DNA from: Teredinibacter turnerae T7901
GTDB lineage: Bacteria > Pseudomonadota > Gammaproteobacteria > Pseudomonadales > Cellvibrionaceae
DNA: 64,000 nt
Direction of reading: 5' to 3'
Assembly: GCF_000023025.1 (NCBI RefSeq)
Contig: NC_012997.1
Location: forward strand, 4,399,125-4,463,124
The translations under genes were made by a program, and so were the position numbers. Positions 1 to 64,000 of this stretch are shown here, one piece after another. How positions within the stretch are numbered: the first letter of the stretch is position 1; each line of letters begins with the position of its first letter. Below the pieces are notes generated by a model. It was not told where the DNA came from and made no database searches. It saw only the letters and a program-made list of their open reading frames with translations.

Positions 1-85
1 GGCGCTAGGGCCGCGGGTGTTGCGCACCGAAACCGCGCCACTGGTTGCGTTGAGTGTTGTACAAGCTACCTGGGGTGATTTTTAA
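1..85 (+). CDS. rsmE: RsmE 16S rRNA methyltransferase, C-terminal end (partial)
   Basis: The window opens inside a reading frame that ends at the TAA at 83-85. The last residues read GPRVLRTETAPLVALSVVQ followed by ATWGDF. This matches the conserved C-terminal end of RsmE, the SPOUT-type methyltransferase that makes m3U1498 in 16S rRNA, where GPRILRTETA forms part of the knotted SAM site. Only 27 codons are present, so the assignment rests on this one motif. The gene begins outside the window and its upstream context cannot be seen. Confidence 0.72.
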   Translation, partial: ALGPRVLRTETAPLVALSVVQATWGDF

Positions 86-203
86 CCCGTTCGGAACAAA
101 TGGTCTTTGGCAAGAGACAAACTACCTTGATAGCTGAGCAGGTTCGCACATACTGAACTTGATTCTGTTAAGCTTAAAATGAAATAAACGCCAAGGACGT
201 AAC

Positions 204-1514
204 ATGAAAAAAACCATTTTCCACGCGCTGCTGGCTATGTCACTAGCGCTCCTACTCGCCAACTGTGGTGGCGATGACGGCGATAAAAAAGTCAGTCGTC
301 CCCCCTCCAGCGGAAGTAGCTCTGCGACCGATCCCGACAATGACGACAGCTACAATGATGTTTACCCCGCCGCTAACGACACCCCATATGCCGCCGTACT
401 AAAGCGTTGCGCTTTGGCCGAGACCATCGCCGAACTCTGCGACCTCAATCGCCTGCCCTTGCTTGGCATGGACAAACCCGCCCCCACAGTCGACGACATC
501 ATGCAGCGGGTTCTCACATCAGACCCCTGGATGGCAACGCGTTTTAAGCAAATTATCAGCGATGCACCGAGCGAGTTTCGCACTTTGTTTAAAGGCCTCA
601 CCGCCGTGGTATTGGATGATGACGTCAGACCCGCTTATTACAGTAGCGGCACAGGCGCGATTTACATCGACCCTGCCTATCTATGGGTCACCAATGAAGA
701 AAAGAAAACCATCAATGTTAAACAGGACTACCGTTCCGGTTTTGACGACGAACTCCAGTTTGTATCCACCTACCGATACGTTACCGCCAGCGGGGCACGC
801 GCCGCTAACTGGGGTAGCCTGACGGATGATTCAAACCGCACTTACGCGGATGCGCGATTCTACCTTTCTCGGCTGTTACTTCACGAACTGGCCCACGTGA
901 ACGACTTTATCCCCTATGACAGCTACGACAGTATTAACCGCAATAACACTGTGCTGCAGGCGGTCTCCAATATGGAGGAAGGGACTATTTCAGACCAACT
1001 GGTAAGCTGGCGTCCGCTTCACTCCACAATTTGGGACGGACTCGGCAAGGTAATGTTCCAGGGCGAAACGGCAACGGGCGCGCAAAAAGCGCTGACCGCA
1101 GAAGATGTGGGTCTGGAATTTGAGAGCGATTCCGCTGCTGACGACTATGCCTACAGCAGCCAGTACGAAGATCTGGCGATGCTTTTCGAAATCGCCATGA
1201 TGAAAAAGTTTTTTAATTTAAACTACGAGCAGGCCTTTCTAACCCCGACGGGCACAGAAACCTACTGCAACGAGTACTTTATCGGCTGGGGCGCGGTGGG
1301 CTGGATTGGCGATACCGACGTCAAAGAGCGTGCGCAATTCGTCACCTCCGCGCTGCTCCCGCAACTGGAGATGGATATGTTCTACCAGGATTTACCGGGG
1401 CCACAATATCTAACCCAAGGACAGGATTGGTGTGCACCACCAAACGGTAGTGGGCAGCAAAAAATACATGCACCTGAAATCGTTCCACCATCGGATTTTT
1501 ACTTGCCCCATTAA
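204..1514 (+). CDS. Lipoprotein with HELAH zinc-protease-like motif
   Basis: The 436-residue product starts with a lipoprotein signal peptide (MKKTIF, a hydrophobic core, then LLANC with the lipid-modified Cys at 21). An Asp/Ser-rich tether of about 30 residues follows, so it should sit on a membrane facing the periplasm or the outside. Residues 227-231 are HELAH, the HExxH pattern of zinc metallopeptidases. Acidic residues near 320 (YEDLAMLFE) could provide a third ligand, but I cannot place the family. No protease prodomain or carbohydrate module is visible. The start is set by the signal peptide, and the gene stands alone between rsmE and a GNAT. Function as a peptidase is inference from the motif; a structural metal site is also possible. 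Confidence 0.8.
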   Translation: MKKTIFHALLAMSLALLLANCGGDDGDKKVSRPPSSGSSSATDPDNDDSYNDVYPAANDTPYAAVLKRCALAETIAELCDLNRLPLLGMDKPAPTVDDIMQRVLTSDPWMATRFKQIISDAPSEFRTLFKGLTAVVLDDDVRPAYYSSGTGAIYIDPAYLWVTNEEKKTINVKQDYRSGFDDELQFVSTYRYVTASGARAANWGSLTDDSNRTYADARFYLSRLLLHELAHVNDFIPYDSYDSINRNNTVLQAVSNMEEGTISDQLVSWRPLHSTIWDGLGKVMFQGETATGAQKALTAEDVGLEFESDSAADDYAYSSQYEDLAMLFEIAMMKKFFNLNYEQAFLTPTGTETYCNEYFIGWGAVGWIGDTDVKERAQFVTSALLPQLEMDMFYQDLPGPQYLTQGQDWCAPPNGSGQQKIHAPEIVPPSDFYLPH

Positions 1515-1577
1515 TCGGTTTTAATCCCATCCACTCCTGGGCCGGCGGTAGCCCATACCCTAACGCCGGCCCGATTA
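1511..1577. terminator. Nested inverted repeat, probable terminator
   Basis: A perfect 9-bp stem lies at 1539-1547 and 1564-1572 (GGGCCGGCG / CGCCGGCCC). An outer arm TAATCGG at 1511-1517 is repeated inverted as CCGATTA at 1571-1577, overlapping the inner stem, so two alternative foldings compete. It sits immediately after the lipoprotein stop. There is no clean T-run, so it may be a weak or Rho-assisted terminator. Confidence 0.4.
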
Positions 1578-1730
1578 CTTCGCTTCCGATTTTTCGCCCG
1601 CGAGGTCGCAGCACCTCTCTCCACAGTTTTCTATACTGCACCTTGCGACCTAACCAAAATTAGACAAAAACACGGGTAGAATCCCGACTACACGCCCGGA
1701 CCTTTACCAACACAGGATCACAGTAATTCT

Positions 1731-2195
1731 ATGAGCAAAGTGGAGTATTGCGATTTTTCAGCCATTGCACCGGCAGAGTTTTTACCACTGCTAAACAGCG
1801 ACAAAAACCGTGAACATTTAATAGCACACGAAAAATTTGACGCGTCCAAAGCTGCAGCCTGGATGGCCAACAAGCTCGAAATGAACGGCTATACGGGTTG
1901 TCGAATACGGGCAATTTATAAAAACAAGACGCTGGCGGGCTGGTGCGGCATTCAGTTTGACGATGGAAAGTATGAACTCGCTATCGTCCTCGACAGCGGT
2001 TTTTGGGGGCTCGGGCGCACGGTATTTAACGACATGATGCGATGGGCGCGCGAACTAAATCACGACGAGATATATATCCACTTCCTGCACACCCGGCCTG
2101 AGTACCAGTTTCTAAAAAAAATGGCCAAAACCGTATATCAGACGGAATTAATGGGAAGCTGTTTCACCACCTATCAGCTTGCTGTTCCCGACTAG
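1731..2195 (+). CDS. GNAT-family N-acetyltransferase
   Basis: A 154-residue protein of typical GNAT length. The order of elements fits the fold: an N-terminal helix pair, strands around GCRIRAIYKNKTLAGWCGI, then the acetyl-CoA stretch YELAIVLDSGFWGLGRTVFNDMM, where the residues after the central strand replace the usual Q/RxxGxG/A loop with GFWGLGR. The C-terminal part reads like the final strand pair (MGSCFTTYQL). The loop differs from the strict signature, so this is a divergent member and the acceptor substrate is unknown. The start at 1731 follows an ACAGGATCACAG Shine-Dalgarno-like stretch. It is a single gene, followed after 100 bases by a very small ORF. Confidence 0.7.
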   Translation: MSKVEYCDFSAIAPAEFLPLLNSDKNREHLIAHEKFDASKAAAWMANKLEMNGYTGCRIRAIYKNKTLAGWCGIQFDDGKYELAIVLDSGFWGLGRTVFNDMMRWARELNHDEIYIHFLHTRPEYQFLKKMAKTVYQTELMGSCFTTYQLAVPD

Positions 2196-2295
2196 CGTGG
2201 TGCTGGTCCAGCCAATGTAATCGCAAATTATTCGAAGGTAAATGACCGCTCAGCAACCTGACCTGCTGTAAATACCGTAGCATTAGAGGAAAATA

Positions 2296-2475
2296 ATGAA
2301 AAAACTGGCAAATGGAAAACGCAATAAAATGGGCCTGGGTATCGCCGTCGGCGTAGCTTTAGGAACGGCTCTAGGCGTGGCAACAGGCAAGCTCGCGTTG
2401 TCTGTCGCTCTCGGCGTTGGAATCGGCGTAGCGCTCGGGTATCAACTCAATCGCATGTCACTCGCGAACCAATAA
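2296..2475 (+). CDS. Tiny glycine-rich hydrophobic protein
   Basis: A 59-residue frame begins MKKLANGKRNKMGLG and continues as a Gly/Ala/Val repeat with GxxxG-like spacing (GIAVGVALG, TALGVATGK, GVGIGVALGY). It ends with a polar tail NRMSLANQ. A basic N-terminus followed by a glycine-zipper helix suggests a small membrane-inserted protein. The start is supported by AGAGGAAA about 6 bases upstream of the ATG. No family is recognised. A glycine-zipper membrane protein is a description, not a function. Confidence 0.62.
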   Translation: MKKLANGKRNKMGLGIAVGVALGTALGVATGKLALSVALGVGIGVALGYQLNRMSLANQ

Positions 2476-2496
2476 CCACTTTGGAACCAGGTCGCG

Positions 2497-3294
2497 CTAA
2501 GCAGAAACCAACTCCAGACCGTAGTCGCTCTTAAACATTACAATAATCTCGTCAATCGCTGCTCGGCTGGGTGGTTCCAGGTCTCCCAACGGGTATTCCA
2601 AGCCCATCTCTTCCCACTTGGGTTTGCCTAAGCGGTGGTACGGCAACAACTCGATTTTTTCAACGTTTGTCATGGGTTGAAGAAACTGCGCCAGTGAGCG
2701 GAGATCCTCTAGGTCATCGGTATACCCGGGTACCAGCACGTGCCTGATCCACACTGGATGGCCAATATCCGCAAGGTAGCGGGCAAAATTACGGGTGCGG
2801 TCGTTACTTACCCCGACCAGTGCTTCGTGGCGCTGCCGGTTCATTTGCTTCAAGTCGAGTAACACCAGATCGGTGTAGCCCAGCAGCTCATCCAGATTCG
2901 CCCCCCAAAGCTGGTCCTTCACGTAGCCGTTGGTGTCCAGGCAGGTATTAAAACCCAGCTTTTTCAGCTGTTTGAACAGCAGCGTGAGAAATTCCCACTG
3001 CAGCAACGCCTCCCCCCCGCTTACCGTCACGCCACCATTTGAGGATTGCAAAAAACCGGCAAACGGCAACACCTGCTCGATAACCTCCTGCACGGAATAG
3101 AGACTCCCTGCATGCAAGTCCCAACTATCGCGATTGTGACAGTACAGGCACCGAAACTGACAGCCTTGCAAAAAAACCACAACGCGTAAGCCAGGGCCAT
3201 CCAGCGCGCTGCACTTCTCGAAAGAGTGGACCCGACCGAGCATGTGCTCCTGGTCAATATCGATAAAATTAATCTCGGAAAACGCGGTGGGCAT
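2497..3294 (-). CDS. pflA: Pyruvate formate-lyase activating enzyme (radical SAM)
   Basis: The 265-residue product has the radical-SAM cluster motif C45-x3-C49-x2-C52 in GCQFRCLYCHNRD. It also has the GG-SAM motif (TVSGGEALLQWEF), the family stretch SALDGPGLR near residue 30, and LLDLKQMN. PflA uses a [4Fe-4S] cluster and S-adenosylmethionine to place the glycyl radical on pyruvate formate-lyase, in the cytosol under anoxic conditions. Its length matches the usual 245-265. No pflB lies next to it in the window, which is unusual for this pair, so a different glycyl-radical partner is possible. It is transcribed leftward, convergent with the tiny ORF at 2296. Confidence 0.9.
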   Translation of the reverse strand: MPTAFSEINFIDIDQEHMLGRVHSFEKCSALDGPGLRVVVFLQGCQFRCLYCHNRDSWDLHAGSLYSVQEVIEQVLPFAGFLQSSNGGVTVSGGEALLQWEFLTLLFKQLKKLGFNTCLDTNGYVKDQLWGANLDELLGYTDLVLLDLKQMNRQRHEALVGVSNDRTRNFARYLADIGHPVWIRHVLVPGYTDDLEDLRSLAQFLQPMTNVEKIELLPYHRLGKPKWEEMGLEYPLGDLEPPSRAAIDEIIVMFKSDYGLELVSA

Positions 3295-3565
3295 AGCAAA
3301 CTCAGCTTAGGTTTAGCAAAACCCTATTCTAACCAGAGCGAGCTCACAATGACTTGATACAGGCAGATTTTTATCAAATAACGGCATTACTGACCGTTAG
3401 CCGGTCTAACTTGAGCAGATACTCAGGTCTACATATTAACTTGGCAATAAAAATTGCGAAGTTCATAGACGGTGCATGAAGGGCAATGTAAGCCCTTGAA
3501 GTATTAGAAAATTCACACATCTACGTCAGTACTTTAAGGGCGCGCGATTAAGTAGATGGGACCAA

Positions 3566-6500
3566 CTATTTAATCTCCAGGTTAATCGTATCAAGACTTC
3601 GACACACGAATTCCTCAAAGGGAAGCGGCTTGCCCGCTAAAAATCCCTGATAGGCATCGACTCCCAGCTCCCGCAGACATGCTAGCTGGGCCGGCGTTTC
3701 AACACCTTCAGCAACAACCTCGAGCTTTAACAAGTGCGCGACCTCTTTCACGCTATTCACAATAGCGCGGTTTACGGGGTTATCTACAATATTTTTAACA
3801 AACGACATATCAATCTTTACGCGGTCGACTGGCAGCTCACCAAGATAAGATAGTGAACTCAACCCCGTTCCAAAATCGTCCAGCGCGAGCTTACACCCGA
3901 GCTCACGAGCTCTACGCATAAATTCACTCGCTTTAACCAGGTTTCTTACTACCGAGGTTTCGGTAATTTCGAAAGAAATTTTATTGGCGGGGTACTGGTA
4001 CCGGGTAAAAAGTTCGCTCACCAGGTCCAGATAAGCCGGATCACTGATAGTCGCACCAGAAACGTTGAAGCTCAATAAGGGAAAATCACGCTCTTTGCCC
4101 TGCCCAAAATATTGAGCAACATTTCGCAAGGCGGACTCCATAACCCAGGTATCGATACGGTTAATCAAACCAAAACGTTCTGCCGCAGGCAAAAAATGGG
4201 ACGGAAGCAAAAACTCGCCTGTAGCATTAAACATGCGTATCAAAATTTCCCAAGACTGAATAGCGCCACTGCCTACGGCATGAATCTGTTGAAAATACAA
4301 ACGAAAGTGATCGCTTTCAATCGCCTGATTAATATCTGAAATACTGCGCATCTGAAGGCGCTGAGCTTCCAGCACTTTATTGTCCTGGGTATGAATCTGA
4401 ATACAGTTGCGGCCAGCTTCTTTCGCCGCATAGCAAGCTGCGTCTGCATCGCTAAGCACCTGAGAAAGCTGTGAGACACTCGGATGAATGCCCACGATGC
4501 CAATGCTGACCCCCACTCGAAAAGCTTTATCTTCCCAAGCAAAGCGATAATCGCATACCTTTTGCTTTATTTTTTGGGCAATCGCTTCAGCTTCCAAAAT
4601 GGGGCAGTGATCCAGCAATATCGCAAACTCATCACCACCTAGACGCGCGAAAGTATCCCGTGTTCTCAGCATATCGCGAATCAGCTGCGCCAACTGTTTC
4701 AGCAACTGATCACCTGCCAGATGACCGCAAGTATCGTTGATCACCTTAAACTGGTCGAGATCCATATATAGCAGCGAGGACTCAATACCCTCACGCCGCG
4801 ACGTGGCTATCGCGCGCTCAAGTCGCTTTTCCATCTCCTCACGATTGACCAAACCGGTTAAGGAGTCATGCGTACTCTGCCACTTTAGTCGCTCTAATTG
4901 ACGATGCCGCTCACTGGTATCTCGCAGCGTTATAATACAGCCGCGCACATCGTCAGATAATTGCAGAGGTACTATCGACAACTCGATATAATTGGCGGTT
5001 TCAGAGCCCGTGTGTATAAGCAGAGGATTGTTTTCAACTACAAACGACTCATTACTTTGCAAACAGCGCTGTACAAACTGCTCCAAAGAGAAACTTCCAC
5101 CGACTTCATCATAAAGAGAAATTTCACTCGCCAACCGCTGAAATGCGATTTCGTCGTGACTTTTACATAGAATTTTTAGCGCCGCAGGATTAATGTATTC
5201 CACCGTGCCGCGTGTGTTTAATCGAATCACACCTTCGGCTACCAGCTCGAGCGTTTTTTGCGCTTGAAACTTTTCGAACGCCAACGCCTCCTTCGAGCGG
5301 GTTAGATTTGTCATATCGTAAAAAATAACGATATACCCATCGAAAACATGGGATGCATTAATATAAGGCGATACCTGGCACTGATATGACCGGTCGTCAA
5401 TCTCCAACTCCGCAATTTGCGATTTTGCCTCACACTCGGCAGCCAGAATCAAAGCCTTAATTTGACCTGCATTCCCCCGCCAATCGACGGCAAAGAACAA
5501 ATCGCCAATCTGGATATGTTGGGTATCAAAAATATGCGAACAGTTTTCCGTAAATCGCAATATTCGGTACTCTTTACTAATCAGTAAAAAAGGAATCTCC
5601 AACGCATTCTGTATATTCTCCAGGTCACTCGAAAGGCGTGTTTGTTCCGCGGTTTTTAATGCATACTCCTCATTGACCGTTATTAACTCTTCGTTTGTCG
5701 ATTGAAGCTCTTCATTAACGGTTTGCAGTTCTTCATTCGTACATTGAAACTCCTCATTGGAAGACTGAAGCTCTTCATTGTAGATCTGGAGTTGCTCATT
5801 GGCGACTTCCAGTTCTTCAATTACCGTTTGAAGATTTTCTCGAGTTGAACTCAATTCCATCTCTATTTGTGCGAAATGGCGATCATCAACACTATCCGAC
5901 TTGCCCTCTCCCGGCGAAAGATAAGTATCTTCCATTACAAGCGATACACAAATCAACCCCTCATCACCTGCCAAAAGCCGCACCACCAAATGACCATATT
6001 TAGCGCCATCTGTCAGCGAAATATTTTTGTGCACACCGTAACACGCTTCCTGTTTCTGTCGTGCGCGAAACACCAGCGCACGGCATTCGGTCTTTAAATC
6101 CGGCAAAATCAGATCAAAGAAATTGGCATCAAACAAACCAGTTTTTTCGCTCAGTAAAACTGAGTATTTTCCATAGGTAAACAAAATGGAATTTCGCTTA
6201 TCCAACACAACCGTCGGCGGTACGAATGCGGTACACACTTTTTGTAGAATTTGATTCTCTATATCACGGGGTTTTTGTTTTTCCTCCAGTTCAATCGCGC
6301 CGGAAAACCGGTTCTTGCGACGCACATTTGGCGGAGACATTTGAACGCCGCCAGTCCGGCGATACACCTTGATACTGGCGCCACCGACCGGTAAAAAATT
6401 TTCATTGCTGGATACCGATTCGGCATTACCCAGGAATAACAGCCCCACATCAGGATTCAAAACGTAGTGAAACAAACGCAGTAGCTGCTCTTGGAGATAA

Positions 6501-7816
6501 GAGTCAAAATAAATAAGTAAATTTCTACAGCAAATCACATCCAGTTTGGAAAATGGCGGATCGGCGAATACGTTGTGTACTGAAAATATAATACGGTCTC
6601 TGACTGCTTTGCGCACTTCATATTCATCAGCGCACTTTTCAAAGTAATTGGTCATCCATGTCGCTGGCGCGTCTCGAAGAACATCCGGCTGAAAAATTCC
6701 CAACCGCGCGCGACTGATTGCCTTCTCGGAAATATCGGTCGCCAGTATTTTGTAATCAAATACCAGGTTGTGCTCGAGCTTCAAATCCTCGAGCAGCATT
6801 GCGACACTGTACGCCTCCTCGCCAAACGCGCATCCGGCCACCCAAATACGAAATTCTGATCTGGGTTCGAGATTTCGCAAACGTGCAACTAATTCGTGTT
6901 TAAAAAAATCAAATTGTGCGGGGTCCCGATAAAACTGACTTACATTTATAAAAGCATCCTGTGTAAATGCCCAAATTTCTCCAACATTTATCCGTAAAAA
7001 AGATAAGTAGTCGTCGAGTGATGCCAGCCCCCTGATTGCCATACGTCGTTCCAAGCGACGTCGTATCGTACTGCGTTTATATTGAGTAAAATCGATTGTA
7101 GTGGCATCAGAAATCAATCGGAGGATTTGATTGTAGGTATCGGCTTCAGATGATTCCCTGGCCGCGCTCAATTCCTTTGGGAGATCACTCTCAACAATTC
7201 GACTAATTTGCTTGCCCAACACTTCAGGACTTCCAATCACGTCAACCATGTGAGTGGAAATAGAAGCCGACGGCATCCCGTCGTAGTCCGACAAGCCAGG
7301 ATCCTGGGCCAGCACGACACCGCCGGCCCCGCGAATCGAGCTGATTCCCGACGATCCGTCATTTCCCGTTCCAGAGAGTACGACGGCAATGGACCTCGAC
7401 CCAAAATTTTCCGCCAAAGAAATAAAGAAGCGATTGATATTGGGCTTAGGTTGCGCCCCCGATTCGGGCGCTCTTAGTAGAAACCGGCCATGAGTAACGA
7501 CAACATCCGTATTCGGCGGCACGACAAAAATACACCCGGCGTGCAGCAGATCCCCATCCTGAATCTGGCGCACGTCCAGGTCAGTATCTCCGGTAATGAT
7601 CTCAGCGAGTTTGCTATCGTGTTGGGGCGCAAGATGCTGGCACAAAATAAAGCAACATCGATACGTAGTCGCACTACGAAATAGCTTTCTACAGGCATCC
7701 AGACCACCGGCAGACGCGCCGATCCCGACGACATAAAACGCCTGCGTGTCTGTTCGAGATGGTACCGCTCGTTCATCCAGGTCAGACATCGAGTTACTGA
7801 GGGAGTTGTCTGTCAT
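3566..7816 (-). CDS. CheB-CheR-PAS-GGDEF-EAL fusion signalling protein
   Basis: A 1416-residue multidomain protein. Residues 28-205 are a CheB methylesterase with the triad visible (S35 in GIGASAGG, H61 in CQHLAPQH, D153 in SGTGNDG). About 225-485 is a CheR methyltransferase (SQFYRDPAQF, IWVAGCAFGEEAYS, CRNLLIYF). About 640-720 is a coiled coil of repeated EELQ(S/T)xNEE units, as in other CheB-CheR sensor fusions. Two PAS-like regions follow near 725-840 and 850-970, then GGDEF (RLGGDEFAILLD, intact active half-site) and EAL. In the EAL domain the first motif is EIL instead of EAL, but DDFGTG and VVAEGVET are kept, so cyclic-di-GMP hydrolysis is uncertain. No TM helix is seen, so it is probably cytosolic. 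The ATG overlaps the BLUF stop codon as TAATG, indicating translational coupling. Confidence 0.95.
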   Translation of the reverse strand: MTDNSLSNSMSDLDERAVPSRTDTQAFYVVGIGASAGGLDACRKLFRSATTYRCCFILCQHLAPQHDSKLAEIITGDTDLDVRQIQDGDLLHAGCIFVVPPNTDVVVTHGRFLLRAPESGAQPKPNINRFFISLAENFGSRSIAVVLSGTGNDGSSGISSIRGAGGVVLAQDPGLSDYDGMPSASISTHMVDVIGSPEVLGKQISRIVESDLPKELSAARESSEADTYNQILRLISDATTIDFTQYKRSTIRRRLERRMAIRGLASLDDYLSFLRINVGEIWAFTQDAFINVSQFYRDPAQFDFFKHELVARLRNLEPRSEFRIWVAGCAFGEEAYSVAMLLEDLKLEHNLVFDYKILATDISEKAISRARLGIFQPDVLRDAPATWMTNYFEKCADEYEVRKAVRDRIIFSVHNVFADPPFSKLDVICCRNLLIYFDSYLQEQLLRLFHYVLNPDVGLLFLGNAESVSSNENFLPVGGASIKVYRRTGGVQMSPPNVRRKNRFSGAIELEEKQKPRDIENQILQKVCTAFVPPTVVLDKRNSILFTYGKYSVLLSEKTGLFDANFFDLILPDLKTECRALVFRARQKQEACYGVHKNISLTDGAKYGHLVVRLLAGDEGLICVSLVMEDTYLSPGEGKSDSVDDRHFAQIEMELSSTRENLQTVIEELEVANEQLQIYNEELQSSNEEFQCTNEELQTVNEELQSTNEELITVNEEYALKTAEQTRLSSDLENIQNALEIPFLLISKEYRILRFTENCSHIFDTQHIQIGDLFFAVDWRGNAGQIKALILAAECEAKSQIAELEIDDRSYQCQVSPYINASHVFDGYIVIFYDMTNLTRSKEALAFEKFQAQKTLELVAEGVIRLNTRGTVEYINPAALKILCKSHDEIAFQRLASEISLYDEVGGSFSLEQFVQRCLQSNESFVVENNPLLIHTGSETANYIELSIVPLQLSDDVRGCIITLRDTSERHRQLERLKWQSTHDSLTGLVNREEMEKRLERAIATSRREGIESSLLYMDLDQFKVINDTCGHLAGDQLLKQLAQLIRDMLRTRDTFARLGGDEFAILLDHCPILEAEAIAQKIKQKVCDYRFAWEDKAFRVGVSIGIVGIHPSVSQLSQVLSDADAACYAAKEAGRNCIQIHTQDNKVLEAQRLQMRSISDINQAIESDHFRLYFQQIHAVGSGAIQSWEILIRMFNATGEFLLPSHFLPAAERFGLINRIDTWVMESALRNVAQYFGQGKERDFPLLSFNVSGATISDPAYLDLVSELFTRYQYPANKISFEITETSVVRNLVKASEFMRRARELGCKLALDDFGTGLSSLSYLGELPVDRVKIDMSFVKNIVDNPVNRAIVNSVKEVAHLLKLEVVAEGVETPAQLACLRELGVDAYQGFLAGKPLPFEEFVCRSLDTINLEIK

Positions 7817-8232
7817 TAGCTGTTCGCTCTGAAGTAGCGCATAAGATCGACAACCTTATCCGCACGACTCACAAGCGCGTCAATAGTGGTAGCATCCTGA
7901 AAGAAACGATTAAACCCCTCCGTTCCCCTCGCATCGTCATCCAAATTCGCAAAGCCCATGCTCCAACCATTGAATGTACGCTGCTCACAACTTTCGTCGA
8001 ATAGCACACGTACACGGTAGTGCCTGCTATCCGCCCGGATTGACTGGAAAACCGTGTGCACGGCGGCCTCATCCCCCTCCATTAGCTGGATAAAGGATTG
8101 ATCCTTATATAACAACATGCCTGAAATGCTTAAAATCTCATTCCTGGCGCGTGATTGGGCTAACAGCGATGTTAAATCACCAATTTGCATGAGTTTAACG
8201 GCAGTGGAGATATAGAGTAGATGGTGCAGCAT
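7816..8232 (-). CDS. BLUF-domain blue-light receptor
   Basis: A stand-alone 138-residue BLUF protein that binds FAD and senses blue light. All photocycle residues known from AppA/BlrB-type proteins are in place: Y7 (LLYIS), N31 (SRARNEI), Q49 (FIQLMEG), W90 and M92 (NGWSMGF). About 40 residues follow the core fold, probably the capping helices used to pass the signal to a partner. The gene is first in a two-gene unit, and its stop overlaps the start of the CheB-CheR-GGDEF-EAL gene by one base, so that protein is the likely output partner. The start has only a weak ribosome site. The family call is secure; the partner is inference from coupling. Confidence 0.93.
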   Translation of the reverse strand: MLHHLLYISTAVKLMQIGDLTSLLAQSRARNEILSISGMLLYKDQSFIQLMEGDEAAVHTVFQSIRADSRHYRVRVLFDESCEQRTFNGWSMGFANLDDDARGTEGFNRFFQDATTIDALVSRADKVVDLMRYFRANS

Positions 8233-8552
8233 TATTCTGGCGTCACATACCTGTGATAGAGGCGGTTATTAATCAGCCTAGAAATGAAATAAGGTAAAAG
8301 CAATAGCGTTTAGCTCACAAACTACGGGCTACACTTCGTAGCAAGCATAATCCGATAAAAAAGCAGAAACCCATGCCAAAATGGTCTTTGCCCGGTTGCA
8401 TTTTCCACTTTAGCAACCCTCCTAGGTTCAAGCGGGCCCTGCGATCCAACCCGCAAAGAATTACAGGATGAAGCTTTCTTACCTTTCCAGAGTCGCATGT
8501 TTAGCTGCATAATGTCAGGTTTTTAAATTGCAGTTCAGGTAGGAGTAACGCC
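8233..8552. other. Divergent intergenic region, BLUF / threonine aldolase
   Basis: This 320-base gap lies between two genes pointing away from each other and should hold both promoters. An AGGAG about 8 bases before 8553 is the ribosome site of the aldolase. I see no clear operator, strong hairpin or small gene. Confidence 0.4.
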
Positions 8553-9575
8553 ATGCAACAGTTCGCAAGTGATAATTACGCCGGTATGTGCCCAGAAGCA
8601 TTGGCATACCTCGAGAAAGCTAATGGTGGCCATGTTCCTGCCTATGGGGAAGACCCTTATACTGAAGAGGTTTGCGAACGATTCCGCGAGATATTCAAGC
8701 ACGATTGCGAGGTGTTTTTTGTATTCAATGGCACCGCGGCAAATTCCCTCGCGCTATCAACCTATTGCAAACCCTACCACAGTGTTATTTGTAGTGAGTT
8801 CGCTCATATAGAAACGGATGAGTGCGGTGCGCCGGAATTTTTTTCTCACGGCTCGAAGATTCTAACCGCTGCCGGTGAGCAAGGCAGACTGGGTTACGAG
8901 GGTATTGCATCGGTAGTACATAAACGGTCCGATGTGCACTACCCCAAACCCAAAGTTGTGAGTGTTACTCAAGCGACTGAACTTGGCACCGTGTACGACG
9001 TAAACCAGTTGCGTAACGTACAACGCGCGGCACAGGATTTTGATTTAAAAATTCACATGGACGGAGCCAGGTTTGCCAATGCCCTCGCGGAACTTAAAGC
9101 GACCCCCGCGGAAATTACACACGAGGTGGGGGTCGACGTACTTTGCCTGGGCGGTACTAAAAATGGGCTGGCGGTTGGCGATGCCGTTATCTTTTTTAAT
9201 CGCGACGATGCGGCCGAGTTCGATTACCGCTGTAAGCAGTCCGGTCAGTTGGCTTCAAAGATGCGGTTTATCTCCGCCCAATGGCTCGGAATTCTCGAGA
9301 ACGATGCCTGGTTAAAATACGGAGAGCACGCGAATAATTGTGCGATACAACTCGAATCCGAGCTGAAAAAAATTGACGAGTTGGAGTTACTATTTCCTCG
9401 GCAGGCAAATTCCGTGTTTGTTAACCTGCCCGAACACGTGCGGAACGGACTGGCAGCGAAAGGCTGGCGGTTTTATACCTTTATTGGTGCTGGCGGCGTG
9501 CGTTTGATGTGTTCCTGGAACACTCAACCAGAGTCGATCACGAACTTTATCCGCGACTTGAAAGGTCTGCTATAA
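8553..9575 (+). CDS. ltaE: Low-specificity L-threonine aldolase-type PLP enzyme
   Basis: The 340-residue protein is of the beta-eliminating lyase/threonine aldolase family, which splits L-threonine or allo-threonine to glycine and acetaldehyde in the cytosol. The expected order is visible: FASDNYAG at the N-terminus, VFNGTAANSLAL (PLP phosphate region), HIETDECGAPEFF, D170 in KIHMDGARFANAL (pyridine-nitrogen Asp) and the Schiff-base lysine K203 in LCLGGTKNGLAVGD. Length fits the family (330-350). The start is supported by AGGAG upstream. It is a monocistronic unit ending at a strong hairpin. Related substrates (beta-hydroxy amino acids) cannot be excluded. Confidence 0.9.
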   Translation: MQQFASDNYAGMCPEALAYLEKANGGHVPAYGEDPYTEEVCERFREIFKHDCEVFFVFNGTAANSLALSTYCKPYHSVICSEFAHIETDECGAPEFFSHGSKILTAAGEQGRLGYEGIASVVHKRSDVHYPKPKVVSVTQATELGTVYDVNQLRNVQRAAQDFDLKIHMDGARFANALAELKATPAEITHEVGVDVLCLGGTKNGLAVGDAVIFFNRDDAAEFDYRCKQSGQLASKMRFISAQWLGILENDAWLKYGEHANNCAIQLESELKKIDELELLFPRQANSVFVNLPEHVRNGLAAKGWRFYTFIGAGGVRLMCSWNTQPESITNFIRDLKGLL

Positions 9576-9594
9576 ACCAGAGTTGACGATAAAC

Positions 9595-9626
9595 CATGCC
9601 AGCCGGTGAATCACCCGGCTGGCATG
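9595..9626. terminator. Strong hairpin between convergent genes
   Basis: A perfect 12-bp stem (CATGCCAGCCGG at 9595-9606, CCGGCTGGCATG at 9615-9626) encloses an 8-base loop. It lies just after the aldolase stop and downstream of the leftward GH16 gene, so it can serve both. T-rich sequence is poor on the plus side. Confidence 0.7.
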
Positions 9627-9729
9627 TATACTGAACAGTATTGAACAGTCGGTTCAACTTTAGCCTGGAACGATCTGTTTACCAAAGCTATCTGACCAGC
9701 TATTGCGTGTTTTGCCTACTGTTGCCCCG

Positions 9730-11412
9730 TTATTGATAGACACGCACATAATCCACTTCGTATGAAGCAGGGAAGGCGGTACCGCTCGGGTCACCACCAT
9801 TATTACCACCGATGGCCAAATTTAAAATCATGTACATTGCTCGAGCGCGAAATGGATTCGAGCCGTCGGGGTTACGTATATTATTTAAATTCGCTTCATT
9901 CAACAGTATTCCATCCACATACAACCTAATAGAATCGTTATCCCAGTCCATTCGCCAGAGATGAAAATCGTTTGCCCACCCAGGGTAAATGGTTTCCAGG
10001 CTCGCTACCGATCGAGTGGATGAGTCCCAAGCCGCCGACCAGGCATCGGAATTGTTTGCTTTCCAGGCCAGGTTCGCTAATAAATTTCCGCGATAATATT
10101 CCATAATGTCAATTTCGCCATTCTCCGGCCACTTTCCATAACCCAACATCCAGAACGCTGGCCACAAGCCACCGCGGGTATCGATGCGCGCGCGCATATC
10201 GAAACGCCCATAGGTCCAATCAGCTTTCCCGGAGGTGGTAATACTGGCGGAAGTATATTGCGCTCCCTGATAATTCTCCCGTCTGGCCGTTATGGTTAAC
10301 ATACCATCGGCTACCCAGGCGTTTTCCGCCCTCGCGCGCGTGTAATATTGTGCTTCGTTATTTCGTACCATCCCCTCCTCGTAACCCCAGGTACTGGACG
10401 AAGGCAAACCGGTATAGTCAAAATCTTCTGCCCATACCAATTGTTTGGGTGCCGTCGGGTACATATCGCTGGGAGCAACAAATCGCCACTGTTGGTTGTG
10501 AGCGCCGGTGGGCGCGAACTGCAAAACATCTGTGCCACGGCTGCTGTCCGCCACCTGTAATACCTTGCCACTCAATCGCGAAACAATTTCAAAATAGCCG
10601 TTTTCTACAGCTCGAAGAGTCCACTGTTGATTGTCTGAGCCATAGTAGCTGTATTGTCGAATTTCGCCTCCGTCATCGAGAGAGCGGTTCCACACATCCA
10701 ATGACTTACCGCTGTTTCCCGCACGGATAGAATAAAAGCCATTGCCCAAGTCGGTGAGATCAAACTGCTGGTTTGTACGAAAGCCGTAGTCCCATTGGTG
10801 AATGACAGCTCCGTTTTCCGTGCTGTTATCGGACACATCCATGGCTAGTTCGCTACTGCGGGAAATAATCACGTACCGGCCGCTGGCGAGATGTGCTTCT
10901 GGTGGTGGCGTCGGTTCGGGCGAGGGACTTGTGCTGGGTATGACCGTTGGCTCGACAGTAGGAGTTGGCGACGGGCTCGGCGTCGATGATGGTGAAGGCG
11001 TTGGTGTCGGTGTAGCTGAAGGTGTCGGTGTCGCAGTAGGTGTTGGCGTGGCCGCCCCATTCAGGGTTACAAGCAAATCGGAAACTTGCGTTACATCACC
11101 GTTGGCAATGAAGCCGAAGCTGGCTTCACCACCCGCAGGAATCTGGTCGTTCCAACCGGCAGAACCGAATTCCCAGAGATTTCCACTGTGAGCGACTTCC
11201 TCAGCGTTCCATAAGTTAACAATCTCAAAATTAGCGGAAAACGATACCCGCCATTGAGAAATCGCATCTGCCCCATCGTTGTGGACAACAATCTCTCCTT
11301 GAAATCCGCCCTGCCAATAGTTAACAACGCTAAAATCCGCGTCCGCCGCGGAAACCCAGCGCCCCAAGAGCACTAAAAACACAGCGACGTACCAACGTAT
11401 CACACGCAACAT
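9730..11412 (-). CDS. Secreted GH16 glucanase with CBM2 and ricin-type lectin domain
   Basis: A 560-residue secreted enzyme. Residues 1-23 are a Sec signal peptide. About 25-120 is a cellulose-binding CBM2 (NYWQGGF, NLWNAEE, AGWNDQI aromatic strips). About 123-172 is a Thr/Pro linker. About 175-315 is a ricin B/CBM13-like lectin with QW repeats (NQQFDL, NQQWTL, NQQWRF). The C-terminal half is a GH16 jelly roll with the catalytic ExDxxE at E433/D435/E438 (GEIDIMEY). GH16 enzymes with this motif usually cut beta-1,3 or mixed-linked glucans; the exact substrate is not shown. An intact GGAGG precedes the ATG. Its linker is Pro/Thr-rich, unlike the poly-Ser linkers of the two cellulases in this window. 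Confidence 0.94.
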   Translation of the reverse strand: MLRVIRWYVAVFLVLLGRWVSAADADFSVVNYWQGGFQGEIVVHNDGADAISQWRVSFSANFEIVNLWNAEEVAHSGNLWEFGSAGWNDQIPAGGEASFGFIANGDVTQVSDLLVTLNGAATPTPTATPTPSATPTPTPSPSSTPSPSPTPTVEPTVIPSTSPSPEPTPPPEAHLASGRYVIISRSSELAMDVSDNSTENGAVIHQWDYGFRTNQQFDLTDLGNGFYSIRAGNSGKSLDVWNRSLDDGGEIRQYSYYGSDNQQWTLRAVENGYFEIVSRLSGKVLQVADSSRGTDVLQFAPTGAHNQQWRFVAPSDMYPTAPKQLVWAEDFDYTGLPSSSTWGYEEGMVRNNEAQYYTRARAENAWVADGMLTITARRENYQGAQYTSASITTSGKADWTYGRFDMRARIDTRGGLWPAFWMLGYGKWPENGEIDIMEYYRGNLLANLAWKANNSDAWSAAWDSSTRSVASLETIYPGWANDFHLWRMDWDNDSIRLYVDGILLNEANLNNIRNPDGSNPFRARAMYMILNLAIGGNNGGDPSGTAFPASYEVDYVRVYQ

Positions 11413-11652
11413 AATTGCCTCCGTTATTCATTATTATTTGCCAGCGCTCGTTGAGCGCTTTCTACACATTATTATGCGGTTAATTATTTACAACCGTGAT
11501 GGGAGTAGCGAACCCGTAGTAGGACAACGAGGTTTTTAGGCAAATACGGTGACAAACGCGCAATTAACAGCTACGGAAGACGCGAGGCCAAACGCAAAAG
11601 GGTCTCCGTTCAGCCCAAACAATTAAGCGACTTAATTTAAGCCGCTACCGGT

Positions 11653-13023
11653 TTAGTGAGGATTTTGCGCAAAATAGATTTTTGCCGCCGCACGTACTTT
11701 AGGCGCAAGCAGCAACGCAGACGTCATCGTCGGAATTGCCATCAGCGCGTACATAATATCGATGATGTTAACCACCAGATTAAGCGATACCACAGAACTG
11801 AGCACCACCAACATCAAATAAAACCAGATGTAGTGCTCTTGGTATTGCGCTCCAATGAGAAAGCCGAGGCATTTACTGCCATAGTACCAAAAGGTAAAAA
11901 CAGTACTCATGCTAAGTAGGGTTACCACCACGACCAGTATCCACTTACCGCCACCAGGGAAGAGCAAATCAAAGGCCTGCGTCGTCAACGCGATCCCGTC
12001 GGCTTCACTCGCCGACCACACGCCACTAACAAGTATGACTAGCGCCGTACAAGTGCATACCAAAAGCGTATCGATAACCGGGCCTAACATCGCAACCAAT
12101 CCTTCGCGCACGGGTTCAGCGGTTTTTGCGGCACCATGTGCCATTGCTTCGGTGCCGATCCCGGCTTCGTTAGAAAACGCGGCGCGCCGCACTCCCATAA
12201 TTATCACACTGCCCAGCGCACCGCCCGCTACAGCATGCCCTGAAAACGCATCACTGAAAATCAGTGCAAATGCCGCTGGAATTTTCTCTAGGTTCGTCAT
12301 CAACACTCCGGCGGTAAGCAGCAGGTAACCAATCACCATCGCAGGAACCAAAACGCCCGTTACGCTCCCCAAGCGACGCAATCGCCCCCAGGCCACCGCG
12401 AGAACGACGCCAGCAAGCAAAAACCCCACGGAGAGGTCAAAACCAAAGTGACTTTCTGCGGAAGCCATTCCCGTCGACTCTCCCACAGTTTGCCGCAGAA
12501 TAGCCACGAGCTGGTTAATCTGGAAACTGGGCATGGTGCCCAGAAGCCCCGCGAAGGCAAAAAAATAGGCGAGCGGCAGCCAGCGCTGACCCAAGCCTTC
12601 GCGCACCACATACATAGGTCCACCCTGCCACTTACCTTCAGAATCTTTGCCGCGGTACATAACCGCGAGTGTACAGGTATAAAATTTGGTGGCGATACCC
12701 AGGCAAGCGCTTACCCACATCCAAAAAATTGCGCCAGGCCCCCCCATGGAGATCGCCAGCGCCACACCCGCTACATTGCCCATACCGAGCGTTCCGGATA
12801 GTGCAGTGCTCAGCGCCTGAAAGTGCGAAAGTTGGCCTCTGTCGTGATCATCAGCGCCCCTTCCTAACAACGCTACACTGCGGGTGAGATAACGGTAGGG
12901 TAAAAAGCGCGAATGGAGGCAGAAAAAGATACCTCCGCCGACGAGCAGAAACACCAGAGGTAAGCCCCAGACAATGCCGACGACGGTGGAAAGAAATTGA
13001 TTAAGCGATTCACTGTTGAGCAT
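11653..13023 (-). CDS. Alanine or glycine:cation symporter (AGCS family)
   Basis: A 456-residue inner-membrane carrier with about ten to eleven hydrophobic segments. The AGCS hallmarks are present: the N-terminal stretch VGGGIFFCLHSRFLPYRY, the signature SALSGTLGMGNVAGVALAI (helix 2), and RRAAFSNEAGIGTEAMAHGAA. The family imports alanine or glycine with Na+ (or H+), fitting the marine setting suggested by other genes. Length fits (440-500). The gene is single, leftward, with about 500 gene-free bases before it. The substrate cannot be told from sequence, because AGCS members also carry glutamine. Confidence 0.92.
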   Translation of the reverse strand: MLNSESLNQFLSTVVGIVWGLPLVFLLVGGGIFFCLHSRFLPYRYLTRSVALLGRGADDHDRGQLSHFQALSTALSGTLGMGNVAGVALAISMGGPGAIFWMWVSACLGIATKFYTCTLAVMYRGKDSEGKWQGGPMYVVREGLGQRWLPLAYFFAFAGLLGTMPSFQINQLVAILRQTVGESTGMASAESHFGFDLSVGFLLAGVVLAVAWGRLRRLGSVTGVLVPAMVIGYLLLTAGVLMTNLEKIPAAFALIFSDAFSGHAVAGGALGSVIIMGVRRAAFSNEAGIGTEAMAHGAAKTAEPVREGLVAMLGPVIDTLLVCTCTALVILVSGVWSASEADGIALTTQAFDLLFPGGGKWILVVVVTLLSMSTVFTFWYYGSKCLGFLIGAQYQEHYIWFYLMLVVLSSVVSLNLVVNIIDIMYALMAIPTMTSALLLAPKVRAAAKIYFAQNPH

Positions 13024-13526
13024 GAAAATTTATTATCCGATAAAGATTAGAGTGTGCGAGACGCGTCAGGCTCTCAAGATATCCAGCACATAGATCGTGG
13101 AAACTGCCGCCAACCTCGCCTAGATCCAAGCAATAGACGATCCGCATTCAAAACAATCGGATTATATCGTCGCTATTACCTCCCAGTAAAAAGTCGGATA
13201 TTTGCGGAAACTGCAGTCTCATTCCGTAAACGAGATTCCCCAAGCCTCAGCCCAGTGTGACAAAAGCACCTTTTAAATGGTCAGCGGCTGTACAATTTCG
13301 GCGCATCTTTTGGCCTAATGGTTTAAGCGAAAGCACGATTGACCACACCTCGCTCAATGTTCAGGGCAAAAACGGTAGGTAACTTGTTCATTTCTGATCA
13401 GCGACTAAAACCGAGTAGCAAAACGGGCGCTAAGGGCCAGAAACGAATGCAGACGCAGGCTGTTCCTCGCTCGTCGACAACTGTAGCGGCCTAAAACCAG
13501 AGCGAACACACAATGGAGGTATCACC
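13024..13526. other. Gene-free divergent region before the lysis cassette
   Basis: About 500 bases between the leftward symporter and the rightward endolysin. It should contain both promoters. The end carries AATGGAGGTATCACC, a strong Shine-Dalgarno for 13527. Short frames in it lack ribosome sites and recognisable sequence. No attachment-site repeat was noticed. Confidence 0.4.
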
Positions 13527-14060
13527 ATGGCAGATTTTTCCGTCGCTATCACATCCACGCTAAAGGCAGAGGGCGGTTATGTACACGACCCTGACGACCC
13601 CGGCGGCGAAACTTACAAAGGCATCGCCCGTAACCGCAACTCCAAATGGCAGGGCTGGATCGCCGTCGACCTATTGAAAAAGCAACGCGGGTTTCCAGCA
13701 AACCTGGAAGACGACCCTCAATTACAGGCACTGGTACACGAGCTCTATGAGCTTAATTACTGGGACAAAATACGTGGCGATGACATTGTCGATCAGGACA
13801 TCGCTGACTCCATTTTTGATTTTGCCGTCAACGCTGGCCCTGCCACCAGCAGCAAACTTGCTCAGCTGGCTGTCGGTGCGACGGCCGATGGGGTTATTGG
13901 AGAAAAAACGCTGGAAAAACTCAACGCAGAGGATAAGCGCACGTTTCTGGCAACCTTCGCAATCGCCAAGATCGGTCGCTATATCTCCATCTGTGAATCC
14001 CGACGCGAGAGCCGAAAATATTTTTACGGTTGGGTGAGACGTACCCTGGAGGGCATGTAA
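13527..14060 (+). CDS. GH108-type endolysin / secretion activator protein
   Basis: A 177-residue muramidase-like protein. The family motif EGGYVHDPDDPGGETYKGI begins with the catalytic Glu (E15). It is followed by LYELNYWDKI and DSIFDFAVNAGP, then a C-terminal peptidoglycan-binding part (LAVGATADGVIGEKTLEKLN). GH108 enzymes cut the glycan of peptidoglycan and occur both in phages and as secretion activator (ZliS-like) proteins. There is no signal peptide, so release would need a holin, and a holin-like gene starts 2 bases after the stop. GGAGG lies ahead of the ATG. No capsid, tail or integrase genes are nearby. Confidence 0.9.
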   Translation: MADFSVAITSTLKAEGGYVHDPDDPGGETYKGIARNRNSKWQGWIAVDLLKKQRGFPANLEDDPQLQALVHELYELNYWDKIRGDDIVDQDIADSIFDFAVNAGPATSSKLAQLAVGATADGVIGEKTLEKLNAEDKRTFLATFAIAKIGRYISICESRRESRKYFYGWVRRTLEGM

Positions 14061-14062
14061 CC

Positions 14063-14569
14063 ATGGCAAATTTTTTAGCAAACTTGTTTAGCGCCGGAGC
14101 CAGTAATCTGGTAGAAGCTGTCGGCGATGCCTTAGATAAAAACTTTACCAGCGACGAGGAACGCAAATCTATCGAACTGGAGCTGCGCAAAGCGGCTATG
14201 CAGTATGAATTGGAGATCGCGTCGCTAAGCCTTAACGAGAAAAAAGCCTACCTGGCAGATACTTCCAGCGCACGGGAACATCAATCGCGAGTGCAAGAGA
14301 GCGAGCATGCCAGCTGGCTGGCCAAAAACGTTCATCCGCTATTAGCAGTGAGCATTATCGGGCTGACGTTTCTGATGTATTTTTGGATCATCCAGGGAGG
14401 AGCAGCGCGCTTGGAGGCCGATGGGATGAAAGATATCATCATCTACATTCTTGGCGCGCTTACTACGGTGTCCACCCAGGTGGCCGCCTACTTCTTCGGC
14501 TCCAGCCAGGGCAGTAAGGACAAGCAAAAGTCTCTGGACAATATCGCTGCGGGCACAGCGAGAAAATAA
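14063..14569 (+). CDS. 3TM-type holin, partner of the endolysin
   Basis: A 168-residue protein placed two bases after the GH108 stop. A charged N-terminal half (DEERKSIELELRKAAMQYELEIASLSLNEKK) probably forms an amphipathic or coiled-coil helix. It is followed by hydrophobic segments around 96-118 (HPLLAVSIIGLTFLMYFWI) and 128-150 (IIIYILGALTTVSTQVAAYFFG), ending in a short charged tail. This arrangement resembles the GTA holin-3TM family. An upstream in-frame ATG at 14030 would overlap the endolysin; 14063 is preferred because it follows GGAGGGCATGTAACC. It would form inner-membrane lesions that let the endolysin reach the wall. The family call is from pattern memory. Confidence 0.8.
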   Translation: MANFLANLFSAGASNLVEAVGDALDKNFTSDEERKSIELELRKAAMQYELEIASLSLNEKKAYLADTSSAREHQSRVQESEHASWLAKNVHPLLAVSIIGLTFLMYFWIIQGGAARLEADGMKDIIIYILGALTTVSTQVAAYFFGSSQGSKDKQKSLDNIAAGTARK

Positions 14570-14803
14570 ACCAACCGAAGCAATTTGCCCTATGCTACAC
14601 CTGAACAGTTGTTTAGATATTTACATCGAAGTGATAACAACCGGAAAAGGCTGTAGCTACGAAATTATCAAACGACGCTCGGCAGCCAGAATCACACCTA
14701 GTCTGGTTACCGAGTCATACCAATCCAGGGTGTAGTATTAACATATCCACGACCTATAGTACGCTTGCCCCTTAGATTCATCGGTAGTTAACCAGGAGTT
14801 GTC

Positions 14804-14992
14804 ATGACAACCGAAACACCAAGCAAAGCCATCAGCAAAACAAAGGCAGCTATCTGCGATAAAAAAAATTCGAGCCAGGAGTCCATCAGAGAAGGACGCA
14901 AATATGCATTCAGCAGTATAAAAGGCAAGAGCAAAGGAAAGGTACGCTATATTGAGACCAACGATCCCAGCAAAGGATGCCGGTTTCTCTAG
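14804..14992 (+). CDS. Small basic protein of unknown function
   Basis: A 62-residue frame with a good ribosome site (AGGAG at 14794-14798, 5 bases before the ATG). The product is rich in Lys and Ser (SKAISKTKAAICDKKNSSQ, SIKGKSKGKVRYIE) and ends DPSKGCRFL. It has no hydrophobic segment and no recognised domain. It could be a DNA- or RNA-binding accessory protein, but nothing shows that. It sits 234 bases after the holin in the same direction. Confidence 0.5.
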   Translation: MTTETPSKAISKTKAAICDKKNSSQESIREGRKYAFSSIKGKSKGKVRYIETNDPSKGCRFL

Positions 14993-15413
14993 GTTTTTGC
15001 TCATCCAATGTTCTGCGAATGTGAAGCATGCGCCCACTAACGTTTGTGAGCATCAGGTTAGATAAAATTATAATGATCGAAACTATGCACCATACTGGAC
15101 ACGGATTTTTAAGGTGCAAATTTTTTCGGCATGGCAGAACGAGCACGATCCAATGATAAGAACGCAATTTTCCCTGAAAAACTAAAATTAAAGAAAATTG
15201 TGTCACCTAGTATTTCATTTCCATCTTTACACTTCCTACGTTTGTGATAGGTGTGCGCCGAATTTACACCCCATTGCGTTGGTATAAAATTCGCATTTAT
15301 ATACAGCCACTACGCCCCTATCGCCACCCACATTTTATACGGATGTCCGAACTCCAATTACCAGCAGGTAAATGAATCGGCTTTTCCGTTCCATCATTGT
15401 TTAGGAAGATACA
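14993..15413. other. Gene-free stretch before acyltransferase
   Basis: About 420 A+T-rich bases. Frames here are short, without ribosome sites, and give no recognisable protein. A TTTAGGAAGATACA Shine-Dalgarno for the next gene lies at the right end. Nothing else is supported. Confidence 0.35.
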
Positions 15414-16484
15414 ATGCTCATTGCGCAAGGAAAGTCGTTAGCCTACGCTTCAACTCAAGCAACACCCCTTGAGTCTTATCAGGCACGAGTTGCCCACTAC
15501 AGCACAACAATTAAGCTCTGCCGCGTGTTGTGCATTTTTTTTATGACCTATGTTCATATCCACCTTTTTAAAGATCCGGCGCTTCAATCTTCACCAATTT
15601 ATCTGACAATCACCACATTCCTACGCGATATTATTGGCCGCTCAAGCGTCCCCCTCCTCTCGGTTATTTCAGGCTTCCTAGTGGTCGGTTATTTTGGTCG
15701 AAAATCTTTGGGCAGTTTCTATTACGGGAGAATGCAGGTTCTCATTTACCCCTTATTGTTTTGGAAAATTACTGGGCTTTTACTCATTATCGCAATGGAT
15801 GGCTGGCGCACACCAACACTCAACAACTTTTTTCCGCTGACCGGTCATGGGGGCTATCCGCACCTGACTTTTTTGCGCGACCTTTTTGTTGTTTGCCTGC
15901 TCTCACCACTTTTGTTCTGGCTCGTAAGACGGTTTTATTTTTCTTTTTTAGTCATTTTTATTGCCTGCATTTACATGGATTTTTCGCCCATTATTTTACG
16001 CAGCCAGATCCTCGGTTTTTTTGTGCTGGGTATCGCGATCGCGATAAAGCCATTTCCGCCCATGCCGACACTAAAATATCTAGTGCCTGTGGGGTTTATT
16101 GCGGTAAGTGTTTTGTTGGTTTTATTCAAGCTGGAACTCACAACCATAGACATCAAAGCGCTCCCCCACTTTGACGACTTAGTTCTACGACCCATCTGTG
16201 CATATACCATGTTTGTCGTTGCGCTTGAAGTAGCTAAAACCAAACATCTGGCTGCGATCTTGGTATGGCTTGAGCCCGCCGTTTTTTTACTGTTCCTCAG
16301 CCACTTTGCCTTCGGAAACGTATTTAAAGGTATATTTACCAACCTTCCTATTGTGTATACCCCAACGATCTATACCGCCGTAATACTAATTATTCCAGTA
16401 CTATGTTTTGTTGCCGCTATAATAATTAAACGACTTCTAAGCTTTGTGCCCAAGAATCTATCAGTTTGGGTTGCAGGAAAATAA
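15414..16484 (+). CDS. Acyltransferase 3 family membrane protein
   Basis: A 356-residue integral membrane protein with about ten hydrophobic helices. The start resembles acyltransferase-3 proteins: KLCRVLCIFFMTYVHIH, with the conserved His in helix 1, then a second element with FLRDIIGRSSVPLLSVISGFLV. These proteins move acetyl or succinyl groups across the inner membrane onto exported sugars (OafA, OpgC, ExoZ types). A well-placed AGGAAG precedes the ATG. There is no neighbouring glycan cluster, so the acceptor is unknown. The N-terminal 28 residues are hydrophilic and may be extra; no better internal start was found. Confidence 0.78.
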   Translation: MLIAQGKSLAYASTQATPLESYQARVAHYSTTIKLCRVLCIFFMTYVHIHLFKDPALQSSPIYLTITTFLRDIIGRSSVPLLSVISGFLVVGYFGRKSLGSFYYGRMQVLIYPLLFWKITGLLLIIAMDGWRTPTLNNFFPLTGHGGYPHLTFLRDLFVVCLLSPLLFWLVRRFYFSFLVIFIACIYMDFSPIILRSQILGFFVLGIAIAIKPFPPMPTLKYLVPVGFIAVSVLLVLFKLELTTIDIKALPHFDDLVLRPICAYTMFVVALEVAKTKHLAAILVWLEPAVFLLFLSHFAFGNVFKGIFTNLPIVYTPTIYTAVILIIPVLCFVAAIIIKRLLSFVPKNLSVWVAGK

Positions 16485-16541
16485 CAAGCAGTTAATGTAA
16501 CGTCGATTAAACACACTCGCTGTTTTGAGACCCAGACTGTT

Positions 16542-17033
16542 ATGGCGACATTCAACCTTCAACCCATTCCCGCTAACCAGCGGGGGGTACTGGAAGTCCT
16601 GTTCCAATTCTACCTGTACGAACTCTCCGCAATAGTCGAACTGCGCCAGTCCGACGATGGCTATTTCAGCTACGACTTTAGCGTACTGGACAAATATTGG
16701 TCTGCCCCGGACCACTATCCCTACTTCATCTCCGCCGAAAGTGGCATCGCTGGCTTTGTGCTTGTGCGGCAATATCCAGGACTGGACCAAAGGTACGATA
16801 TAGAGCAATTTTTCATTCTTGCGGCACACAAACGGAAAGGGCTTGGTGCCTCGGCTCTTGCTCAACTACTTGAGAAGTATCCTGGCGACTGGCAGATTCG
16901 CGTGCTCCCGGAAAACCTCGTCGCGCACCGGTTTTGGCAACGCTCAATCGAGCGAGCAATCGGCCTGCAGTGCACACCGACAGCGAAGCTGGAAGATAAT
17001 CTGGTTATGGACTTCTACGAATTTGCAGTATAG
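16542..17033 (+). CDS. GNAT-family N-acetyltransferase
   Basis: A 163-residue GNAT protein with clear motif A: IEQFFILAAHKRKGLGASALAQLL holds the R/KxxGxG acetyl-CoA loop (KRKGLGA). It is followed by motif B-like VLPENLVAHRFWQRSIERA. The N-terminal half has the usual helices (LEVLFQFYLYELSAI). It is related to predicted acetyltransferases that carry an FYLYELSA-type start. Substrate is unknown. It lies 57 bases after the acyltransferase, in the same direction, and could share its transcript. Confidence 0.82.
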   Translation: MATFNLQPIPANQRGVLEVLFQFYLYELSAIVELRQSDDGYFSYDFSVLDKYWSAPDHYPYFISAESGIAGFVLVRQYPGLDQRYDIEQFFILAAHKRKGLGASALAQLLEKYPGDWQIRVLPENLVAHRFWQRSIERAIGLQCTPTAKLEDNLVMDFYEFAV

Positions 17034-17115
17034 TTAACCCCGCAAACACTCGTTTAATTCAATGCGACGGGCTGTTGTAACTCTCCCGTGATAGCAATAC
17101 ACCTAAAGGTGCTGG

Positions 17116-17148
17116 CGCTGACACAGACAAAACTTGCCTGTGTCAGCG
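17116..17148. terminator. Hairpin after GNAT gene
   Basis: Eleven-bp perfect stem (CGCTGACACAG at 17116-17126, CTGTGTCAGCG at 17138-17148) with an 11-base loop, 80 bases after the GNAT stop and 75 before the next gene. There is no T-run, so termination is inferred from position. Confidence 0.5.
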
Positions 17149-17222
17149 TGCATTAGCAGGATTGCTAAATTATCGAACGAGCGTTTCGCCAGCTTGCCGC
17201 TTCTAATACATGGGAAATTTTT

Positions 17223-18470
17223 ATGCGGTACTTGCGCTATACGTTAGTCGCAATCCTACTGGCCTCACTCTGGTTTGTGGTGGCCTTTTACGGCGGACTA
17301 GTTGGGTGGTGGCTTAGTGCCAATGCCCCTAAAGACGATAACGAGGCCTTTTTTCACTACGCTTCTGAGACCATCGACAAAGGGAATAATGGCGACCTCG
17401 CCTTTGTCATGATTGATAATGGAAAGGTATATAACAGCGTATACCGGGGCGCAGAAAACCAGCCTGATGAAACAACAAGCTTCCCTGTCGCCTCACTGAG
17501 CAAGTGGATAACCGCCTACGGAGTGATGACACTGCTCCAAGAACGCAATATTTCGCCCGACACACCAGTTGCAGAACTTATAGAACGATGGCAGCTCCCT
17601 GAATCGGGGTTTGATAATTCAAAGGTTACAGTCGCGCGGTTGCTTTCGCATACCGCCGGACTTACCGACGGCCTTGGATTTGCCGATCTCCCTGCCGAGG
17701 AAACTCTGCCGCCCCTGCTGGCGTCGTTGAACAATCCGAAAGCCAGCTCCGGTGAGGACGTAAAAATCTCGGTCGGCATCGAACCTGGTAGCGAGTGGAA
17801 ATACTCCGGAGGCGGATATCTCCTGCTGCAACTCCTTGTTGAAGATGTTTCAGGCCAACCATTTGCGGAATACATGCAGCAACACATTTTCTCCCCTATT
17901 GGTATGACAAGCTCGGGCTACGAATATTTAGCCAATCAGCAAAATGCAGCTACCATGTACGACGAACAGGGCGCTCCAGCACCCTATTACCAATACGCCT
18001 CCGCAGGCGCAACCGGGCTCTCATCCAGTGCAGCGGACTTAATCAGGTTTGTTCAGGCAAATTTACCTACAGCGTCCTCAGCGCCTTTAGAATTCGACAA
18101 TGTGGAAGCTATGCGCGCGCCACACGGCCATAAAATGGGAGCCGATATCTGGGGGTTGGGGACTATGTTGTACGCGCCAACTGCGAGCGGCAGTTTTGTT
18201 TATGGTCATGATGGTTCCAACGAACCAGCCATCAATTCCGCCGTTCGTATCAACCCAGATAACGGCGATGCACTGATCGTGCTTGCCTCGGGCAATAAGC
18301 TGCTCGCATCTCAGCTCGGTTATGAATGGACGCTCTGGCAAACAGGTTACCCTGACTTTTTATTCCTGGATAAAGCACTAGATAGCGCAGTGCTGCCATT
18401 CGCGGTTGGGCTCTTCGTGTTGATCGCAATCCTGGTTATTGTTTTCGTCCGACGAAAAAGCCCGCGCTAA
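17223..18470 (+). CDS. Class C beta-lactamase-fold serine hydrolase, membrane anchored
   Basis: A 415-residue protein. Residues 8-30 form an N-terminal membrane helix, then comes a periplasmic beta-lactamase/transpeptidase-like domain, and a C-terminal helix near 388-410 ends in RRKSPR. Catalytic motifs are visible: SxxK at S91-K94 (PVASLSKWI), YSG-type at Y194 (WKYSGGGYLL), and a late YGHDGSN replacing KTG. This is the serine hydrolase/esterase/D-Ala-D-Ala peptidase-like family (AmpC fold). It is not necessarily a lactamase, and substrates range from peptidoglycan peptides to esters. Monocistronic, with a terminator overlapping its stop codon. Confidence 0.88.
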   Translation: MRYLRYTLVAILLASLWFVVAFYGGLVGWWLSANAPKDDNEAFFHYASETIDKGNNGDLAFVMIDNGKVYNSVYRGAENQPDETTSFPVASLSKWITAYGVMTLLQERNISPDTPVAELIERWQLPESGFDNSKVTVARLLSHTAGLTDGLGFADLPAEETLPPLLASLNNPKASSGEDVKISVGIEPGSEWKYSGGGYLLLQLLVEDVSGQPFAEYMQQHIFSPIGMTSSGYEYLANQQNAATMYDEQGAPAPYYQYASAGATGLSSSAADLIRFVQANLPTASSAPLEFDNVEAMRAPHGHKMGADIWGLGTMLYAPTASGSFVYGHDGSNEPAINSAVRINPDNGDALIVLASGNKLLASQLGYEWTLWQTGYPDFLFLDKALDSAVLPFAVGLFVLIAILVIVFVRRKSPR

Positions 18471-18486
18471 TGCGCGGGTCTTTCTC
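18461..18486 (+). terminator. Rho-independent terminator overlapping stop codon
   Basis: Stem CCCGCG (18461-18466) / CGCGGG (18473-18478) with a 6-base loop that contains the TAA stop, followed by TCTTTCTC. The terminator is thus partly inside the serine hydrolase coding sequence. Confidence 0.75.
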
Positions 18487-18509
18487 AATACGCTAGCCTC
18501 CAGTCGCAC

Positions 18510-20231
18510 TCATTGCAAAGGCGGGTAAGCGTTATTTAACAGCAGCTCAAACGCTTCCGGAAACCAACGCCCAGCATGGGGTGCGTTATCCATTGCATTT
18601 GTGCCTACCGCCGAGTTTGAGGTGTTATTTGCGTCCGGATCACACATTGGGTCGTGTTGTTTGGCCGGGTCATTCGGGTCAGGTACAAAGTCCGCTTCAC
18701 TGATGCCGTCAGATTCGCCCTGCGGCTTCACCCAAACAAATGCATCTACCCCTGGCGCGGGGTTCGCCTGAGGGCGATACCCAACACCGCCGTGCTGATT
18801 ACACCAGTTTCCCCGATGGGAACGTCTGTCTACTCGGCTTTCATCTACAAACGTATTTAGATCACTGCTGCTGGATTGACCGGTGGGCCGGTTTGCGCCC
18901 CCCCAACCATTGCGACCAGTATCAATCAGCATGCCAATTGTAGTCGGTGCGCCTCGGGCGATCATTGCTGCCCGCCAGTCCTGAACGAACGTCAATTCGT
19001 CAAAATACGAATTCCATTCATAGAAGTCTGCTGAGCGAACCGGGTTGCCACCGACCTGTAAATTAGGGTTAGACAGGTAAGGCTCTTGTACCGGGGTATA
19101 ATTCGCAGAATTGCTGGCAAACCCAGCGATGCTGTCCCACCCGGCCGCGGTGCTTTCAACCACATCACCGATCAGCTCAACGCCCTCGGCAAAATTATCT
19201 GACCAACCCAACCAGCCCGAGTGTGCGATATCCAAATAGGCATAGGTGTTTGGAATTTCGGCGAGAGCATCCAGTGCGTAGCGGATTCCATCGCGATAAC
19301 CACCGCTACCATTCGCCTCCTGACAATCAGCAACGTCCATATTCGTTACCAGATTAGGTAATGAATCCACTTCAACCACCGCCACGATACGAATACTCGC
19401 GTACGCTGGGTCGCTGATCACATCGGTAATACCCTTGATATATTCATTTTGATAGCGCGCGAACCCATTCTCCGAAATTCGAAGTTCTCCGTTCGATGCC
19501 AAAGCCGCGCAATCCCGATTCGGCAGATCGTAAACAACAAACTGAAACAGATCAGCCCCCTGCGCTAAGGCTTCATCCAAATGATCGCGCAAGCCAAAGC
19601 CGTCTGCAGGCCCTTCAATAGCGCCTATCCGGTCCATCCAGACAAAGGTGCTCTCACCAGAAATGAGAGTGCCATTCGGTTCAGCGGCTGCTTTGGCAGA
19701 CCACACTGGATCAACATACCATTTTGCACCAACAAACGGGTTGTCCAAGCCTACGGCGTTCTGATTCCCTCCGGAAGAACCTGTTGAACTACTGGAACTA
19801 CTGGAACTACTGGAACTACTTGAGCTACTCGAACTACTCGAACTACTCGAACTACTCGAACTGCTGGAATTACTCGAACTACTCGAACTGCTCGAACTGC
19901 TCGAACTACTTGAGCTACTCGAACTACCCGACGCCGTGCCTCCTCCGGAGGAACCTGGTAGCGTTCCACTGGAACTTGAGCTCGACGAACTGGAAGTACT
20001 CGTGCCGGCGCCACTGCTGGAGCTGGAACTCGAGCTGTTATTCTCACCTCCCGAACTTGTACTGGAGCTCGAACTAGAACTCGAGCTGGAACTCGATGAG
20101 CTGCTGGTGGAGCTTGCTCCGCCAGTCACAGATTCCGGACTTTGATCAAAGCCACCACTACTTCCCCCACAAGCCGACAAACTCGCCACCAGCGCGAACG
20201 CGAGCAGATACTTAACATCAACAACAATCAT
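18510..20231 (-). CDS. GH6 cellulase (lipoprotein with poly-serine linker)
   Basis: A 573-residue cellulase. The N-terminus is a lipoprotein signal (AFALVASLSAC, lipid Cys at 21, then Gly at +2, which would allow outer-membrane sorting). Residues about 40-155 are a poly-Ser/Gly linker and about 160-573 the GH6 domain. Both GH6 signatures are present: VVYDLPNRDC (PNRDC at 237-241) and VVEVDS with E287/D289. YLDIAHSGWLGW, IDTGRNGWGG and FVWVKPQGESDG complete the family pattern. GH6 enzymes release cellobiose from the non-reducing end or cut internally, with inversion. No CBM is attached, so the linker probably holds a catalytic domain out from the cell surface. Leftward, single gene. Confidence 0.95.
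   Translation of the reverse strand: MIVVDVKYLLAFALVASLSACGGSSGGFDQSPESVTGGASSTSSSSSSSSSSSSSSSTSSGGENNSSSSSSSSGAGTSTSSSSSSSSSGTLPGSSGGGTASGSSSSSSSSSSSSSSSSSSNSSSSSSSSSSSSSSSSSSSSSSSSSSSSTGSSGGNQNAVGLDNPFVGAKWYVDPVWSAKAAAEPNGTLISGESTFVWMDRIGAIEGPADGFGLRDHLDEALAQGADLFQFVVYDLPNRDCAALASNGELRISENGFARYQNEYIKGITDVISDPAYASIRIVAVVEVDSLPNLVTNMDVADCQEANGSGGYRDGIRYALDALAEIPNTYAYLDIAHSGWLGWSDNFAEGVELIGDVVESTAAGWDSIAGFASNSANYTPVQEPYLSNPNLQVGGNPVRSADFYEWNSYFDELTFVQDWRAAMIARGAPTTIGMLIDTGRNGWGGANRPTGQSSSSDLNTFVDESRVDRRSHRGNWCNQHGGVGYRPQANPAPGVDAFVWVKPQGESDGISEADFVPDPNDPAKQHDPMCDPDANNTSNSAVGTNAMDNAPHAGRWFPEAFELLLNNAYPPLQ
19766..20117. repeat. Degenerate trinucleotide repeats coding poly-serine linker
   Basis: About 350 bases encode the serine linker of the GH6 protein. 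On the plus strand they read as imperfect repeats of GAACTACTG/GAACTACTC-like 9-mers. Codons mix AGC, AGT, TCG and TCC. Runs this long are likely to change length by slippage or recombination, and share sequence with the linker at 41868-42055. Confidence 0.85.
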
Positions 20232-20537
20232 GGACCAAACTACTCCTTAGGGTCGTTAAAACCAAATATACGCCAGGCGCGCTACCTCGCCAGACAAAAA
20301 CACTACCCTATCAGTTCATGTGCACGATAGATGAGATAAGCGCCACAAGGTATTTGAACTTGGGTCACAACTTCCGCGTCCGGCCGAAACAGCGAGGTTG
20401 GAGGCATCGCGGTTTAGCGACCAATGTCGCATAAAGTATTCGGATTCACGCACAAATTTGGTAAGCTCAGATACTTGTCCAGACAACCAAACTCAGCGAC
20501 AGAATCAAACCAGGAATCGCCCAAAGGGATACCGACT
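20232..20537. other. Divergent promoter region, GH6 / lipoprotein
   Basis: About 300 bases between two genes pointing apart. AAAGGGA about 9 bases before 20538 is a ribosome site. No clear operator for the cellulase was recognised, and no other gene is supported. Confidence 0.35.
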
Positions 20538-21194
20538 ATGCACCCCGTACGCAAAACAATCTTCATCGCCAGCCTGATGTGGCTAGGTGCCTGTGTGTCT
20601 ATACCACCAGAAGCGCCCGAACTGTCAGTCGAATTAGGAAATCGCATTTCCGCTATCGAAGATGCAAACATAACGCTGCTACATCGCTTCTTCGACCAGA
20701 AACGTCAGGAGGTGGATCGGTTTGTAGAAGAGGAATGGGTTCCGGGATTTGCGAATCAGTTTTTTTCTAATAGCACAGTATCGCAAGCCTGGGACACTAT
20801 TGTGCAGGAAAATAATAAAGCCGAACGCCTTAAATTTATTATCAAAACCGGCCCTAAACTACAAACTAAAATCAATGCCAAACGATTGGAATTGATCCAA
20901 CCGTTAGATGAGTTAGAGCGGAGGATAGAAACTAAAATTCGCGAGGAATACCAGCAGGCGCGCGCACTCAACAACAGTATTACCAGTTTTTTGTTATCCG
21001 CATCGAAGGTAGCTGAGAACCGCAATCGCTATCTGGAAAAAGCCGGAATCGAAGAAAATGAGTTTGGGGACGTTATCGATAAAACGGATGACGCCGTTGC
21101 AGAGTTATTGGGTAAAGCTGGAAACGCGCAAGACAAGGTTGAACGCGCTGAATCATTCATTCAAAAGGTACGAAAAATTCGAGATTCGCTGTAA
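20538..21194 (+). CDS. Coiled-coil lipoprotein, unknown
   Basis: The 218-residue product has a lipoprotein signal peptide (MHPVRKTIFIASLMWLGAC, Cys at 19). The rest is almost entirely charged helix, with heptad-like stretches (ELGNRISAIEDANITLLHRFF, LDELERRIETKIREEYQQARAL, KAGNAQDKVERAESFIQKV). I chose the ATG at 20538 over the upstream in-frame one at 20424 because it has AAAGGGA ahead and puts the signal peptide at the very N-terminus. It is probably an outer-membrane or periplasmic structural helix. A 36-base gap to the next small gene suggests an operon. No family recognised. Confidence 0.78.
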   Translation: MHPVRKTIFIASLMWLGACVSIPPEAPELSVELGNRISAIEDANITLLHRFFDQKRQEVDRFVEEEWVPGFANQFFSNSTVSQAWDTIVQENNKAERLKFIIKTGPKLQTKINAKRLELIQPLDELERRIETKIREEYQQARALNNSITSFLLSASKVAENRNRYLEKAGIEENEFGDVIDKTDDAVAELLGKAGNAQDKVERAESFIQKVRKIRDSL

Positions 21195-21229
21195 ACCACT
21201 TTTTATAACATTCATATGGAGATACCACC

Positions 21230-21514
21230 ATGCCTATAAACTGGGATGAATTTGATGCAGAACTCGACGGCATTATCGACCAATGCGCAGACGCCACAGA
21301 TGCTCAGCTCGCATCTAAGATTTCGTCTATAACCCGAATGACCGATGACGAAGTGCAAGAACTATTCCCGGACCCAGCGGATGTTAAAAAACTGAAGGAT
21401 CTGATGGTTATTGTAAAGTCAGCCGAAGACCGCAACACCAAAATTAACCGTATTGTCGAAAACGCTGAAAGCTTTGCTGGAGTGACACTCACCCTGTTAC
21501 AGAAGTTTGTTTAA
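21230..21514 (+). CDS. Small acidic helical protein, unknown
   Basis: A 94-residue acidic, all-helical product (MPINWDEFDAELDGIIDQCAD, then DDEVQELFPDPADVKKLKDLM, ending FAGVTLTLLQKFV). It has no signal peptide or membrane segment. TGGAG lies 8 bases before the ATG. It follows the coiled-coil lipoprotein by 36 bases in the same direction, so the two probably work together. One option is a cytosolic partner of the lipoprotein cluster, but nothing in the sequence identifies a role. Confidence 0.7.
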   Translation: MPINWDEFDAELDGIIDQCADATDAQLASKISSITRMTDDEVQELFPDPADVKKLKDLMVIVKSAEDRNTKINRIVENAESFAGVTLTLLQKFV

Positions 21515-21705
21515 CACGAGCTGCGCCAAGGAACGGCGGCCCATGGCTTACTTGACGTAACTGACGGGGCCGCAGGCAAAACAACGCCCCGCATGTTCGA
21601 CACACTTAATTACAAAACATTGGATCTAAAACGCTTTCTCTAATATAGAATCGAGTTGCAACCGTGCCTGGTATCATTCTCTGACAAACAAGAACCAATC
21701 TATTT

Positions 21706-22197
21706 ATGCGGAAAGATTTATTACAATCAATGAGTACAGTTAGTGTGGATGACCTTGCTGACGGACAGGTGATTGCACTATTGCAGGAGCATCATAAAAA
21801 AATGCATGAATATTCACCCCCGGAGAGTATTCATGCATTGGACACAAATAAATTTTACAACCCAGCGCTGACATTCTGGAGCGCACGCGAAGCCGGCGAA
21901 TTACTGGGTTGCGGCGCCTTATACGCACTGTCGGACACTTCGGGCGAGATAAAAGCCATGAAAACAAGCGACACCCATTTGCGAAAAGGTGTCGCCAAAT
22001 CCATACTCAATGAGATCATTCTGGAGTCAGGGCAACGCGGTTACACACGACTTTACCTGGAAACAGGAACACATGCCGCTTTTTTACCCGCGATTAGCCT
22101 GTACAAAACTGCGGGATTTGTCGAATGCGCGCCATTTGGCGACTATAACGAAGATCCGTACAGTGTGTTCTTCGTTCGAGAACATCAACAACCGTAG
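21706..22197 (+). CDS. GNAT-family N-acetyltransferase
   Basis: A 163-residue GNAT. The core is clear: GELLGCGALYALSDTSGEIKAM (strands 2-4), the acetyl-CoA loop RKGVAKSILNEII (R/KxxGxA type), and a final YLETGTHAAFLPAISLYKTAGFVECAPFGDY. This ETGxxxxFxPAxxLYxxxGF pattern is typical of the YsnE/PaiA-like branch. The N-terminus is uncertain: an internal ATG at 21730 (MSTVSVDDL) fits homologous starts better, though neither start has a strong ribosome site. Substrate unknown. Confidence 0.85.
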   Translation: MRKDLLQSMSTVSVDDLADGQVIALLQEHHKKMHEYSPPESIHALDTNKFYNPALTFWSAREAGELLGCGALYALSDTSGEIKAMKTSDTHLRKGVAKSILNEIILESGQRGYTRLYLETGTHAAFLPAISLYKTAGFVECAPFGDYNEDPYSVFFVREHQQP

Positions 22198-22323
22198 AAA
22201 CAGCCACCATCGTCAAGACGGTCTATCTTACTGATTATAATTTTGGCTAGAGCGAATTAGAACCAGGGCCTGTTTAGGAATAAGATTACAGCCAGGATGA
22301 GTTATCCAGGAGACCAGTTTGTT

Positions 22324-22785
22324 ATGGCAATTCACGAACTGCAAGTAGGCATAGACGCAACCTATCAACAAGCACTAAAAAGTTTTCATGAAGGCGGCGT
22401 CCCCATAGGCGCGTGCATTATGCAGGCGGGCCAAGTTGTCGCAGTGGGACACAATCACCGAATACAATGCGGTAGTAATATTCGTCACGGAGAAACTGAC
22501 TGCATCGAAAAATGTGGTCACACCGTCGATTTTAGCCAGGTGACGCTGTTCAGCTCCCTGACACCTTGCCTGATGTGTACCGGAGCAATAATACTTTACT
22601 CCATACCACGAGTAGTCATTCTCGACAATATCAATATTCACGACTATGAAACAAATCTCGACATGTTACGAGAACGAAACGTCGAGGTTAAAATTCTCAA
22701 CCATGAACCGTCGATAGAGCTAAACCGGCAATTCCAGCGTTCTCCAGAAACACGTACATTGTGGCTTGGAGACGTTGGCGAGTGA
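22324..22785 (+). CDS. Yeast-type cytosine deaminase-like zinc enzyme
   Basis: A 153-residue cytidine-deaminase-fold protein. It has the zinc site H55-G-E57 (RHGETDCIEKCG) and P81-C82-x2-C85 (LTPCLMCTGAIILYSIPRVV). The match to Saccharomyces Fcy1 is close in layout: EGGVPIGA, GHNHRIQ, HGE, ENCG-like EKCG, SPCxMCTGAI, then a C-terminal tail ending in an acidic GDVGE (Fcy1 ends EDIGE). Fcy1 converts cytosine to uracil for pyrimidine salvage. Most bacteria use the unrelated amidohydrolase CodA, so this type is less common. The internal ATG 22324 (AGGAGA upstream) is preferred over 22297. The next gene begins 2 bases after the stop. Confidence 0.88.
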   Translation: MAIHELQVGIDATYQQALKSFHEGGVPIGACIMQAGQVVAVGHNHRIQCGSNIRHGETDCIEKCGHTVDFSQVTLFSSLTPCLMCTGAIILYSIPRVVILDNINIHDYETNLDMLRERNVEVKILNHEPSIELNRQFQRSPETRTLWLGDVGE

Positions 22786-22787
22786 AC

Positions 22788-23327
22788 ATGTTTTCAGGCG
22801 AACGACGGAATTTTCATCCAGAGAGTCGAGCATATGTCGAAGCTTACATCCAATTTTATGCGCGTCGGGTTGGACAAGAGGCTGCAGGCTCTGTCGGAGA
22901 TAACGAACCTATCGCGATCTCGGCAAAAACGCACTTGATCGATCACCTGTATAAATATTTGGATACGCTGGATTCCAAATGTTCTGCATTACTTGCTTTT
23001 TGCGGGCTCACCCTAACCGCTATCTCGCTAATGATAGCGTTTTACGAAAGCAAAGCCCCAAAATACGATTTTGTACTGCAACTTATATTTGTAGCCGTAT
23101 CAATATCATCAGTGATTGCCTTAACCGTAATCAATGTCCACTGGTCCAGTGCGGAAGACCTAAGAGGACGAACTCTAGACGAAGCCTGCAGATCCTACTA
23201 CACGACAATGCGATCAAGAACACAACGTTTTATTCTTGCTCGCGCATTAGTACTGGGGGCAGTTATCTGTCTTGGCGGATATGTTTTAATTGATTTGCTC
23301 GGCACTCTCCATGCAAAAGCTTTCTAA
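22788..23327 (+). CDS. Three-helix membrane protein, Pycsar-effector-like
   Basis: A 179-residue protein that starts 2 bases after the deaminase stop, so the two are translationally linked. A soluble N-terminal part of about 55 residues is followed by HLIDHLYKYLDTLDSKCSALLAF and three membrane helices (about 68-90, 98-122, 151-173). The DxK-x-xx-LLAF junction going directly into helix 1 resembles the PycTM (DUF5706-type) effectors of the Pycsar anti-phage system. The match is by pattern only. No pyrimidine cyclase gene is adjacent; the neighbour is a cytosine deaminase instead. It could equally be a SLATT-like or unrelated membrane protein. Confidence 0.7.
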   Translation: MFSGERRNFHPESRAYVEAYIQFYARRVGQEAAGSVGDNEPIAISAKTHLIDHLYKYLDTLDSKCSALLAFCGLTLTAISLMIAFYESKAPKYDFVLQLIFVAVSISSVIALTVINVHWSSAEDLRGRTLDEACRSYYTTMRSRTQRFILARALVLGAVICLGGYVLIDLLGTLHAKAF

Positions 23328-23353
23328 GCCCATTAAATAGCTTTCTAAGCCCA
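23318..23353. repeat. Two-copy 21-base tandem duplication across a stop codon
   Basis: The 15-mer AGCTTTCTAAGCCCA occurs at 23318-23332 and again at 23339-23353, spaced 21 bases. The first copy contains the last codons and stop of the membrane protein (GCTTTCTAA); the second repeats this stop. Probably a recent slippage duplication. Confidence 0.8.
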
Positions 23354-23433
23354 AACAACAGTTTTACCAGGCAGCGAAGTTTATGCAACGCTTCTCTGGC
23401 AACTTTCAACTAAACCCATTAGGTTGTTAAAAT

Positions 23434-24060
23434 TTACTTGCGATTGCGCCCAAAGTCGACGCGTACAATATTGGCTTCTTCGCCAAGAATTTCCGGCATA
23501 ACCGGGGAATCATCAGGGAGTTCAGCGATTAGGTTTAAACACAGGTTCGCCATGCGTTGGGCCGGGTTAAGCTTCATGGGCTTATCGGAGCTTGATTTGC
23601 GATTATTAAATTTGAGACCAAACTCGAATGCCTGCCGCCCACTGCTAGGAAGATCTTGCCCTTCAAGTAAATAACGACGCTCGAGGCTTTCGATCACTTT
23701 TAATATTTTACCGTCTTCTATCGGCTCAGGGTCTAACTGCACCTGTTGAGGCGCAACAATTTTGGCGAGCTTGCGAGTGAGTTCCTGCTTCTCGTAAAGC
23801 TTGGCTTGCTTGCATAGGGCCAATGCTTCGCGGAACAGGCGGTCGCTAAAGAGCGCGGGAAAGCTTGTAAAATCGTCGGCGCTAAGGTTGCACAACACCA
23901 ACACGTAGCCAGTAAAAATTTCTTGCGCGACAACGCAACGTTCAGTCCCTATAACTGCCAACTCAGCTCGCCAACTGAATTCTGCCGTTGTGCTCGTCGC
24001 GGGCCGGATGTGTGCACCGAGCGGCTTGGCGAGGGTTTTTGAAATATCAATCCGAATCAC
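23434..24060 (-). CDS. Unknown cytosolic protein, DUF6933-like
   Basis: A 208-residue soluble protein. The first half (MIRIDISKTLAKPL, SWRAELAVIGTERCVVAQE, TGYVLVLCNLSADDFTSFPALFSDRLFREAL) resembles DUF6933-type proteins, whose N-terminal half contains an N-x-x-T-x-Y-x-LV segment. The second half is basic and polar and ends in VRVDFGRNRK. The start is GTG, preceded by a run of nine G that overlaps the Shine-Dalgarno. It follows the gene at 24139 by 78 bases on the same strand, so the two may be co-transcribed. No function is known. Confidence 0.68.
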   Translation of the reverse strand: MIRIDISKTLAKPLGAHIRPATSTTAEFSWRAELAVIGTERCVVAQEIFTGYVLVLCNLSADDFTSFPALFSDRLFREALALCKQAKLYEKQELTRKLAKIVAPQQVQLDPEPIEDGKILKVIESLERRYLLEGQDLPSSGRQAFEFGLKFNNRKSSSDKPMKLNPAQRMANLCLNLIAELPDDSPVMPEILGEEANIVRVDFGRNRK

Positions 24061-24064
24061 GCTT

Positions 24065-24073
24065 CCCCCCCCC
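24065..24073. repeat. Nine-base C/G homopolymer in a ribosome-binding site
   Basis: Nine consecutive C on the plus strand. On the minus strand this is a G9 run followed by AAGC and then the GTG start of the gene ending at 23434. Tracts of this size can slip during replication and would change the spacing of the ribosome site. Confidence 0.8.
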
Positions 24074-24138
24074 GTGGTTCTATGCCTCGATTACTGAAAG
24101 CGAATACGCGATACATACACAGCGGCAGAGCAACCATG

Positions 24139-24828
24139 TCAGGACGCCTCAACAACAGAGGGTAACACGCTGTCACGCCGCGCCAGCGACAACTGGCCCA
24201 CACCCACTTTATTTAACAAGTGATGTAACTGTGCCCGCCCGCTGTCACCCTTACCTACTAACCAGCGCAGTTCTTCTGTCGTTAGAAGCGTTGCTGCCAC
24301 TAACGAAACTTCTCCCTGAGCCATAGGTAACGACCGCATTTTCGGTGGTATATGCAACAGCACGCCTACCAAGCCGCGACCGTCTTTAATATGTTCAATG
24401 TTGAAACGCAATGAGAGGAGGTTGCCCGCACGCAGCTTATCGCACAGCCGAGGGTACATCGCCAATGTATGGCTAATTTCCGCAATCATGGGAAACAACC
24501 ATGTATCGGCAATTGCCATTGGGTTGTCTTCAAGGAAAGCCACATCCGGAGAATTCACGAAAACTTCCAGGCCCAGTCCATTTGAACTTAATTTGGTATT
24601 GGTCCATGGGTCCGAAAGGCCATCGGAGATTATGCCCGCGGTGTCGCCATGGCCAAAGGCCAGCCAGGCCGCATTTGACGGCCAATCGGGCCCGTCGTTC
24701 ATTGGCCCCATCATTGATGTGAGCGCGTAAAATGGCCCGCTAAAACACGCCTGCAAATGCTCGCGACGACTTTCGCTCGCACACTTAAGTCGCTCCGCAT
24801 AGCTGGCATTTGGGTTGAAATTTTCCAT
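24139..24828 (-). CDS. Unknown cytosolic protein
   Basis: A 229-residue protein without signal peptide or membrane helix. It contains a GHGDTAGIISDGLSDPW stretch, a following GLGLEVFVNSP strand and LLHIPPKMRSLPM. The layout (a short gate loop, then LGLEVFV, then a long C-terminal domain) recalls bacterial suppressor-of-fused-like proteins, which often travel with toxins. The resemblance is too weak to assign. It is probably in an operon with the gene that follows (78-base gap). Nothing in the sequence gives a catalytic motif. Confidence 0.6.
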   Translation of the reverse strand: MENFNPNASYAERLKCASESRREHLQACFSGPFYALTSMMGPMNDGPDWPSNAAWLAFGHGDTAGIISDGLSDPWTNTKLSSNGLGLEVFVNSPDVAFLEDNPMAIADTWLFPMIAEISHTLAMYPRLCDKLRAGNLLSLRFNIEHIKDGRGLVGVLLHIPPKMRSLPMAQGEVSLVAATLLTTEELRWLVGKGDSGRAQLHHLLNKVGVGQLSLARRDSVLPSVVEAS

Positions 24829-25092
24829 GGCAATATCGAAATCGTGTTGTTGTCATACAAGAAGTATCGTCGCACAGCGCAAGAAACGGCTTCCCCACTG
24901 TGGCCAACAAAATAAATCGACAGCAAAATTCCGACCAGCGATAAATCCGGTCGGCTAACATATTTCCCTATAAAATCAGCATGTTATATAAACGCTGTTT
25001 GTTATTGTCGATCTTAAATTGTCACAAAGCCGACAATACTACCGCCACTCAGTCACCCCCGGAACGCAGCTAAAGCACTTACTACTACCGTG

Positions 25093-26457
25093 TTAAGCAA
25101 TCCATATTTGCTTTACATTCACAAATTCACGTATCCCTTGCGGCCCAAGTTCCCGACCGTAACCACTCAAGCCAATGCCACCACTCGGCAGCCGTGGGTC
25201 CGTTTTAACAATGCCATTCACCGCGACCTGGCCCGCCGCCAGGCGGTGTGCTGCCGCTTGGGCTTTATCGGCGCTCTGCGTCCAAATGCTCGCACCCAAT
25301 CCATAGTCCGTGGTATTCGCCAACTGCATGGCTTGCTCGAAATCGTCGGCTTTACTCACCGCGAGCACCGGACCAAAAGTCTCTTCAGTGAACGCCGTCA
25401 TACCCGGCTCGACATCAACCAGCAGCGTCGGTGGGTAGAAAAAACCGGGCCCACTCGGCAGATCTCCGCCACATAAACACCGGGCGCCCTGAAGCAGGGT
25501 CTCGCTAACCTGACGGTGCAACTGCTGCTGTAAGTCATCGCGCGCGATGGGACCTAAAGCCTGCGAGTCTTTAATTGAAGGGTCGCCCGTGGTCAACGCA
25601 GAAAACCGCTGGTAAAGCCGTTCACACACAGACTCGTACACGGCGGCTTCCACAATAACCCGCTTAACCGCAATACAGGACTGACCGGCGTTGATCATCC
25701 GGGACAGGGTGATGACATCGCAGGCTGCATTGAGATCAGCATCTGCCAGTACCACACAAGGGTCAGATCCGCCCAGTTCTAACACGGCAGGTTTTAAACC
25801 GCTTGCCGCCAGCGCCGCCACTTTTTTACCCGCCTGACTGGACCCGGTAAAGGACACCGCTTTTATACCCGGGTGCGCAATGGCATCGGCCACCAAACCA
25901 TTGTGAATTGGCAAGTTCTCCACTATACCGTTGCCCAACCCTGCATCGGCGAATGCCTTGGCAAGTATGGCGGCAGTAGCAGGCACATGTGGATCAGCTT
26001 TCATCACACAGGTGTTTCCAGCCATTAACGCCGGGGCTAAAAATCGCAGGGCTAGCCACACCGGCGCATTCCACGGCAAAATTCCGAGCACCGTACCCAG
26101 CGGCTGATAACACACGTAGCTGTTCGATGCATCAGAGGCAAGCGTCTCAGGCTTGAGAAAGTCAGCGGCGTTTTGCGCATAGTATTCCGCACACCACGCC
26201 GATTTTTCGACTTCAGCAATGCCTTCACGATAGGGTTTGCCCATCTCGCTGGCCATCGTCAAGGCCAGCGGTTCCGCCTGCTCACGCAAAGCGCTGGCTG
26301 CGTTCTGCAACGCAGCAGCGCGCACCGATAATTCGGTATCACGCCATGCGGGGAATGCCGCCACTGCTCGTTCAATAACCGCATCGCTCTCCTCTGCCGA
26401 AAAACCGACAACAGGCGGAAGGCGTTCCCCCGTGGTTGGATTAACAGGTGCCAGCAT
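25093..26457 (-). CDS. doeC: NAD(P)-dependent aldehyde dehydrogenase, ectoine pathway (DoeC-type)
   Basis: A 454-residue ALDH. It shows the Rossmann stretch FTGSSQAGKKVAAL, the general-base Glu in LELGGSDPCVVLADAD, the nucleophile Cys in NAGQSCIAVKRVIV and the C-terminal EETFGPVLAV. Length and motifs match succinate-semialdehyde dehydrogenases of the Sad/GabD2 branch. In this operon the expected substrate is L-aspartate-4-semialdehyde made by DoeD, giving aspartate. It is last of four genes and overlaps doeA by 17 bases. By sequence alone a succinate-semialdehyde role cannot be ruled out; the pathway call comes from context. Confidence 0.88.
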   Translation of the reverse strand: MLAPVNPTTGERLPPVVGFSAEESDAVIERAVAAFPAWRDTELSVRAAALQNAASALREQAEPLALTMASEMGKPYREGIAEVEKSAWCAEYYAQNAADFLKPETLASDASNSYVCYQPLGTVLGILPWNAPVWLALRFLAPALMAGNTCVMKADPHVPATAAILAKAFADAGLGNGIVENLPIHNGLVADAIAHPGIKAVSFTGSSQAGKKVAALAASGLKPAVLELGGSDPCVVLADADLNAACDVITLSRMINAGQSCIAVKRVIVEAAVYESVCERLYQRFSALTTGDPSIKDSQALGPIARDDLQQQLHRQVSETLLQGARCLCGGDLPSGPGFFYPPTLLVDVEPGMTAFTEETFGPVLAVSKADDFEQAMQLANTTDYGLGASIWTQSADKAQAAAHRLAAGQVAVNGIVKTDPRLPSGGIGLSGYGRELGPQGIREFVNVKQIWIA

Positions 26458-27691
26458 CTTCTACCTCCTTTTCTCCTGATTTCTTGCGCGCGCGTGATAA
26501 GTCGATACACGGAGAAGCTTGCGCAGAAGCCGGCTTGACCACGAAATCACGCTCCAGCGAGAAAAAGGATTCACACCCTTCTTCCGTAATATGAATAGTG
26601 TCGGAAATTCCGCAGGTTTTATCGCCATCGACCGCCCACATCCAGGGAATAATGTGAAAAGTCATACCCGGCTTAAGTACAGTCGCATCACCCTGCTTCA
26701 AGCTGACAATATAACCTTCGTCCCAACTGGGAGGAAATGCGATACCAATCGAGTAGCCAGAACGGGTAATCAATCGCGCCCCCACAGTGTTATCACTAAT
26801 AATATTACGCACCAGATTGTCCACATCCGATACCGTCATGCCGGGTTGCACAATCTCGTGTACCGCATCCAACGCACGCTTCATGGTGTCTTGCGCAATC
26901 TGCATGCTCGAACTTAATTTACCTAGCACAACTGTGCGCATCATGGCCGTGTGGTAACGGCGGAAGCAACCGCCCACCTCGAGAAAAATATGCTCATTTT
27001 CCTGCACCTGGCGTCCCTCCCAGGTTGCGTGTCCAATCATTGAGCGTGGCCCTGATGTCACATAGGGCAATACCGCTGGCGGCTCGCCTCCCGCGCGAAA
27101 CATGCCCGCACTAATCGCCGCCCCAATTTCATTTTCAGTAGCGCCCGCACAGCAGGCGTCCATGCCTGCAAGCATACCGGCTTCGGTGGCCTTTGCGGCT
27201 TTGCGCATCAACGCAATCTCAACAGGGGATTTACAAATCCGCCCTTCCTCAACAATGCCAAAACAATCCAGCAGCTTGCCGTCTTTTAGCGTCGTGTGAA
27301 TAACATCCTGGTGGTATGCGGGAAAAAAATAACTGTTACGTTCGTAGCCGATGCGTTTGTCCGACAAGCCGAATTCGCGCAGTGCATCCACCAACATTTG
27401 AATCGCGTCGCCCGTATCCGGGTAAGGCCGGGTGACCTCCACCCAGGTTCGCGCAATCACGTTGGACTCTTCCAGTGCGCGGGTAATCATAAACGGCTCG
27501 CTGTGGAGCGGCACGACCAGCGCCTGAAAAAAGGAATAACCGGTGGTTTGGTAATCGGTGAGGTACATAATATTTTCTGGATCAGAAATAACGACTGCAT
27601 CCAGGTGGCGCTGCTCAATTCTCTGGCGTAACTCACTAAGCCGACGTTCGTATTCTTCGGGTGGAAAAGTCATATCATCGCGCTTTTTCAT
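26441..27691 (-). CDS. doeA: Ectoine hydrolase (M24-fold, metal ligands lost)
   Basis: A 416-residue pita-bread (creatinase/aminopeptidase P) fold protein. Residues 10-150 form the N-terminal creatinase-type domain and 160-405 the catalytic domain. In metal M24 peptidases the DxG and sDxxRT motifs supply Asp ligands; here the same places read LEVGG (238-241) and RYHTAMMRT (245-253), so the ligands are missing. This is as in ectoine hydrolases (DoeA/EutD) and creatinase. It opens the ectoine ring to N-acetyl-diaminobutyrate. The ATG overlaps the doeD stop (ATGA) and its end overlaps doeC by 17 bases. An Xaa-Pro peptidase is the alternative, but the ligand loss and the neighbours argue against it. 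Confidence 0.87.
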   Translation of the reverse strand: MKKRDDMTFPPEEYERRLSELRQRIEQRHLDAVVISDPENIMYLTDYQTTGYSFFQALVVPLHSEPFMITRALEESNVIARTWVEVTRPYPDTGDAIQMLVDALREFGLSDKRIGYERNSYFFPAYHQDVIHTTLKDGKLLDCFGIVEEGRICKSPVEIALMRKAAKATEAGMLAGMDACCAGATENEIGAAISAGMFRAGGEPPAVLPYVTSGPRSMIGHATWEGRQVQENEHIFLEVGGCFRRYHTAMMRTVVLGKLSSSMQIAQDTMKRALDAVHEIVQPGMTVSDVDNLVRNIISDNTVGARLITRSGYSIGIAFPPSWDEGYIVSLKQGDATVLKPGMTFHIIPWMWAVDGDKTCGISDTIHITEEGCESFFSLERDFVVKPASAQASPCIDLSRARKKSGEKEVEDAGTC

Positions 27692-28935
27692 GCGGCTTCC
27701 TCCATCACGGTGCGCGCGGCCTCACACAATATGTTCAGCCCGGCAATTAAATCCTCATTCGGAATTGTTAACGGAGGAATCAGTTTTATAACACTACCGC
27801 CAATACCACAGCTCGCAACAATAAGGCCCTTTTCAAAACACTGTTTAACCACCGAACCCGCGCGAGTACCGTCACCAAAATCGAGCCCCATGATCATGCC
27901 CTTCCCACGCAAGCTAAGACTGGAATCTTCCGCCAACAGCGGCTCCAGCATTTCCTGCATTAGCCTGGTTTTATCCGCAACGGCCTGCATGAGTTCATTA
28001 TCAGCAAAATATTCGAGGCCGACCTTCCCCGCAATAAATGATAAGTTCTGCCCGCGGAATGTGCCCGTGTGCTCGCCAGGCGACCAGCGTTCATCGCACT
28101 CGGGGCGCACCAGATTAAATGCCAGCGGCGTCCCCATTCCGCCAACGCCTTTGGCCAGACAAATAATGTCCGGCGCAATATCAATATCGTCAAAACTGAA
28201 ATAGCTGCCGGTGCGACCACAGCCCACTTGAATATCATCCACAATAAATAAGGCTCCCAGTTCGGCAGCGAGCTTGGCCAACTGTTCAAGCCAGGATTTT
28301 GCCGCAATATTCACCCCGCCCTCGGCTTGAATGGTTTCCACCATAAATGCCGCAGGTGCGCGCTCCGCCGAACGGCTATAGCGGTCACGCAGTGCAGAAA
28401 TATTCTGTTCGGCCTCAGCAGCATCAACACAAAATGGTTCGTGGCATACGTGCGCCAAAGGAACGCCCGCCGCGTTGCGAAAATAGGGGTTTGCGGTTGC
28501 CGCGAGCGCGCCTAATGTCATCCCGTGAAATGCTTGTTGGAACGCCACAATGGTATTGCGCCCGGTTACCCGTCGCGCCAGTTTCATCGCCGCTTCCACT
28601 GCATTGGTGCCCGTTGGCCCAGTAAACTGCAGTCTGTGTGGCATATCCCTCGGTGCTAAAATAGTTTTGCTAAACGTTTCAATAAACTCGGCTTTCGCCT
28701 GAGTTTGCATATCCAGACTGTGCACCACGCCATCACGCTGTAAATAATCGATCACGGCATTTTTCATCAACGGGTTATTGTGACCGAAATTCAGTACACC
28801 AGCGCCAGCAAAAAAATCAATATACTCGCGACCATCGGTATCCGTTTGACGGGCGTTGGCAGCAGATGCAAAAGTGACAGGGTAAACGCGACTGTAAGCG
28901 CGAATCGCAGACTCGCGCTGTTCGAAAATAGACAT
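27688..28935 (-). CDS. doeD: Diaminobutyrate transaminase (EctB/DoeD-type)
   Basis: A 415-residue class III PLP aminotransferase. It carries IVDDIQVGCGRTGSYFSFD (the EctB-like signature with PLP-binding Asp), the Schiff-base lysine K262 in CLAKGVGGMGTPLAF, and the N-terminal FFAGAGVLNFGHNNP. EctB-type enzymes swap an amino group between aspartate semialdehyde and 2,4-diaminobutyrate. Here, between doeB2 and doeA, it should run in the catabolic direction, diaminobutyrate to aspartate semialdehyde. The stop overlaps doeA (ATGA) and the gap to doeB2 is about 54 bases. No ectA or ectC lies in the window, so a biosynthetic role is unlikely here. Confidence 0.9.
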   Translation of the reverse strand: MSIFEQRESAIRAYSRVYPVTFASAANARQTDTDGREYIDFFAGAGVLNFGHNNPLMKNAVIDYLQRDGVVHSLDMQTQAKAEFIETFSKTILAPRDMPHRLQFTGPTGTNAVEAAMKLARRVTGRNTIVAFQQAFHGMTLGALAATANPYFRNAAGVPLAHVCHEPFCVDAAEAEQNISALRDRYSRSAERAPAAFMVETIQAEGGVNIAAKSWLEQLAKLAAELGALFIVDDIQVGCGRTGSYFSFDDIDIAPDIICLAKGVGGMGTPLAFNLVRPECDERWSPGEHTGTFRGQNLSFIAGKVGLEYFADNELMQAVADKTRLMQEMLEPLLAEDSSLSLRGKGMIMGLDFGDGTRAGSVVKQCFEKGLIVASCGIGGSVIKLIPPLTIPNEDLIAGLNILCEAARTVMEEAA

Positions 28936-28989
28936 GATTAAATTCCTCGATTTACGATGAGAAGAAAACGCAAAAAATTTATCGAGGAA

Positions 28990-30150
28990 TCAAGGTGGGT
29001 TGCGCATACCCGTCAGACGACAAAACCAGCGGCAAACATCATTTATTAATTTATCGTTAAAATCGTAATGGGGGCTATGGCAGGCATGAACAGCACCACG
29101 GCCCTCATGACTACCTATAAGCGCAAAAGCACCGGGCTTTTCACGCAAATAGTAACTGAAATCTTCCGATGCCATAATCGGTAGACTGTGGGCAACGTTG
29201 AGCGCGGCAGGCCCATAGAGAGATTGCCAAAGCTCACGCGCGCGACCCGCTTGTTGCGCATGGTTTATGGTGGCACCGTACCGCTTCACCTGTTCAATAG
29301 TGGATTTCACACCATAGGCCTGCGCGGTACTGTCGGCCACCTCGGTTATCCACCGGGTAATTTGGGTTCGCGTATGTTCGTCTGGCACGCGAATACTACC
29401 GGAAAGCTCGGCATACTCGGGTATAACTGTTGGTGCACCGTGCGCCTGAAGATTAGTAACGCTGATAACAGCGGCTTTTTGCGGTGACAGCCGACGGCTG
29501 CAAATTTGTTGTAATGCGAGCGTTATGGCGCTGGCCGCCAGCACGGGATCAGCGCATAGCTCCGGCTGGCTCGCATGGCCTCCGCGACCGTGCAGCTTTA
29601 TTTGGAAAGTACCGTTGCCGCACATGACGACGCCATCCGGACACGCCAAAACACCGTAAGGCAGCGCTGGCCAATTGTGCCAACCGTAAATTTCTTCTAC
29701 ATCGTCTAATGCGCCATCGGCAATCATTTCGCGAGCGCCGTGGCCGCCTTCTTCTGCGGGCTGAAACAGTAAAACTATTTTGCGGGGAACATGATTTTCA
29801 TAGCGTTTTAACCAGCGCGCTGCCGCAATTAACGTGGCTGTGTGGCCGTCATGACCACAGGCGTGCATGCAGCCGGAGACTTGAGACTGCCACTCTCTGC
29901 CCGTCTCTTCTGCGATAGGTAACGCGTCTATGTCGCCGCGCAATGCAATGGCGGGACCGGGTAATTGGGGATTTATCCATGCGACCGTTCCTGTGTTAGC
30001 ACATTTGCGCCACGGGATACGCAACTCGTCCAGTTGTGTACGGATTGCAGCTGCCGTGCTGTGTTCATGCCACGCAAGCTCTGGCTGCGAATGCAACATG
30101 CGTCGAAACGCTTGAGCATAGGCTATGTTGTCTTGCCATTCGCGTGACAT
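28990..30150 (-). CDS. doeB2: M20-family N-acetyl-diaminobutyrate deacetylase (DoeB2-type)
   Basis: A 386-residue M20 amidohydrolase. Metal-binding motifs are visible: HACGHDGHT, QPAEEGGHGAREMI, and a late HSPHYDFNDK with its metal His. The dimerisation domain starts near LHGRGGHASQPE. It is first in the ectoine operon and should remove acetyl from N-alpha-acetyl-diaminobutyrate released by DoeA. The classical Halomonas DoeB is of the AstE/AspA fold, so this M20 protein is a non-homologous replacement called DoeB2. I set the start at 30150 (MSREWQDN, with AAGGG upstream), because the longer frame from 30201 has no ribosome site. Confidence 0.84.
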   Translation of the reverse strand: MSREWQDNIAYAQAFRRMLHSQPELAWHEHSTAAAIRTQLDELRIPWRKCANTGTVAWINPQLPGPAIALRGDIDALPIAEETGREWQSQVSGCMHACGHDGHTATLIAAARWLKRYENHVPRKIVLLFQPAEEGGHGAREMIADGALDDVEEIYGWHNWPALPYGVLACPDGVVMCGNGTFQIKLHGRGGHASQPELCADPVLAASAITLALQQICSRRLSPQKAAVISVTNLQAHGAPTVIPEYAELSGSIRVPDEHTRTQITRWITEVADSTAQAYGVKSTIEQVKRYGATINHAQQAGRARELWQSLYGPAALNVAHSLPIMASEDFSYYLREKPGAFALIGSHEGRGAVHACHSPHYDFNDKLINDVCRWFCRLTGMRNPP

Positions 30151-30728
30151 AAAAATATCTACCCTTAAAAAATCGTCTGAAGAACGCCTTTCCGCCGGCA
30201 TACTGTTCTAGACAACACGCCTAACAGGGTGTTCAAAATCCGTGGCAGGCACTGCGCCTGATGTAATGTTATTTCTTAAACCCGTATCCGGTGAAAATAA
30301 ACATCGATCGTTGCATTCCAGGCGAGAGGCCAACTGATAAAATCCAGATGATGACAAAAGTAATGGGCAAATAACGCACCAAATAAAATGGAGGTTTAGG
30401 AGAATTTTCAGCGGAGACCGATAATTTTCTTTAAAATCATAAATTTGAGTTCACCAAAACACTTAGGCTCAAACATACGACTGACCGTTTTTCCAGCTAA
30501 AAAACGTAACTGCGCGATCCCATCGCATCATGTTGGTGCAACATTTCGGTAATAGAGGTTTTTGAAAATATGGCGAACCCACCGATCGGTTAGCGCAAAA
30601 GCTCGAGAATTACGATTATTTAGAAGAGTGTTAGTGCGAGAGAATCTGACGCCCCAAATAGAGCGCCAGATAAAAAAATATATGCGTGAATTTGCGCGTT
30701 ATAGCGTATTAGAACCTATGCTACCGTG
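30151..30728. other. Gene-free region upstream of ectoine operon
   Basis: About 580 A+T-rich bases between the operon and the YceI gene. It must contain the promoter of doeB2-doeD-doeA-doeC. A long plus-strand frame that begins here only runs antisense through YceI and is not taken as a gene. No EnuR- or AsnC-type regulator gene, and no clear operator, was found. Confidence 0.4.
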
Positions 30729-31316
30729 CTATTTAGTTTTTTCTGAAAAACTTAGATCAACCGTAACCGGTACGGAGGTCGCAATGGAAGGCAGTGCAGC
30801 AAGTTCTTTTAATTTAGCGATACCACCGGTCAAATCGAAATCAGCGGCGTTTATTAATACTGGCTTGTGGGTGAGCACGCGCACGCCGCCAGCTTTCGTT
30901 TTGAAGACCGTTAGTGGCCAGGTTTTCTCCACAGACTTACCATGTAAACTCATAGTCGCATCCACATCTAACACACGAATATCGCCAGTTTTCATTGAAG
31001 CCAATACCTTGGCAGGAAATTTTACTTTAATCTCGGCAGTTGCAAATTTAGTTGTTTCAAACAGAAATTTTTGCATCCGCTCATCGCGAATCGCAATACC
31101 AGAATCAACGGAAGCGAGGTCAATCAAAAGAGTCGCGGTGCCGTCTACAGCGATATTTCCTGAAAGCTGTTTGAATTGATGCACTTCACCGACGGAATCT
31201 TTTTTAACAGATACAAAGTTAACGGATGACTGTTTATCGTCGAGCGACCAATCCGCAAAAGCAGACGCGCTGAAAGTCAACGCGCAAAGTATAAATGTTC
31301 GATAAAGTGCGTTCAT
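30729..31316 (-). CDS. YceI-family periplasmic protein
   Basis: A 195-residue protein with a Sec signal peptide (residues 1-21, cut after SASAFA). The mature part starts DWSLDDKQSSVNFVSVKK and continues with LSGNIAVDGTATLLIDLASVDSGIAIRDERMQKFLFE, the typical YceI lipocalin-like barrel start, where the SSVxF and DxRM/NFLF segments are conserved. YceI proteins bind polyisoprenoid or amphipathic lipids in the periplasm, and homologues are seen under stress or high pH. AAGAGG precedes the ATG. It is a single gene; exact ligand and role are unknown. Confidence 0.92.
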   Translation of the reverse strand: MNALYRTFILCALTFSASAFADWSLDDKQSSVNFVSVKKDSVGEVHQFKQLSGNIAVDGTATLLIDLASVDSGIAIRDERMQKFLFETTKFATAEIKVKFPAKVLASMKTGDIRVLDVDATMSLHGKSVEKTWPLTVFKTKAGGVRVLTHKPVLINAADFDLTGGIAKLKELAALPSIATSVPVTVDLSFSEKTK

Positions 31317-31514
31317 ACATAACCTCTTAAACTACATGGAATTTTGATATGGGTAACCGACCAGGAGCAACATCAGTTCGACCACAGGAGTGCGGACTAG
31401 TTTACCCCGAGCCTGTGACGGAAAGCTGCAATCGACCAATGAAATAACACGACGACGCTAAGTACCTGAACCGAGTGTACAATCTGTACGCCCAATTCAT
31501 TGCGAGAGCGTTAC

Positions 31515-31865
31515 ATGAGCACCCTGAAAATCCAATGTCATTGCGGCGCAATCCGCATCACGGCCCCCACACCCACACAAATTACGCGCTGTAACTGTTC
31601 GATATGTCACCGATACCAGGCGCTCTGGGGCTATTTCAGTCCACAAGACGTGACCGTATCGACTGCGCACGATGTGGAGGCCGCCTACGCTTGGGGAGAT
31701 AAAGAGCTGGCGTTTATCCATTGCCAAAATTGTGGTTGCGTGACTCACTACCGCACCATTGGCGGGGAAGGCGCTCCACGTATCGCGGTTAATTTTCGTA
31801 TGGCAGAGCAGGAACAGATCAACGCAGTTCCACTACGTGAGTTCGATGGAAAAACAATGTTGTAA
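31515..31865 (+). CDS. GFA/CENP-V-fold zinc protein
   Basis: A 116-residue protein from the internal ATG 31515. It shows the two-zinc GFA pattern: C8-x-C10 (IQCHCGA), C26-x-C28-x2-C31 (CNCSICHR) and C70-x2-C73-x-C75 (CQNCGCVTHYR). This family includes glutathione-dependent formaldehyde-activating enzyme Gfa, although most members have other or unknown roles in the cytosol. Length fits (110-130). The upstream in-frame ATG at 31500 is less likely, since the motif begins seven residues after 31515. Single gene, divergent from YceI. Confidence 0.88.
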   Translation: MSTLKIQCHCGAIRITAPTPTQITRCNCSICHRYQALWGYFSPQDVTVSTAHDVEAAYAWGDKELAFIHCQNCGCVTHYRTIGGEGAPRIAVNFRMAEQEQINAVPLREFDGKTML

Positions 31866-32001
31866 TAACCATCTTGCAATAACGATGTTGTATTGTTGCA
31901 GGAACCTCAGCTTAACCAGTAGTTTCTTAGCGTGACCTGTCGCGCCCTACAGGACTTACAGGAATCACCAGGTTAATCGGAGGTTCCTACAGTAAAACAA
32001 C

Positions 32002-32022
32002 GGCCAGAACACCGTTCTGGCC
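32002..32022 (-). terminator. Terminator of the small lipoprotein gene
   Basis: Perfect 9-bp stem GGCCAGAAC / GTTCTGGCC (32002-32010, 32014-32022) with a 3-base loop. Read leftward it is followed by GTTGTTTTACT, a T-rich tail, just after the lipoprotein stop. Confidence 0.72.
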
Positions 32023-32030
32023 AGCGAGAC

Positions 32031-32438
32031 TTAAGCGCCCAACCCCAGTTGCTGGTATATGGTCGAAGCGAGGCCCATAGCACCAATCACGCGCTCAGTT
32101 GCATCGGCGCTGCAGGACAGCTCGGCTTGTTCAGCCGCGGTTTGCATCCAGCTTTTCTGATAGCTGTTGAGGGTGGACTGCGGGATAAAACCCGTCTGCG
32201 TCATAAACACATTTATTGAGCTGACATAGCCTTCAAATCGGTTGGCCTTCTCCTCAGGAAGAATGTTGCACTTCCTGTTTAAGGCAAGCGCGGTAGAAAT
32301 CTGCGGGTACGCATTCAAAAACTGCGTTAACAGACTCATGGTATTTACTGTGTTACCCATTCCACCACCGGAAGAGTTTGGTCCCCCCGTGGCACAACCA
32401 GCGAGTAAACAGAATACTAACGCGTATATTTTTTTCAT
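32031..32438 (-). CDS. Small lipoprotein, unknown
   Basis: A 135-residue lipoprotein (MKKIYALVFCLLAGC, Cys at 15, then TGGPNSSGGG). The mature part is helical (TMSLLTQFLNAYPQISTALAL, EKANRFEGYVSSINVFMTQTG) and has two further cysteines. The expected place is the periplasmic face of a membrane. A CAGGAAAATCACA ribosome site precedes the ATG. It is a single leftward gene with its own terminator. The family is not recognised. Confidence 0.82.
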   Translation of the reverse strand: MKKIYALVFCLLAGCATGGPNSSGGGMGNTVNTMSLLTQFLNAYPQISTALALNRKCNILPEEKANRFEGYVSSINVFMTQTGFIPQSTLNSYQKSWMQTAAEQAELSCSADATERVIGAMGLASTIYQQLGLGA

Positions 32439-32777
32439 TGTGATTTTCCTGAACGTATTTAACTGAAGCTAAGCGTGGCTGCTGCGCCTAAATCGCCCCA
32501 TAGGTCGAGCGCTACGTAGTTTGAGCCATAATTAAGCGCTGTCAAACCCTTGCCGCCGAGAATGCTACCTGAATAACACCGTGCACATTTAATGACGTGA
32601 ATACAGCTCGTGGAGTGGAGCGATCAACACGCGGAGCATATTTTGAATCGCCGCGAAAAGGTTGGAATATTCTGAGGGTACTGAATGAATTCAGTTGAAT
32701 GGGCGGTAGACAAATAGCGTGAAATCGTACTCATCTACCGCCGGGAATATCAGCCTGCCCCGGTGAGCAGGCCTGGC
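32439..32777. other. Gene-free region between typA and lipoprotein gene
   Basis: About 340 bases holding the promoter of the small lipoprotein gene. Its right part contains an imperfect hairpin, GCCTGC and GCAGGC around 32755-32775, that may end typA transcription. No frame or repeat is supported. Confidence 0.35.
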
Positions 32778-34601
32778 TTATTTACCGCCTGCGGCGTTTT
32801 TCGCGCGCTTGCGGTCGTTCTCGGTGAGCAGTTTCTTGCGTAAACGAATGCTCTCCGGGGTCACTTCCACCAGTTCATCGTCTTCAATAAACTCCAACGC
32901 CTGCTCCAGGGTATGGCGTACGGGCGGGGTGAGCGTCAGCGCTTCGTCGGTGCCTGCTGCACGAATATTCGTCAACTGTTTGGCTTTGGTTGGGTTGACG
33001 ACCAGGTCGTTATCACGGGAGTGCAAACCCACAATCTGACCTTCGTAAATTTCCTCACCGTGCCCCAGGAACAAGCGGCCGCGGTCCTGCAGATTGAACA
33101 GTGCATAAGCCAGTGTTTTACCTTTAACCATGCTGATCAAAACACCGTTCTGGCGGCTGGTCACATCACCGGCTTTTACCGGGCCATAGTGGTCGAAAAT
33201 ACTGGTCATAATCCCTGAGCCAGAGGTCAGCGTTAAAAACAGTCCACGGAAGCCGATCAAGCCGCGTGATGGCACAATAAACTCCAGGCGTACTCGGCCT
33301 TTGCCATCCGGCTCCATGTTGGTCATTTCCGCCTTGCGCAAGCCCAGTTCTTCCATTACAGAACCTTGATGCTGATCTTCCACGTCGATAACCACGTTCT
33401 CGAACGGCTCCTGAATTTCACCGTCTACCTCGCGCTGAATCACTTCCGGACGGGAAACACCCAGCTCGAAACCTTCGCGACGCATGGTTTCGATAAGTAC
33501 AGACAAGTGCAGCTCACCGCGACCGGAGACCACGAACTTGTCAGCGGTATCACCCTGACGCACGCGCAATGCCACGTTGTGGATTAATTCCTGTTCGAGG
33601 CGATCTTTAATATTACGCGAGGTCACGAACTTACCTTCCAGGCCAGCAAACGGCGAATCGTTTACCTGGAAAGTCATACTTACAGTTGGCTCATCGACGG
33701 TCAGTGCGGGCAGCGCCTCAATCGCATTGGGGTCACACAGGGTGTCGGAAATACCGAGCTTGTCGATACCGGTGATACAAACGATATCGCCAGCGGAAGC
33801 CTGATCCGTGTCCACACGCTGCAGGCCGTGGTAACCCATCACTTGCAAAACTTTCGCTTTGCGTTGTTTGCCGTCTTTATCGACAACCACAACCTGCTGG
33901 TTGGGGGACAGACTGCCGCGCGTAATACGGCCAACACCAATAACGCCGACATAGCTATTGTAATCCAGCGCAGAGATCTGCATCTGGAAAGGCTTGGCTT
34001 CTTCTACGGGAGGGTGAGGAACCTTATCCACAATCATCTGGAACAGCGGCGTCATGTCTTCCGCCAGGTTGTCTTCTTCCATGCCCGCAATACCGTTCAG
34101 GGCTGAGGCGTAGACGATTGGGAAGTCCAGCTGGTCTTCGGTGGCACCCAGGCGGTCGAACAGGTCGAACACCTGATCCATTACCCAGTCAGGGCGTGCG
34201 CCGGGGCGGTCGATTTTGTTGATAACCACGATAGGGTTAAGACCACGCTCGAACGCTTTACTGGTCACAAAGCGGGTTTGTGGCATAGGCCCGTCAACCG
34301 CATCCACCAGCAGCAACACGCTGTCCACCATCGACAATACCCGCTCTACTTCACCGCCGAAATCGGCGTGCCCAGGGGTATCCACAATGTTAATTCGGTA
34401 GCCATTCCAGTTGATGGCGGTGTTCTTGGCAAGAATGGTAATACCACGCTCGCGTTCCTGGTCGTTGGAGTCCATGATCCGCTCGGAGCTTTCGTCCTTG
34501 CGATCCAGGGTACCCGACTGCTTTAACAACTTATCGACCAGGGTGGTTTTACCATGGTCAACATGGGCAATAATGGCGATATTACGCAACTTCTCAATCA
34601 C
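32778..34601 (-). CDS. typA: TypA/BipA ribosome-associated GTPase
   Basis: A 607-residue translational GTPase. The G-domain motifs are complete: AHVDHGKTT (13-21), the switch [14 protein letters not shown], and NKIDR. They are followed by domain 2, then the EF-G-like and C-terminal BipA domains ([38 protein letters not shown]). BipA binds 70S ribosomes under stress and in cold and affects ribosome assembly and surface phenotypes. The start is GTG at 34601 with TGAGG about 8 bases upstream. Length (600-615) and identity are secure. It is leftward and divergent from cysK. Confidence 0.97.
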
Positions 34602-34983
34602 AGGGAGGGCCTCATTAAACGGGGTCTGCTCAAAAGGCGCGCATTATAGCGCCCGCTATAGGGCGAAGATAGGGATTTACGCGCGGGAATTGGCCCGCAC
34701 GTTGACTTTTTCCGCCAACGCTCCCATATAATTCGACGTCTTACCTCGCCATGACAGGCACTGCCGGGCACATAACCCAACTCACGGCCAAATCCAGTCG
34801 CGAGCAACCGGCTTATCAGAGCACAGTTTTGTGTCGATTTTACGCCTGCGGCGACCCATTGCGACCCACAATATGGTTCGCAAACACCCGAATTGAACAG
34901 AGACTGCCCGGCGACGTCCAACAATAATATTTGCGCCAAACAGCCGCATTCTGCTCCAAGCAAACAAAAAGAGGCCCCCGACC
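34602..34983. other. Divergent typA / cysK promoter region
   Basis: About 380 bases between genes pointing apart. A short G+C-rich hairpin (CGCCC / GGGCG near 34648-34665) lies in the typA leader. GAGG ahead of 34984 is the cysK ribosome site. Nothing else is supported. Confidence 0.4.
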
Positions 34984-36030
34984 ATGAGTCAACGACACGA
35001 GAACATCCTCAGCACCATTGGCAATACGCCGGTAATTAGAATCAACAAGCTGGCACCGGAAAACGTCAATCTGTACGTTAAAATGGAAGCGTTTAACCCG
35101 CTCAGCTCGGTAAAAGACCGGCTGGCGCTGGGCATTATTGAAGCCGCGGAAAAATCCGGCGCACTCAAACCTGGGCAGACAGTGGTGGAAGCCACCAGCG
35201 GCAACACCGGCATTGGCCTGGCGATGGTTTGCGCACAAAAAGGTTACCCGCTAGTGGTGACCATGGTCGAAACCTTCAGTGTTGAGCGACGCAAGCTCAT
35301 GCGTTTCCTCGGCGCAAAAGTCGTATTAACCCCCGCGGCGCAAAGCGGTACTGGCATGGTGAACAAGGCGAAGGAGCTGGCGGAGAAGAACGGCTGGTTC
35401 CTGGCGCGTCAGTTTGAGAACGAAGCCAATCCGGATATGCATTCACGTACCACTGCACAGGAAATACTTAACGATTTCAGTGACGTATCGCTGGACTACT
35501 GGGTATCGGGCACCGGCACCGGCGGCACGCTTAAAGGCGTGAGCCGCGTATTACGGGAAAAAAGCCCCAACACCAAAATTGTCATGACCGAGCCCGCCAA
35601 TGCCGCCGAAGTCGCCAGCGGTATCAACCAGGAGCGCCACAGCGACGGCTCACCGTCCGCACGCCACCCCAGCTTTAACCCGCACCCCATCCAAGGCTGG
35701 ACGCCCGACTTTATCCCCAAACTGGTGGAAGATGCGATGAACGAAAAGCTGTTCGACCTGAACGTGCCTGTTACCGGTGAACAAGCCATGACCTGCTCAA
35801 AAGAGCTGGCGCAAAAGGAGGGGATATTCGTCGGTATCTCCAGCGGTGCGACCTTTGCGGCTGCACTGGAGATCGCGAAAACTGCGCCAGATGGCAGCAA
35901 CATTCTTTGCATGCTGCCTGATACCGGCGAACGGTATCTGTCGACACCATTGTTTGGTGATATTCCCGCAGATATGAATGATGAGGAATTGGATATCTCC
36001 AAATCGACACCGAGCTGTCAGCTGGGCTAG
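34984..36030 (+). CDS. cysK: Cysteine synthase A (O-acetylserine sulfhydrylase)
   Basis: A 348-residue PLP enzyme. Key elements: the Schiff-base lysine K44 in NPLSSVKDRLALG, the substrate loop TSGNTGIGLAM, the METF-like VETFSVERRKLMRFLGAKVV, GTGTGGTLKGV (phosphate cradle) and ISSGATFAAAL. It makes cysteine from O-acetylserine and sulfide in the cytosol. It is longer than the usual 310-325 residues: a segment near 218-245 (INQERHSDGSPSARHPSF) looks like an insertion before the region usually reading IQGIGAGFIP, here IQGWTPDFIP. No cysE-like C-terminal tail is seen. A related cystathionine or homocysteine synthase is a less likely alternative. Confidence 0.88.
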   Translation: MSQRHENILSTIGNTPVIRINKLAPENVNLYVKMEAFNPLSSVKDRLALGIIEAAEKSGALKPGQTVVEATSGNTGIGLAMVCAQKGYPLVVTMVETFSVERRKLMRFLGAKVVLTPAAQSGTGMVNKAKELAEKNGWFLARQFENEANPDMHSRTTAQEILNDFSDVSLDYWVSGTGTGGTLKGVSRVLREKSPNTKIVMTEPANAAEVASGINQERHSDGSPSARHPSFNPHPIQGWTPDFIPKLVEDAMNEKLFDLNVPVTGEQAMTCSKELAQKEGIFVGISSGATFAAALEIAKTAPDGSNILCMLPDTGERYLSTPLFGDIPADMNDEELDISKSTPSCQLG

Positions 36031-36036
36031 GTGGGC

Positions 36037-36131
36037 ATCTCACCGGATGCGCGATCGGGTGAGATTGTACTGAGGACACGGCCTTACGAATGTCGGAAGA
36101 ATGGTGCTGGCGTTGCAACTGCGACGCCAGC
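36037..36131. terminator. Two hairpins between convergent cysK and nhaD
   Basis: First stem ATCTCACC (36037-36044) with GGTGAGAT (36058-36065). Second stem GCTGGCGT (36106-36113) with ACGCCAGC (36124-36131). Neither has a clear T-run, but they fill the gap between two convergent genes and probably end both transcripts. Confidence 0.5.
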
Positions 36132-36159
36132 CAAAACAGGACAAATCAGCTCGGGAACC

Positions 36160-37401
36160 CTAGAGCACAGCCTGCGCCAAGTGGTAACTCAGCCAGTAAC
36201 CCAGTGAATATGCCGCCAGCAGGTACCCGCCCATACTCAGGTAAGAAATAAAATTCACCTCTTTTACCTTGCTCATCGCGATAATTCCCGCTGCAGATCC
36301 GATAATCAACACAGACCCGCCAACACCCGTTGCGTAGGTAACCGACAGCCAGCTTGCCGTATCCATAGACACATCAGCCTTCAGCAACGCCGCGGTAAGC
36401 GGCACATTGTCGAGGACCGCAGAAACCAGGCCCAACACATAGTTAGCCGCCGACGTAGGGAGATGGTCGTAGACGCTGGTGAGGTAATTCAACACGCCCA
36501 CCTCTTTCAACATACCCACGATCAGCAGCACGCCGAGGAAAAACAGCAGTGTGTCGAACTCAATTTCGCGGATATAGTTGAGAATATTGCGGTTGGCCTT
36601 CTTGCGGAACAAATACTGCGCAATCAGAAACATACAGGAAAGCCCGAATAGAAACGTCAATACTGGCGGAATCTGGAAGGCCGCGTTAAGCCCCAGCGTG
36701 CCTAGAATAGTGGTAAGAAAAATCAGCGCAATCACCACGTCGGTGCGCTCTATCACCGCAGGCGTGCTTTCAAACACCACCTCGCCATTCATTCGCAACG
36801 ACAGCATAACAGCCAGCACCATCACTGCGGTTAGAGAAGGCGCGACCAACAGCAGTAAATTCGCAATAGAAACTTTGCCGGAAAGGAAAATCATCAGCGT
36901 GGTGACGTCGCCGGTAATTAGCGAGACTCCACCGCTATTTACCGCAAATACAATCAAAGTCGCATATTTTAAGCGCTTGCGCGGCGCTACTTTGAGACTC
37001 GTAATAACGGCGAGAGACACCAGGGTGGCAGTGACGTTATCGGCAAACGACGAAAACAGGAACGCGAACATCCCCAGCAAAATCATTAGCGACCGTTCCG
37101 AGAGAGAACTGGGTAGAAGGCGCTGCACCAGTGAACTGACAAACCCCCGACTATTCAAATAGGCGACGAAGGTCATCGCTGACATGAGAAATAACCACAA
37201 GCTGGCAATTTCCAACAGATTCTCGTCCAAGTGCTCAGTGACATGCTCAACGCCCCCCTCTGACGCAGGCATCAGATAGGCGATCAGCCAGCAAAGGGTA
37301 CCGATAAATAAGGTGGATTTCGCTTTATTGATATGAATAACATCTTCGAGTACTACTAGAAAAAATGCGGCTATAGCCAGCACCAGGATAATCGTTGTCA
37401 T
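36160..37401 (-). CDS. nhaD: NhaD-type sodium/proton antiporter
   Basis: A 413-residue inner-membrane carrier with about 11-12 helices. NhaD-type traits are an early LEDVIHINKAKSTLF, FLFSSFADNVTATLVSLAVI (a charged DN pair in a helix), NSGGVSLITGDVTTLMI and LDNVPLTAALLK near the C-terminus, which are the two repeated DN(V/I)xxT/A elements of the ion-transporter superfamily. NhaD exports Na+ or Li+ in exchange for protons and is common in marine and halophilic bacteria. Length fits (410-480). It is a single leftward gene with no adjacent regulator. Confidence 0.93.
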   Translation of the reverse strand: MTTIILVLAIAAFFLVVLEDVIHINKAKSTLFIGTLCWLIAYLMPASEGGVEHVTEHLDENLLEIASLWLFLMSAMTFVAYLNSRGFVSSLVQRLLPSSLSERSLMILLGMFAFLFSSFADNVTATLVSLAVITSLKVAPRKRLKYATLIVFAVNSGGVSLITGDVTTLMIFLSGKVSIANLLLLVAPSLTAVMVLAVMLSLRMNGEVVFESTPAVIERTDVVIALIFLTTILGTLGLNAAFQIPPVLTFLFGLSCMFLIAQYLFRKKANRNILNYIREIEFDTLLFFLGVLLIVGMLKEVGVLNYLTSVYDHLPTSAANYVLGLVSAVLDNVPLTAALLKADVSMDTASWLSVTYATGVGGSVLIIGSAAGIIAMSKVKEVNFISYLSMGGYLLAAYSLGYWLSYHLAQAVL

Positions 37402-38325
37402 ATCAATACCACATGTTTTGACGAGAAAGGGCGCGAATTTTAGCGCTCGAATCGCATATAGCCAACGTATTTATTGACGCAGATTGGCTGCGCAACGCGC
37501 TAAATGCAGTAACTAGCGGGAAGAAGGCGGCACGACAGCAGCCAGTGGCCAAGCATAGCGTGCTCGGGTGAAGGCCAGGGCGCTGCCGACCTTATCCCGG
37601 CATAATCAGACGCTGACAGTGCCCAAGAGTTCAGGGTCACATCGAAAAGGCATAGCTCCAGGCTTGGTCACTGGCGCTGCGCGCGAACGGCAGTCGAGCT
37701 AAGCCCGTAAAACCTGATGGCTCACTTTCGCAACGGGTATCGGTCGCGAGCAACACGCTAGATACAAACAGCCTTAAACCACGATAGAAATGCCAGATTG
37801 GAGGATGTTAACCAGAAACCGCCGGGTCGCTAAGAACTCAAACCGCAGGGATTAAACCGATCTACCAACAACTTGGTGAGTTGCCTTGCTGAGAGGGAGT
37901 GAAATATTTGAAGGCCAACGCTGAAGCCTTAGAAAAAAGAAGGGAGCAAAACGCTCCCCAATTATGGCTAGATGAATAAATAACGCTAAAGCGTGAATAA
38001 ATTCTGAACATCCGCTCTACGGCAATCAGAAAATACTTCACACGTCATGGATTATACGTAGGCCTCACTTTTCTACCAACCAATACCGCAATATTCGGAA
38101 GCCTTGTCACATAAATATTTTTTATTCTCTTATTGCCACACCAAAGTGCTATCAATGATTCGTGCTTCCGCAGTATTCGAACCAGCGTTAAACTCATTAC
38201 TTCGTATACAGCAGAAAAATTAATATCCGAAATACATAAATAAGGAAATCTAAATATATAACTCGTTATTTCCCCACTCACCTCAGCACAAGCAAAAAGG
38301 TGTACAGCCTTTTAAAACTAAAAGA
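37402..38325. other. Long gene-poor region between nhaD and the heme-lipoprotein operon
   Basis: About 920 bases. The left two-thirds contain no convincing frame on either strand. A leftward frame at 38045-38281 with a GTG start lacks a ribosome site and was not accepted. A clear leftward terminator sits at 37930-37958, about 370 bases after the last operon gene, so the transcript may carry a long untranslated end or a missed small gene. Confidence 0.45.
37930..37958 (-). terminator. Rho-independent terminator (leftward)
   Basis: Six-bp stem GGGAGC (37942-37947) / GCTCCC (37953-37958) with a 5-base loop. Read leftward it is followed by TTCTTTTTTCT, a classical U-run. It should end the transcript of the two genes at 38326-41306. 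Confidence 0.8.
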
Positions 38326-40062
38326 CTAGGTCTGCTCAAGATATTTTTTCAAAAGCGCAATTTTATCTGGCGACAGGCTACGGGTGAGCGGCATATAAAG
38401 CGTGGTATTGCGATACTCTGGCGAAATGCGTTTTAAAATTTCGCCACCAACAGCATTTATAGTTGCCTCGTCATTGAGAGGAATCCGCTTGGACATCGCA
38501 GGAAAGAGCACATAAAAGAAGCGGAGACATTGTTGGTAAACTTCATCCCAGGCCACCGTATCCGCCTGCAATAAATCCTCGACAGCACCCTCCGAATATT
38601 TACGCAACGAATTAAAGTAAGCTTGGTAACCGTTAACGGTATGGGTAAGCATCATAAATCCATCGACACCCATAATCTGGCCAAAGTTAACCGTGTATGA
38701 CGTTGCTCCGGCAGGCACGTGTATTTCGCTCGGAAAGCTGACAAATTTCCCGTCCGGCAACTCTCCACTGGAGCTGCTGCTCAACGATACAGTAACGCCA
38801 GTGCGCAAGGGTCCACCATACTCAAGAATCAACAGTGAAATTTCGCTTAACGGCGGTGAGGTTTCATTAACGTAGTTATTGCGAAAATCGCTGTAGATAC
38901 GAATCGGCTGCTCTTGAATGTCCAAGCCGTTTTTAGTGCTTCCAATCACCAGAGCGTTATCTGCGAGCTTAGTTACCTGCGCTGGAGTGAGGGGGATATC
39001 ATACAAGCCGCCATAGAGATAATAATCATTTGGCAGGGAAGGACATTCCGCAAATGTTTCACCGCTGATACCTACCGTAATCTTGCCGTAGTCAACATTG
39101 GGCTCTATCGGGCTGGTATTGGCTTGTCCATCCTGACGTATTGCAGCGCCTTCCAGGGCGGAAACCAGATCCAACGACAACAGCGACTTTGTTGCATCAA
39201 CCATTGCCAGCCCTTGTGCCCCGCCCAAACCATTATTGTTGAGTAACCGTCCCGGTGGCGTCGTTGCAGGTTCCCCCTCCAACCATGGGCCAATGGAGCC
39301 TATAATACGTCCGAGAGATGGATTGGCGTCGTTACGATTTTCTGCATAATTTTGCTGCATGGTCGCGCTATCGATTCCGGGGTAAAACTGAAACATTTCG
39401 AATCGAACGACTATACCTTGAGCCCCCGGGGCATTAATTAGATCGTTCAGCAGCGCATCACTGGCATCGTAGCTTACGATATCTGATTTTTTAAACGCTA
39501 GCTGGAAGGTTCCGCTGGCATAAGCCGAGCCAGGAGTCGCGTACGGCGGTTTGACTTTGTTGGAGTCGTACCTCAGCCCCAAGAAACGCGAATAACTTAC
39601 TGCATTGCCCCGCACCAATAGTGCTGGCGAATCACCGTTGCCAATTTGCAAACCACCGGCGAATATTTGGGTGGTGACACTGGATGTTGGATCCAGGTCT
39701 ACCATCACCGGACTACCGTATGGACCATCCCCACTTAGTGGGTCAACACTTCCCAATAAAAACACGTCTAATCCCACCAGCGACCCGCTGGTGCTCACAG
39801 CACCCGGGTGTCCGGAAGAAGAGACCTTATTACTCATTAAACGAAATTGGTGATCACCATAATAATTCCAGCCACCATTGGCAAAATAATCTCCAGTAGG
39901 TGCGCGCAAATATTCAATGATCTGTTCATCTGTTTCAGTAGCCGTTACAGCTGCATCAGCAAGATCGAAAATTTGCGGTGTATATTGCGTATTATTTGCA
40001 GTGTCGACATTGGTACTACCGCCACCCCAGAAATTTATGCGTGGTCCATTGATATAACTCAC
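38326..40062 (-). CDS. Unknown 578-residue protein in operon with CxxCH lipoprotein
   Basis: This protein has no signal peptide and starts MSYINGPRINFWGGGSTNVD. The short N-terminal PRINFWGGG block, then VDTANNT, recalls PRIxFxGxxxxxxxTxNN starts in some bacterial proteins of unknown role. The body is rich in Gly, Ser and beta-type sequence (VDLDPTSS, GNAVSYSRFLG, VEFEMFQFYPG-like), with an Ig-like region near 425-480 (VTVSLSSSSSGELPDGKFVSFP). The C-terminus is helical (MPLTRSLSPDKIALLKKYLE). Its ATG overlaps the stop of the upstream lipoprotein (ATGA). Export is unclear: it may be cytosolic, or exported with its partner. Function unknown. Confidence 0.85.
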   Translation of the reverse strand: MSYINGPRINFWGGGSTNVDTANNTQYTPQIFDLADAAVTATETDEQIIEYLRAPTGDYFANGGWNYYGDHQFRLMSNKVSSSGHPGAVSTSGSLVGLDVFLLGSVDPLSGDGPYGSPVMVDLDPTSSVTTQIFAGGLQIGNGDSPALLVRGNAVSYSRFLGLRYDSNKVKPPYATPGSAYASGTFQLAFKKSDIVSYDASDALLNDLINAPGAQGIVVRFEMFQFYPGIDSATMQQNYAENRNDANPSLGRIIGSIGPWLEGEPATTPPGRLLNNNGLGGAQGLAMVDATKSLLSLDLVSALEGAAIRQDGQANTSPIEPNVDYGKITVGISGETFAECPSLPNDYYLYGGLYDIPLTPAQVTKLADNALVIGSTKNGLDIQEQPIRIYSDFRNNYVNETSPPLSEISLLILEYGGPLRTGVTVSLSSSSSGELPDGKFVSFPSEIHVPAGATSYTVNFGQIMGVDGFMMLTHTVNGYQAYFNSLRKYSEGAVEDLLQADTVAWDEVYQQCLRFFYVLFPAMSKRIPLNDEATINAVGGEILKRISPEYRNTTLYMPLTRSLSPDKIALLKKYLEQT

Positions 40063-41306
40063 TGCGCACCCCCTTGGCTGGCTGATTGAGCAAAGAGAAA
40101 TATAAAACTGTAATTGGATTTAACACTATCGCCAGGTACGCGCGCGGTAGAGTGGCAATCCATACAACTGCTGATCGGTTGGATATAACTCTCCATCGTT
40201 GTATTGGCAACGACGCCCGGCGTAGGGCTTCCTTGCGGATTACCTGGGTCGTTCGGGTCTGTGGGCCACTGAGGAGAAATTAATTGATAGTACTGCAAAG
40301 GCGTATTTTTAACTAAGGCTTGCCACGTCGTGTTTGCCATGACCACGCTTTTGTCCAGCGGTGTCACCCGAGTGATTTGGTTTGGGGTGGTGAACGGTTG
40401 GCCGGAAGTTTTCGGTGATATATTGGGTTCGCAATAGCTACCGCTGCAATTGGGATTGTGATACGACCCGGCACCACCGTTTTTGTCCAGATTATCCAGC
40501 TGCTCAAAAGTAGCCCACAGCCACTGGGGGTAACCCGCCGCTTGCGCAACTATATGAAAGCCAACCAGACCTACGGTGGCCTCGCGTGTACTGCCGGTAG
40601 GGCTACCCTGGTTATCGAAGTTTTCCACTTCCGCAGTCATGCTTATATAGCGACTGGCATCATCACTGTCTGTCAGAATTTTCCAGGCGGCTTTAACTTC
40701 TAAAGAACCCGTTGGAAAGCGAACACTGCTCGCGTTACTGACCACGTCCTTATTGTAGTATTGATTAGTGCGAACATAACCGTACGAGGTTTCATTAACA
40801 GAAATAGCATAGTAAGTCGGATTGCTGTTTTGATCGATAAGCCACCCGCCAACGGCTTGTGCAATACTCTCTTGCACCGGCAAACTGGCATTCGCCTTAG
40901 CCGCGTAATGCAGTAACTTTGCTCCCATTGGACTGTTCCAAGGCCCAGGATCTGCCGCATCCGGCAAAAACAATTCATCGGTGGTTTTATAGCTTTGCCA
41001 CACAGTGTAGCCCGGCGAACCGAGCGGCTTTTTGCAATCCGGCACCCCTCGCTCATGCGCCTTTACCGGCCAGTTCAACGCAATAAACTGCTTCCATGCA
41101 TAGCTGGCAAATGCCGCAGTATCCGCCTGGGGGGCAGGTGGAGCCAAAGGTATATCACACAGCGGCAATACAAGTTCGTTTTCGTTAGAGATGGGTTGGT
41201 CGGTGAGCTCTGTCGATTTGGCATGAGGCGATGGCTCTGGATGCTGCGGCGAGCATGCTAAAAGAGACACCCCACAAAGCGTTGCCACGCTGAGGGATTT
41301 CCACAT
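40059..41306 (-). CDS. Lipoprotein with a single C-terminal CxxCH heme motif
   Basis: A 415-residue lipoprotein (VATLCGVSLLACSPQHPEP; lipid Cys in LLAC). The mature domain has many Trp/Tyr residues (FASYAWKQFIALNWPV, WQSYKTTDELFLPD, YPQWLWATFEQ). One heme c attachment site, C381-M-D-C384-H385, lies only 30 residues from the C-terminus, with no room for a classical cytochrome c fold behind it, so heme ligands must come from the preceding domain. An AAGGA ribosome site precedes the ATG. It is first gene of a two-gene operon with a 4-base overlap. It is probably a surface or periplasmic heme protein; oxidase or electron-transfer roles are guesses. Confidence 0.85.
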   Translation of the reverse strand: MWKSLSVATLCGVSLLACSPQHPEPSPHAKSTELTDQPISNENELVLPLCDIPLAPPAPQADTAAFASYAWKQFIALNWPVKAHERGVPDCKKPLGSPGYTVWQSYKTTDELFLPDAADPGPWNSPMGAKLLHYAAKANASLPVQESIAQAVGGWLIDQNSNPTYYAISVNETSYGYVRTNQYYNKDVVSNASSVRFPTGSLEVKAAWKILTDSDDASRYISMTAEVENFDNQGSPTGSTREATVGLVGFHIVAQAAGYPQWLWATFEQLDNLDKNGGAGSYHNPNCSGSYCEPNISPKTSGQPFTTPNQITRVTPLDKSVVMANTTWQALVKNTPLQYYQLISPQWPTDPNDPGNPQGSPTPGVVANTTMESYIQPISSCMDCHSTARVPGDSVKSNYSFIFLFAQSASQGGAQ

Positions 41307-41528
41307 AAGCGTTCCTTCTTATTGTATTGAGGGTGCCCGAATGATGAGCTTCAGCAATAGCAGGAACAAGTGGTGAAAGAAAGATTGGCGGACAGTTAAT
41401 CCAATCGTCACTCAGTTGACCAATCAGCAAAACCAATTAATCAGCAAACAGAATAACGAGTTTTCCTTATATTTCAATTTAGGGGCGTTGTCACTCATAC
41501 ATTTTAAAAGAGTTAATTTCGGTAACAA

Positions 41529-41558
41529 CATAAGACTCCACTAGTGTGGAGTCTTATG
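41529..41558. terminator. Perfect long hairpin downstream of the GH9 gene
   Basis: A 13-bp perfect stem, CATAAGACTCCAC (41529-41541) and GTGGAGTCTTATG (41546-41558), with a TAGT loop. Read leftward it is followed by TTGTTACC. It lies about 45 bases after the GH9 stop, between GH9 and the lipoprotein operon, and should end GH9 transcription. Confidence 0.75.
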
Positions 41559-41603
41559 AATGTTGTACCTCCCGACTTAAATAAACGGTGCCACTAACAG
41601 GAG

Positions 41604-44186
41604 CTAGCGATTCGCGCAAAAACCGACGCTATTATTTTCAGCTCCCGGCTGCAAAATAGCGTTCCACGCAACACCAGAAACGGTAATACTGCCAGCGGAC
41701 TGCGACCATTCACCATTCCATAAGTTGCTTACTGTACCCTCAACCGGAACAGTCACTTGCCAGGTAATTGCCATGCTCGATTGATTCGCAATTAACAGAT
41801 TCGCACAGTATCCCGCGCCCCAATCGTTATTGATAACAACAACGGCATTAATTCCTCCTGCGCCACCGGAGCTAGAACTGCTTGATGAGGAGCTGCTGGA
41901 ACTGGATGAACTACTTGAACTGGATGACGAACTGGTGCTGGAACTATTACTTGATGTAGAGCTTGATGTAGAACTCGATGATGAACTAGAGCTGGAGCTT
42001 GAACTGGACGATGAGCTGGAGCTGCTTGAACTCGAGCTGCTTGAGCTGGAGGTTCCTCCCTGCGGCTCCTGCCCCCAAACCAACTCCCCGCTCGCATCAT
42101 AGAGCGCGACATTATATGCAAGCTCGAATGTATCACTGTTCAAACCAGCAAAGGAAGGATCATTACTAAAATCCCACCCGCCTCTTACATAATCTCCAAC
42201 ATATATTTCCATCACCGCCGATTTTTGTGTATCACCGACGGGCGATATCGTTCCAGAGGTTCCTTCAATTGCGTATATTCCCGGTGACGTTCCCCATTTA
42301 TTAATTGCAATCTGATTTTTATTGGACGAGTCATAGTATGCACTCAACACCAGATTTGCAGGATCATAGCCAGCGATAATTTCGTCAGAAAGGTCGAGAA
42401 AATAACGGAAACTAACGTCGGCAATTTCCTTTGGTGGAAAATTGGATTCGTTAATCATTTGAATATTCAATAACGCACCAGATTGCCGGTCGTCTCCCGA
42501 AGGGTAACCCACCTTGGCTTTCACAAAGGCCTCGGGTATAGAGGTATCAACCGCGGGCGGAAAATCTGCCAGAGGCATTCCGCCATGTATGTCGACTAAG
42601 CCGGCGAGTGCGCCCGTTAAACCGGCATTCATGTCTGTGGCGACTTCGGTCATTGGAAAGTCTGCTCGATCACTCGAATAACTGTCGTCATCTGCAGGAC
42701 CGCCGGCAATCGCACCAAACAAAATATTCCGCGGTATTTCCGGGTCGTTAATATCATTACGACTGCTGCCGTGGGATGAGCGGTGGTGCGCTGCTAACTG
42801 CCAGCTATCCCCAAAGCCAACCATATAGCTTAAATTATTAGGGTTATCCCCCAGAATATAATTCATCTGATTAGTGGCAAAGTCGGCAAGCTCGGATTGG
42901 AAATCTGCTTGCTTCGATTGTTGCACCAAATAATTGCGATGCACAAGCGCCACCATCGAAGCCATCGCAGTAGCCCGCGCAGACGCAAAGCCATCCAAAT
43001 AGATCATCCCTCCCGGTGTGTAGTTTTTATTGTGAAGTAACTCATTTAAATAATTAGTGCAGTGTGCTTCATAGTCATAATAACCGTCGATTCGCTGACT
43101 ATCCGATATCAGTGTGTCTGCTGCATACCCGGAAGTTGCTGCCACTTTTTCCATAAGGTAGTAAACCGCATTGCGCGTGTCATCCCAGGATGGGTACCAA
43201 GCGAAATGACCCGTATTGCCAGCAATATCGTTGTAGCCCGCTTCGGCTTTATGCAGGTAATCCGCATCACCGGTTGCTAAATACAGCCAGCCTGCAGCCC
43301 AGGGAATTTCATCTTTTGCCCCGGATGAAGCGTTGTAATAATTCATCGCATAATTATTGCCTTGATCATCAACTAAGGAATTGGTGTAGCTTCCGGGCGC
43401 GGGATCATTCCCGCCGTGGGTAAAATCCTTGGTTTGGTAGGCGAAACTAAACAATTGCTTGGCATTCTGCAGTAATTCCGCTGCGTAAATACCATCCTGA
43501 GGCTCGTTCACAGCATTTTTTTCAAAAATAAGCGAAGCAATTGTGAGTGCAGCGGCGGTTTGCGCAACCAGGTCTGCACCGGGATTTTCCAACGTAAGCT
43601 TTAACGCTGGCCGATAAATGGTCGCACCGTGAACACGCTTCAATTCCGGTCCTTGGGTTTCTGGTGGAGCCCACAACGAGTGATCGATAATGCCATCACC
43701 AACCTGTGCGTAGAACTCATTCTCGGCAACATGCGCTTTCAAAAAATAATCGCTCACCCAGCGAATATTATCCAGCGCATAAGGTAACTGGCCGCTCTGC
43801 TCGTAGGCATCCCAAAATTCCAGTACTCCCCAGCCAACAACACTGGCCGAGAATGCCATAGGCAAACCAAATTTAACGTGGTCACCAGCATCGTGCCAGC
43901 CTCCTGTGAGGTCAAGGTTTATCCGTTCACCAAATTGATTGTACTGACCATCGTCGAGATACGAGTCCCCACGCCATACGACGCGATTCGGTAAAAATCC
44001 ATTGTGCAGGTTGGAAGCCAGGAAATTGTTGTCCGCATCCGGCAACGGGCCGGATCGTTGCGCCTCGTAAAAATACAGGGATTTCTGTAAGGCTTCTGCA
44101 AAATTTTTATTATCGTCTGCTGCACAGACCGACAGTGAATTGAGCGCGACGATCATAGAAACACTAAACGCCAGTTTTCGTGACAT
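41604..44186 (-). CDS. GH9-CBM3c-polySer-CBM2 cellulase
   Basis: An 860-residue secreted cellulase. Residues 1-22 are a signal peptide. About 28-540 is the GH9 barrel with DAGD at 99-102 (WHDAGDHVKFG), AAHHRSSHGS and the acid E514 in TEVATDMNAG. About 562-708 is a CBM3c-like module (IADVSFRYFLDLSDEI, YDASGELVWGQEP), matching the C-terminal module that makes clostridial GH9 enzymes processive. About 711-773 is a poly-Ser linker, and 774-860 a CBM2 with paired cysteines (GYCANL, VGFC) and exposed Trp. The start 44186 (MSRKLAFS, CTGGAGAATCTT upstream) is chosen over the longer frame at 44210. Leftward, single gene. Confidence 0.94.
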   Translation of the reverse strand: MSRKLAFSVSMIVALNSLSVCAADDNKNFAEALQKSLYFYEAQRSGPLPDADNNFLASNLHNGFLPNRVVWRGDSYLDDGQYNQFGERINLDLTGGWHDAGDHVKFGLPMAFSASVVGWGVLEFWDAYEQSGQLPYALDNIRWVSDYFLKAHVAENEFYAQVGDGIIDHSLWAPPETQGPELKRVHGATIYRPALKLTLENPGADLVAQTAAALTIASLIFEKNAVNEPQDGIYAAELLQNAKQLFSFAYQTKDFTHGGNDPAPGSYTNSLVDDQGNNYAMNYYNASSGAKDEIPWAAGWLYLATGDADYLHKAEAGYNDIAGNTGHFAWYPSWDDTRNAVYYLMEKVAATSGYAADTLISDSQRIDGYYDYEAHCTNYLNELLHNKNYTPGGMIYLDGFASARATAMASMVALVHRNYLVQQSKQADFQSELADFATNQMNYILGDNPNNLSYMVGFGDSWQLAAHHRSSHGSSRNDINDPEIPRNILFGAIAGGPADDDSYSSDRADFPMTEVATDMNAGLTGALAGLVDIHGGMPLADFPPAVDTSIPEAFVKAKVGYPSGDDRQSGALLNIQMINESNFPPKEIADVSFRYFLDLSDEIIAGYDPANLVLSAYYDSSNKNQIAINKWGTSPGIYAIEGTSGTISPVGDTQKSAVMEIYVGDYVRGGWDFSNDPSFAGLNSDTFELAYNVALYDASGELVWGQEPQGGTSSSSSSSSSSSSSSSSSSSSSSSSSSSTSSSTSSNSSSTSSSSSSSSSSSSSSSSSSSSSSGGAGGINAVVVINNDWGAGYCANLLIANQSSMAITWQVTVPVEGTVSNLWNGEWSQSAGSITVSGVAWNAILQPGAENNSVGFCANR
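41868..42055. repeat. Degenerate serine-codon repeats of the GH9 linker
   Basis: About 190 bases encode the poly-Ser linker joining the CBM3c and CBM2 modules. Plus-strand GAACT/GAGCT/GATGA repeats resemble those of the GH6 linker at 19766-20117. Only a few Thr and Asn codons interrupt the run. Confidence 0.85.
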
Positions 44187-44730
44187 AAGATTCTCCAGAA
44201 TGGGCGCCACCTGCGTTCAGCCAGACGCAGATGGGCGGCATATCAGATATGATAATTTTGAACTATGTGCCTGCAATGAACTTGCTATTTTTATTATCTT
44301 CGCAAAAGCGAACACTACTCATAGGCGGCTTTTGCGAATCGCAAATTAAAGCTTTTCCTCAACAAAGTAAAAAGCAAAAATTTTATTTCCCGAACCAACG
44401 CGAACTTTTATTTGATTTCGATTAACATAAAACGCGATATATCAACCAGCGTGCCTTACACCTGCACACCAACCCACTCCCACACACTCAACCGTTATTT
44501 TTCTGCGAATAAACTTGAATAAAGTTAGCGAAGGCACACATCACCCAATTGAATATTTCCAACCTGCTTCACCTAACAGAACGAATCACACTTCAAATTT
44601 TTCATCACCAGGTTAATTTTACCCATCGCACAAACTTACACATATTTACCTACGGATTTCACAAGGATGTCACACCCCTGTCATTAATTGGCTGAATACT
44701 CGACGGCCTAATTATATGTTGGGGGTTGGT
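44187..44730. other. Divergent A+T-rich promoter region, GH9 / PhoD
   Basis: About 540 bases, rich in A and T, between two divergent genes. No operator could be named. An ATG at 44716 in frame with phoD lacks a ribosome site. A possible regulatory palindrome CGGCATATCAGATATG at about 44235-44250 was noticed but not tested. Confidence 0.35.
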
Positions 44731-46515
44731 ATGCCTGTTATTTCGAGAAGACGTTTTGTTAACACCGGGCTCATGGGGCTGGGAAGTTTGTATGTCACCA
44801 CACTGCTGAGCGGTTGTGATGGCGATGACGACGATAAAAAACTGGGCGACGGAAGTTTCGCACACGGTATTGCCTCGGGTGATCCGCTTGCGACCAGCGT
44901 CATTCTCTGGACTCGGGTAACACCCGCCGCTGGTACACCAGAAAAAATACGCGTTCAGTGGGAAGTCGCTGAGGACGAAGGCTTCTCCAATATTATCGCG
45001 CGTGACCAGGGCGATGCGCTGTTAAGTACTGACTATACGGTTAAAGTCGATATCCGCGATCTTTCACCAGATACCCATTACTACTATCGGTTCTCGTCCG
45101 CAAACCAAACAACCGCGATCGGACACACCCGCACCCTGCCAGATACCTCGGCAGATCAGCTGAAGATGGGTGTTATTTCCTGCTCTAATTATCCTGCCGG
45201 CTATTTTCACGTTTACGCCGCACTGGCCGAACAAAATCTGGATCTGATTCTTCACTTGGGTGACTACATCTATGAATACGGTGCCGATGGTTATGCCTCA
45301 GAGGAAGCCGTCGCCATGGGACGCGTTGTGCAACCGGCGGGAGAACTGCTGACTCTCGACGACTATCGCACACGTTACGCGCAATACCGCAGCGATCCGG
45401 ATTTGCAAAAAGCCCATGCGAGCACGCCATTTTTAGTTGTATGGGATGATCACGAAGTGGCCAACGACAGTTGGGAAAACGGTGCCGAAAACCATTCGGC
45501 CGATGAAGGCAGCTACGCCGATCGTAAACTGGCTGCACTGCGCGCTTATTTTGAATGGCTGCCAATTCGCCCATTCGATGCAATGGACAACAGTGACCTG
45601 GCCAACCCAAGCCACATTTATCGCCAGTTTGAATGGGGCGATCTCGCCAACCTGCTCATGCTGGATACTCGCCACGAGGCCCGAGTGGAAGCTGTTAACG
45701 TGGCAAGTTTTTTCAATACGACCGATGGCAGCTTTGACTTCACCGGCTTGTTCACTGCGCTGAATGACCCCAGCCGACACCTGTTAGGCGAAGCGCAGGA
45801 AAGCTGGTTGCAGTCTGCTATGAGCAGCTCCACAGCCACCTGGCAAGTCCTGGGGCAACAAGTGTTGATGGGCAAAATGTACCTGCCATTCGGTATCGCA
45901 ACGCAGCAAATGTCGTTTGAACAGTATGCTGAGCTGGGGCAGCTTGCTCAACTTGCAGCCCGTGCCCAAGCCTCCGACCCCACCCTGACCGCAGCCGAAC
46001 TCGCCTACCTGCAAGCCAATCAGGCAAAACTTACGCCGCAGGTAGTGGCCATGTTGCAAGCACCCGCCATTCCATACAACATGGATGCGTGGGACGGCTT
46101 CGGTGCGGCGCGCGAACGCGTATATGACATGGCGAAAGCTGCCGATGCTAACCTGGTGGTATTGGCAGGCGATACCCACAATGCCTGGGCAAACAATTTA
46201 AGCAACGCTGCAGGTGATGAAATTGGTGTGGAGTTCGCCACCTCGTCGGTCAGCTCTCCTGGCCTCGAAGCCTATATGGGCATTGCTCCTGCCGGCTACG
46301 CCGCTGCCGAAGCCGGGATCGTCAGTATCGTCGATGGGTTGCAATATCTCAACGCGGGCGATCGCGGCTATCTGGTGCTGGACATCAACCACGAGCGTGT
46401 CGTTGCCAACTGGTCGTTCGTATCCTCGGTAAAAGCAGCAAGCTACACCATGCAAACCGAGCGCGCGAAATCACTTAAGGTCACTGCTGGCACCAAACAC
46501 ATCCAGAGCGTGTAG
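44731..46515 (+). CDS. phoD: PhoD-like alkaline phosphatase, Tat lipoprotein
   Basis: A 594-residue PhoD/metallophosphatase protein. The N-terminus is a twin-arginine signal (R6-R7-R8-F-V) ending in LLSGC with lipid Cys 29. Domain order: a fibronectin-like N-terminal strand set (FAHGIASGDPLATSVILWTRV), then the PhoD catalytic motifs VISCSNYPAGYFHVY, HLGDYIYEYGADGY, VWDDHEVANDSWENG, and the late LVVLAGDTHNAWANNL. It hydrolyses phosphomono- and diesters outside the inner membrane using Ca/Fe. Asp at +2 after the lipid Cys suggests inner-membrane retention by E. coli rules. The start at 44731 has GGGGG about 5 bases ahead; 44716 does not. No Pho box was searched rigorously. Confidence 0.95.
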   Translation: MPVISRRRFVNTGLMGLGSLYVTTLLSGCDGDDDDKKLGDGSFAHGIASGDPLATSVILWTRVTPAAGTPEKIRVQWEVAEDEGFSNIIARDQGDALLSTDYTVKVDIRDLSPDTHYYYRFSSANQTTAIGHTRTLPDTSADQLKMGVISCSNYPAGYFHVYAALAEQNLDLILHLGDYIYEYGADGYASEEAVAMGRVVQPAGELLTLDDYRTRYAQYRSDPDLQKAHASTPFLVVWDDHEVANDSWENGAENHSADEGSYADRKLAALRAYFEWLPIRPFDAMDNSDLANPSHIYRQFEWGDLANLLMLDTRHEARVEAVNVASFFNTTDGSFDFTGLFTALNDPSRHLLGEAQESWLQSAMSSSTATWQVLGQQVLMGKMYLPFGIATQQMSFEQYAELGQLAQLAARAQASDPTLTAAELAYLQANQAKLTPQVVAMLQAPAIPYNMDAWDGFGAARERVYDMAKAADANLVVLAGDTHNAWANNLSNAAGDEIGVEFATSSVSSPGLEAYMGIAPAGYAAAEAGIVSIVDGLQYLNAGDRGYLVLDINHERVVANWSFVSSVKAASYTMQTERAKSLKVTAGTKHIQSV

Positions 46516-46552
46516 CGGCTTTTCGCTTCATCGGCCCAACAAAAACACCACA

Positions 46553-46570
46553 CCCCCGCGCCAGCGGGGG
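46553..46570. terminator. Terminator between convergent phoD and LysR genes
   Basis: Stem CCCCCGC (46553-46559) with GCGGGGG (46564-46570), loop GCCA, followed by ATATTT to the right. It lies in the short gap between phoD and the leftward LysR gene, so it can serve phoD and the LysR gene. Confidence 0.7.
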
Positions 46571-46623
46571 ATATTTGCCAAGCAACTAAATTAAGCCCAT
46601 CCCCCCCTGTTCGAGCAGGCATT

Positions 46624-47541
46624 TTATTTGAGCGCCAGATGGGCCTGAATCTGCTCGCTCAACCAATCCATAAATACCCGCACTTTACGGGGCATATTGC
46701 GCCGGTTGGGGTACAACAAGTGCACAGGCAAAGCACCCGCGCTATAGGCATGAAGGATTTCAACAAGCTGCTCATTGGCGGCATCCCTATGTAAGGAGAC
46801 ACGTGGCATCTGCGCAATACCCAACCCCGCCAAACACGCCGCGCGATAGGCTTCCACGTTATTCACTCGAATACTGTAGGGCACCCGCATCTCCTGGAAC
46901 TGGCGGCCGTCCCAATATTCCCACGCAGCTGACCGGGTGCCGGCCACAGAATTAGCACAATAGTCCACCACGCGGTGGTGGTGCATGTCCTCCGGGCTTT
47001 GCGGTTCGCCGTACTTTTCAAGGTAATCCCGACTGGCACAATTCATAAACTGCATATCGCCCAGATAGCGCGCCACCAACGTGGAATCCTGCAGCTCGCC
47101 CACCCGCAGGACCAAATCAAAGCCCTCTTTTACCGGGTCGACAAAGTAGTCGACACTGCTTAACTCTACGGTCACCTTGGGGTAACAGGCGAGAAATTCA
47201 GGCAACCGGGGAATGATCAGGTTCTTTGCGACACTCACGTTCATATCGACGCGGATATTGCCGCTTACGTCTGTGTCGCCGCGAAGCTGGCCTTCAAGCG
47301 CATCCAGATCGTCCATTATCGCGCTGCAGCCACGTAAAAATTCCGCCCCATCAGGGCTTAACTGAACACGCCGTGTGGTACGGTGGAACAGCCGACTGCC
47401 GAGGTCATCCTCCAGCTGCTGTACCGCTGCTGACACTTTGGCTTTTGCCATCCCCAGATCCTCCGCCGCAGCGGTAAAACTGAGCAGTTCCGCAGTGCGC
47501 TTAAAAATTCGCATCGCTTCCAGTTTGTCCAAGTCACGCAC
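46624..47541 (-). CDS. LysR-family transcriptional regulator
   Basis: A 305-residue LysR regulator. Residues 5-64 form the winged HTH (MRIFKRTAELLSFTAAAEDL, KAKVSAAVQQLEDDLGSRLFHRTTRRVQLSPDGAEFL), followed by a LysR-substrate domain (VDMNVSVAKNLIIPRLPEFLACYPKV). It is divergent from the SDR gene with a 112-base gap, the usual arrangement in which the regulator controls its neighbour. The start is a GTG at 47541; the ribosome site is poor, and TTG at 47532 would also give MDKLEAM-like family starts. The effector is unknown. Confidence 0.92.
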   Translation of the reverse strand: MRDLDKLEAMRIFKRTAELLSFTAAAEDLGMAKAKVSAAVQQLEDDLGSRLFHRTTRRVQLSPDGAEFLRGCSAIMDDLDALEGQLRGDTDVSGNIRVDMNVSVAKNLIIPRLPEFLACYPKVTVELSSVDYFVDPVKEGFDLVLRVGELQDSTLVARYLGDMQFMNCASRDYLEKYGEPQSPEDMHHHRVVDYCANSVAGTRSAAWEYWDGRQFQEMRVPYSIRVNNVEAYRAACLAGLGIAQMPRVSLHRDAANEQLVEILHAYSAGALPVHLLYPNRRNMPRKVRVFMDWLSEQIQAHLALK

Positions 47542-47653
47542 CTCATTGTTCGCACTGAGCGAACAGTCTATATACTTTTCTTCTATTTATCGAAACAATA
47601 ACCCACCGTAAGCTACTCCCACAGACCGCAACAACCCTCTCCAGGAGAAGATT

Positions 47654-48415
47654 ATGAATAGTAGAAAAATCGCACTAGTTACCGGCGGCAGTCGTGGATT
47701 AGGCAAAAATGCCGCGCTCGCATTGGCTCGTCAGGGAGTGGATGTGATCATCACTTATTTTAATAATGAAAAGGCCGCCAACGAGGTTGTCGCGGAAATC
47801 ACGGCTACTGGAGTGAAAGCCGCTTGCCTACAACTTAATATTCGCGACACCCAGGATTTACCGCATTTCGCCGACGAAATCCGTACGTTACTGCAAACCC
47901 AGTGGCAGCAAGATTCCTTCGACTATTTACTCAATAATGGCGGCAGCGGGCTGCATAAACCTTTTACCGAGGTGACTGAAGCCGATTTCGATAAAATGAT
48001 GCAGGAACATCTAAAAGGCGTGTTTTTCCTGACTCAAGCCATGCTACCCCTCCTTTCTGACGGCGGCAGCATCGTGAATATTTCTTCTGGCCTGACGCGA
48101 TTTTGCGTACCCGGTTACGCTACCTATGCGACGTTTAAAGCAGCCGGAGAAACGCTCACGCGCTACCTGGCGAAAGAACTTGGCGCGCGTGGCATCCGGG
48201 TTAACAGCTTTGCGCCCGGTGCGATAGCAACCGATTTCGGCGGCGGCGCGGTTCGTGACAACGCTGATCTCAACACTTATTTGGCGTCCCAAACCGCACT
48301 AGGCCGGGTTGGCGAGGCAGACGATATTGGCAAAGCGATTGCTGCGCTTTTCTCCGATGCCAATAGCTGGGTCACCGGTCAGCGTGTGGAAGCGTCTGGC
48401 GGTATGTTTTTGTAA
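47654..48415 (+). CDS. Short-chain dehydrogenase/reductase
   Basis: A 253-residue classical SDR. The Rossmann fingerprint is TGGSRGLG (10-17) and the NNGG (usually NNAG) segment follows. The catalytic Tyr-x3-Lys lies in GYATYATFKAAGE (Y and K four apart) with the Ser in IVNISSGL. It reduces or oxidises small alcohols/ketones with NAD(P). AGGAG precedes the ATG. It is divergent from the LysR gene, so it is probably that regulator's target. Substrate cannot be told; the family includes FabG-like and sugar reductases. Confidence 0.92.
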   Translation: MNSRKIALVTGGSRGLGKNAALALARQGVDVIITYFNNEKAANEVVAEITATGVKAACLQLNIRDTQDLPHFADEIRTLLQTQWQQDSFDYLLNNGGSGLHKPFTEVTEADFDKMMQEHLKGVFFLTQAMLPLLSDGGSIVNISSGLTRFCVPGYATYATFKAAGETLTRYLAKELGARGIRVNSFAPGAIATDFGGGAVRDNADLNTYLASQTALGRVGEADDIGKAIAALFSDANSWVTGQRVEASGGMFL

Positions 48416-48455
48416 CCTCTAGACCACCTTGTATAGGAGTGATTCCATTGTAAAA

Positions 48456-48476
48456 ACGGGCAGTGTCGCTGCCCGT
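48456..48476. terminator. Terminator after SDR gene
   Basis: Perfect 8-bp stem ACGGGCAG (48456-48463) / CTGCCCGT (48469-48476) with a 5-base loop, 40 bases after the SDR stop, preceded by AAAAA. Tail is CATACATTTCG, moderately T-rich. Confidence 0.6.
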
Positions 48477-48635
48477 CATACATTTCGATCAAACTATCTT
48501 TACCCGCCATAACCCTGGCTTATGTTTTAATTCCCGCATCGCTGGCAGGCACAAAAACATGTGCTGCCATTTGCCTCGCCCTTTCCGGGAGCATTCGTTA
48601 TCGCTTCCGCTTTGTCGCTCTTAAATGGGGACCTC

Positions 48636-49562
48636 ATGGAACCAGTTATTCGTGTGGAGCAATTGCACAAAGCCTACAAATCCGGGTTTGTTGCGCTCAA
48701 CAACATCAATCTCAATATCCAAAAGGGCGAAATTTTCGCCTTGCTCGGCCCCAACGGGGCGGGTAAAACAACATTAATCAGTATCATTTGTGGCATCGTT
48801 AATTCCTCTAGTGGCCGAGTGACCGTGGGCGATGCCGATATTCAAAAAGACTACCGCGACGCGCGCAGTCAGATCGGTCTGGTGCCACAAGAACTTTCTC
48901 TGAGCATGTTTGAGTCAGTGTGGGCAACGGTGAAATTCAGCCGCGGCTTGTACGGCCAACCGGCGAACGATACCTACTTGGAATCCTTGCTGCGCAAACT
49001 GAGCCTTTGGGAAAAACGACACGAGCGAATTATGTCGTTATCCGGAGGCATGAAAAGACGCGTATTGATTGCCAAGGCTCTATCGCACACACCAACGGTG
49101 CTGTTCCTTGATGAGCCCACCGCCGGGGTGGATGTAGAGCTGCGCCAAGACATGTGGTCGATGATCCGGGAACTGCGCGATACCGGTGTAACCATCATTC
49201 TCACCACCCACTACATCGAAGAGGCCGAGGAAATGGCCGATCGCATTGGCTTTATAAACAAAGGCGAAATCGTGATGGTTGACGATAAAGCCGCGCTGAT
49301 GAAAAAGCTCGGACGCAAAGAACTCACACTCGAATTACCCGCGCCACTTAGCGGCGTGCCAGAAAGTCTTGCCAACTACGATCTGACATTGGACGAAACA
49401 GGCTCGACCTTGCGCTTCGAATTCGATTCACGCGACGACGCCAATCCCATTCCTGCGCTATTAAAAGACCTCACGGCGCAAGGCATTGAATTCAAGGACT
49501 TACACACGCGCCAGCGTTCGCTCGAAGATATTTTCGTCAGTCTGGTGGGAGGAAAAGAATGA
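48636..49562 (+). CDS. ABC transporter ATP-binding protein
   Basis: A 308-residue ATPase from the internal ATG 48636, chosen for the GGGG about 8 bases upstream; the longer frame from 48561 adds an unlikely leader. Walker A GPNGAGKT (38-45), signature [15 protein letters not shown], Walker [13 protein letters not shown] and the H-loop ILTTHYIEE are all intact. The C-terminal 80 residues are the extra domain of drug/polysaccharide-type exporters. It pairs with the downstream permease (ATGA overlap). Substrate unknown; the family includes drug and antibiotic exporters. Confidence 0.95.
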
Positions 49563-50320
49563 ACTGGCATGCAGTAAAAGCGATTTATCTGTTTGAGATG
49601 GCGCGCACCTGGCGAACATTAATGCAAAGCATTGCTTCGCCAGTGCTTTCAACGTCACTCTATTTTATTGTTTTTGGCTCCGCGATCGGCTCACGCATGG
49701 TCGAAATCGATCAGGTACCCTACGGCGCCTATATTGTACCTGGTTTGGTGATGCTCACCCTGCTCAACGAGAGTATCTCCAACGCGTCCTTCGGTATTCA
49801 TATGCCGCGCTTCACGGGTGCCATTTACGAAATCCTGGCTGCACCGATTTCTGCACTGGAAACAGTGATCGCATTTGTGGGCGCTGCAGCGACCAAGTCG
49901 GTGGTAATCGGTTTAATTATTCTCGCAACCGCCCGCCTATTCGTGGATTTTTCAGTCGCACATCCACTGATTATGGTGCTGTTTCTGGTACTTACCGCAA
50001 TCACATTTAGTTTATTCGGATTCATCATTGGCATTTGGGCAGATGGTTTTGAAAAGCTGCAAATTATTCCGCTGATGGTCGTCACCCCGCTCACCTTTTT
50101 AGGAGGTACCTTTTATTCCATCAGTATGCTGCCGCCATTTTGGCAAACGCTGACGCTGTTTAATCCCGTGGTTTACCTGGTAAGCGGATTTCGCTGGGCG
50201 TTTTATGAGTCATCCGATGTGTCGCTCAGTATCAGCCTGGGAATGATCTTATTGTTTCTCGCGGTCTGCTTAGCGCTGGTACTCGTTATATTCCGCACGG
50301 GGTACAAACTAAAAAACTAA
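49559..50320 (+). CDS. ABC-2 type transporter permease
   Basis: A 253-residue inner-membrane permease with six hydrophobic segments. Motifs such as [33 protein letters not shown] and [40 protein letters not shown] are those of the ABC-2 family (the ABC2 signature [16 protein letters not shown]). Its ATG overlaps the ATPase stop, so the two form one exporter. The gene pair resembles YadH/YadG of E. coli. Substrate unknown. Confidence 0.94.
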
Positions 50321-50329
50321 ATTCGCTAT

Positions 50330-50355
50330 GTGCTCCGTCAAATGAGAGGGAGCAC
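50330..50355. terminator. Hairpin after ABC permease
   Basis: Stem GTGCTCC (50330-50336) / GGAGCAC (50349-50355), 12-base loop, 10 bases after the permease stop. No T-run. Confidence 0.45.
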
Positions 50356-50435
50356 GAGTCGAACGGTCTCCGTAAACTTCATGCAGAACATGGAGTCATA
50401 GACAATACCCAATGCTGTCCTTGAAAAGGAGCCCT

Positions 50436-50636
50436 ATGGTTTTCGGTACACAACTACACAATATGCTTTGCCCCTATTGCGGGGAGCCCATTGAAATTTT
50501 GCTGGATCTGTCGGAAGCGGAGCAGGAGTTTATTGAGGATTGCCAGGTGTGCTGCCGACCGATCCAATTTAGTGTTTCGGTGGACGAAGTCGGCGAGCCT
50601 CAGGTTCGGGCAATCAGTGAAAACGATACCTGGTGA
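50436..50636 (+). CDS. CPXCG-motif cysteine-rich protein
   Basis: A 66-residue protein with C12-P-Y-C15-G (MLCPYCGEPIEILL) and C36-x2-C39-C40 (EDCQVCCRPIQFSV), a probable zinc ribbon of the family that NCBI calls CPXCG motif-containing cysteine-rich protein. ATG 50436 has AAGGAG 4-5 bases upstream; the longer frame starting at 50412 does not. It is a small cytosolic protein of unknown function in many gammaproteobacteria. It is a single gene between the exporter and the siderophore receptor. Confidence 0.9.
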   Translation: MVFGTQLHNMLCPYCGEPIEILLDLSEAEQEFIEDCQVCCRPIQFSVSVDEVGEPQVRAISENDTW

Positions 50637-50714
50637 TGAGGGTCTGTTAATTCTCGATGGTTAATTTTCAGTACTAAACAGTTATTACTTGAAACCGCGC
50701 TGCGCTATGTAAAA

Positions 50715-50743
50715 GCCACAGCCGGACATTGCCCGGCCGTGGC
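50715..50743. terminator. Hairpin between CPXCG gene and TonB receptor
   Basis: Imperfect stem GCCACaGCCGG (50715-50725) / CCGGCcGTGGC (50733-50743), one mismatch, 7-base loop. It lies between convergent genes and can serve both. Confidence 0.6.
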
Positions 50744-50764
50744 GAAAGCGCTGACTGTTCGCGA

Positions 50765-52852
50765 TTAAAAACGGTAGCTGATTTTCGCCTGAGCGCTGCG
50801 ATCTTCGCCGTAGTAGCTTTGGTCCCAGTACAGGCTGGTCAGGTATTTCTCGTCAGTAATATTATCGAGGTTAACGCTCAGCTCCCAATTTTCAGCGAAG
50901 CCATAGCTCGCATAAGCGGACCAAATTGCATAGCTGTCCTGGCTTATTTTTGCCGGCTCGCTGCCAATATAAATATCACTCTGCCAGGTTAACAAAGAGC
51001 CCACCTGCAGACCTGAGAGCCAGCCCGGTTGATAGGTAACACCAAGGTTGAGCGTGCGACGCGGAATATAGGTTCGCACCTTAGCGTCGTTCTCGTCTTC
51101 CAGAGACATCTGGGTGTAACCCGCCAGCACGTGAATACTGTCTGTCAGTTGTCCTTGCGCTTCAAGTTCAAACCCTTCGGAGCTCACATCAATTCCCTTG
51201 TAGGGTGAGCGCCCCAAGTCCGCATCGAACGCCTGCTCCTCGGCATAATTGTCCTGCTGCTCTTTAAAAACAGCCACCGAAGCGATCAAGCGGCCGGAGG
51301 CGAGCTCAAATTTCGCACCCAGCTCAACACTGTTGCCTTCCGCTGGACCAACATTGTTGCTTTGCGCATCCAGTTCTTCCTGCGGCTCGAAAATATCGCT
51401 GTAACTGGCATAGAGATTCACCCCAGCCGCCATCTTCCAAGTCACTCCTAAATACGGGCTGGTGTCTTGTTCCGACCAATCCATCGGGTCACCGAAGCTG
51501 ACCCCTTCCGACTCCGCTTTTACGTGATTGATACCGGTAATGACATCGAAGTCACCCAAATGCCAATTGGCTACGGCGTACAACCGCTGCACATCAGTCG
51601 TGAAATCGGACTCTTCTACACCTTCTTCCCAGGCAGGGCGCGCAATCTCGTTGCCGCGCCAAGGCAGCGGGGGCAACGCGCCCCATGCAGGGCTGTCTGC
51701 GGGGGCCGCATAACTCAGGTAACCGTTGGCGGCGGTGCTCACGTTTACGCCGAATAACAAGTCGTGATTGCTGCCAAATGCATCGAAATCACCTGCAAGT
51801 GTGGAGTCCACCATCCACTGCTCGTTAGAGCTGAAATATTTTCCCGGATAGCCCACGAGTCCCAAGCCGGTTTCCGCATCAGGCGTGCCGTAGGTATAAA
51901 ACAGTTCAGAAGGCTCTTCGTAATTGTTGTAGTTAACGCTGGTTTTCCAGTGCCAGTCGCCCAGTTCCTGGGCGAGTTCTACGAACAGGTTGCTGTTATC
52001 GGTTTCCCAGTTGGTCCAGTCCATGGTGGTCGAGGTGGAAGTCGGGTAGTCGGTTTGCTGATTATTGGAATCCAGCATCGGCAGCGCGCCCCACAACACG
52101 CCTTCACTGCGCGCTTTCTGCCAGGTGTAGCCCGCGGTAATAGCCGTTGTGCTGCCAACCTGCCCGTCTACCACGCCATAAACCACTGTGCGCTGACGCT
52201 CGTAATTGTCGAGATAGGAACCCGTATCCAGGTGCGCGACCACACCCCTTGCCGCCCAGGAACCCGAATCGGTCAGGGGAACAGAGACATCAGCCGTAGC
52301 ACGCTTATAACTCGAGCTGCCAGCGGCAACACTTACATTGCCCTGAAAATCGTTGGTGGGTCGTTTGCGCACATAATTGATCGTACCGGACGGGTTACCG
52401 GTACCGGTTAGCAGCCCATTCGCGCCGCGAATAGCCTCTATTTTTTCGTACACGGCGGTGTCGATATCGCCGACCACATTCCAAGTAAAGGGCAAGCCGG
52501 TTCCGTCCACCTGCATGCTTTTTATTTCGAACCCACGCGCATTGTAGTAGGTGCGATCAGTTTCAACTTCATCGACATTCACACCGGTGATCGCGCGCAA
52601 TACCTGGTTGGCATCGTCCAGCGAAAAGCTATCGATAAACGCCGCGTCGACAGACGATACCGATTGTGGTGTTTCGAATAACGACATATCCAGGCCCGTC
52701 GCGCCCTTACTGGAACGCTCTGCTCGCATCCCGGTAATGTACATTTCCTCTAACGCCGGCTCACCACTCTCGGCGTACACCTGAGTAGCACTGGCTAGCC
52801 CCACAGCCACCGCCAGTGCACAGCGATGAAATCGCCCCCAATCGTTATTCAT
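50765..52852 (-). CDS. TonB-dependent siderophore receptor
   Basis: A 695-residue outer-membrane receptor. Signal peptide 1-27 (ATQVYA), then a TonB-box-like and plug domain (DMSLFETPQSVSSVDAAFI, RGANGLLTGTGNPSGTINYVRKRP), then a beta-barrel ending in the typical aromatic KISYRF. The plug motif set (ETPQSVSV-type start and GxGNPSGxINxVRKRPT) is that of ferric-siderophore receptors of the FhuE/FpvA/FoxA group. It imports an Fe(III)-siderophore; which one is unknown. A Fur-like box lies upstream between it and the PepSY gene. No siderophore synthesis genes in the window. Confidence 0.95.
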   Translation of the reverse strand: MNNDWGRFHRCALAVAVGLASATQVYAESGEPALEEMYITGMRAERSSKGATGLDMSLFETPQSVSSVDAAFIDSFSLDDANQVLRAITGVNVDEVETDRTYYNARGFEIKSMQVDGTGLPFTWNVVGDIDTAVYEKIEAIRGANGLLTGTGNPSGTINYVRKRPTNDFQGNVSVAAGSSSYKRATADVSVPLTDSGSWAARGVVAHLDTGSYLDNYERQRTVVYGVVDGQVGSTTAITAGYTWQKARSEGVLWGALPMLDSNNQQTDYPTSTSTTMDWTNWETDNSNLFVELAQELGDWHWKTSVNYNNYEEPSELFYTYGTPDAETGLGLVGYPGKYFSSNEQWMVDSTLAGDFDAFGSNHDLLFGVNVSTAANGYLSYAAPADSPAWGALPPLPWRGNEIARPAWEEGVEESDFTTDVQRLYAVANWHLGDFDVITGINHVKAESEGVSFGDPMDWSEQDTSPYLGVTWKMAAGVNLYASYSDIFEPQEELDAQSNNVGPAEGNSVELGAKFELASGRLIASVAVFKEQQDNYAEEQAFDADLGRSPYKGIDVSSEGFELEAQGQLTDSIHVLAGYTQMSLEDENDAKVRTYIPRRTLNLGVTYQPGWLSGLQVGSLLTWQSDIYIGSEPAKISQDSYAIWSAYASYGFAENWELSVNLDNITDEKYLTSLYWDQSYYGEDRSAQAKISYRF

Positions 52853-52916
52853 ACTGCTACCTCAACTTGACGTTTGTGAAATCTGACGCCAATATAACGC
52901 CCAACAATTAAATGTC

Positions 52917-52935
52917 AATGATAACGATTAGCATT
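52917..52935. promoter_or_regulatory. Fur box-like operator
   Basis: AATGATAACGATTAGCATT is close to the 19-bp Fur consensus (AATGATAATnATTnTCATT form). It lies 65 bases upstream of the TonB receptor start and about 32 bases upstream of the PepSY gene, so one site can repress both divergent genes under iron-replete conditions. Confidence 0.75.
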
Positions 52936-52966
52936 TAGTTTAATAACTGGAAATTCGGAGATGATG

Positions 52967-54136
52967 ATGCGCCACCTGTTGACCCTTTTACACCGCTGGT
53001 TCGGCCTATTTACTGCCGTGTTTCTTTTTGTAGCTGGCGCAACCGGCGCAATTATTTCGTGGGACCACGAATTGGACGGTGCGCTGAATCCACAGATGTA
53101 TCACGCCAAATGGCAAGGTGAAGCGCAATCTCCGCTGGTGTTGGCGGACAAGTTCGAGGCTGAAAATCCAAACTTGATTGTGACCTTTCTCCCGCTCGAA
53201 CTGGCTGCCGGCGATGCCCTTAACATCTTTGTAAAAGGCCGCAGCGAACAGGCGGACCAAAACCTCACCTACAATCAAGTCGCTATCCACCCGGAGTCCG
53301 GCGAAGTGCAGGCAAAGCGGATGTGGGGCGATGTCTCGCTTTCGCGCGAAAACCTGCTGCCTTTTCTCTATAAATTACATTACTCCATGCACCTGCCCGA
53401 CGTTGGTGGGATAGAAGCGGGTATTCTGTTTATGGGGATTGTCAGTATCGTATGGATTCTGGATAGCTTCGTTGCCATTGCCATTTCCTTCCCTGCGCGC
53501 CGCAGCTGGCAAAAATCCTTTTTGTTCCGCTGGAAAAGTGGCGGCTACAAATTAAATTTCGATTTACACCGTTCCGGCGGTGTCTGGGTGTGGGCGTTGC
53601 TGCTTATTATCGCGGTTACGTCGGTTTCCATGAACCTCGGTTTTCAGGTGGTTCGACCAGTTGTGAACGCAATCTCTCCACTCACGCCCAGCCCGTTTGA
53701 AACCCAAACATTTAATGCTTATTCAACGCCCGCACTCAGTCGCGCTGAAGCGGTGGAACTTGCCCGCATCGAAGCGCCAAAACACGATATTACCGACCCC
53801 ATAGGCGGCCTCTTTTACGCGCGGGATTACAACTTGTACGGCATCGGCTTTTTTACTCCGGGTAACAGTCACGGTGACGGTGGCCTTGGCAACCCGTGGC
53901 TTTACTTCGACGGCAACACAGGTGCTTATGTGGGCGCAACCATACCCGGCGAAGGCAGTGCGGGTGATATTTTTATGCAGGCGCAGTTTCCACTGCACAG
54001 CGGTCGGATTCTTGGCGTTACAGGGCGAGTGATTATGTCGTTTCTGGGCGCGCTTATCGCTATGCTTTCCATTACCGGTATTGTGATTTGGGCACGTAAA
54101 CGCAAGGCCCGCGCAATTCGCAGCAAAACGGCCTAA
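52967..54136 (+). CDS. PepSY-associated transmembrane protein
   Basis: A 389-residue inner-membrane protein. Helix 1 with the conserved HRWFGLFTAVFLFVAGATGAIISWDHELD, two further helices after about residue 140, and a C-terminal helix near 350-378. The PepSY pattern is seen in LVLADKFEAENPNLIVTFLP and in SRAEAVELARIEAP. Such proteins are found next to siderophore receptors and may reduce ferric-siderophores at the membrane. Of three ATGs in a row, 52967 is best spaced from GGAG (52957-52960); 52961 is possible. It is divergent from the receptor, sharing the Fur-like box, so it is probably iron-regulated. Confidence 0.88.
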   Translation: MRHLLTLLHRWFGLFTAVFLFVAGATGAIISWDHELDGALNPQMYHAKWQGEAQSPLVLADKFEAENPNLIVTFLPLELAAGDALNIFVKGRSEQADQNLTYNQVAIHPESGEVQAKRMWGDVSLSRENLLPFLYKLHYSMHLPDVGGIEAGILFMGIVSIVWILDSFVAIAISFPARRSWQKSFLFRWKSGGYKLNFDLHRSGGVWVWALLLIIAVTSVSMNLGFQVVRPVVNAISPLTPSPFETQTFNAYSTPALSRAEAVELARIEAPKHDITDPIGGLFYARDYNLYGIGFFTPGNSHGDGGLGNPWLYFDGNTGAYVGATIPGEGSAGDIFMQAQFPLHSGRILGVTGRVIMSFLGALIAMLSITGIVIWARKRKARAIRSKTA

Positions 54137-55518
54137 AACATGCCGTGCGCGCTCAACAAAGCAGCTTCGGTGATGCCCCACAGATTTTGATTGGCGAGCG
54201 CAACTTCGGGATTGACCCCATAAATAATAGCGCCGATGAGTTGTTGCTCACTATTTCGAAGGGGTATCGAAATGTGCACCAGAAACTGAGCAGTAGAGGC
54301 GTCGAAACGAATAGGACTCACCACATAGGCCACTTCGGGTTGCGCGGTGAGCCTGCTGAACTTATCTTCATCACCCTGATAAAAATCGGAAGTCGCATCA
54401 GTCGCGGCCAGGTTAAACCCCTGTTTATCAACTAGGATAATTTCCCGTAGCAACCCTTTCGTCCGGACTTCGGCTGCCTTCAGTATGTGTGCTAACTCAC
54501 CTTCATACACTGCAGTTATATCGGCCGACCTTTTACGCCCAGTAAGGAACTCGCGGTACGTTGAATCCCAATAATCCACAGTCGCTGTAGAAAATCGTAC
54601 ATCGTTGTTTCGCGTTGCCAGTGTTTGAGCAATTAAAGATGTGCCCTGCAAGCGATCGTGAAGCGATTTTAGCTTATCAACCATAAGCGCGCGTTCATGT
54701 GAATCCACAACGGTTGAGCCCGGCTGACATTCGCTCAATACCCCATTAAATTTTTGAACAAAATTAGGATTTCTATCGAGAAAACGGTGAGAAAAAGCGA
54801 TTACTTTCGGTACATATTTTACAAAGTACCGGTGGTACGCCTGCAGCTGTTCAAATTTTTGTGAATACTCAGGGGAAGACAACTGAAAGTCGTCCACTAA
54901 AATGCTGTCGAATCGCTGTGACAAAAACATATTCAGCAGGATACCAAGATCCACACCGCGACCGCGAATAGGATACCCACGCTGTTCCAGCCAAGCTTCC
55001 TGTGACGACCCCAGCACTACGCCCAGCCGACCAAAATGGTCTGCGCTCAGAGCCTGATCAACGGCCGGGGTATTGACCGAGCTGTAAATAAACCACTTCT
55101 CCAGCGCCACCGGATCGCTGGTGACCGCTTGGTTTATCTGACCGTAAAACTCCGGCGTAATCGTTAAAATCGCATCGACCCGACTGGTTTCCAAATTGCG
55201 CAACGCGCGTTTTTGCGGATAGGCGGTAATTTTGTAATGCCATTGCATACGCTTAAGAGCACATTCCAACGTATCGACAGAGCGGCCGCGAGGCTCCCCG
55301 TCCACCATCTCCTGGTAGGGGGGCGCCAAAAAAGTTGCGACTTCGAGTGTTGTCTTTTCCGTTGCTGTCGCAGGGTTAAAAAGGCATAACAACGCCAGAG
55401 GAAGAGTGTGGGCTGCAGAACGCAGGCTGCGATAATGAACTAGACGTTGAAGAGTGCGACAACAAATTTTCACAATACAGTTTGAACTTTGAGTGGTTTT
55501 CGAGCAAAAAGCGCGCAC
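54133..55518 (-). CDS. Periplasmic substrate-binding protein with C-terminal cache-like domain
   Basis: A 461-residue secreted protein. The start is GTG at 55518; a GTG at 55473 would give a shorter signal (VKICCRTLQRL, cut near ATA). The first domain (TLEVATFLAPPYQEMVDGEPRGRSVDTLE) is a family-3 solute-binding fold. The C-terminal part (REIILVDKQGFNLAATDATSDFYQGDEDKFSRL, IDRF-like YVVSPI) is a PDC/cache-like sensor fold of the type that usually ends in a signalling domain, but no kinase, GGDEF or TM helix follows. It overlaps the PepSY stop tail-to-tail by 4 bases. It may be a sensor or scavenging protein for an amino-acid-like ligand. Confidence 0.8.
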   Translation of the reverse strand: MRAFCSKTTQSSNCIVKICCRTLQRLVHYRSLRSAAHTLPLALLCLFNPATATEKTTLEVATFLAPPYQEMVDGEPRGRSVDTLECALKRMQWHYKITAYPQKRALRNLETSRVDAILTITPEFYGQINQAVTSDPVALEKWFIYSSVNTPAVDQALSADHFGRLGVVLGSSQEAWLEQRGYPIRGRGVDLGILLNMFLSQRFDSILVDDFQLSSPEYSQKFEQLQAYHRYFVKYVPKVIAFSHRFLDRNPNFVQKFNGVLSECQPGSTVVDSHERALMVDKLKSLHDRLQGTSLIAQTLATRNNDVRFSTATVDYWDSTYREFLTGRKRSADITAVYEGELAHILKAAEVRTKGLLREIILVDKQGFNLAATDATSDFYQGDEDKFSRLTAQPEVAYVVSPIRFDASTAQFLVHISIPLRNSEQQLIGAIIYGVNPEVALANQNLWGITEAALLSAHGMF

Positions 55519-55664
55519 TGAGTATAATGTAAATCGCTACGAAATCACGCTATAACTGATAACTGGTTCGCCTTTTGTTGTATTCAAAACCCTTGTGAAA
55601 AACAGGGCAATTGTGCGGATACATTGATGTAAAAAATTGTTTTTTTAACCTGCAACAGCACCCA

Positions 55665-55688
55665 GTGCTGATGAAAATACATCAGCAC
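55665..55688 (-). terminator. Terminator at end of the cyd operon
   Basis: Nine-bp perfect stem GTGCTGATG (55665-55673) / CATCAGCAC (55680-55688), 6-base loop, about 20 bases after the last gene of the cyd operon in its direction. Read leftward the tail is CTGGGTGCTGTTG, with only modest T. Confidence 0.55.
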
Positions 55689-55709
55689 GACGAGTCACAA
55701 TTTTGCGTA

Positions 55710-56060
55710 CTAACGGTCCTCGGCCTCAAGCGCATCAAACGCTTCCATCGCTTCCGCCGCGTGCATTAGACCGGGGCCTCCGCCCATATAGACGCTCATC
55801 GCCAACACCTCAGTTAATTCTTCGCGGGAAGCACCCAGCTCTTTCAGGTTCTTCACATGGAACGCGATGCAACCTTCACACTGCCGCGCAATGCCTATGC
55901 CGAGCGCAACAAACTCTTTTACTTTCTCACTAAGTGCACCCTCCTTCAGCGCCGCTTTAGACATGGCATAAAAAGCATTCATGGTTTCGGGTTGAGCTTT
56001 TTGTAGTTCGCGTGCATAAGTGCGAATACGCGTGCGGGTAGTTTCATAACGATCAGACAT
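55710..56060 (-). CDS. AhpD-like carboxymuconolactone decarboxylase-family protein
   Basis: A 116-residue protein of the CMD/AhpD fold. It has C61-E-G-C64 followed by H68 (CEGCIAFHVKNL), the redox and proton relay of alkyl-hydroperoxidase-type members. Its C-terminal segment LTEVLAMSVYMGGGPGLMHAAEAMEAFD is the family helix. It should be a cytosolic thiol peroxidase or disulfide reductase. It follows cydC by 5 bases on the same strand, so it is part of the cyd operon. A lactone-decarboxylase role is excluded by the CxxC motif but not proved. Confidence 0.86.
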   Translation of the reverse strand: MSDRYETTRTRIRTYARELQKAQPETMNAFYAMSKAALKEGALSEKVKEFVALGIGIARQCEGCIAFHVKNLKELGASREELTEVLAMSVYMGGGPGLMHAAEAMEAFDALEAEDR

Positions 56061-56065
56061 GGCAA

Positions 56066-57637
56066 TTACTCCTGCAGTGCCAATGACAGAGGGCAGCCCG
56101 GTGGGCTGTCGAGGTTTATAACGGTGTGTCCGCCTAACGCATCCATGACGCGATGAGACGCAATAACAACAAGCGTTTGAGTCGCCTGCTGACGCAGACG
56201 AGCAGCGAGGATATTTGCGGTTTTTTCATCCAGGCCATCGAAGGGTTCATCCAGCAACCAGATCTCTGCGCCCGTAAGCCAGGCTCGCGCAAGCCCCAAG
56301 CGTTTGCGTTCGCCACCCGACAGCACCCGCCCTTTTTCGCCTATCCAGATATCCAGTTCCGCGGCAAGATAACCCAGCCCAGCGAAATCCAACGCAGCAA
56401 CCAGACGTGATTCACCCGCCCCCAGGTCGGCAATGCGCAAATTTTCCCGCAAAGTGGCAGACAACACATATGGCTGCTGGGCGCAATAGTGAATGCTTCC
56501 TGCAGACGCCATACGCCCTTGCTCATTTGCCGTCAGCAAGCCTGACAGCGCTAGCATGAGCGATGATTTACCCGCACCCGAGGAAGCAGTGAGAACAACA
56601 GGCGCTCCGGCTCGAAGTGTGCACGTGATCGGCTGCCCCGTGCGACAACCTCGCCGCCAGGTGAAGTTGTCCAGTTGAATCTCAGATTTGGAGATGGTGG
56701 TTTGCGAACCCGAAGTGATAGACACCGGCGACTGCGATGGCGATGGCGAACTGAGGTCCGCCGCAATCGCCGCTGCGGCAAGTTTTGCCTGCTCCGCAGG
56801 TACCAGCGCACGCATTAAAGGGCTGAGCCATTCGGGAACAGCCAGTAACGCTAATGGCAGTAACAATAATAACGGGTTGCCTAATGCGCTTTCGGGCAGC
56901 CACAGAAAACACGCGAACACCGACAACAGCGAAAGCCCTCTCAGCCCCCTCAGCCCAATGTCTTGCTGCTTGCGTAATGCGCTTTGAGCACTTTGCCACT
57001 CACTTTGCTCACGCGCCAACCCGGCGCAGCCATCGCGCAGAGACCACAGAGACGCATTGCGTAATTGTTCGTCCAGTGCTGCCCGGTAGCTCGCCTGTGT
57101 AGCAAGCTGCGCTGCGACCAAGGGCGCGAGCGTGCGTTTTTGCCACACAGTGAACCCGCCCAACAGCAAACCGAAACCAACCGCGATCGGCAACCATTCC
57201 GGTAGATAAACATCCACCACAAACAAGAGCGCGATGGCTAAACCGACACCGCTCGCCAGCGGTACCCACACTGACAAGGTGCGATTTGCCAGCGCGTTAA
57301 TATGTTGATCCAGCTTTTGCGCCTCATCTTCTTTCGGTATTTCCGTACTGGCTTTCAGCACGCGTTGAAACAGTTGTTCTCGCAAGAACTGTAATCGGTC
57401 AAGTAACCTCTCGTGCGCAAAATAGTTAAACCCATAGCCCGCACCAATGCGGGTAAACGCCAGCAGGCGAATTGACGCCGCCGGTATGACATAGTTAAAC
57501 GTCGCGGCGACGCCTACTAAGCCCGCGAGCGCTGAAGCCGCAATAAACCAACCAGACAACAGTAAGAGCGCAAGGCTGGTGGCAGCAGCAACAAATGCCA
57601 GGATAAAGGCTTCGGGCTGGCGCGGCATTAAGCGCAT
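56066..57637 (-). CDS. cydC: Thiol reductant ABC exporter subunit CydC
   Basis: A 523-residue half-transporter: an N-terminal six-helix ABC exporter domain, then an ATPase domain with Walker A (TASSGAGKSSLML), signature LSGGERKRLGLARAWL and Walker B WLLDEPFDGLD. With CydD it exports cysteine and glutathione across the inner membrane, which cytochrome bd assembly needs. I chose 57637 (MRLMPRQPEAF, AGGAAG about 6 bases upstream) over the TTG start of the longer frame at 57661. The start overlaps the cydD stop by 10 bases, so translation is coupled. It is shorter than E. coli CydC (573). Confidence 0.94.
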   Translation of the reverse strand: MRLMPRQPEAFILAFVAAATSLALLLLSGWFIAASALAGLVGVAATFNYVIPAASIRLLAFTRIGAGYGFNYFAHERLLDRLQFLREQLFQRVLKASTEIPKEDEAQKLDQHINALANRTLSVWVPLASGVGLAIALLFVVDVYLPEWLPIAVGFGLLLGGFTVWQKRTLAPLVAAQLATQASYRAALDEQLRNASLWSLRDGCAGLAREQSEWQSAQSALRKQQDIGLRGLRGLSLLSVFACFLWLPESALGNPLLLLLPLALLAVPEWLSPLMRALVPAEQAKLAAAAIAADLSSPSPSQSPVSITSGSQTTISKSEIQLDNFTWRRGCRTGQPITCTLRAGAPVVLTASSGAGKSSLMLALSGLLTANEQGRMASAGSIHYCAQQPYVLSATLRENLRIADLGAGESRLVAALDFAGLGYLAAELDIWIGEKGRVLSGGERKRLGLARAWLTGAEIWLLDEPFDGLDEKTANILAARLRQQATQTLVVIASHRVMDALGGHTVINLDSPPGCPLSLALQE

Positions 57638-59292
57638 AAGGCTTCCTCGCATTCCCGACAAATAAGCCTCTTCGCGTCAACATCAACGCGCCAGTGGCGG
57701 TTAAAAAACGGGGACATTTCGGTGTGGTGCCCAACCCAAAGCACGGTTTTATGCTTAAAACAGCGCTGTAGTAAGAGACTTAACCGAGTCGCCTGGTGCT
57801 CACCCAAATGGGCGGTTGGCTCGTCTAAGACGACGATGGGACGGTCGAAGAACAACAGTCTCGCCAGCGCGAGGCGCTGCAACTGGCCTCCGGAAAGCGG
57901 CGGATAATCGCCGAGCAACGTATCTAAGCCGTGGGGTAATTGCGCCAGCCAATCTGCCAGTTCCACCCTGGCCAACAAGGCTGTTAGATGTTCATCCTCG
58001 CCGCGAGTACCCAGCGTAATATTAACGCGCACGCTACCACGTAACGTGGTTGGCTGTTGACTAAACCAGGCAACTTGCGACAGTGGCAGCGCCCAGTCCA
58101 GGTTAGTCTGTTGCGGGCGCAGGCCAAGCATGCATTCCAATAAGGATGTTTTCCCACTGCCAGACGGCCCTTCCAGCAGCACTCGGTCACCAGGCGCTAA
58201 ACACAGGTCAGAGGCACAAAGCAGGTTCTCTCCCTGAGCACCATAAATCTGTATATTGCGTTGTTGAACAGGCAATGCTTGAGTAGGAAGGCTACCGCGG
58301 AAATCCAGTAGCGCATGCAATTCAGCGGCAGCGCCAATCGCTTGGGCACGCAAGTGGTAATTGCGCCCGAGTTCTTTCAATTCACTGAAAAAAACTGGTG
58401 CCAGCAAAAGTAAAAATAAGCCTTCTGCCAGAGTTAGGCCGCTCCCCCAGCTGCCAAACGTAATCTCACCCAGCAAACTGAAACCTACGAAGACTGCCAC
58501 CAGCGCCATCCCCAGCGTAGCAAAAAAATCCAATACGGCTGACGACAGGAACGCGAGCCGCAACACTTCCATCGTGCGTGTTTTTAATTGCTTACCGGCG
58601 CGATTAAATGTGGTTTGCTCGTGCGAAATTGCGTTGTGTACATGTAAAAGTTGACGCGCGTTGAGGCGGTCGAGAAATAAACCCGCCAAGCGCTCCAGCC
58701 CGATAAAATTACGCTGCTGCGCGGCGGCCGCGCCCTTGCCCACCAGCCACATAAACAGCGGAATTAACGGAGCGGCAACGGCAAGCAACAACGCTGCAAG
58801 CCAACTGACGGGTGCAACCAACAGAAGTACCAGCAGAGGCACCATTCCCGCGACCTGCTGCTGGGTCACATAATCGGCAAAATACGGCGGTAACGCCGGA
58901 ATTCTTTGCGTAAAAAACGACTGCCATTCGCCGATAGACCTGTCCCGTACTATGGCTAAGCTGCGGCTTTCGAGTGCACGCGTCAACTGTTGTTGATAGT
59001 ACTCTAGCAGTTGATCAGTGCAGCGCTGTTTCGCCCGGTCAATTAAACCTGTGAGCATCCATTGCAATACAAAACAACCGGCCAGACTGGCAAGCCAGGC
59101 CGGCTCAGGAGACGACCGCTCGATAACAGCATTGGCGATTAGCCGCGCAATCAACCACAGCCCAAATGCTATTACCGCAAAACGTCCAATTGAAAGCGCG
59201 ATAATTCGCATTAACGCAGGACGTTGTTGTCGCGCCTGAGCCTTTAGCCAGCCAACCGCATCGGCGGTAGAGGTTTCCGGCGCGAGCACCAC
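57628..59292 (-). CDS. cydD: Thiol reductant ABC exporter subunit CydD
   Basis: A 554-residue half-transporter with GTG start at 59292, one base inside the cydX stop (TAGTGG). The membrane domain carries an SIGEWQSFFTQRIPALPPYFADYVTQQ-type region, and the ATPase domain has Walker A GPSGSGKT, signature LSGGQLQRLALARLL and Walker B VVLDEPTAHLG. It forms the heterodimer CydDC with the gene downstream. Length is close to E. coli CydD (588). It is fourth in the operon cydA-cydB-cydX-cydD-cydC. Confidence 0.95.
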   Translation of the reverse strand: MVLAPETSTADAVGWLKAQARQQRPALMRIIALSIGRFAVIAFGLWLIARLIANAVIERSSPEPAWLASLAGCFVLQWMLTGLIDRAKQRCTDQLLEYYQQQLTRALESRSLAIVRDRSIGEWQSFFTQRIPALPPYFADYVTQQQVAGMVPLLVLLLVAPVSWLAALLLAVAAPLIPLFMWLVGKGAAAAQQRNFIGLERLAGLFLDRLNARQLLHVHNAISHEQTTFNRAGKQLKTRTMEVLRLAFLSSAVLDFFATLGMALVAVFVGFSLLGEITFGSWGSGLTLAEGLFLLLLAPVFFSELKELGRNYHLRAQAIGAAAELHALLDFRGSLPTQALPVQQRNIQIYGAQGENLLCASDLCLAPGDRVLLEGPSGSGKTSLLECMLGLRPQQTNLDWALPLSQVAWFSQQPTTLRGSVRVNITLGTRGEDEHLTALLARVELADWLAQLPHGLDTLLGDYPPLSGGQLQRLALARLLFFDRPIVVLDEPTAHLGEHQATRLSLLLQRCFKHKTVLWVGHHTEMSPFFNRHWRVDVDAKRLICRECEEALCA

Positions 59293-59411
59293 TAGCCCTC
59301 AGACTCGTCGATGGAACGATCAAGATCTTCAGTGGCTTCGAGCCACATTGCGTTAATGATGCCGAACGAGCACGCCAGCAAAACGCCAAGAATCCAAGTG
59401 AAATACCACAT
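59292..59411 (-). CDS. cydX: CydX/YbgT small subunit of cytochrome bd
   Basis: A 39-residue protein, too short for usual gene calling. It reads MWYFTWILGVLLACSFGIIN followed by AMWLEATED and a short acidic tail, matching the CydX signature (MWYFxWxLG, a single helix, AxWxE). CydX is a one-helix subunit stabilising the hemes of the CydAB oxidase. It begins 11 bases after the cydB stop, and its TAG overlaps the cydD GTG by one base. Confidence 0.95.
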   Translation of the reverse strand: MWYFTWILGVLLACSFGIINAMWLEATEDLDRSIDESEG

Positions 59412-59422
59412 GCAATTTTCTC

Positions 59423-60562
59423 CTAGTAAAGCGAATGGCTGTTTTGTTCAATATGCTGCTCGCTGAGACGACCGCGCATACAATAGAAACCCCATGCGGT
59501 ATAAGCCAACACGACAGGGACAAAAAACATCGCAACCCAGAACATAATTGATAAGGTCAGATGACTGGATGTCGCATCCCACACAGTCAGTGATGCATTC
59601 GCCATTTCACTGCTCGGCATTAAAAACGGAAACATTGAAAATCCGGCGGTCAAAATAACGCCCGCGATAGAGAGTGCACTAAACACAAATGCCCAGCCTG
59701 CCTGATGGCGACGTGAGAAAAACACAACCAGTATCGGCATTACCAAACCCAACACAGGAGCGCACTCCATCCACGGATAAAGTCGGTAATTCGCAAGCCA
59801 TCCGCCAGCAACCGTTGCCACGGTTTTGTGCAGCGGGTTGGATGCTGCCGCACCATTCACCGCGGATGTAATGACGTAACCGTCCAACCCAAATGCCACC
59901 CATAATCCCGCAAGGGCAAATAAAAGCGTCGTAGCCAAAGCCAGGATACTGGCAACCTGTTCAGCGCGGACGCGCAGTTGATCGGTTGTTTTCATTTGTA
60001 ACCAGGTTGCGCCATGCATCAGTAACATAGCAACGCTGATCAACCCTGACAGCAATGCAAAGGGTGATAACAATCCGAAAAAAGAACCAACAAAAGTTGC
60101 TTTCAGGTTAGTATCGAGCACAAAGGGCACACCGAGCAAAAGATTGCCGAATGCGACACCAAAAATCAGCGATGGCACCAGGCCGCCCGCAAATAGCAAC
60201 CAATCCCAGGTTGCACGCCAGGTAGCGTTCTCAAGTTTACTGCGATAGTCAAAACCCAATGGGCGCATCCACAGCGCGGCGAGCGTGAGCATCAACGCTA
60301 AATAAAACCCGGAAAATGCGGTGGCGTAGATCATCGGCCAGGCCGCGAAAATAGCGCCGCCAGCGGTAATAAACCACACCTGGTTCCCGTCCCAATGTGG
60401 GCCGATTGTATTAATCATCACCCGGCGCTCGTTATCCGTTTTGCCCACCAGCGTAAGCAGTGCACCTACGCCCAGATCAAAACCGTCCGTTACCGCAAAG
60501 CCAATTAGCAGCACGCCTACCAGCAGCCACCAGATCACTCGTAATGTTTCATAATCGATCAT
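59423..60562 (-). CDS. cydB: Cytochrome bd ubiquinol oxidase subunit II (CydB)
   Basis: A 379-residue membrane protein with eight to nine helices. The start MIDYETLRVIWWLLVGVLLIGFAVTDGFDLGVGALL is the CydB N-terminus, containing the conserved GFAVTDGFDLGVG. Further motifs are GPHWDGNQVWFITAGGAIFAAWP and ECAPVLG. CydB pairs with CydA. The ATG overlaps the cydA stop (ATGA). Length matches E. coli CydB (379). It is upstream of cydX with an 11-base gap. Confidence 0.97.
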   Translation of the reverse strand: MIDYETLRVIWWLLVGVLLIGFAVTDGFDLGVGALLTLVGKTDNERRVMINTIGPHWDGNQVWFITAGGAIFAAWPMIYATAFSGFYLALMLTLAALWMRPLGFDYRSKLENATWRATWDWLLFAGGLVPSLIFGVAFGNLLLGVPFVLDTNLKATFVGSFFGLLSPFALLSGLISVAMLLMHGATWLQMKTTDQLRVRAEQVASILALATTLLFALAGLWVAFGLDGYVITSAVNGAAASNPLHKTVATVAGGWLANYRLYPWMECAPVLGLVMPILVVFFSRRHQAGWAFVFSALSIAGVILTAGFSMFPFLMPSSEMANASLTVWDATSSHLTLSIMFWVAMFFVPVVLAYTAWGFYCMRGRLSEQHIEQNSHSLY

Positions 60563-62106
60563 GCGTCTACTCCTGGAATAGCGTCTTGGGAATGCAGTTG
60601 CGGGCCTTTGCGCGCGAATTTAAGCATGAGATAAAAACCAGCAATAAACATTGCAGTGTAAAACACCGTAATCATCGCGAGAGATATCACTACATCGCTG
60701 ACTGCAAGATTCGATACCGCCGTGTGCACGGGCAGGATTTCGGCGATAGCCCAGGGTTGGCGGCCATATTCCGCCACAAACCAGCCAGCTTCACTGGCAA
60801 CCCACGGCAGAGGCAAACTGAAGAACGCGAGTTTGAGTAACCAGCGCGGTTTGTCGATTGCATGACGCGCGCTAAACCAAAAAGCCAACCCAAACACCAG
60901 GAGCATAATAAAACCGGCTGCCACCATAATACGAAACGCAAAAAACATGGGCGCTACCGGCGGCACACTGTACTCCACGGCTTTGTCTACGGCCTCGGAA
61001 CTGGGCTGGGTAATATCGTCCGCAAAAGGTTCCAGCAACAGGCCGTAACCAAGGTCACTACTTTTCTGCGCAAACACGATTTCCTCTTGCGCAGTCAGGC
61101 CCTGGGTTTTCATTTTTTGTAACAACCGATTGGCGTCGGCACCACTGAGTATGCGTTCGCGGTGTTCTTCTTTTAAATCCTTTAAGCCCTGTACAGGTTC
61201 ATCCAAGGAACGAGTGGCAATCAGCCCCATCACGTAGGGAATTTTAATCGCGTAATCGGTGTGCTGGGTTTCTTCATTGGGAATACCAAACAAGGTAAAT
61301 GCAGCAGGAGGTTCGTGTGTGTTCCATTCAGCCTCCACTGCCGCAAGCTTGGTTTTCTGTACGTCGCCCAGTTCGTATCCGCTTTCATCGCCCAACACAA
61401 TAACCGAAACCGCAGAGGCGAATCCGAAACTTGCCGCAATCGCAAATGAACGTCGTGCGAAAGCCACATGCTGCTTTCGCAAGAGATAATACGAAGAAAT
61501 TGCCAAAACGAACATTGCACCAGTGACATAACCCGCGGACACCGTATGAACAAATTTAACCTGAGCCACAGGGTTGAAAATCAGGTCCGCAAAACTCGCC
61601 ATCTCCATGCGCATGGTTTCGGGGTTAAACACGGAACCTTCTGGATTTTGCATCCACCCGTTGGCAATGAGAATCCACAGTGCGGAAAAATTACTACCCA
61701 ACGCAACGCACCAGGTTACCGCCAGATGCTTCACCTTACTTAAGCGATCCCAGCCGAAGAAAAACAAGCCGATAAACGTCGACTCTAAAAAAAATGCCAT
61801 AAGCCCTTCAATAGCCAAGGGGGCACCGAATATATCGCCGACGTAATGGGAGTAATACGACCAGTTCATGCCAAACTGGAATTCCATAGTGATGCCGGTG
61901 GCAACACCTATCGCGAAGTTTATACCGAAGAGCTTGCCCCAGAATTTTGTCATTTCACGATAAATAGGCTTGCCGGTCATCACATAGACCGATTCCATAA
62001 TCGCTAATATAAAGGTCATGCCCAGCGTGAGCGGGACAAAAATAAAGTGATACATCGCGGTAATGGCAAATTGCCAACGCGATAGTTCAACCAGCGTTTC
62101 GTTCAT
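60559..62106 (-). CDS. cydA: Cytochrome bd ubiquinol oxidase subunit I (CydA)
   Basis: A 515-residue subunit carrying hemes b558, b595 and d. The heme ligand His is H20 (TAMYHFIFVPLTLG; H19 in E. coli), and the quinol/heme region VATGITMEFQFGMNWSYYSHYVGDIFGAPLAIEG is intact. A long Q-loop with LTAQEEIVFAQKSSDLGYGLLLEP indicates the E. coli-like type. Bd oxidases reduce oxygen at low concentrations and resist cyanide and NO. Start 62106 has CTGGAG about 9 bases upstream. First gene of the cyd operon; a near-consensus Anr/FNR box lies 131 bases before it. Confidence 0.97.
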   Translation of the reverse strand: MNETLVELSRWQFAITAMYHFIFVPLTLGMTFILAIMESVYVMTGKPIYREMTKFWGKLFGINFAIGVATGITMEFQFGMNWSYYSHYVGDIFGAPLAIEGLMAFFLESTFIGLFFFGWDRLSKVKHLAVTWCVALGSNFSALWILIANGWMQNPEGSVFNPETMRMEMASFADLIFNPVAQVKFVHTVSAGYVTGAMFVLAISSYYLLRKQHVAFARRSFAIAASFGFASAVSVIVLGDESGYELGDVQKTKLAAVEAEWNTHEPPAAFTLFGIPNEETQHTDYAIKIPYVMGLIATRSLDEPVQGLKDLKEEHRERILSGADANRLLQKMKTQGLTAQEEIVFAQKSSDLGYGLLLEPFADDITQPSSEAVDKAVEYSVPPVAPMFFAFRIMVAAGFIMLLVFGLAFWFSARHAIDKPRWLLKLAFFSLPLPWVASEAGWFVAEYGRQPWAIAEILPVHTAVSNLAVSDVVISLAMITVFYTAMFIAGFYLMLKFARKGPQLHSQDAIPGVDA

Positions 62107-62236
62107 GCACTAGGCTCCAGGAAAGAGAATCAGGCTTCGCGGATGCGAGACTCTTTATTAGAATATACTTATATTCATGTGGCAACTAGCGCGCCAATGG
62201 GATATAGGGGGTGCAACCGTCAAATTAGCGGCTTGG

Positions 62237-62250
62237 GTGACATAGATCAA
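62237..62250. promoter_or_regulatory. Anr/FNR-box upstream of cydA
   Basis: GTGACATAGATCAA matches the FNR/Anr consensus TTGAYnnnnRTCAA at nine of ten positions (only the first base differs), at 131-144 bases upstream of the cydA ATG. Anr/FNR proteins bind such sites at low oxygen, and the cyd operon is a common target. Confidence 0.7.
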
Positions 62251-62373
62251 AAAGATGAGACAAGGACAGAAGGGATAATCTCGATCGCGACTTATGCGCG
62301 CCAAACCCTTGTGACAAACCCTAGTACCAATCCCTAGTACTATCTATCCCTCGTACTGCACCAAAAAAAGCGG

Positions 62374-64000
62374 TTAGAGCGGTAGCCAGCAGGTGAAGCA
62401 GGAGCCTTCACCATATTCACTGAAAACGGATAGTCGGCCGCCATGCAGATTGACCAGTTCCTCCGCCAGAGCCAGGCCCAAACCCGTTCCCACTTCGCTG
62501 GAATGTGAGGGCTCGTCCAGCTGTTCGTAGCGACGGAAGACCCGATCAATATCCTCTGGCTTAATACCCACACCAGTATCAACAACGTCAATCGCAACGC
62601 CTTCGTGCCCCTCGCGGGATTCGCGCCTGGAGCTTATGGAGATACCGCCGGTAGACGTGTATTTAATTCCATTGGATACCAGGTTCAAAAGGACCTGCGC
62701 CAACCGCTTTTGATCAGCGAAAACATTGGCAACCTCAACCATTTTCAATTCAAGCGTAAGACCTTTACTTTCAGCCAAAGGTGTCAGTGAGGTCACCGTC
62801 TCATCGAGCAGAGTTTTCAGGCTGACCCATTCACGATCTATTGACATCTTGCCCGCTTCTACCTTGGACAGATCGAGAATATCGTTTATCAGATTTAACA
62901 GATGCCGACCATTGCGTTCAATCACCTCAAGTGAACGATACGATTTCGGATCTTTGCTTTGATTAAGATTTTTAAGCAATCGAACACTAAAGCCGATAAT
63001 AGAATTGAGTGGCGTTCTTAGCTCATGTGACATACTCGCTAAAAACAAAGACTTTGCAGAGTTGGCATGCCGCGCGTCGTCCAGCGCCTGCGTTAACTCT
63101 TGCGTCTTTTTTCTCACCTCTTTTTCGACGATCAAATTCCTGTTCATGATGAACACCATAAACAGACCTATCAATATAACGACTACTGAACCGCTAATAA
63201 GCTCAAGCCACAATACCAGTGTTTCGTAGCTATAAATAAACTGGTTAGTAGGAGAAAAATCCAACTGCCAGGCTCGCTCTCCGAGACGAAAAGTTTCACG
63301 ATTGGTGAAGCGCGCACTCGGTTCGCTGCGCTGGTAAAACGTGATTTTATCGCGCCCGCTCACGTCACTAAGGGCAAACACAATTTGCTCGGTCACGACG
63401 TCGTGCAGTGCGGCCCCGACCAACGCGTCAGCATAGTAAAAAGTTGCGATAATCCCGGTAAATTTATTATTTTTGTCCTGCACTGGTACAGCTATGAAGA
63501 AGGTATAACCTTTACGGTCATCTAAACCTTGCGCAAGCGGGCTACTCATAGAAAAATCGCCTGCACGCCAGGCGAAATCAATTGTATCTTTGCTTTTTTT
63601 ATCACGGTACAAATCGTAGCCGAGCGCACTTGCATGATATTCGAGTGGAAAGATGTAGGTTACCGGAAAATAAAAATCCCTTTCTTTTGAAGGCATCTGA
63701 TCATCCGGCGAAAGTTGGTCGCGAATCAGAAAATCTTCACCTAACATCTTAGTTATCGCCGCCTCAAAATCGTTTCGGCCCGCAGTTTCCACAACAGGTA
63801 CCCAGGCCATGGCCGCAGAGTGCTGCATACCGCGCATTGCATCTGCTGCAAAACGCTGAAATTTTGCGTTATCGATCATTTCAATATTGCGGAACAAAGC
63901 TGCCAGGGTACGCGAAGCCTGCATAACACTCTGAAATTGTTTTTGCAGCAACGCTTGCAGACTAGCGGATTTTTCCTGGAGCAAGCGGTCAACTTTGTCC
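62374..64000 (-). CDS. CHASE-type sensor histidine kinase, N-terminus outside window
   Basis: The frame is open past the right edge, so the 5' end is missing. The visible part has a CHASE-like extracellular sensor (MASRTLAALFRNIEMIDNAKFQRFAADAMRGM and GYTFFIAVPVQDKNNKFTGIIA), a membrane helix (LVLWLELISGSVVVILIGLFMVFIM), HisKA with the phosphorylated His in SMSHELRTPLN, and a HATPase_c with N-box, DTGVGI and GTGLGL. There is no receiver domain at the C-terminus, so a partner response regulator is needed. It precedes the cyd operon with a 267-base gap on the same strand; whether it controls it is unknown. Confidence 0.92.
   Translation of the reverse strand, partial: DKVDRLLQEKSASLQALLQKQFQSVMQASRTLAALFRNIEMIDNAKFQRFAADAMRGMQHSAAMAWVPVVETAGRNDFEAAITKMLGEDFLIRDQLSPDDQMPSKERDFYFPVTYIFPLEYHASALGYDLYRDKKSKDTIDFAWRAGDFSMSSPLAQGLDDRKGYTFFIAVPVQDKNNKFTGIIATFYYADALVGAALHDVVTEQIVFALSDVSGRDKITFYQRSEPSARFTNRETFRLGERAWQLDFSPTNQFIYSYETLVLWLELISGSVVVILIGLFMVFIMNRNLIVEKEVRKKTQELTQALDDARHANSAKSLFLASMSHELRTPLNSIIGFSVRLLKNLNQSKDPKSYRSLEVIERNGRHLLNLINDILDLSKVEAGKMSIDREWVSLKTLLDETVTSLTPLAESKGLTLELKMVEVANVFADQKRLAQVLLNLVSNGIKYTSTGGISISSRRESREGHEGVAIDVVDTGVGIKPEDIDRVFRRYEQLDEPSHSSEVGTGLGLALAEELVNLHGGRLSVFSEYGEGSCFTCWLPL

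Follow-up and report, generated by a model that had tools for sequence, protein, structure and literature searches.

The window, by which we mean the whole stretch of 64,000 nucleotides analysed here, is part of the complete genome (5,193,164 bases) of Teredinibacter turnerae T7901, a symbiont of shipworms. On its reverse strand lie a gene for a stand-alone BLUF photoreceptor of the short type (138 aa, 7816..8232) and, directly downstream of it, a gene for a protein of 1416 aa in which CheB, CheR, PAS, coiled-coil, GGDEF and EAL regions follow one another (3566..7816). The TAA stop codon of the BLUF gene and the ATG start codon of the large gene have one base in common, forming the overlap TAATG (7814..7818, reverse strand), and on re-reading the sequence we found the coordinates, strand and overlap given for the pair in a preliminary description to be exact. 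Scans for promoters and terminators gave signals no higher than the level of shuffled sequence. The genome carries a single BLUF copy and 17 MCP genes. Downstream of the pair and on the same strand is a pyruvate formate-lyase activase gene (2497-3294), which we place outside the unit because, among the pair loci described below, only those of the window and of the congener G136 have it. The window also encodes a GH16 glycosidase (9730-11412) that carries CBM2, an extended linker rich in TP and lectin repeats of the ricin type.

The short protein matches the full length of the BLUF profile in Pfam (PF04940, profile positions 1-92, E = 2.3e-28), and its flavin-pocket residues Y7, N31, Q49, W90 and M92 are invariant or nearly so across the 72 rows of our BLUF alignment, so that the complete BLUF domain reported at first sight is borne out. 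Its top match in the PDB is 1x0p, E = 3.9e-14, a protein of the PixD type (Slr1694/Tll0078). An AlphaFold2 model built from the single sequence was poor (pLDDT 45), and a plasmid search with the BLUF protein returned only matches below 60% identity. The protein ends in YFRANS immediately before the stop codon (7819..7836, reverse strand), and the corresponding terminal motif, [YH]FRxxS-stop, is present in 6/6 BLUF proteins that belong to such pairs as against 0/66 of the other BLUFs compared; a BLUF paralogue in genome G004 comes near to it with the ending HFRSMC. That genome (loci L035 and L040) has four BLUF genes, and the one with this ending, at L040, which lies elsewhere in the genome and is close to the G004 pair BLUF, is likely a recent paralogue outside the pair. 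As a candidate for a contact specific to the partner the [YH]FRxxS ending ranks first, and common descent may partly account for its presence in the pair BLUFs.

The large protein has the order CheB, CheR_N, CheR, PAS-like, coiled coil, PAS_10, PAS_4/9, GGDEF, EAL, and the CheB_methylest, CheR_N, CheR, PAS_10, PAS_4/9, GGDEF and EAL matches each pass the Pfam cut-off. The CheB methylesterase domain (aa 30-204, 7205..7729; PF01339, 5.8e-43) is followed by CheR_N and the CheR methyltransferase domain (aa 228-474, 6395..7135; PF03705 and PF01739), and the coiled coil, made of NEELQ repeats, spans aa 650-728 (5633..5869). Between CheR and the coiled coil, at about aa 515-630 (5927..6274), is a segment that Pfam does not call; an AlphaFold2 model of it, built on 25 homologues, has a mean pLDDT of 76, and a Foldseek search of the PDB with this model returned mostly PAS and LOV folds at modest scores (best E 4.2e-4), which points to a PAS-like domain. 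Downstream of the coiled coil Pfam recognises PAS_10 (aa 732-836, 5309..5623; PF13596, 3.5e-8) and PAS_4/PAS_9 (aa 859-972, 4901..5242; PF08448, 6.7e-8). The 1416-residue protein with CheR, coiled coil, PAS and GGDEF/EAL of the preliminary description is thus sound in outline; where it counted a single PAS domain, there are two Pfam PAS regions and a third, PAS-like one.

The c-di-GMP half of the protein appears complete. The GGDEF domain (aa 982-1137, 4406..4873; PF00990, 2.8e-43) has both the GGDEF signature of the A-site (1060-1064) and an intact RxxD I-site, RTRD (1051-1054). The EAL domain (aa 1161-1397, 3626..4336; PF00563, 8.6e-67) has the full set of catalytic and metal-binding residues (E1190, N1251, E1283, E1286, D1313, D1314, K1334, E1370 and Q1390), and only the middle letter of the EAL motif differs, the motif reading EIL as had been noticed before. 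Cyclase and phosphodiesterase sites are thus both complete in sequence, and from this both activities are predicted. It had also been suggested that, with this change, the net output may be synthesis of c-di-GMP. We considered net synthesis by way of an EAL domain disabled through EIL and reject it. The second position of the motif is variable among the orthologues, being EAL in G006 and G051 and EVL in G004 and G059, the remaining catalytic residues are present, and RbdA, an active phosphodiesterase, carries ELL at the same place, so that EIL gives no ground for net synthesis.

We searched 144 genomes of the family for the large protein and for BLUF separately. The large protein of the window belongs to a clade of six members from five genera (G000, G136, G059, G006, G051 and G004; 39-95% identical), and a BLUF gene is found directly upstream on the same strand in 6/6 of them, at spacings of -1, -1, +3, +64, +41 and +6 nt respectively. 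Except between the two congeners, flanking genes are for the most part unrelated from one pair locus to the next, the one match being between G006 and G051. The adjacency is kept at 39-57% protein identity in five genera where the flanks have changed and other synteny has been lost. Outside the clade, a BLUF neighbour is absent from 10/10 full-length CheB-CheR-PAS-GGDEF-EAL proteins (G380, G399, G560, G763, G848, G1110, two from Nitrosomonas, one from Methylophaga and one from Bryobacterales); an eleventh, in G120 of the same family as the window, lies at a contig edge and was left out of the count. Fisher's test of 6/6 versus 0/10 yields P = 1.2e-4, a value that ignores kinship, the six being one clade. 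Likewise 0/80 CheB-CheR hybrids among the matches listed from the species-genome collection, some of them on short contigs and four of them belonging to the ten above, have a BLUF gene within 5 kb. A profile scan of genome contigs with the CheB-CheR-PAS alignment served as a negative control only, its coiled coil matching all CheB-CheR hybrids. Searches at the level of order, class and phylum, which are samples from which rarer pairs may escape, found more full-length proteins and no further BLUF pair, and no natural fusion of BLUF with its partner was seen. A search of congeners for the empty site was uninformative because the aldolase gene that flanks the pair occurs only in the two species that bear the pair.

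Phylogenetic trees agree with joint inheritance of the two genes. The six large proteins form one clade in the partner tree (support 100/99), and the BLUF and partner trees agree where they are resolved, with the window and G136 together, then G059, next G006 and G051; the G004 BLUF falls with its own paralogue in a neighbouring group of the BLUF tree, with weak support. When the loci are compared two by two, BLUF identity tracks partner identity (r = 0.94), a value driven largely by the close pair. Since the six members form one clade, we regard the pair as a single association of long standing within one family, with one apparent origin, and not as six gains. There are homologues of the large protein elsewhere that lack an adjacent BLUF gene, and BLUF is thus an add-on input that the enzyme can do without. 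In the comparison of the two congeners, dN/dS comes to 0.071 (BLUF) and 0.057 (partner), with all domains below 0.08, showing strong purifying selection on both genes. The preliminary description had proposed that the two genes are functionally coupled, to be checked by looking for BLUF genes beside homologous GGDEF-EAL proteins in relatives; with all clade members paired, in six species and five genera and with mostly unrelated flanks, coupling is strongly supported.

BLUF genes were also encountered in other settings. A short BLUF gene stands directly upstream of a HAMP-MCP gene in six genomes of three families (L049, L055, L059, L063, L174 and L184), overlapping it in L184; these MCP-linked BLUFs form one clade (99/90) and constitute a second, separate link between BLUF and chemotaxis. 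At L163 and L165, from presumed aerobic phototrophs, BLUF and acsF (Mg-protoporphyrin monomethyl ester cyclase, TIGR02029) are oriented divergently, and L159, L161, L164, L172, L178 and L183 have this arrangement too, judged by the start of the sequence; in the tree the pair BLUFs have acsF-linked BLUFs among their closest kin, with weak support. At L180 (1201-2688) a 495-aa protein has its BLUF domain at residue 101 and an EAL domain after it, the order of BlrP1 with an N-terminal extension, and its gene adjoins another short BLUF gene on the opposite strand. Locus L050 of G039 (5972-12301) has three consecutive genes, with BLUF upstream of a GAF-PAS-PAS-GGDEF-EAL gene and then a CheB-CheR-PAS-receiver gene. 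This looks like an unfused counterpart of the link between BLUF, CheB-CheR and GGDEF-EAL; the G039 BLUF falls outside the clade of pair BLUFs. In G135 a CheB-CheR gene and a separate GGDEF-EAL gene lie side by side without BLUF.

The pair is very likely a light-input switch and not an accident of gene order. For its working there is a close precedent in Rhodopseudomonas palustris, where the short BLUF protein PapB and the EAL protein PapA form a heterotetramer in which, in the light, PapB controls the EAL domain through direct contact, the signal passing through C-terminal helices (PMC8846402). By analogy we think it reasonably probable that the BLUF protein of the window senses light and regulates the dual c-di-GMP enzyme by direct contact. 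The short protein would bind FAD and sense blue light, and would then alter the activity of the neighbouring GGDEF-EAL enzyme; contact would probably be made by the C-terminal helices of BLUF, with the FRxxS end, on the PAS/coiled-coil or the GGDEF-EAL part of the partner, and CheB and CheR would probably link the complex to chemoreceptor arrays, either by docking or by receptor methylation. Passage of a light signal to c-di-GMP through a shared complex, which had been proposed at the outset, stands as the best inference and, given PapB-PapA (PMC8846402), is less new than was stated. As to the sign of the output, the top PDB match of aa 843-1401 is RbdA (E = 1e-130), in which phosphodiesterase activity dominates and a changed dimer arrangement lifts autoinhibition (PMC11372557). 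Because the c-di-GMP end resembles RbdA in this way, we infer that light-dependent breakdown, with phosphodiesterase activity up in the light, is the likelier sign, and the BLUF partner could work on a dimer switch of the RbdA type.

A different reading is that BLUF acts with the CheB-CheR half, so that blue light alters chemoreceptor methylation in a light-to-taxis unit with c-di-GMP as a parallel output. The CheB triad S35/H61/D153 aligns with that of Salmonella CheB (1CHD/1A2O), intact as first described, and CheR keeps R297 and D361 in alignment to 5FTW/1AF7. Substrates exist, given the 17 MCP genes in the genome, and BLUFs directly beside MCP genes, in the family of the window and two others of the order, show that BLUF-chemoreceptor links occur. 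However, Pfam finds no receiver domain N-terminal to CheB in the large protein, and the SAM motif of CheR (aa 328-336, 6809-6835) is GCAFGEEAY, with an F that only the window and G136 have; at this position the aligned relatives and the CheR proteins of solved structure carry T or S (GC[AS][TS]GEEAY). CheR activity may thus be altered or lost in T. turnerae and its congener, which weakens the idea of light acting on CheB/CheR methylation. CheB-CheR hybrids without BLUF are moreover common and have many different C-termini, so that this half looks like a generic module for localisation or adaptation. We consider this reading unlikely. Unlikely too is a combination in which one BLUF sensor of blue light, acting through the one partner protein, drives both c-di-GMP turnover and chemoreceptor methylation for the adaptation of taxis; if true, a single complex would let light set the choice of lifestyle (settle or swim) together with the gain of the receptors.

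The two genes might instead be transcribed together without physical coupling, their products being required in the same circumstances and BLUF acting on something else such as a transcription regulator. Short or degenerate BLUFs do have other partners, BluF of E. coli antagonising the MerR-like BluR (PMC3509220) and PixD acting through a PATAN-CheY protein (PMC5812497), but the pair is exclusive and immediate, no regulator gene is common to its loci, and the pair BLUFs have a specific common C-terminus, and we give this explanation little credence. Chance adjacency kept merely by common descent is very improbable: the monophyly of the partner clade would allow a single joining event, but the adjacency has outlasted divergence and the loss of surrounding synteny, with both genes under strong purifying selection.

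If regulation by direct contact is confirmed, the principle of PapB-PapA, a small light sensor set on a c-di-GMP enzyme, reaches a large multi-domain hub that carries chemotaxis-adaptation enzymes. The pair would then be a defined two-gene system for learning what connects CheB/CheR domains with c-di-GMP turnover, with a BLUF C-terminus that is a testable candidate docking motif, and it would bear on what light means to presumably non-photosynthetic bacteria.

Control of EAL proteins by BLUF is known both within a single chain and across two, and the CheB-CheR-PAS-GGDEF-EAL architecture exists elsewhere. A literature search, with most subscription journals outside its scope, did not find a BLUF gene paired with CheB/CheR described, an absence that is weak evidence. 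BlrP1, a precedent for BLUF-to-EAL control (PMC8846402), and BldP have the same input and output in one polypeptide, whereas the system of the window consists of two genes with a dual GGDEF-EAL enzyme and CheB/CheR. RbdA (PA0861, Pseudomonas aeruginosa) is similar in its PAS-GGDEF-EAL half and differs in that it sits in the membrane, has its sensor in the periplasm and lacks CheB/CheR and a BLUF partner. CheB-CheR-PAS hybrids with histidine kinase or GGDEF-EAL C-termini have the same N-terminal architecture and coiled coil, and the full order occurs in Nitrosomonas, Methylophaga and Bryobacterales; the pair proteins form a separate clade from these hybrids, around which, among the matches listed, no BLUF gene lies within 5 kb. 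PixD has the same short BLUF fold, with a PATAN-CheY partner in place of a c-di-GMP enzyme. Closest is PapB-PapA, insofar as a stand-alone BLUF is encoded beside an EAL-domain protein in 6/6 members of the partner clade. PapA, however, is a solo EAL protein, whereas the partner described here has 1416 aa with CheB, CheR, PAS and an intact GGDEF domain. By its proposed mode of action the pair thus belongs with the two-protein BLUF-EAL systems and is not a member of the PapA family.

Follow-up and report, generated by a model that had tools for sequence, protein, structure and literature searches.

What might two overlapping reverse-strand genes of Teredinibacter turnerae T7901 do together, when one encodes a seemingly exported protein with a heme c motif close to its C-terminus and the other a protein with no evident signal peptide? 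The window, that is, the whole 64,000-nucleotide stretch of DNA that was analysed, holds them in this arrangement:

40059..41306, (-): gene 1, heme c protein, predicted to be exported, 415 aa (ORF, ATG start)
38326..40062, (-): gene 2, apparent stand-alone VioB/RebD/StaD N-terminal module, 578 aa (ORF; TIGR04492; hhalign; AF2)
40059..40062, no strand assigned: 4-base GTGA overlap of the gene 1 stop and the gene 2 start, translational coupling (ORF coordinates)

The ORF coordinates agree with the original prediction of overlapping genes and a 578-residue partner, although the overlap given there as ATGA actually reads GTGA, since the start codon of gene 2 is GTG in the ORF reading; the encoded protein begins MSYINGPRINFWGGG. 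Relatives L040 and L085, among others, also show a 4-base overlap, and in 46 of the 50 related loci the two genes are spaced by -4 to +4 bases. In every one of 50 other loci gene 2 follows immediately after gene 1, and the adjacent pair is kept in four of eight genomes of the same genus. The adjacency is thus conserved, both reading frames are more than chance ORFs, and the pairing of the two genes is well supported.

VioB is a pigment-making enzyme, and VioB, RebD and StaD are iminophenyl-pyruvate dimer or chromopyrrolic acid synthases, which oxidatively couple aromatic imines. Gene 2 had been described as belonging to no recognisable family, but its homology to the N-terminal module of these enzymes is well supported by profile comparison. 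It matches TIGR04492 over model positions 72-582 of 1003 with 50.6 bits, far below the VioB equivalog cutoff of 1250 bits, and it is collinear over its whole length with residues 1-648 of a full-length Pseudonocardia VioB-family protein (hhalign 98.9%, E 1.4e-17), so that the first ~580-650 residues of VioB/RebD/StaD correspond to gene 2. The two also share an N-terminal MSxxxxPRxxF motif, a YMPxxRxL block and a C-terminal helical segment, the last of which stands just before the ferritin-like domain in full-length VioB-family proteins. The AF2 model of gene 2 (pLDDT 88.7, pTM 0.90) contains two parts worth listing:

38587..38910, (-): residues 385-492 of gene 2, an Ig-like beta-sandwich (best structure match Z 10.2, rmsd 2.4 over 93 residues)
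38332..38580, (-): residues 495-577 of gene 2, the helical segment at its C-terminus (AF2 model, hhalign)

Outside the Ig-like part, comparison of the whole protein with solved structures gave no match; no LodA-type fold is among the structure matches listed for gene 2, which excludes nothing. The Pseudonocardia protein carries its PF12902 ferritin-like domain at residues 678-919, whereas gene 2 has no PF12902 match in Pfam and is adjoined instead by the gene for an exported heme c protein. As PF12902 is absent from the rest of the genome as well, we rejected for this organism the idea of a split VioB whose ferritin-like partner is encoded at a distance. Among 25 relatives of gene 2, the best histidine column reaches 19 of 25 and no cysteine column exceeds 13, leaving no strictly conserved His or Cys for binding a metal or heme; for this reason gene 2 probably binds the substrate or serves as a scaffold. 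No signal peptide is evident in gene 2 or its relatives, in keeping with the original reading.

Gene 1 offers more for redox chemistry. Its principal features are:

41253..41306, (-): predicted signal peptide, residues 1-18, with lipobox-like LLAC (by eye)
40692..40694, (-): K205 (AAA), at the heme-cross-linking lysine position of cytochrome P460 (127/127 relatives; 6w6n/6amg; hhalign)
40554..40556, (-): H251 (CAT), the sole invariant His outside CxxCH (127/127 aligned relatives)
40152..40166, (-): CxxCH heme c attachment motif, C381-M-D-C384-H385 (TGT ATG GAT TGC CAC; 124/124 relatives)

The single CxxCH, at residues 381-385 and 30 residues before the C-terminus, is invariant in all 124 aligned relatives; the heme idea, which would have failed had the motif varied among homologues, thus holds up, and a single covalent heme c is supported. 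The call of a lipoprotein fared less evenly. The N-terminus (VSLLAC) looks lipobox-like by eye here and in Cellvibrio relatives, but in orthologues from Pseudomonas the N-terminus resembles an ordinary signal peptide and has no lipobox, and it therefore looks as though export is conserved in this family and lipidation is not. Methionine was considered as a sixth heme ligand and rejected, as no Met column apart from the start codon is invariant among the relatives.

Cytochrome P460 is a nitrogen-cycle protein known for hydroxylamine oxidation, and members of the P460/c'-beta superfamily are usually dimeric. The family of gene 1, too, had been left unrecognised, yet its predicted fold is P460/c'-beta-like and its profile matches P460 around one motif. 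Realignment of the beta-rich AF2 model (pTM 0.77) to structures placed P460/c'-beta proteins in all 17 of the best entries, at Z 5.9-7.1 (7ead: Z 7.1, rmsd 3.9, 127/135 residues; 9hrk: Z 6.7), with the next unrelated entry at 3.5; this fold call joins a model of medium confidence to VIA-align Z values of ~6-7, below 8, where a match can reflect a common arrangement. The relation emerged on realignment alone, Foldseek with the same model having found no significant match in the PDB or among viral models. No classical cytochrome c is among the matches listed for the model in either comparison.

A first hhalign run with a narrow alignment of gene 1 matched P460 at the CxxCH alone (probability 15), and a broad alignment brought the lysine motif into register independently of CxxCH. 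This match, confined to a short segment around K205, has a score of 31.35, which none of 200 shuffles reached, the highest of them scoring 22.0. The cross-link lysine of P460 itself was located by comparing 6w6n (K106L) with 6amg and from PMC11928373. The segment around H251, by contrast, scored no better than shuffles in the profile comparison with P460; we suggest H251 as a candidate distal-pocket residue or sixth ligand, its match to the P460 distal position being by motif only. Pfam searches at E up to 10 gave no match of gene 1 to PF16694 (Cytochrome_P460), nor was one found elsewhere in the genome, and gene 1 would thus be a distant relative of P460 and not a PF16694 member. Nothing else turned up for gene 1 in Pfam (E up to 10), NCBIfam or PADLOC beyond a pilin fragment, which we rejected as spurious, and sequence searches of both proteins against PDB chains, also with profiles, returned nothing meaningful.

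Taken against the solved P460/c'-beta proteins (6amg, 6hiu, 2je2, 7ead), gene 1 is alike in its predicted beta-sheet fold, in its CxxCH near the C-terminus with a predicted covalent heme c, in export, and in an FPxGxxxxK motif that includes the cross-link lysine position. It differs in size, at 415 aa with large insertions against ~135-196 aa for solved members, in its invariant histidine at the suspected distal position, and in the operon partners of its family, which are natural-product or amino-acid/alcohol oxidoreductases and not enzymes of nitrogen metabolism. Membership in the superfamily as a distant relative is moderately supported, and gene 1 is probably a membrane-anchored, exported heme c protein with an enlarged P460/c'-beta fold. 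Such a fold also bears out the earlier remark that so late a CxxCH would need a pocket supplied by the preceding domain.

We know of no substrate or product for this gene pair in any organism. EboE lies on the same stretch as the pair in 43 of 50 loci, and the conserved context of the pair is the ebo metabolite-export cluster. Clusters of this ebo/EDB type include those for scytonemin export in Nostoc punctiforme and nematode repellence in Pseudomonas fluorescens NZI7. The ebo genes export the scytonemin monomer for oxidative dimerisation in the periplasm (PMC6282210). Ebo genes are also part of the P. fluorescens NZI7 EDB cluster (PMC6282210), and EDB expressed in E. coli converts tryptophan into indoles that repel Caenorhabditis elegans (review PMC9655573). 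The ebo/EDB literature examined describes no function for the non-ebo pair of these clusters. Unlike its linked relatives, T. turnerae T7901 has its full ebo cluster (~C1:4187.8-4194.5 kb) ~245 kb from the pair. A Sphingomonadales MAG has the pair, and EboE was not found there. In the same genus, ebo is present in all four carriers of the pair and in six of the eight genomes overall, a co-occurrence that is not significant (p ~0.21).

The explanation that we favour, to which we would give an even chance, is that in this pair a periplasmic P460-type heme protein has taken the place of the ferritin-like half of a VioB-type enzyme, beside its N-module, and that the pair acts oxidatively on an ebo-linked metabolite. 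Gene 1 would be the exported heme c protein, keeping K205 and H251, with its heme attached through CxxCH and presumably cross-linked to the lysine. Redox chemistry would be done by whatever partners the VioB-type module: here a P460-type heme, and in other members a ferritin-like domain, whether fused to the module or encoded separately. Consistent with such a swap, Azospirillum and Mycetohabitans have a split form, in which the VioB-N module adjoins a separate ferritin-like gene, and Gloeothece and Nitrospirillum have both kinds of pair, heme-type and ferritin-type, in one ebo-linked locus. The substrate may be an aromatic metabolite, perhaps derived from tryptophan, which would undergo oxidation or oxidative coupling by the pair and be handled by the ebo export system encoded elsewhere in this genome. 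We infer both the chemistry and the compartment, along with catalysis and a physical interaction. With gene 1 exported and gene 2 showing no signal peptide, the two proteins may never meet.

That same division, a signal peptide on gene 1 and none on gene 2, is what one would expect if the two acted in separate compartments and made no contact, gene 2 working on a precursor in the cytoplasm, Ebo proteins exporting the product, and gene 1 completing it oxidatively in the periplasm. The ebo linkage fits such a pathway, and scytonemin offers a precedent, being synthesised in the cytoplasm, exported through ebo and then dimerised oxidatively in the periplasm (PMC6282210), but the tight coupling of the two genes suggests a complex, gene 2 lacks the ferritin-like domain, and gene 1-family cytochromes also pair with other enzymes without signal peptides, with no ebo seen near those pairs. 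We consider this pathway somewhat improbable.

Those other pairs come from more distant gene 1 homologues, which adjoin genes for LodA/GoxA-type quinoproteins, GMC enzymes (with their small subunit) and PQQ-type propellers. They lend something to the idea that gene 1 is a plain cytochrome for electron transfer or for handling peroxide or NO, which takes electrons from, or protects, whatever oxidoreductase adjoins it, and that gene 2 is itself the oxidoreductase; a c'-beta protein without the lysine does have peroxidase-like activity (PMC11928373). Among the residues of gene 2, however, none that could be a cofactor ligand is strictly conserved. One would not expect a simple electron carrier to keep an invariant lysine where P460 is cross-linked to its heme, and the potentials of P460, at -340 to -424 mV, are very low (PMC11928373). 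We think this reading unlikely. Least probable by far is the redox role in extracellular polymer attack that had been read from the cellulase neighbours: a GH9 gene does stand 300 bases upstream of the pair on the same strand, but only G004, the closest relative, shares this neighbour, which G005, G006, Gilvimarinus and Pseudomonas do not have, and gene 2 is itself a VioB-family protein.

Returning to the swapped-module explanation, its heme half may belong to something larger. Some LodA/GoxA operons, GMC dehydrogenases and PQQ propellers, with folds unrelated to gene 2, adjoin a gene for a gene 1-family heme protein, the enzyme having no evident signal peptide; a survey of LodA proteins makes no mention of a cytochrome neighbour, and the word "cytochrome" appears nowhere in it (PMC4417212). 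We put forward, as a tentative and still rather doubtful proposal, that the P460 superfamily has a large unrecognised branch outside nitrogen metabolism, whose lysine-cross-linked heme proteins would be interchangeable periplasmic partners for unrelated enzymes lacking signal peptides (VioB-N modules, LodA-type quinoproteins, GMC and PQQ enzymes), taking the place of the ferritin-like half in the VioB case. If true, this enlarged and widespread branch, with its cross-link lysine and its biosynthetic and amino-acid oxidase partners, would carry the chemistry of P460 over into specialised metabolism. The swap of a ferritin-like domain for a P460-type heme protein beside a VioB N-module would also give a handle on the role of the N-terminal half of VioB/RebD/StaD, and it would mark non-ebo genes as candidates for oxidative enzymes in Pseudomonas EDB-type clusters, one of which makes nematode repellents.

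The original prediction also placed a terminator with a U-run about 370 bases past the last gene, and one feature answers to it:

37931..37959, (-): terminator-like hairpin and U-run, predicted transcript end (hairpin search, folding z)

Hairpins of this class number 6 in the region against 8.7 expected, which is not above chance, so the terminator is plausible but not proven; an Rfam search of the region gave no match. The hairpin itself, at 37959-37941 on the minus strand and 367 bases past the gene 2 stop, has 8 pairs followed by TCTTTTTTCT and a folding z of -1.88.

The two-gene unit predicted in the window of Teredinibacter turnerae T7901 (host genome 5.19 Mb, a single contig) is real, and both of its protein families, neither of which was recognised in the original prediction, can now be placed: gene 1 by structure matches to cytochromes P460 and c'-beta together with a profile alignment, and gene 2 in the VioB family by an NCBIfam match and hhalign. 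The genes concerned are the following.

40059-41306, minus strand: gene 1, 415 amino acids, exported heme protein with CxxCH at residues 381-385
38326-40062, minus strand: gene 2, 578 amino acids, VioB N-terminal module (N-module)
41604-44210, minus strand: GH9-type cellulase with a long poly-Ser linker, immediately upstream of the pair

Inspection of the open reading frames and sequence bore out the positions, lengths and CxxCH motif first reported, but the start codon of gene 2 is GTG, so the overlap is GTGA rather than ATGA. The reported terminator corresponds to a U-run hairpin 367 bases past gene 2, with modest folding support. A proposed link to polymer attack by the neighbouring cellulase is unsupported, adjacency to the GH9 gene being retained in the closest relative only.

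A structure model of gene 1, built from gene-1 proteins found in 50 related loci (pTM 0.77) and realigned to PDB chains, gave as its top 17 entries only cytochromes P460 or c'-beta (Z 5.9-7.1; for 7ead, rmsd 3.9 over 127 of 135 residues). The best-scoring unrelated entry after these reached Z 3.5. Because these Z values are modest taken alone, we sought independent sequence evidence by comparing profiles of 47 diverse gene-1 homologues and 16 genuine P460-family proteins. With the CxxCH region excluded, the top alignment paired gene 1 FPTGSLEVKAAWK with P460 FPDGTILVKxAWK at a score of 31.35, against a maximum of 22.0 in 200 column shuffles, 11.2 for the reversed profile and 20.7 for the unrelated gene 2. 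The lysine of this motif is the P460 heme cross-link residue, named as K106 in a review (PMC11928373): the position is Leu in 6w6n, a K106L variant, and Lys in wild-type 6amg. K205, the gene 1 lysine at this position, and H251 are both invariant in the wider set (127 of 127 aligned proteins). By motif, H251 falls at the P460 distal residue Ala/Glu131 (G-hydrophobic-H-x-x-x-K versus G-hydrophobic-E/A-x-x-V-K); a profile test of this segment against P460 was not significant. Conservation of CxxCH, chosen beforehand as the test of the heme idea, is complete (124 of 124 aligned proteins). That idea now has strong support at the sequence level and takes a more specific form, gene 1 appearing to be a heme protein of P460 type that has a lysine where the cross-link would form. 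Since Pfam family PF16694 does not detect gene 1, we regard it as a distant, enlarged P460 relative outside that family.

Gene 2 had no match in a Pfam search. The NCBIfam VioB model matches it over positions 72-582 of 1003, and also matches 20 of 25 aligned relatives. By hhalign, gene 2 aligns end-to-end with residues 1-648 of a full-length Pseudonocardia VioB-family protein (probability 98.9, E 1.4e-17), whose gene adjoins genes for an amine-oxidase-family flavoenzyme, a monooxygenase and a P450. The PF12902 ferritin-like domain of that protein follows at 678-919; gene 2 ends ahead of this position, and no PF12902 was found anywhere in the host genome. In Azospirillum and Mycetohabitans the N-module and a ferritin-like protein are encoded by two separate genes, the second immediately after the first. 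Taken together, these arrangements indicate that the N-module is a unit occurring fused to, beside or without a ferritin-like domain. The AlphaFold model of gene 2 is confident (pLDDT 88.7, pTM 0.90): its N-terminal region is rich in beta strands, residues 385-492 form an Ig-like sandwich (best structural match Z 10.2, rmsd 2.4 over 93 residues) and the C-terminal segment is helical. No solved structure matching the whole model was found. Conserved polar columns in the 25 relatives are chiefly Arg, Asn, Asp, Gln, Glu, Trp and Tyr, while the best His column reaches 19 of 25 and every Cys column at most 13 of 25, which speaks against gene 2 itself binding a heme or metal.

When genome contigs were scanned with gene 2 alone, a gene-1 homologue lay immediately upstream in all 50 loci recovered (two of them, L083 and L084, with frameshifts), so the adjacency that the original prediction proposed checking is conserved; spacing is -4 to +4 bases in 46 of 50. 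Four of eight genomes of the genus carry both genes side by side. Another genome of the genus lacks the orthologous pair and carries a distant VioB-N-like gene (G007, contig C25:9066-10775; E 3e-48). No paper describing the gene 1 branch or its pairing was found in a literature search conducted mostly outside subscription journals.

The pair frequently keeps company with the ebo metabolite-export genes: in 43 of 50 loci EboE shares its stretch of DNA. Gene order in Pseudomonas and relatives runs from EboA through a TatD-type Ebo hydrolase, EboE and an EboF-type nucleotide pyrophosphatase to a paralogous pair (g1b and the VioB-N-like g2b, ~800 amino acids), an exported-looking protein of ~320 amino acids, genes 1 and 2, and a strictosidine-synthase/SMP-30-like propeller. 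The ~320-residue protein (L042:7671-8708 and orthologues) is conserved between the two cytochrome/VioB-N pairs, has a signal-peptide-like N-terminus and had no match in a Pfam search. In Nitrospirillum the gene 1-gene 2 pair and an N-module/ferritin-like pair stand side by side. The ebo-linked locus of Gloeothece plasmid Cy782201 (L027:3621-14004) holds two versions of the N-module, one adjoining a ferritin-like gene and the other a P460-like heme protein. The host has a complete ebo cluster ~245 kb from the pair, Gilvimarinus has both, unlinked, and EboE was not found in a pair-bearing Sphingomonadales MAG. Among 58 relatives, ebo occurs in all four pair-bearing genomes and in 16 overall (p = 0.004, the relatives not being independent by descent); restricted to the genus, p = 0.21. 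The EDB cluster of Pseudomonas fluorescens NZI7, a nematode-repellence cluster, includes a full set of ebo genes (PMC6282210). When expressed in E. coli, EDB is reported to convert tryptophan to indoles that repel C. elegans (review PMC9655573, citing Zhou et al. 2022).

On the simplest reading, the N-module would bind substrate and leave the chemistry to a separate redox unit, which would be the ferritin-like domain in VioB and the exported P460-type heme protein here. An aromatic metabolite in bacteria that contain ebo is the likely substrate. Compartment is the weakest step, since only the gene 1 product is exported and that of gene 2 has no signal peptide. Gene 2 might leave the cytoplasm by another route and form a complex with gene 1, or the two might act sequentially across the membrane with Ebo between them, by analogy with scytonemin synthesis.

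Distant gene-1 homologues adjoin genes for GMC oxidoreductases with a small subunit, a PQQ-type propeller or LodA-type quinoproteins (L037:2279-6968, where a flavoprotein gene accompanies the LodA-type gene; L038:6239-9729; L034:3697-7635; L121:3939-7670; L032:5905-9746; L035:6461-9700). By eye, a signal peptide is evident in the heme proteins and in none of the partners inspected. The combination of exported heme protein and partner without signal peptide thus recurs, in a count of only a handful of loci, and other gene-1 homologues lack neighbours of these kinds. On Bradyrhizobium plasmid pBb323S2c (L031:5887-12486), a gene-1 homologue lies beside a 915-residue protein, composed of a BNR/YCF48-like propeller and a PF12902 ferritin-like domain, and then a LodA_N protein. 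At three further loci (L036:5663-8499, L126:5000-7770 and L138:2758-6750) the gene-1 homologue adjoins another gene for a CxxCH protein, ~450 amino acids long and more divergent in sequence, with a nucleoside-hydrolase-like gene nearby.
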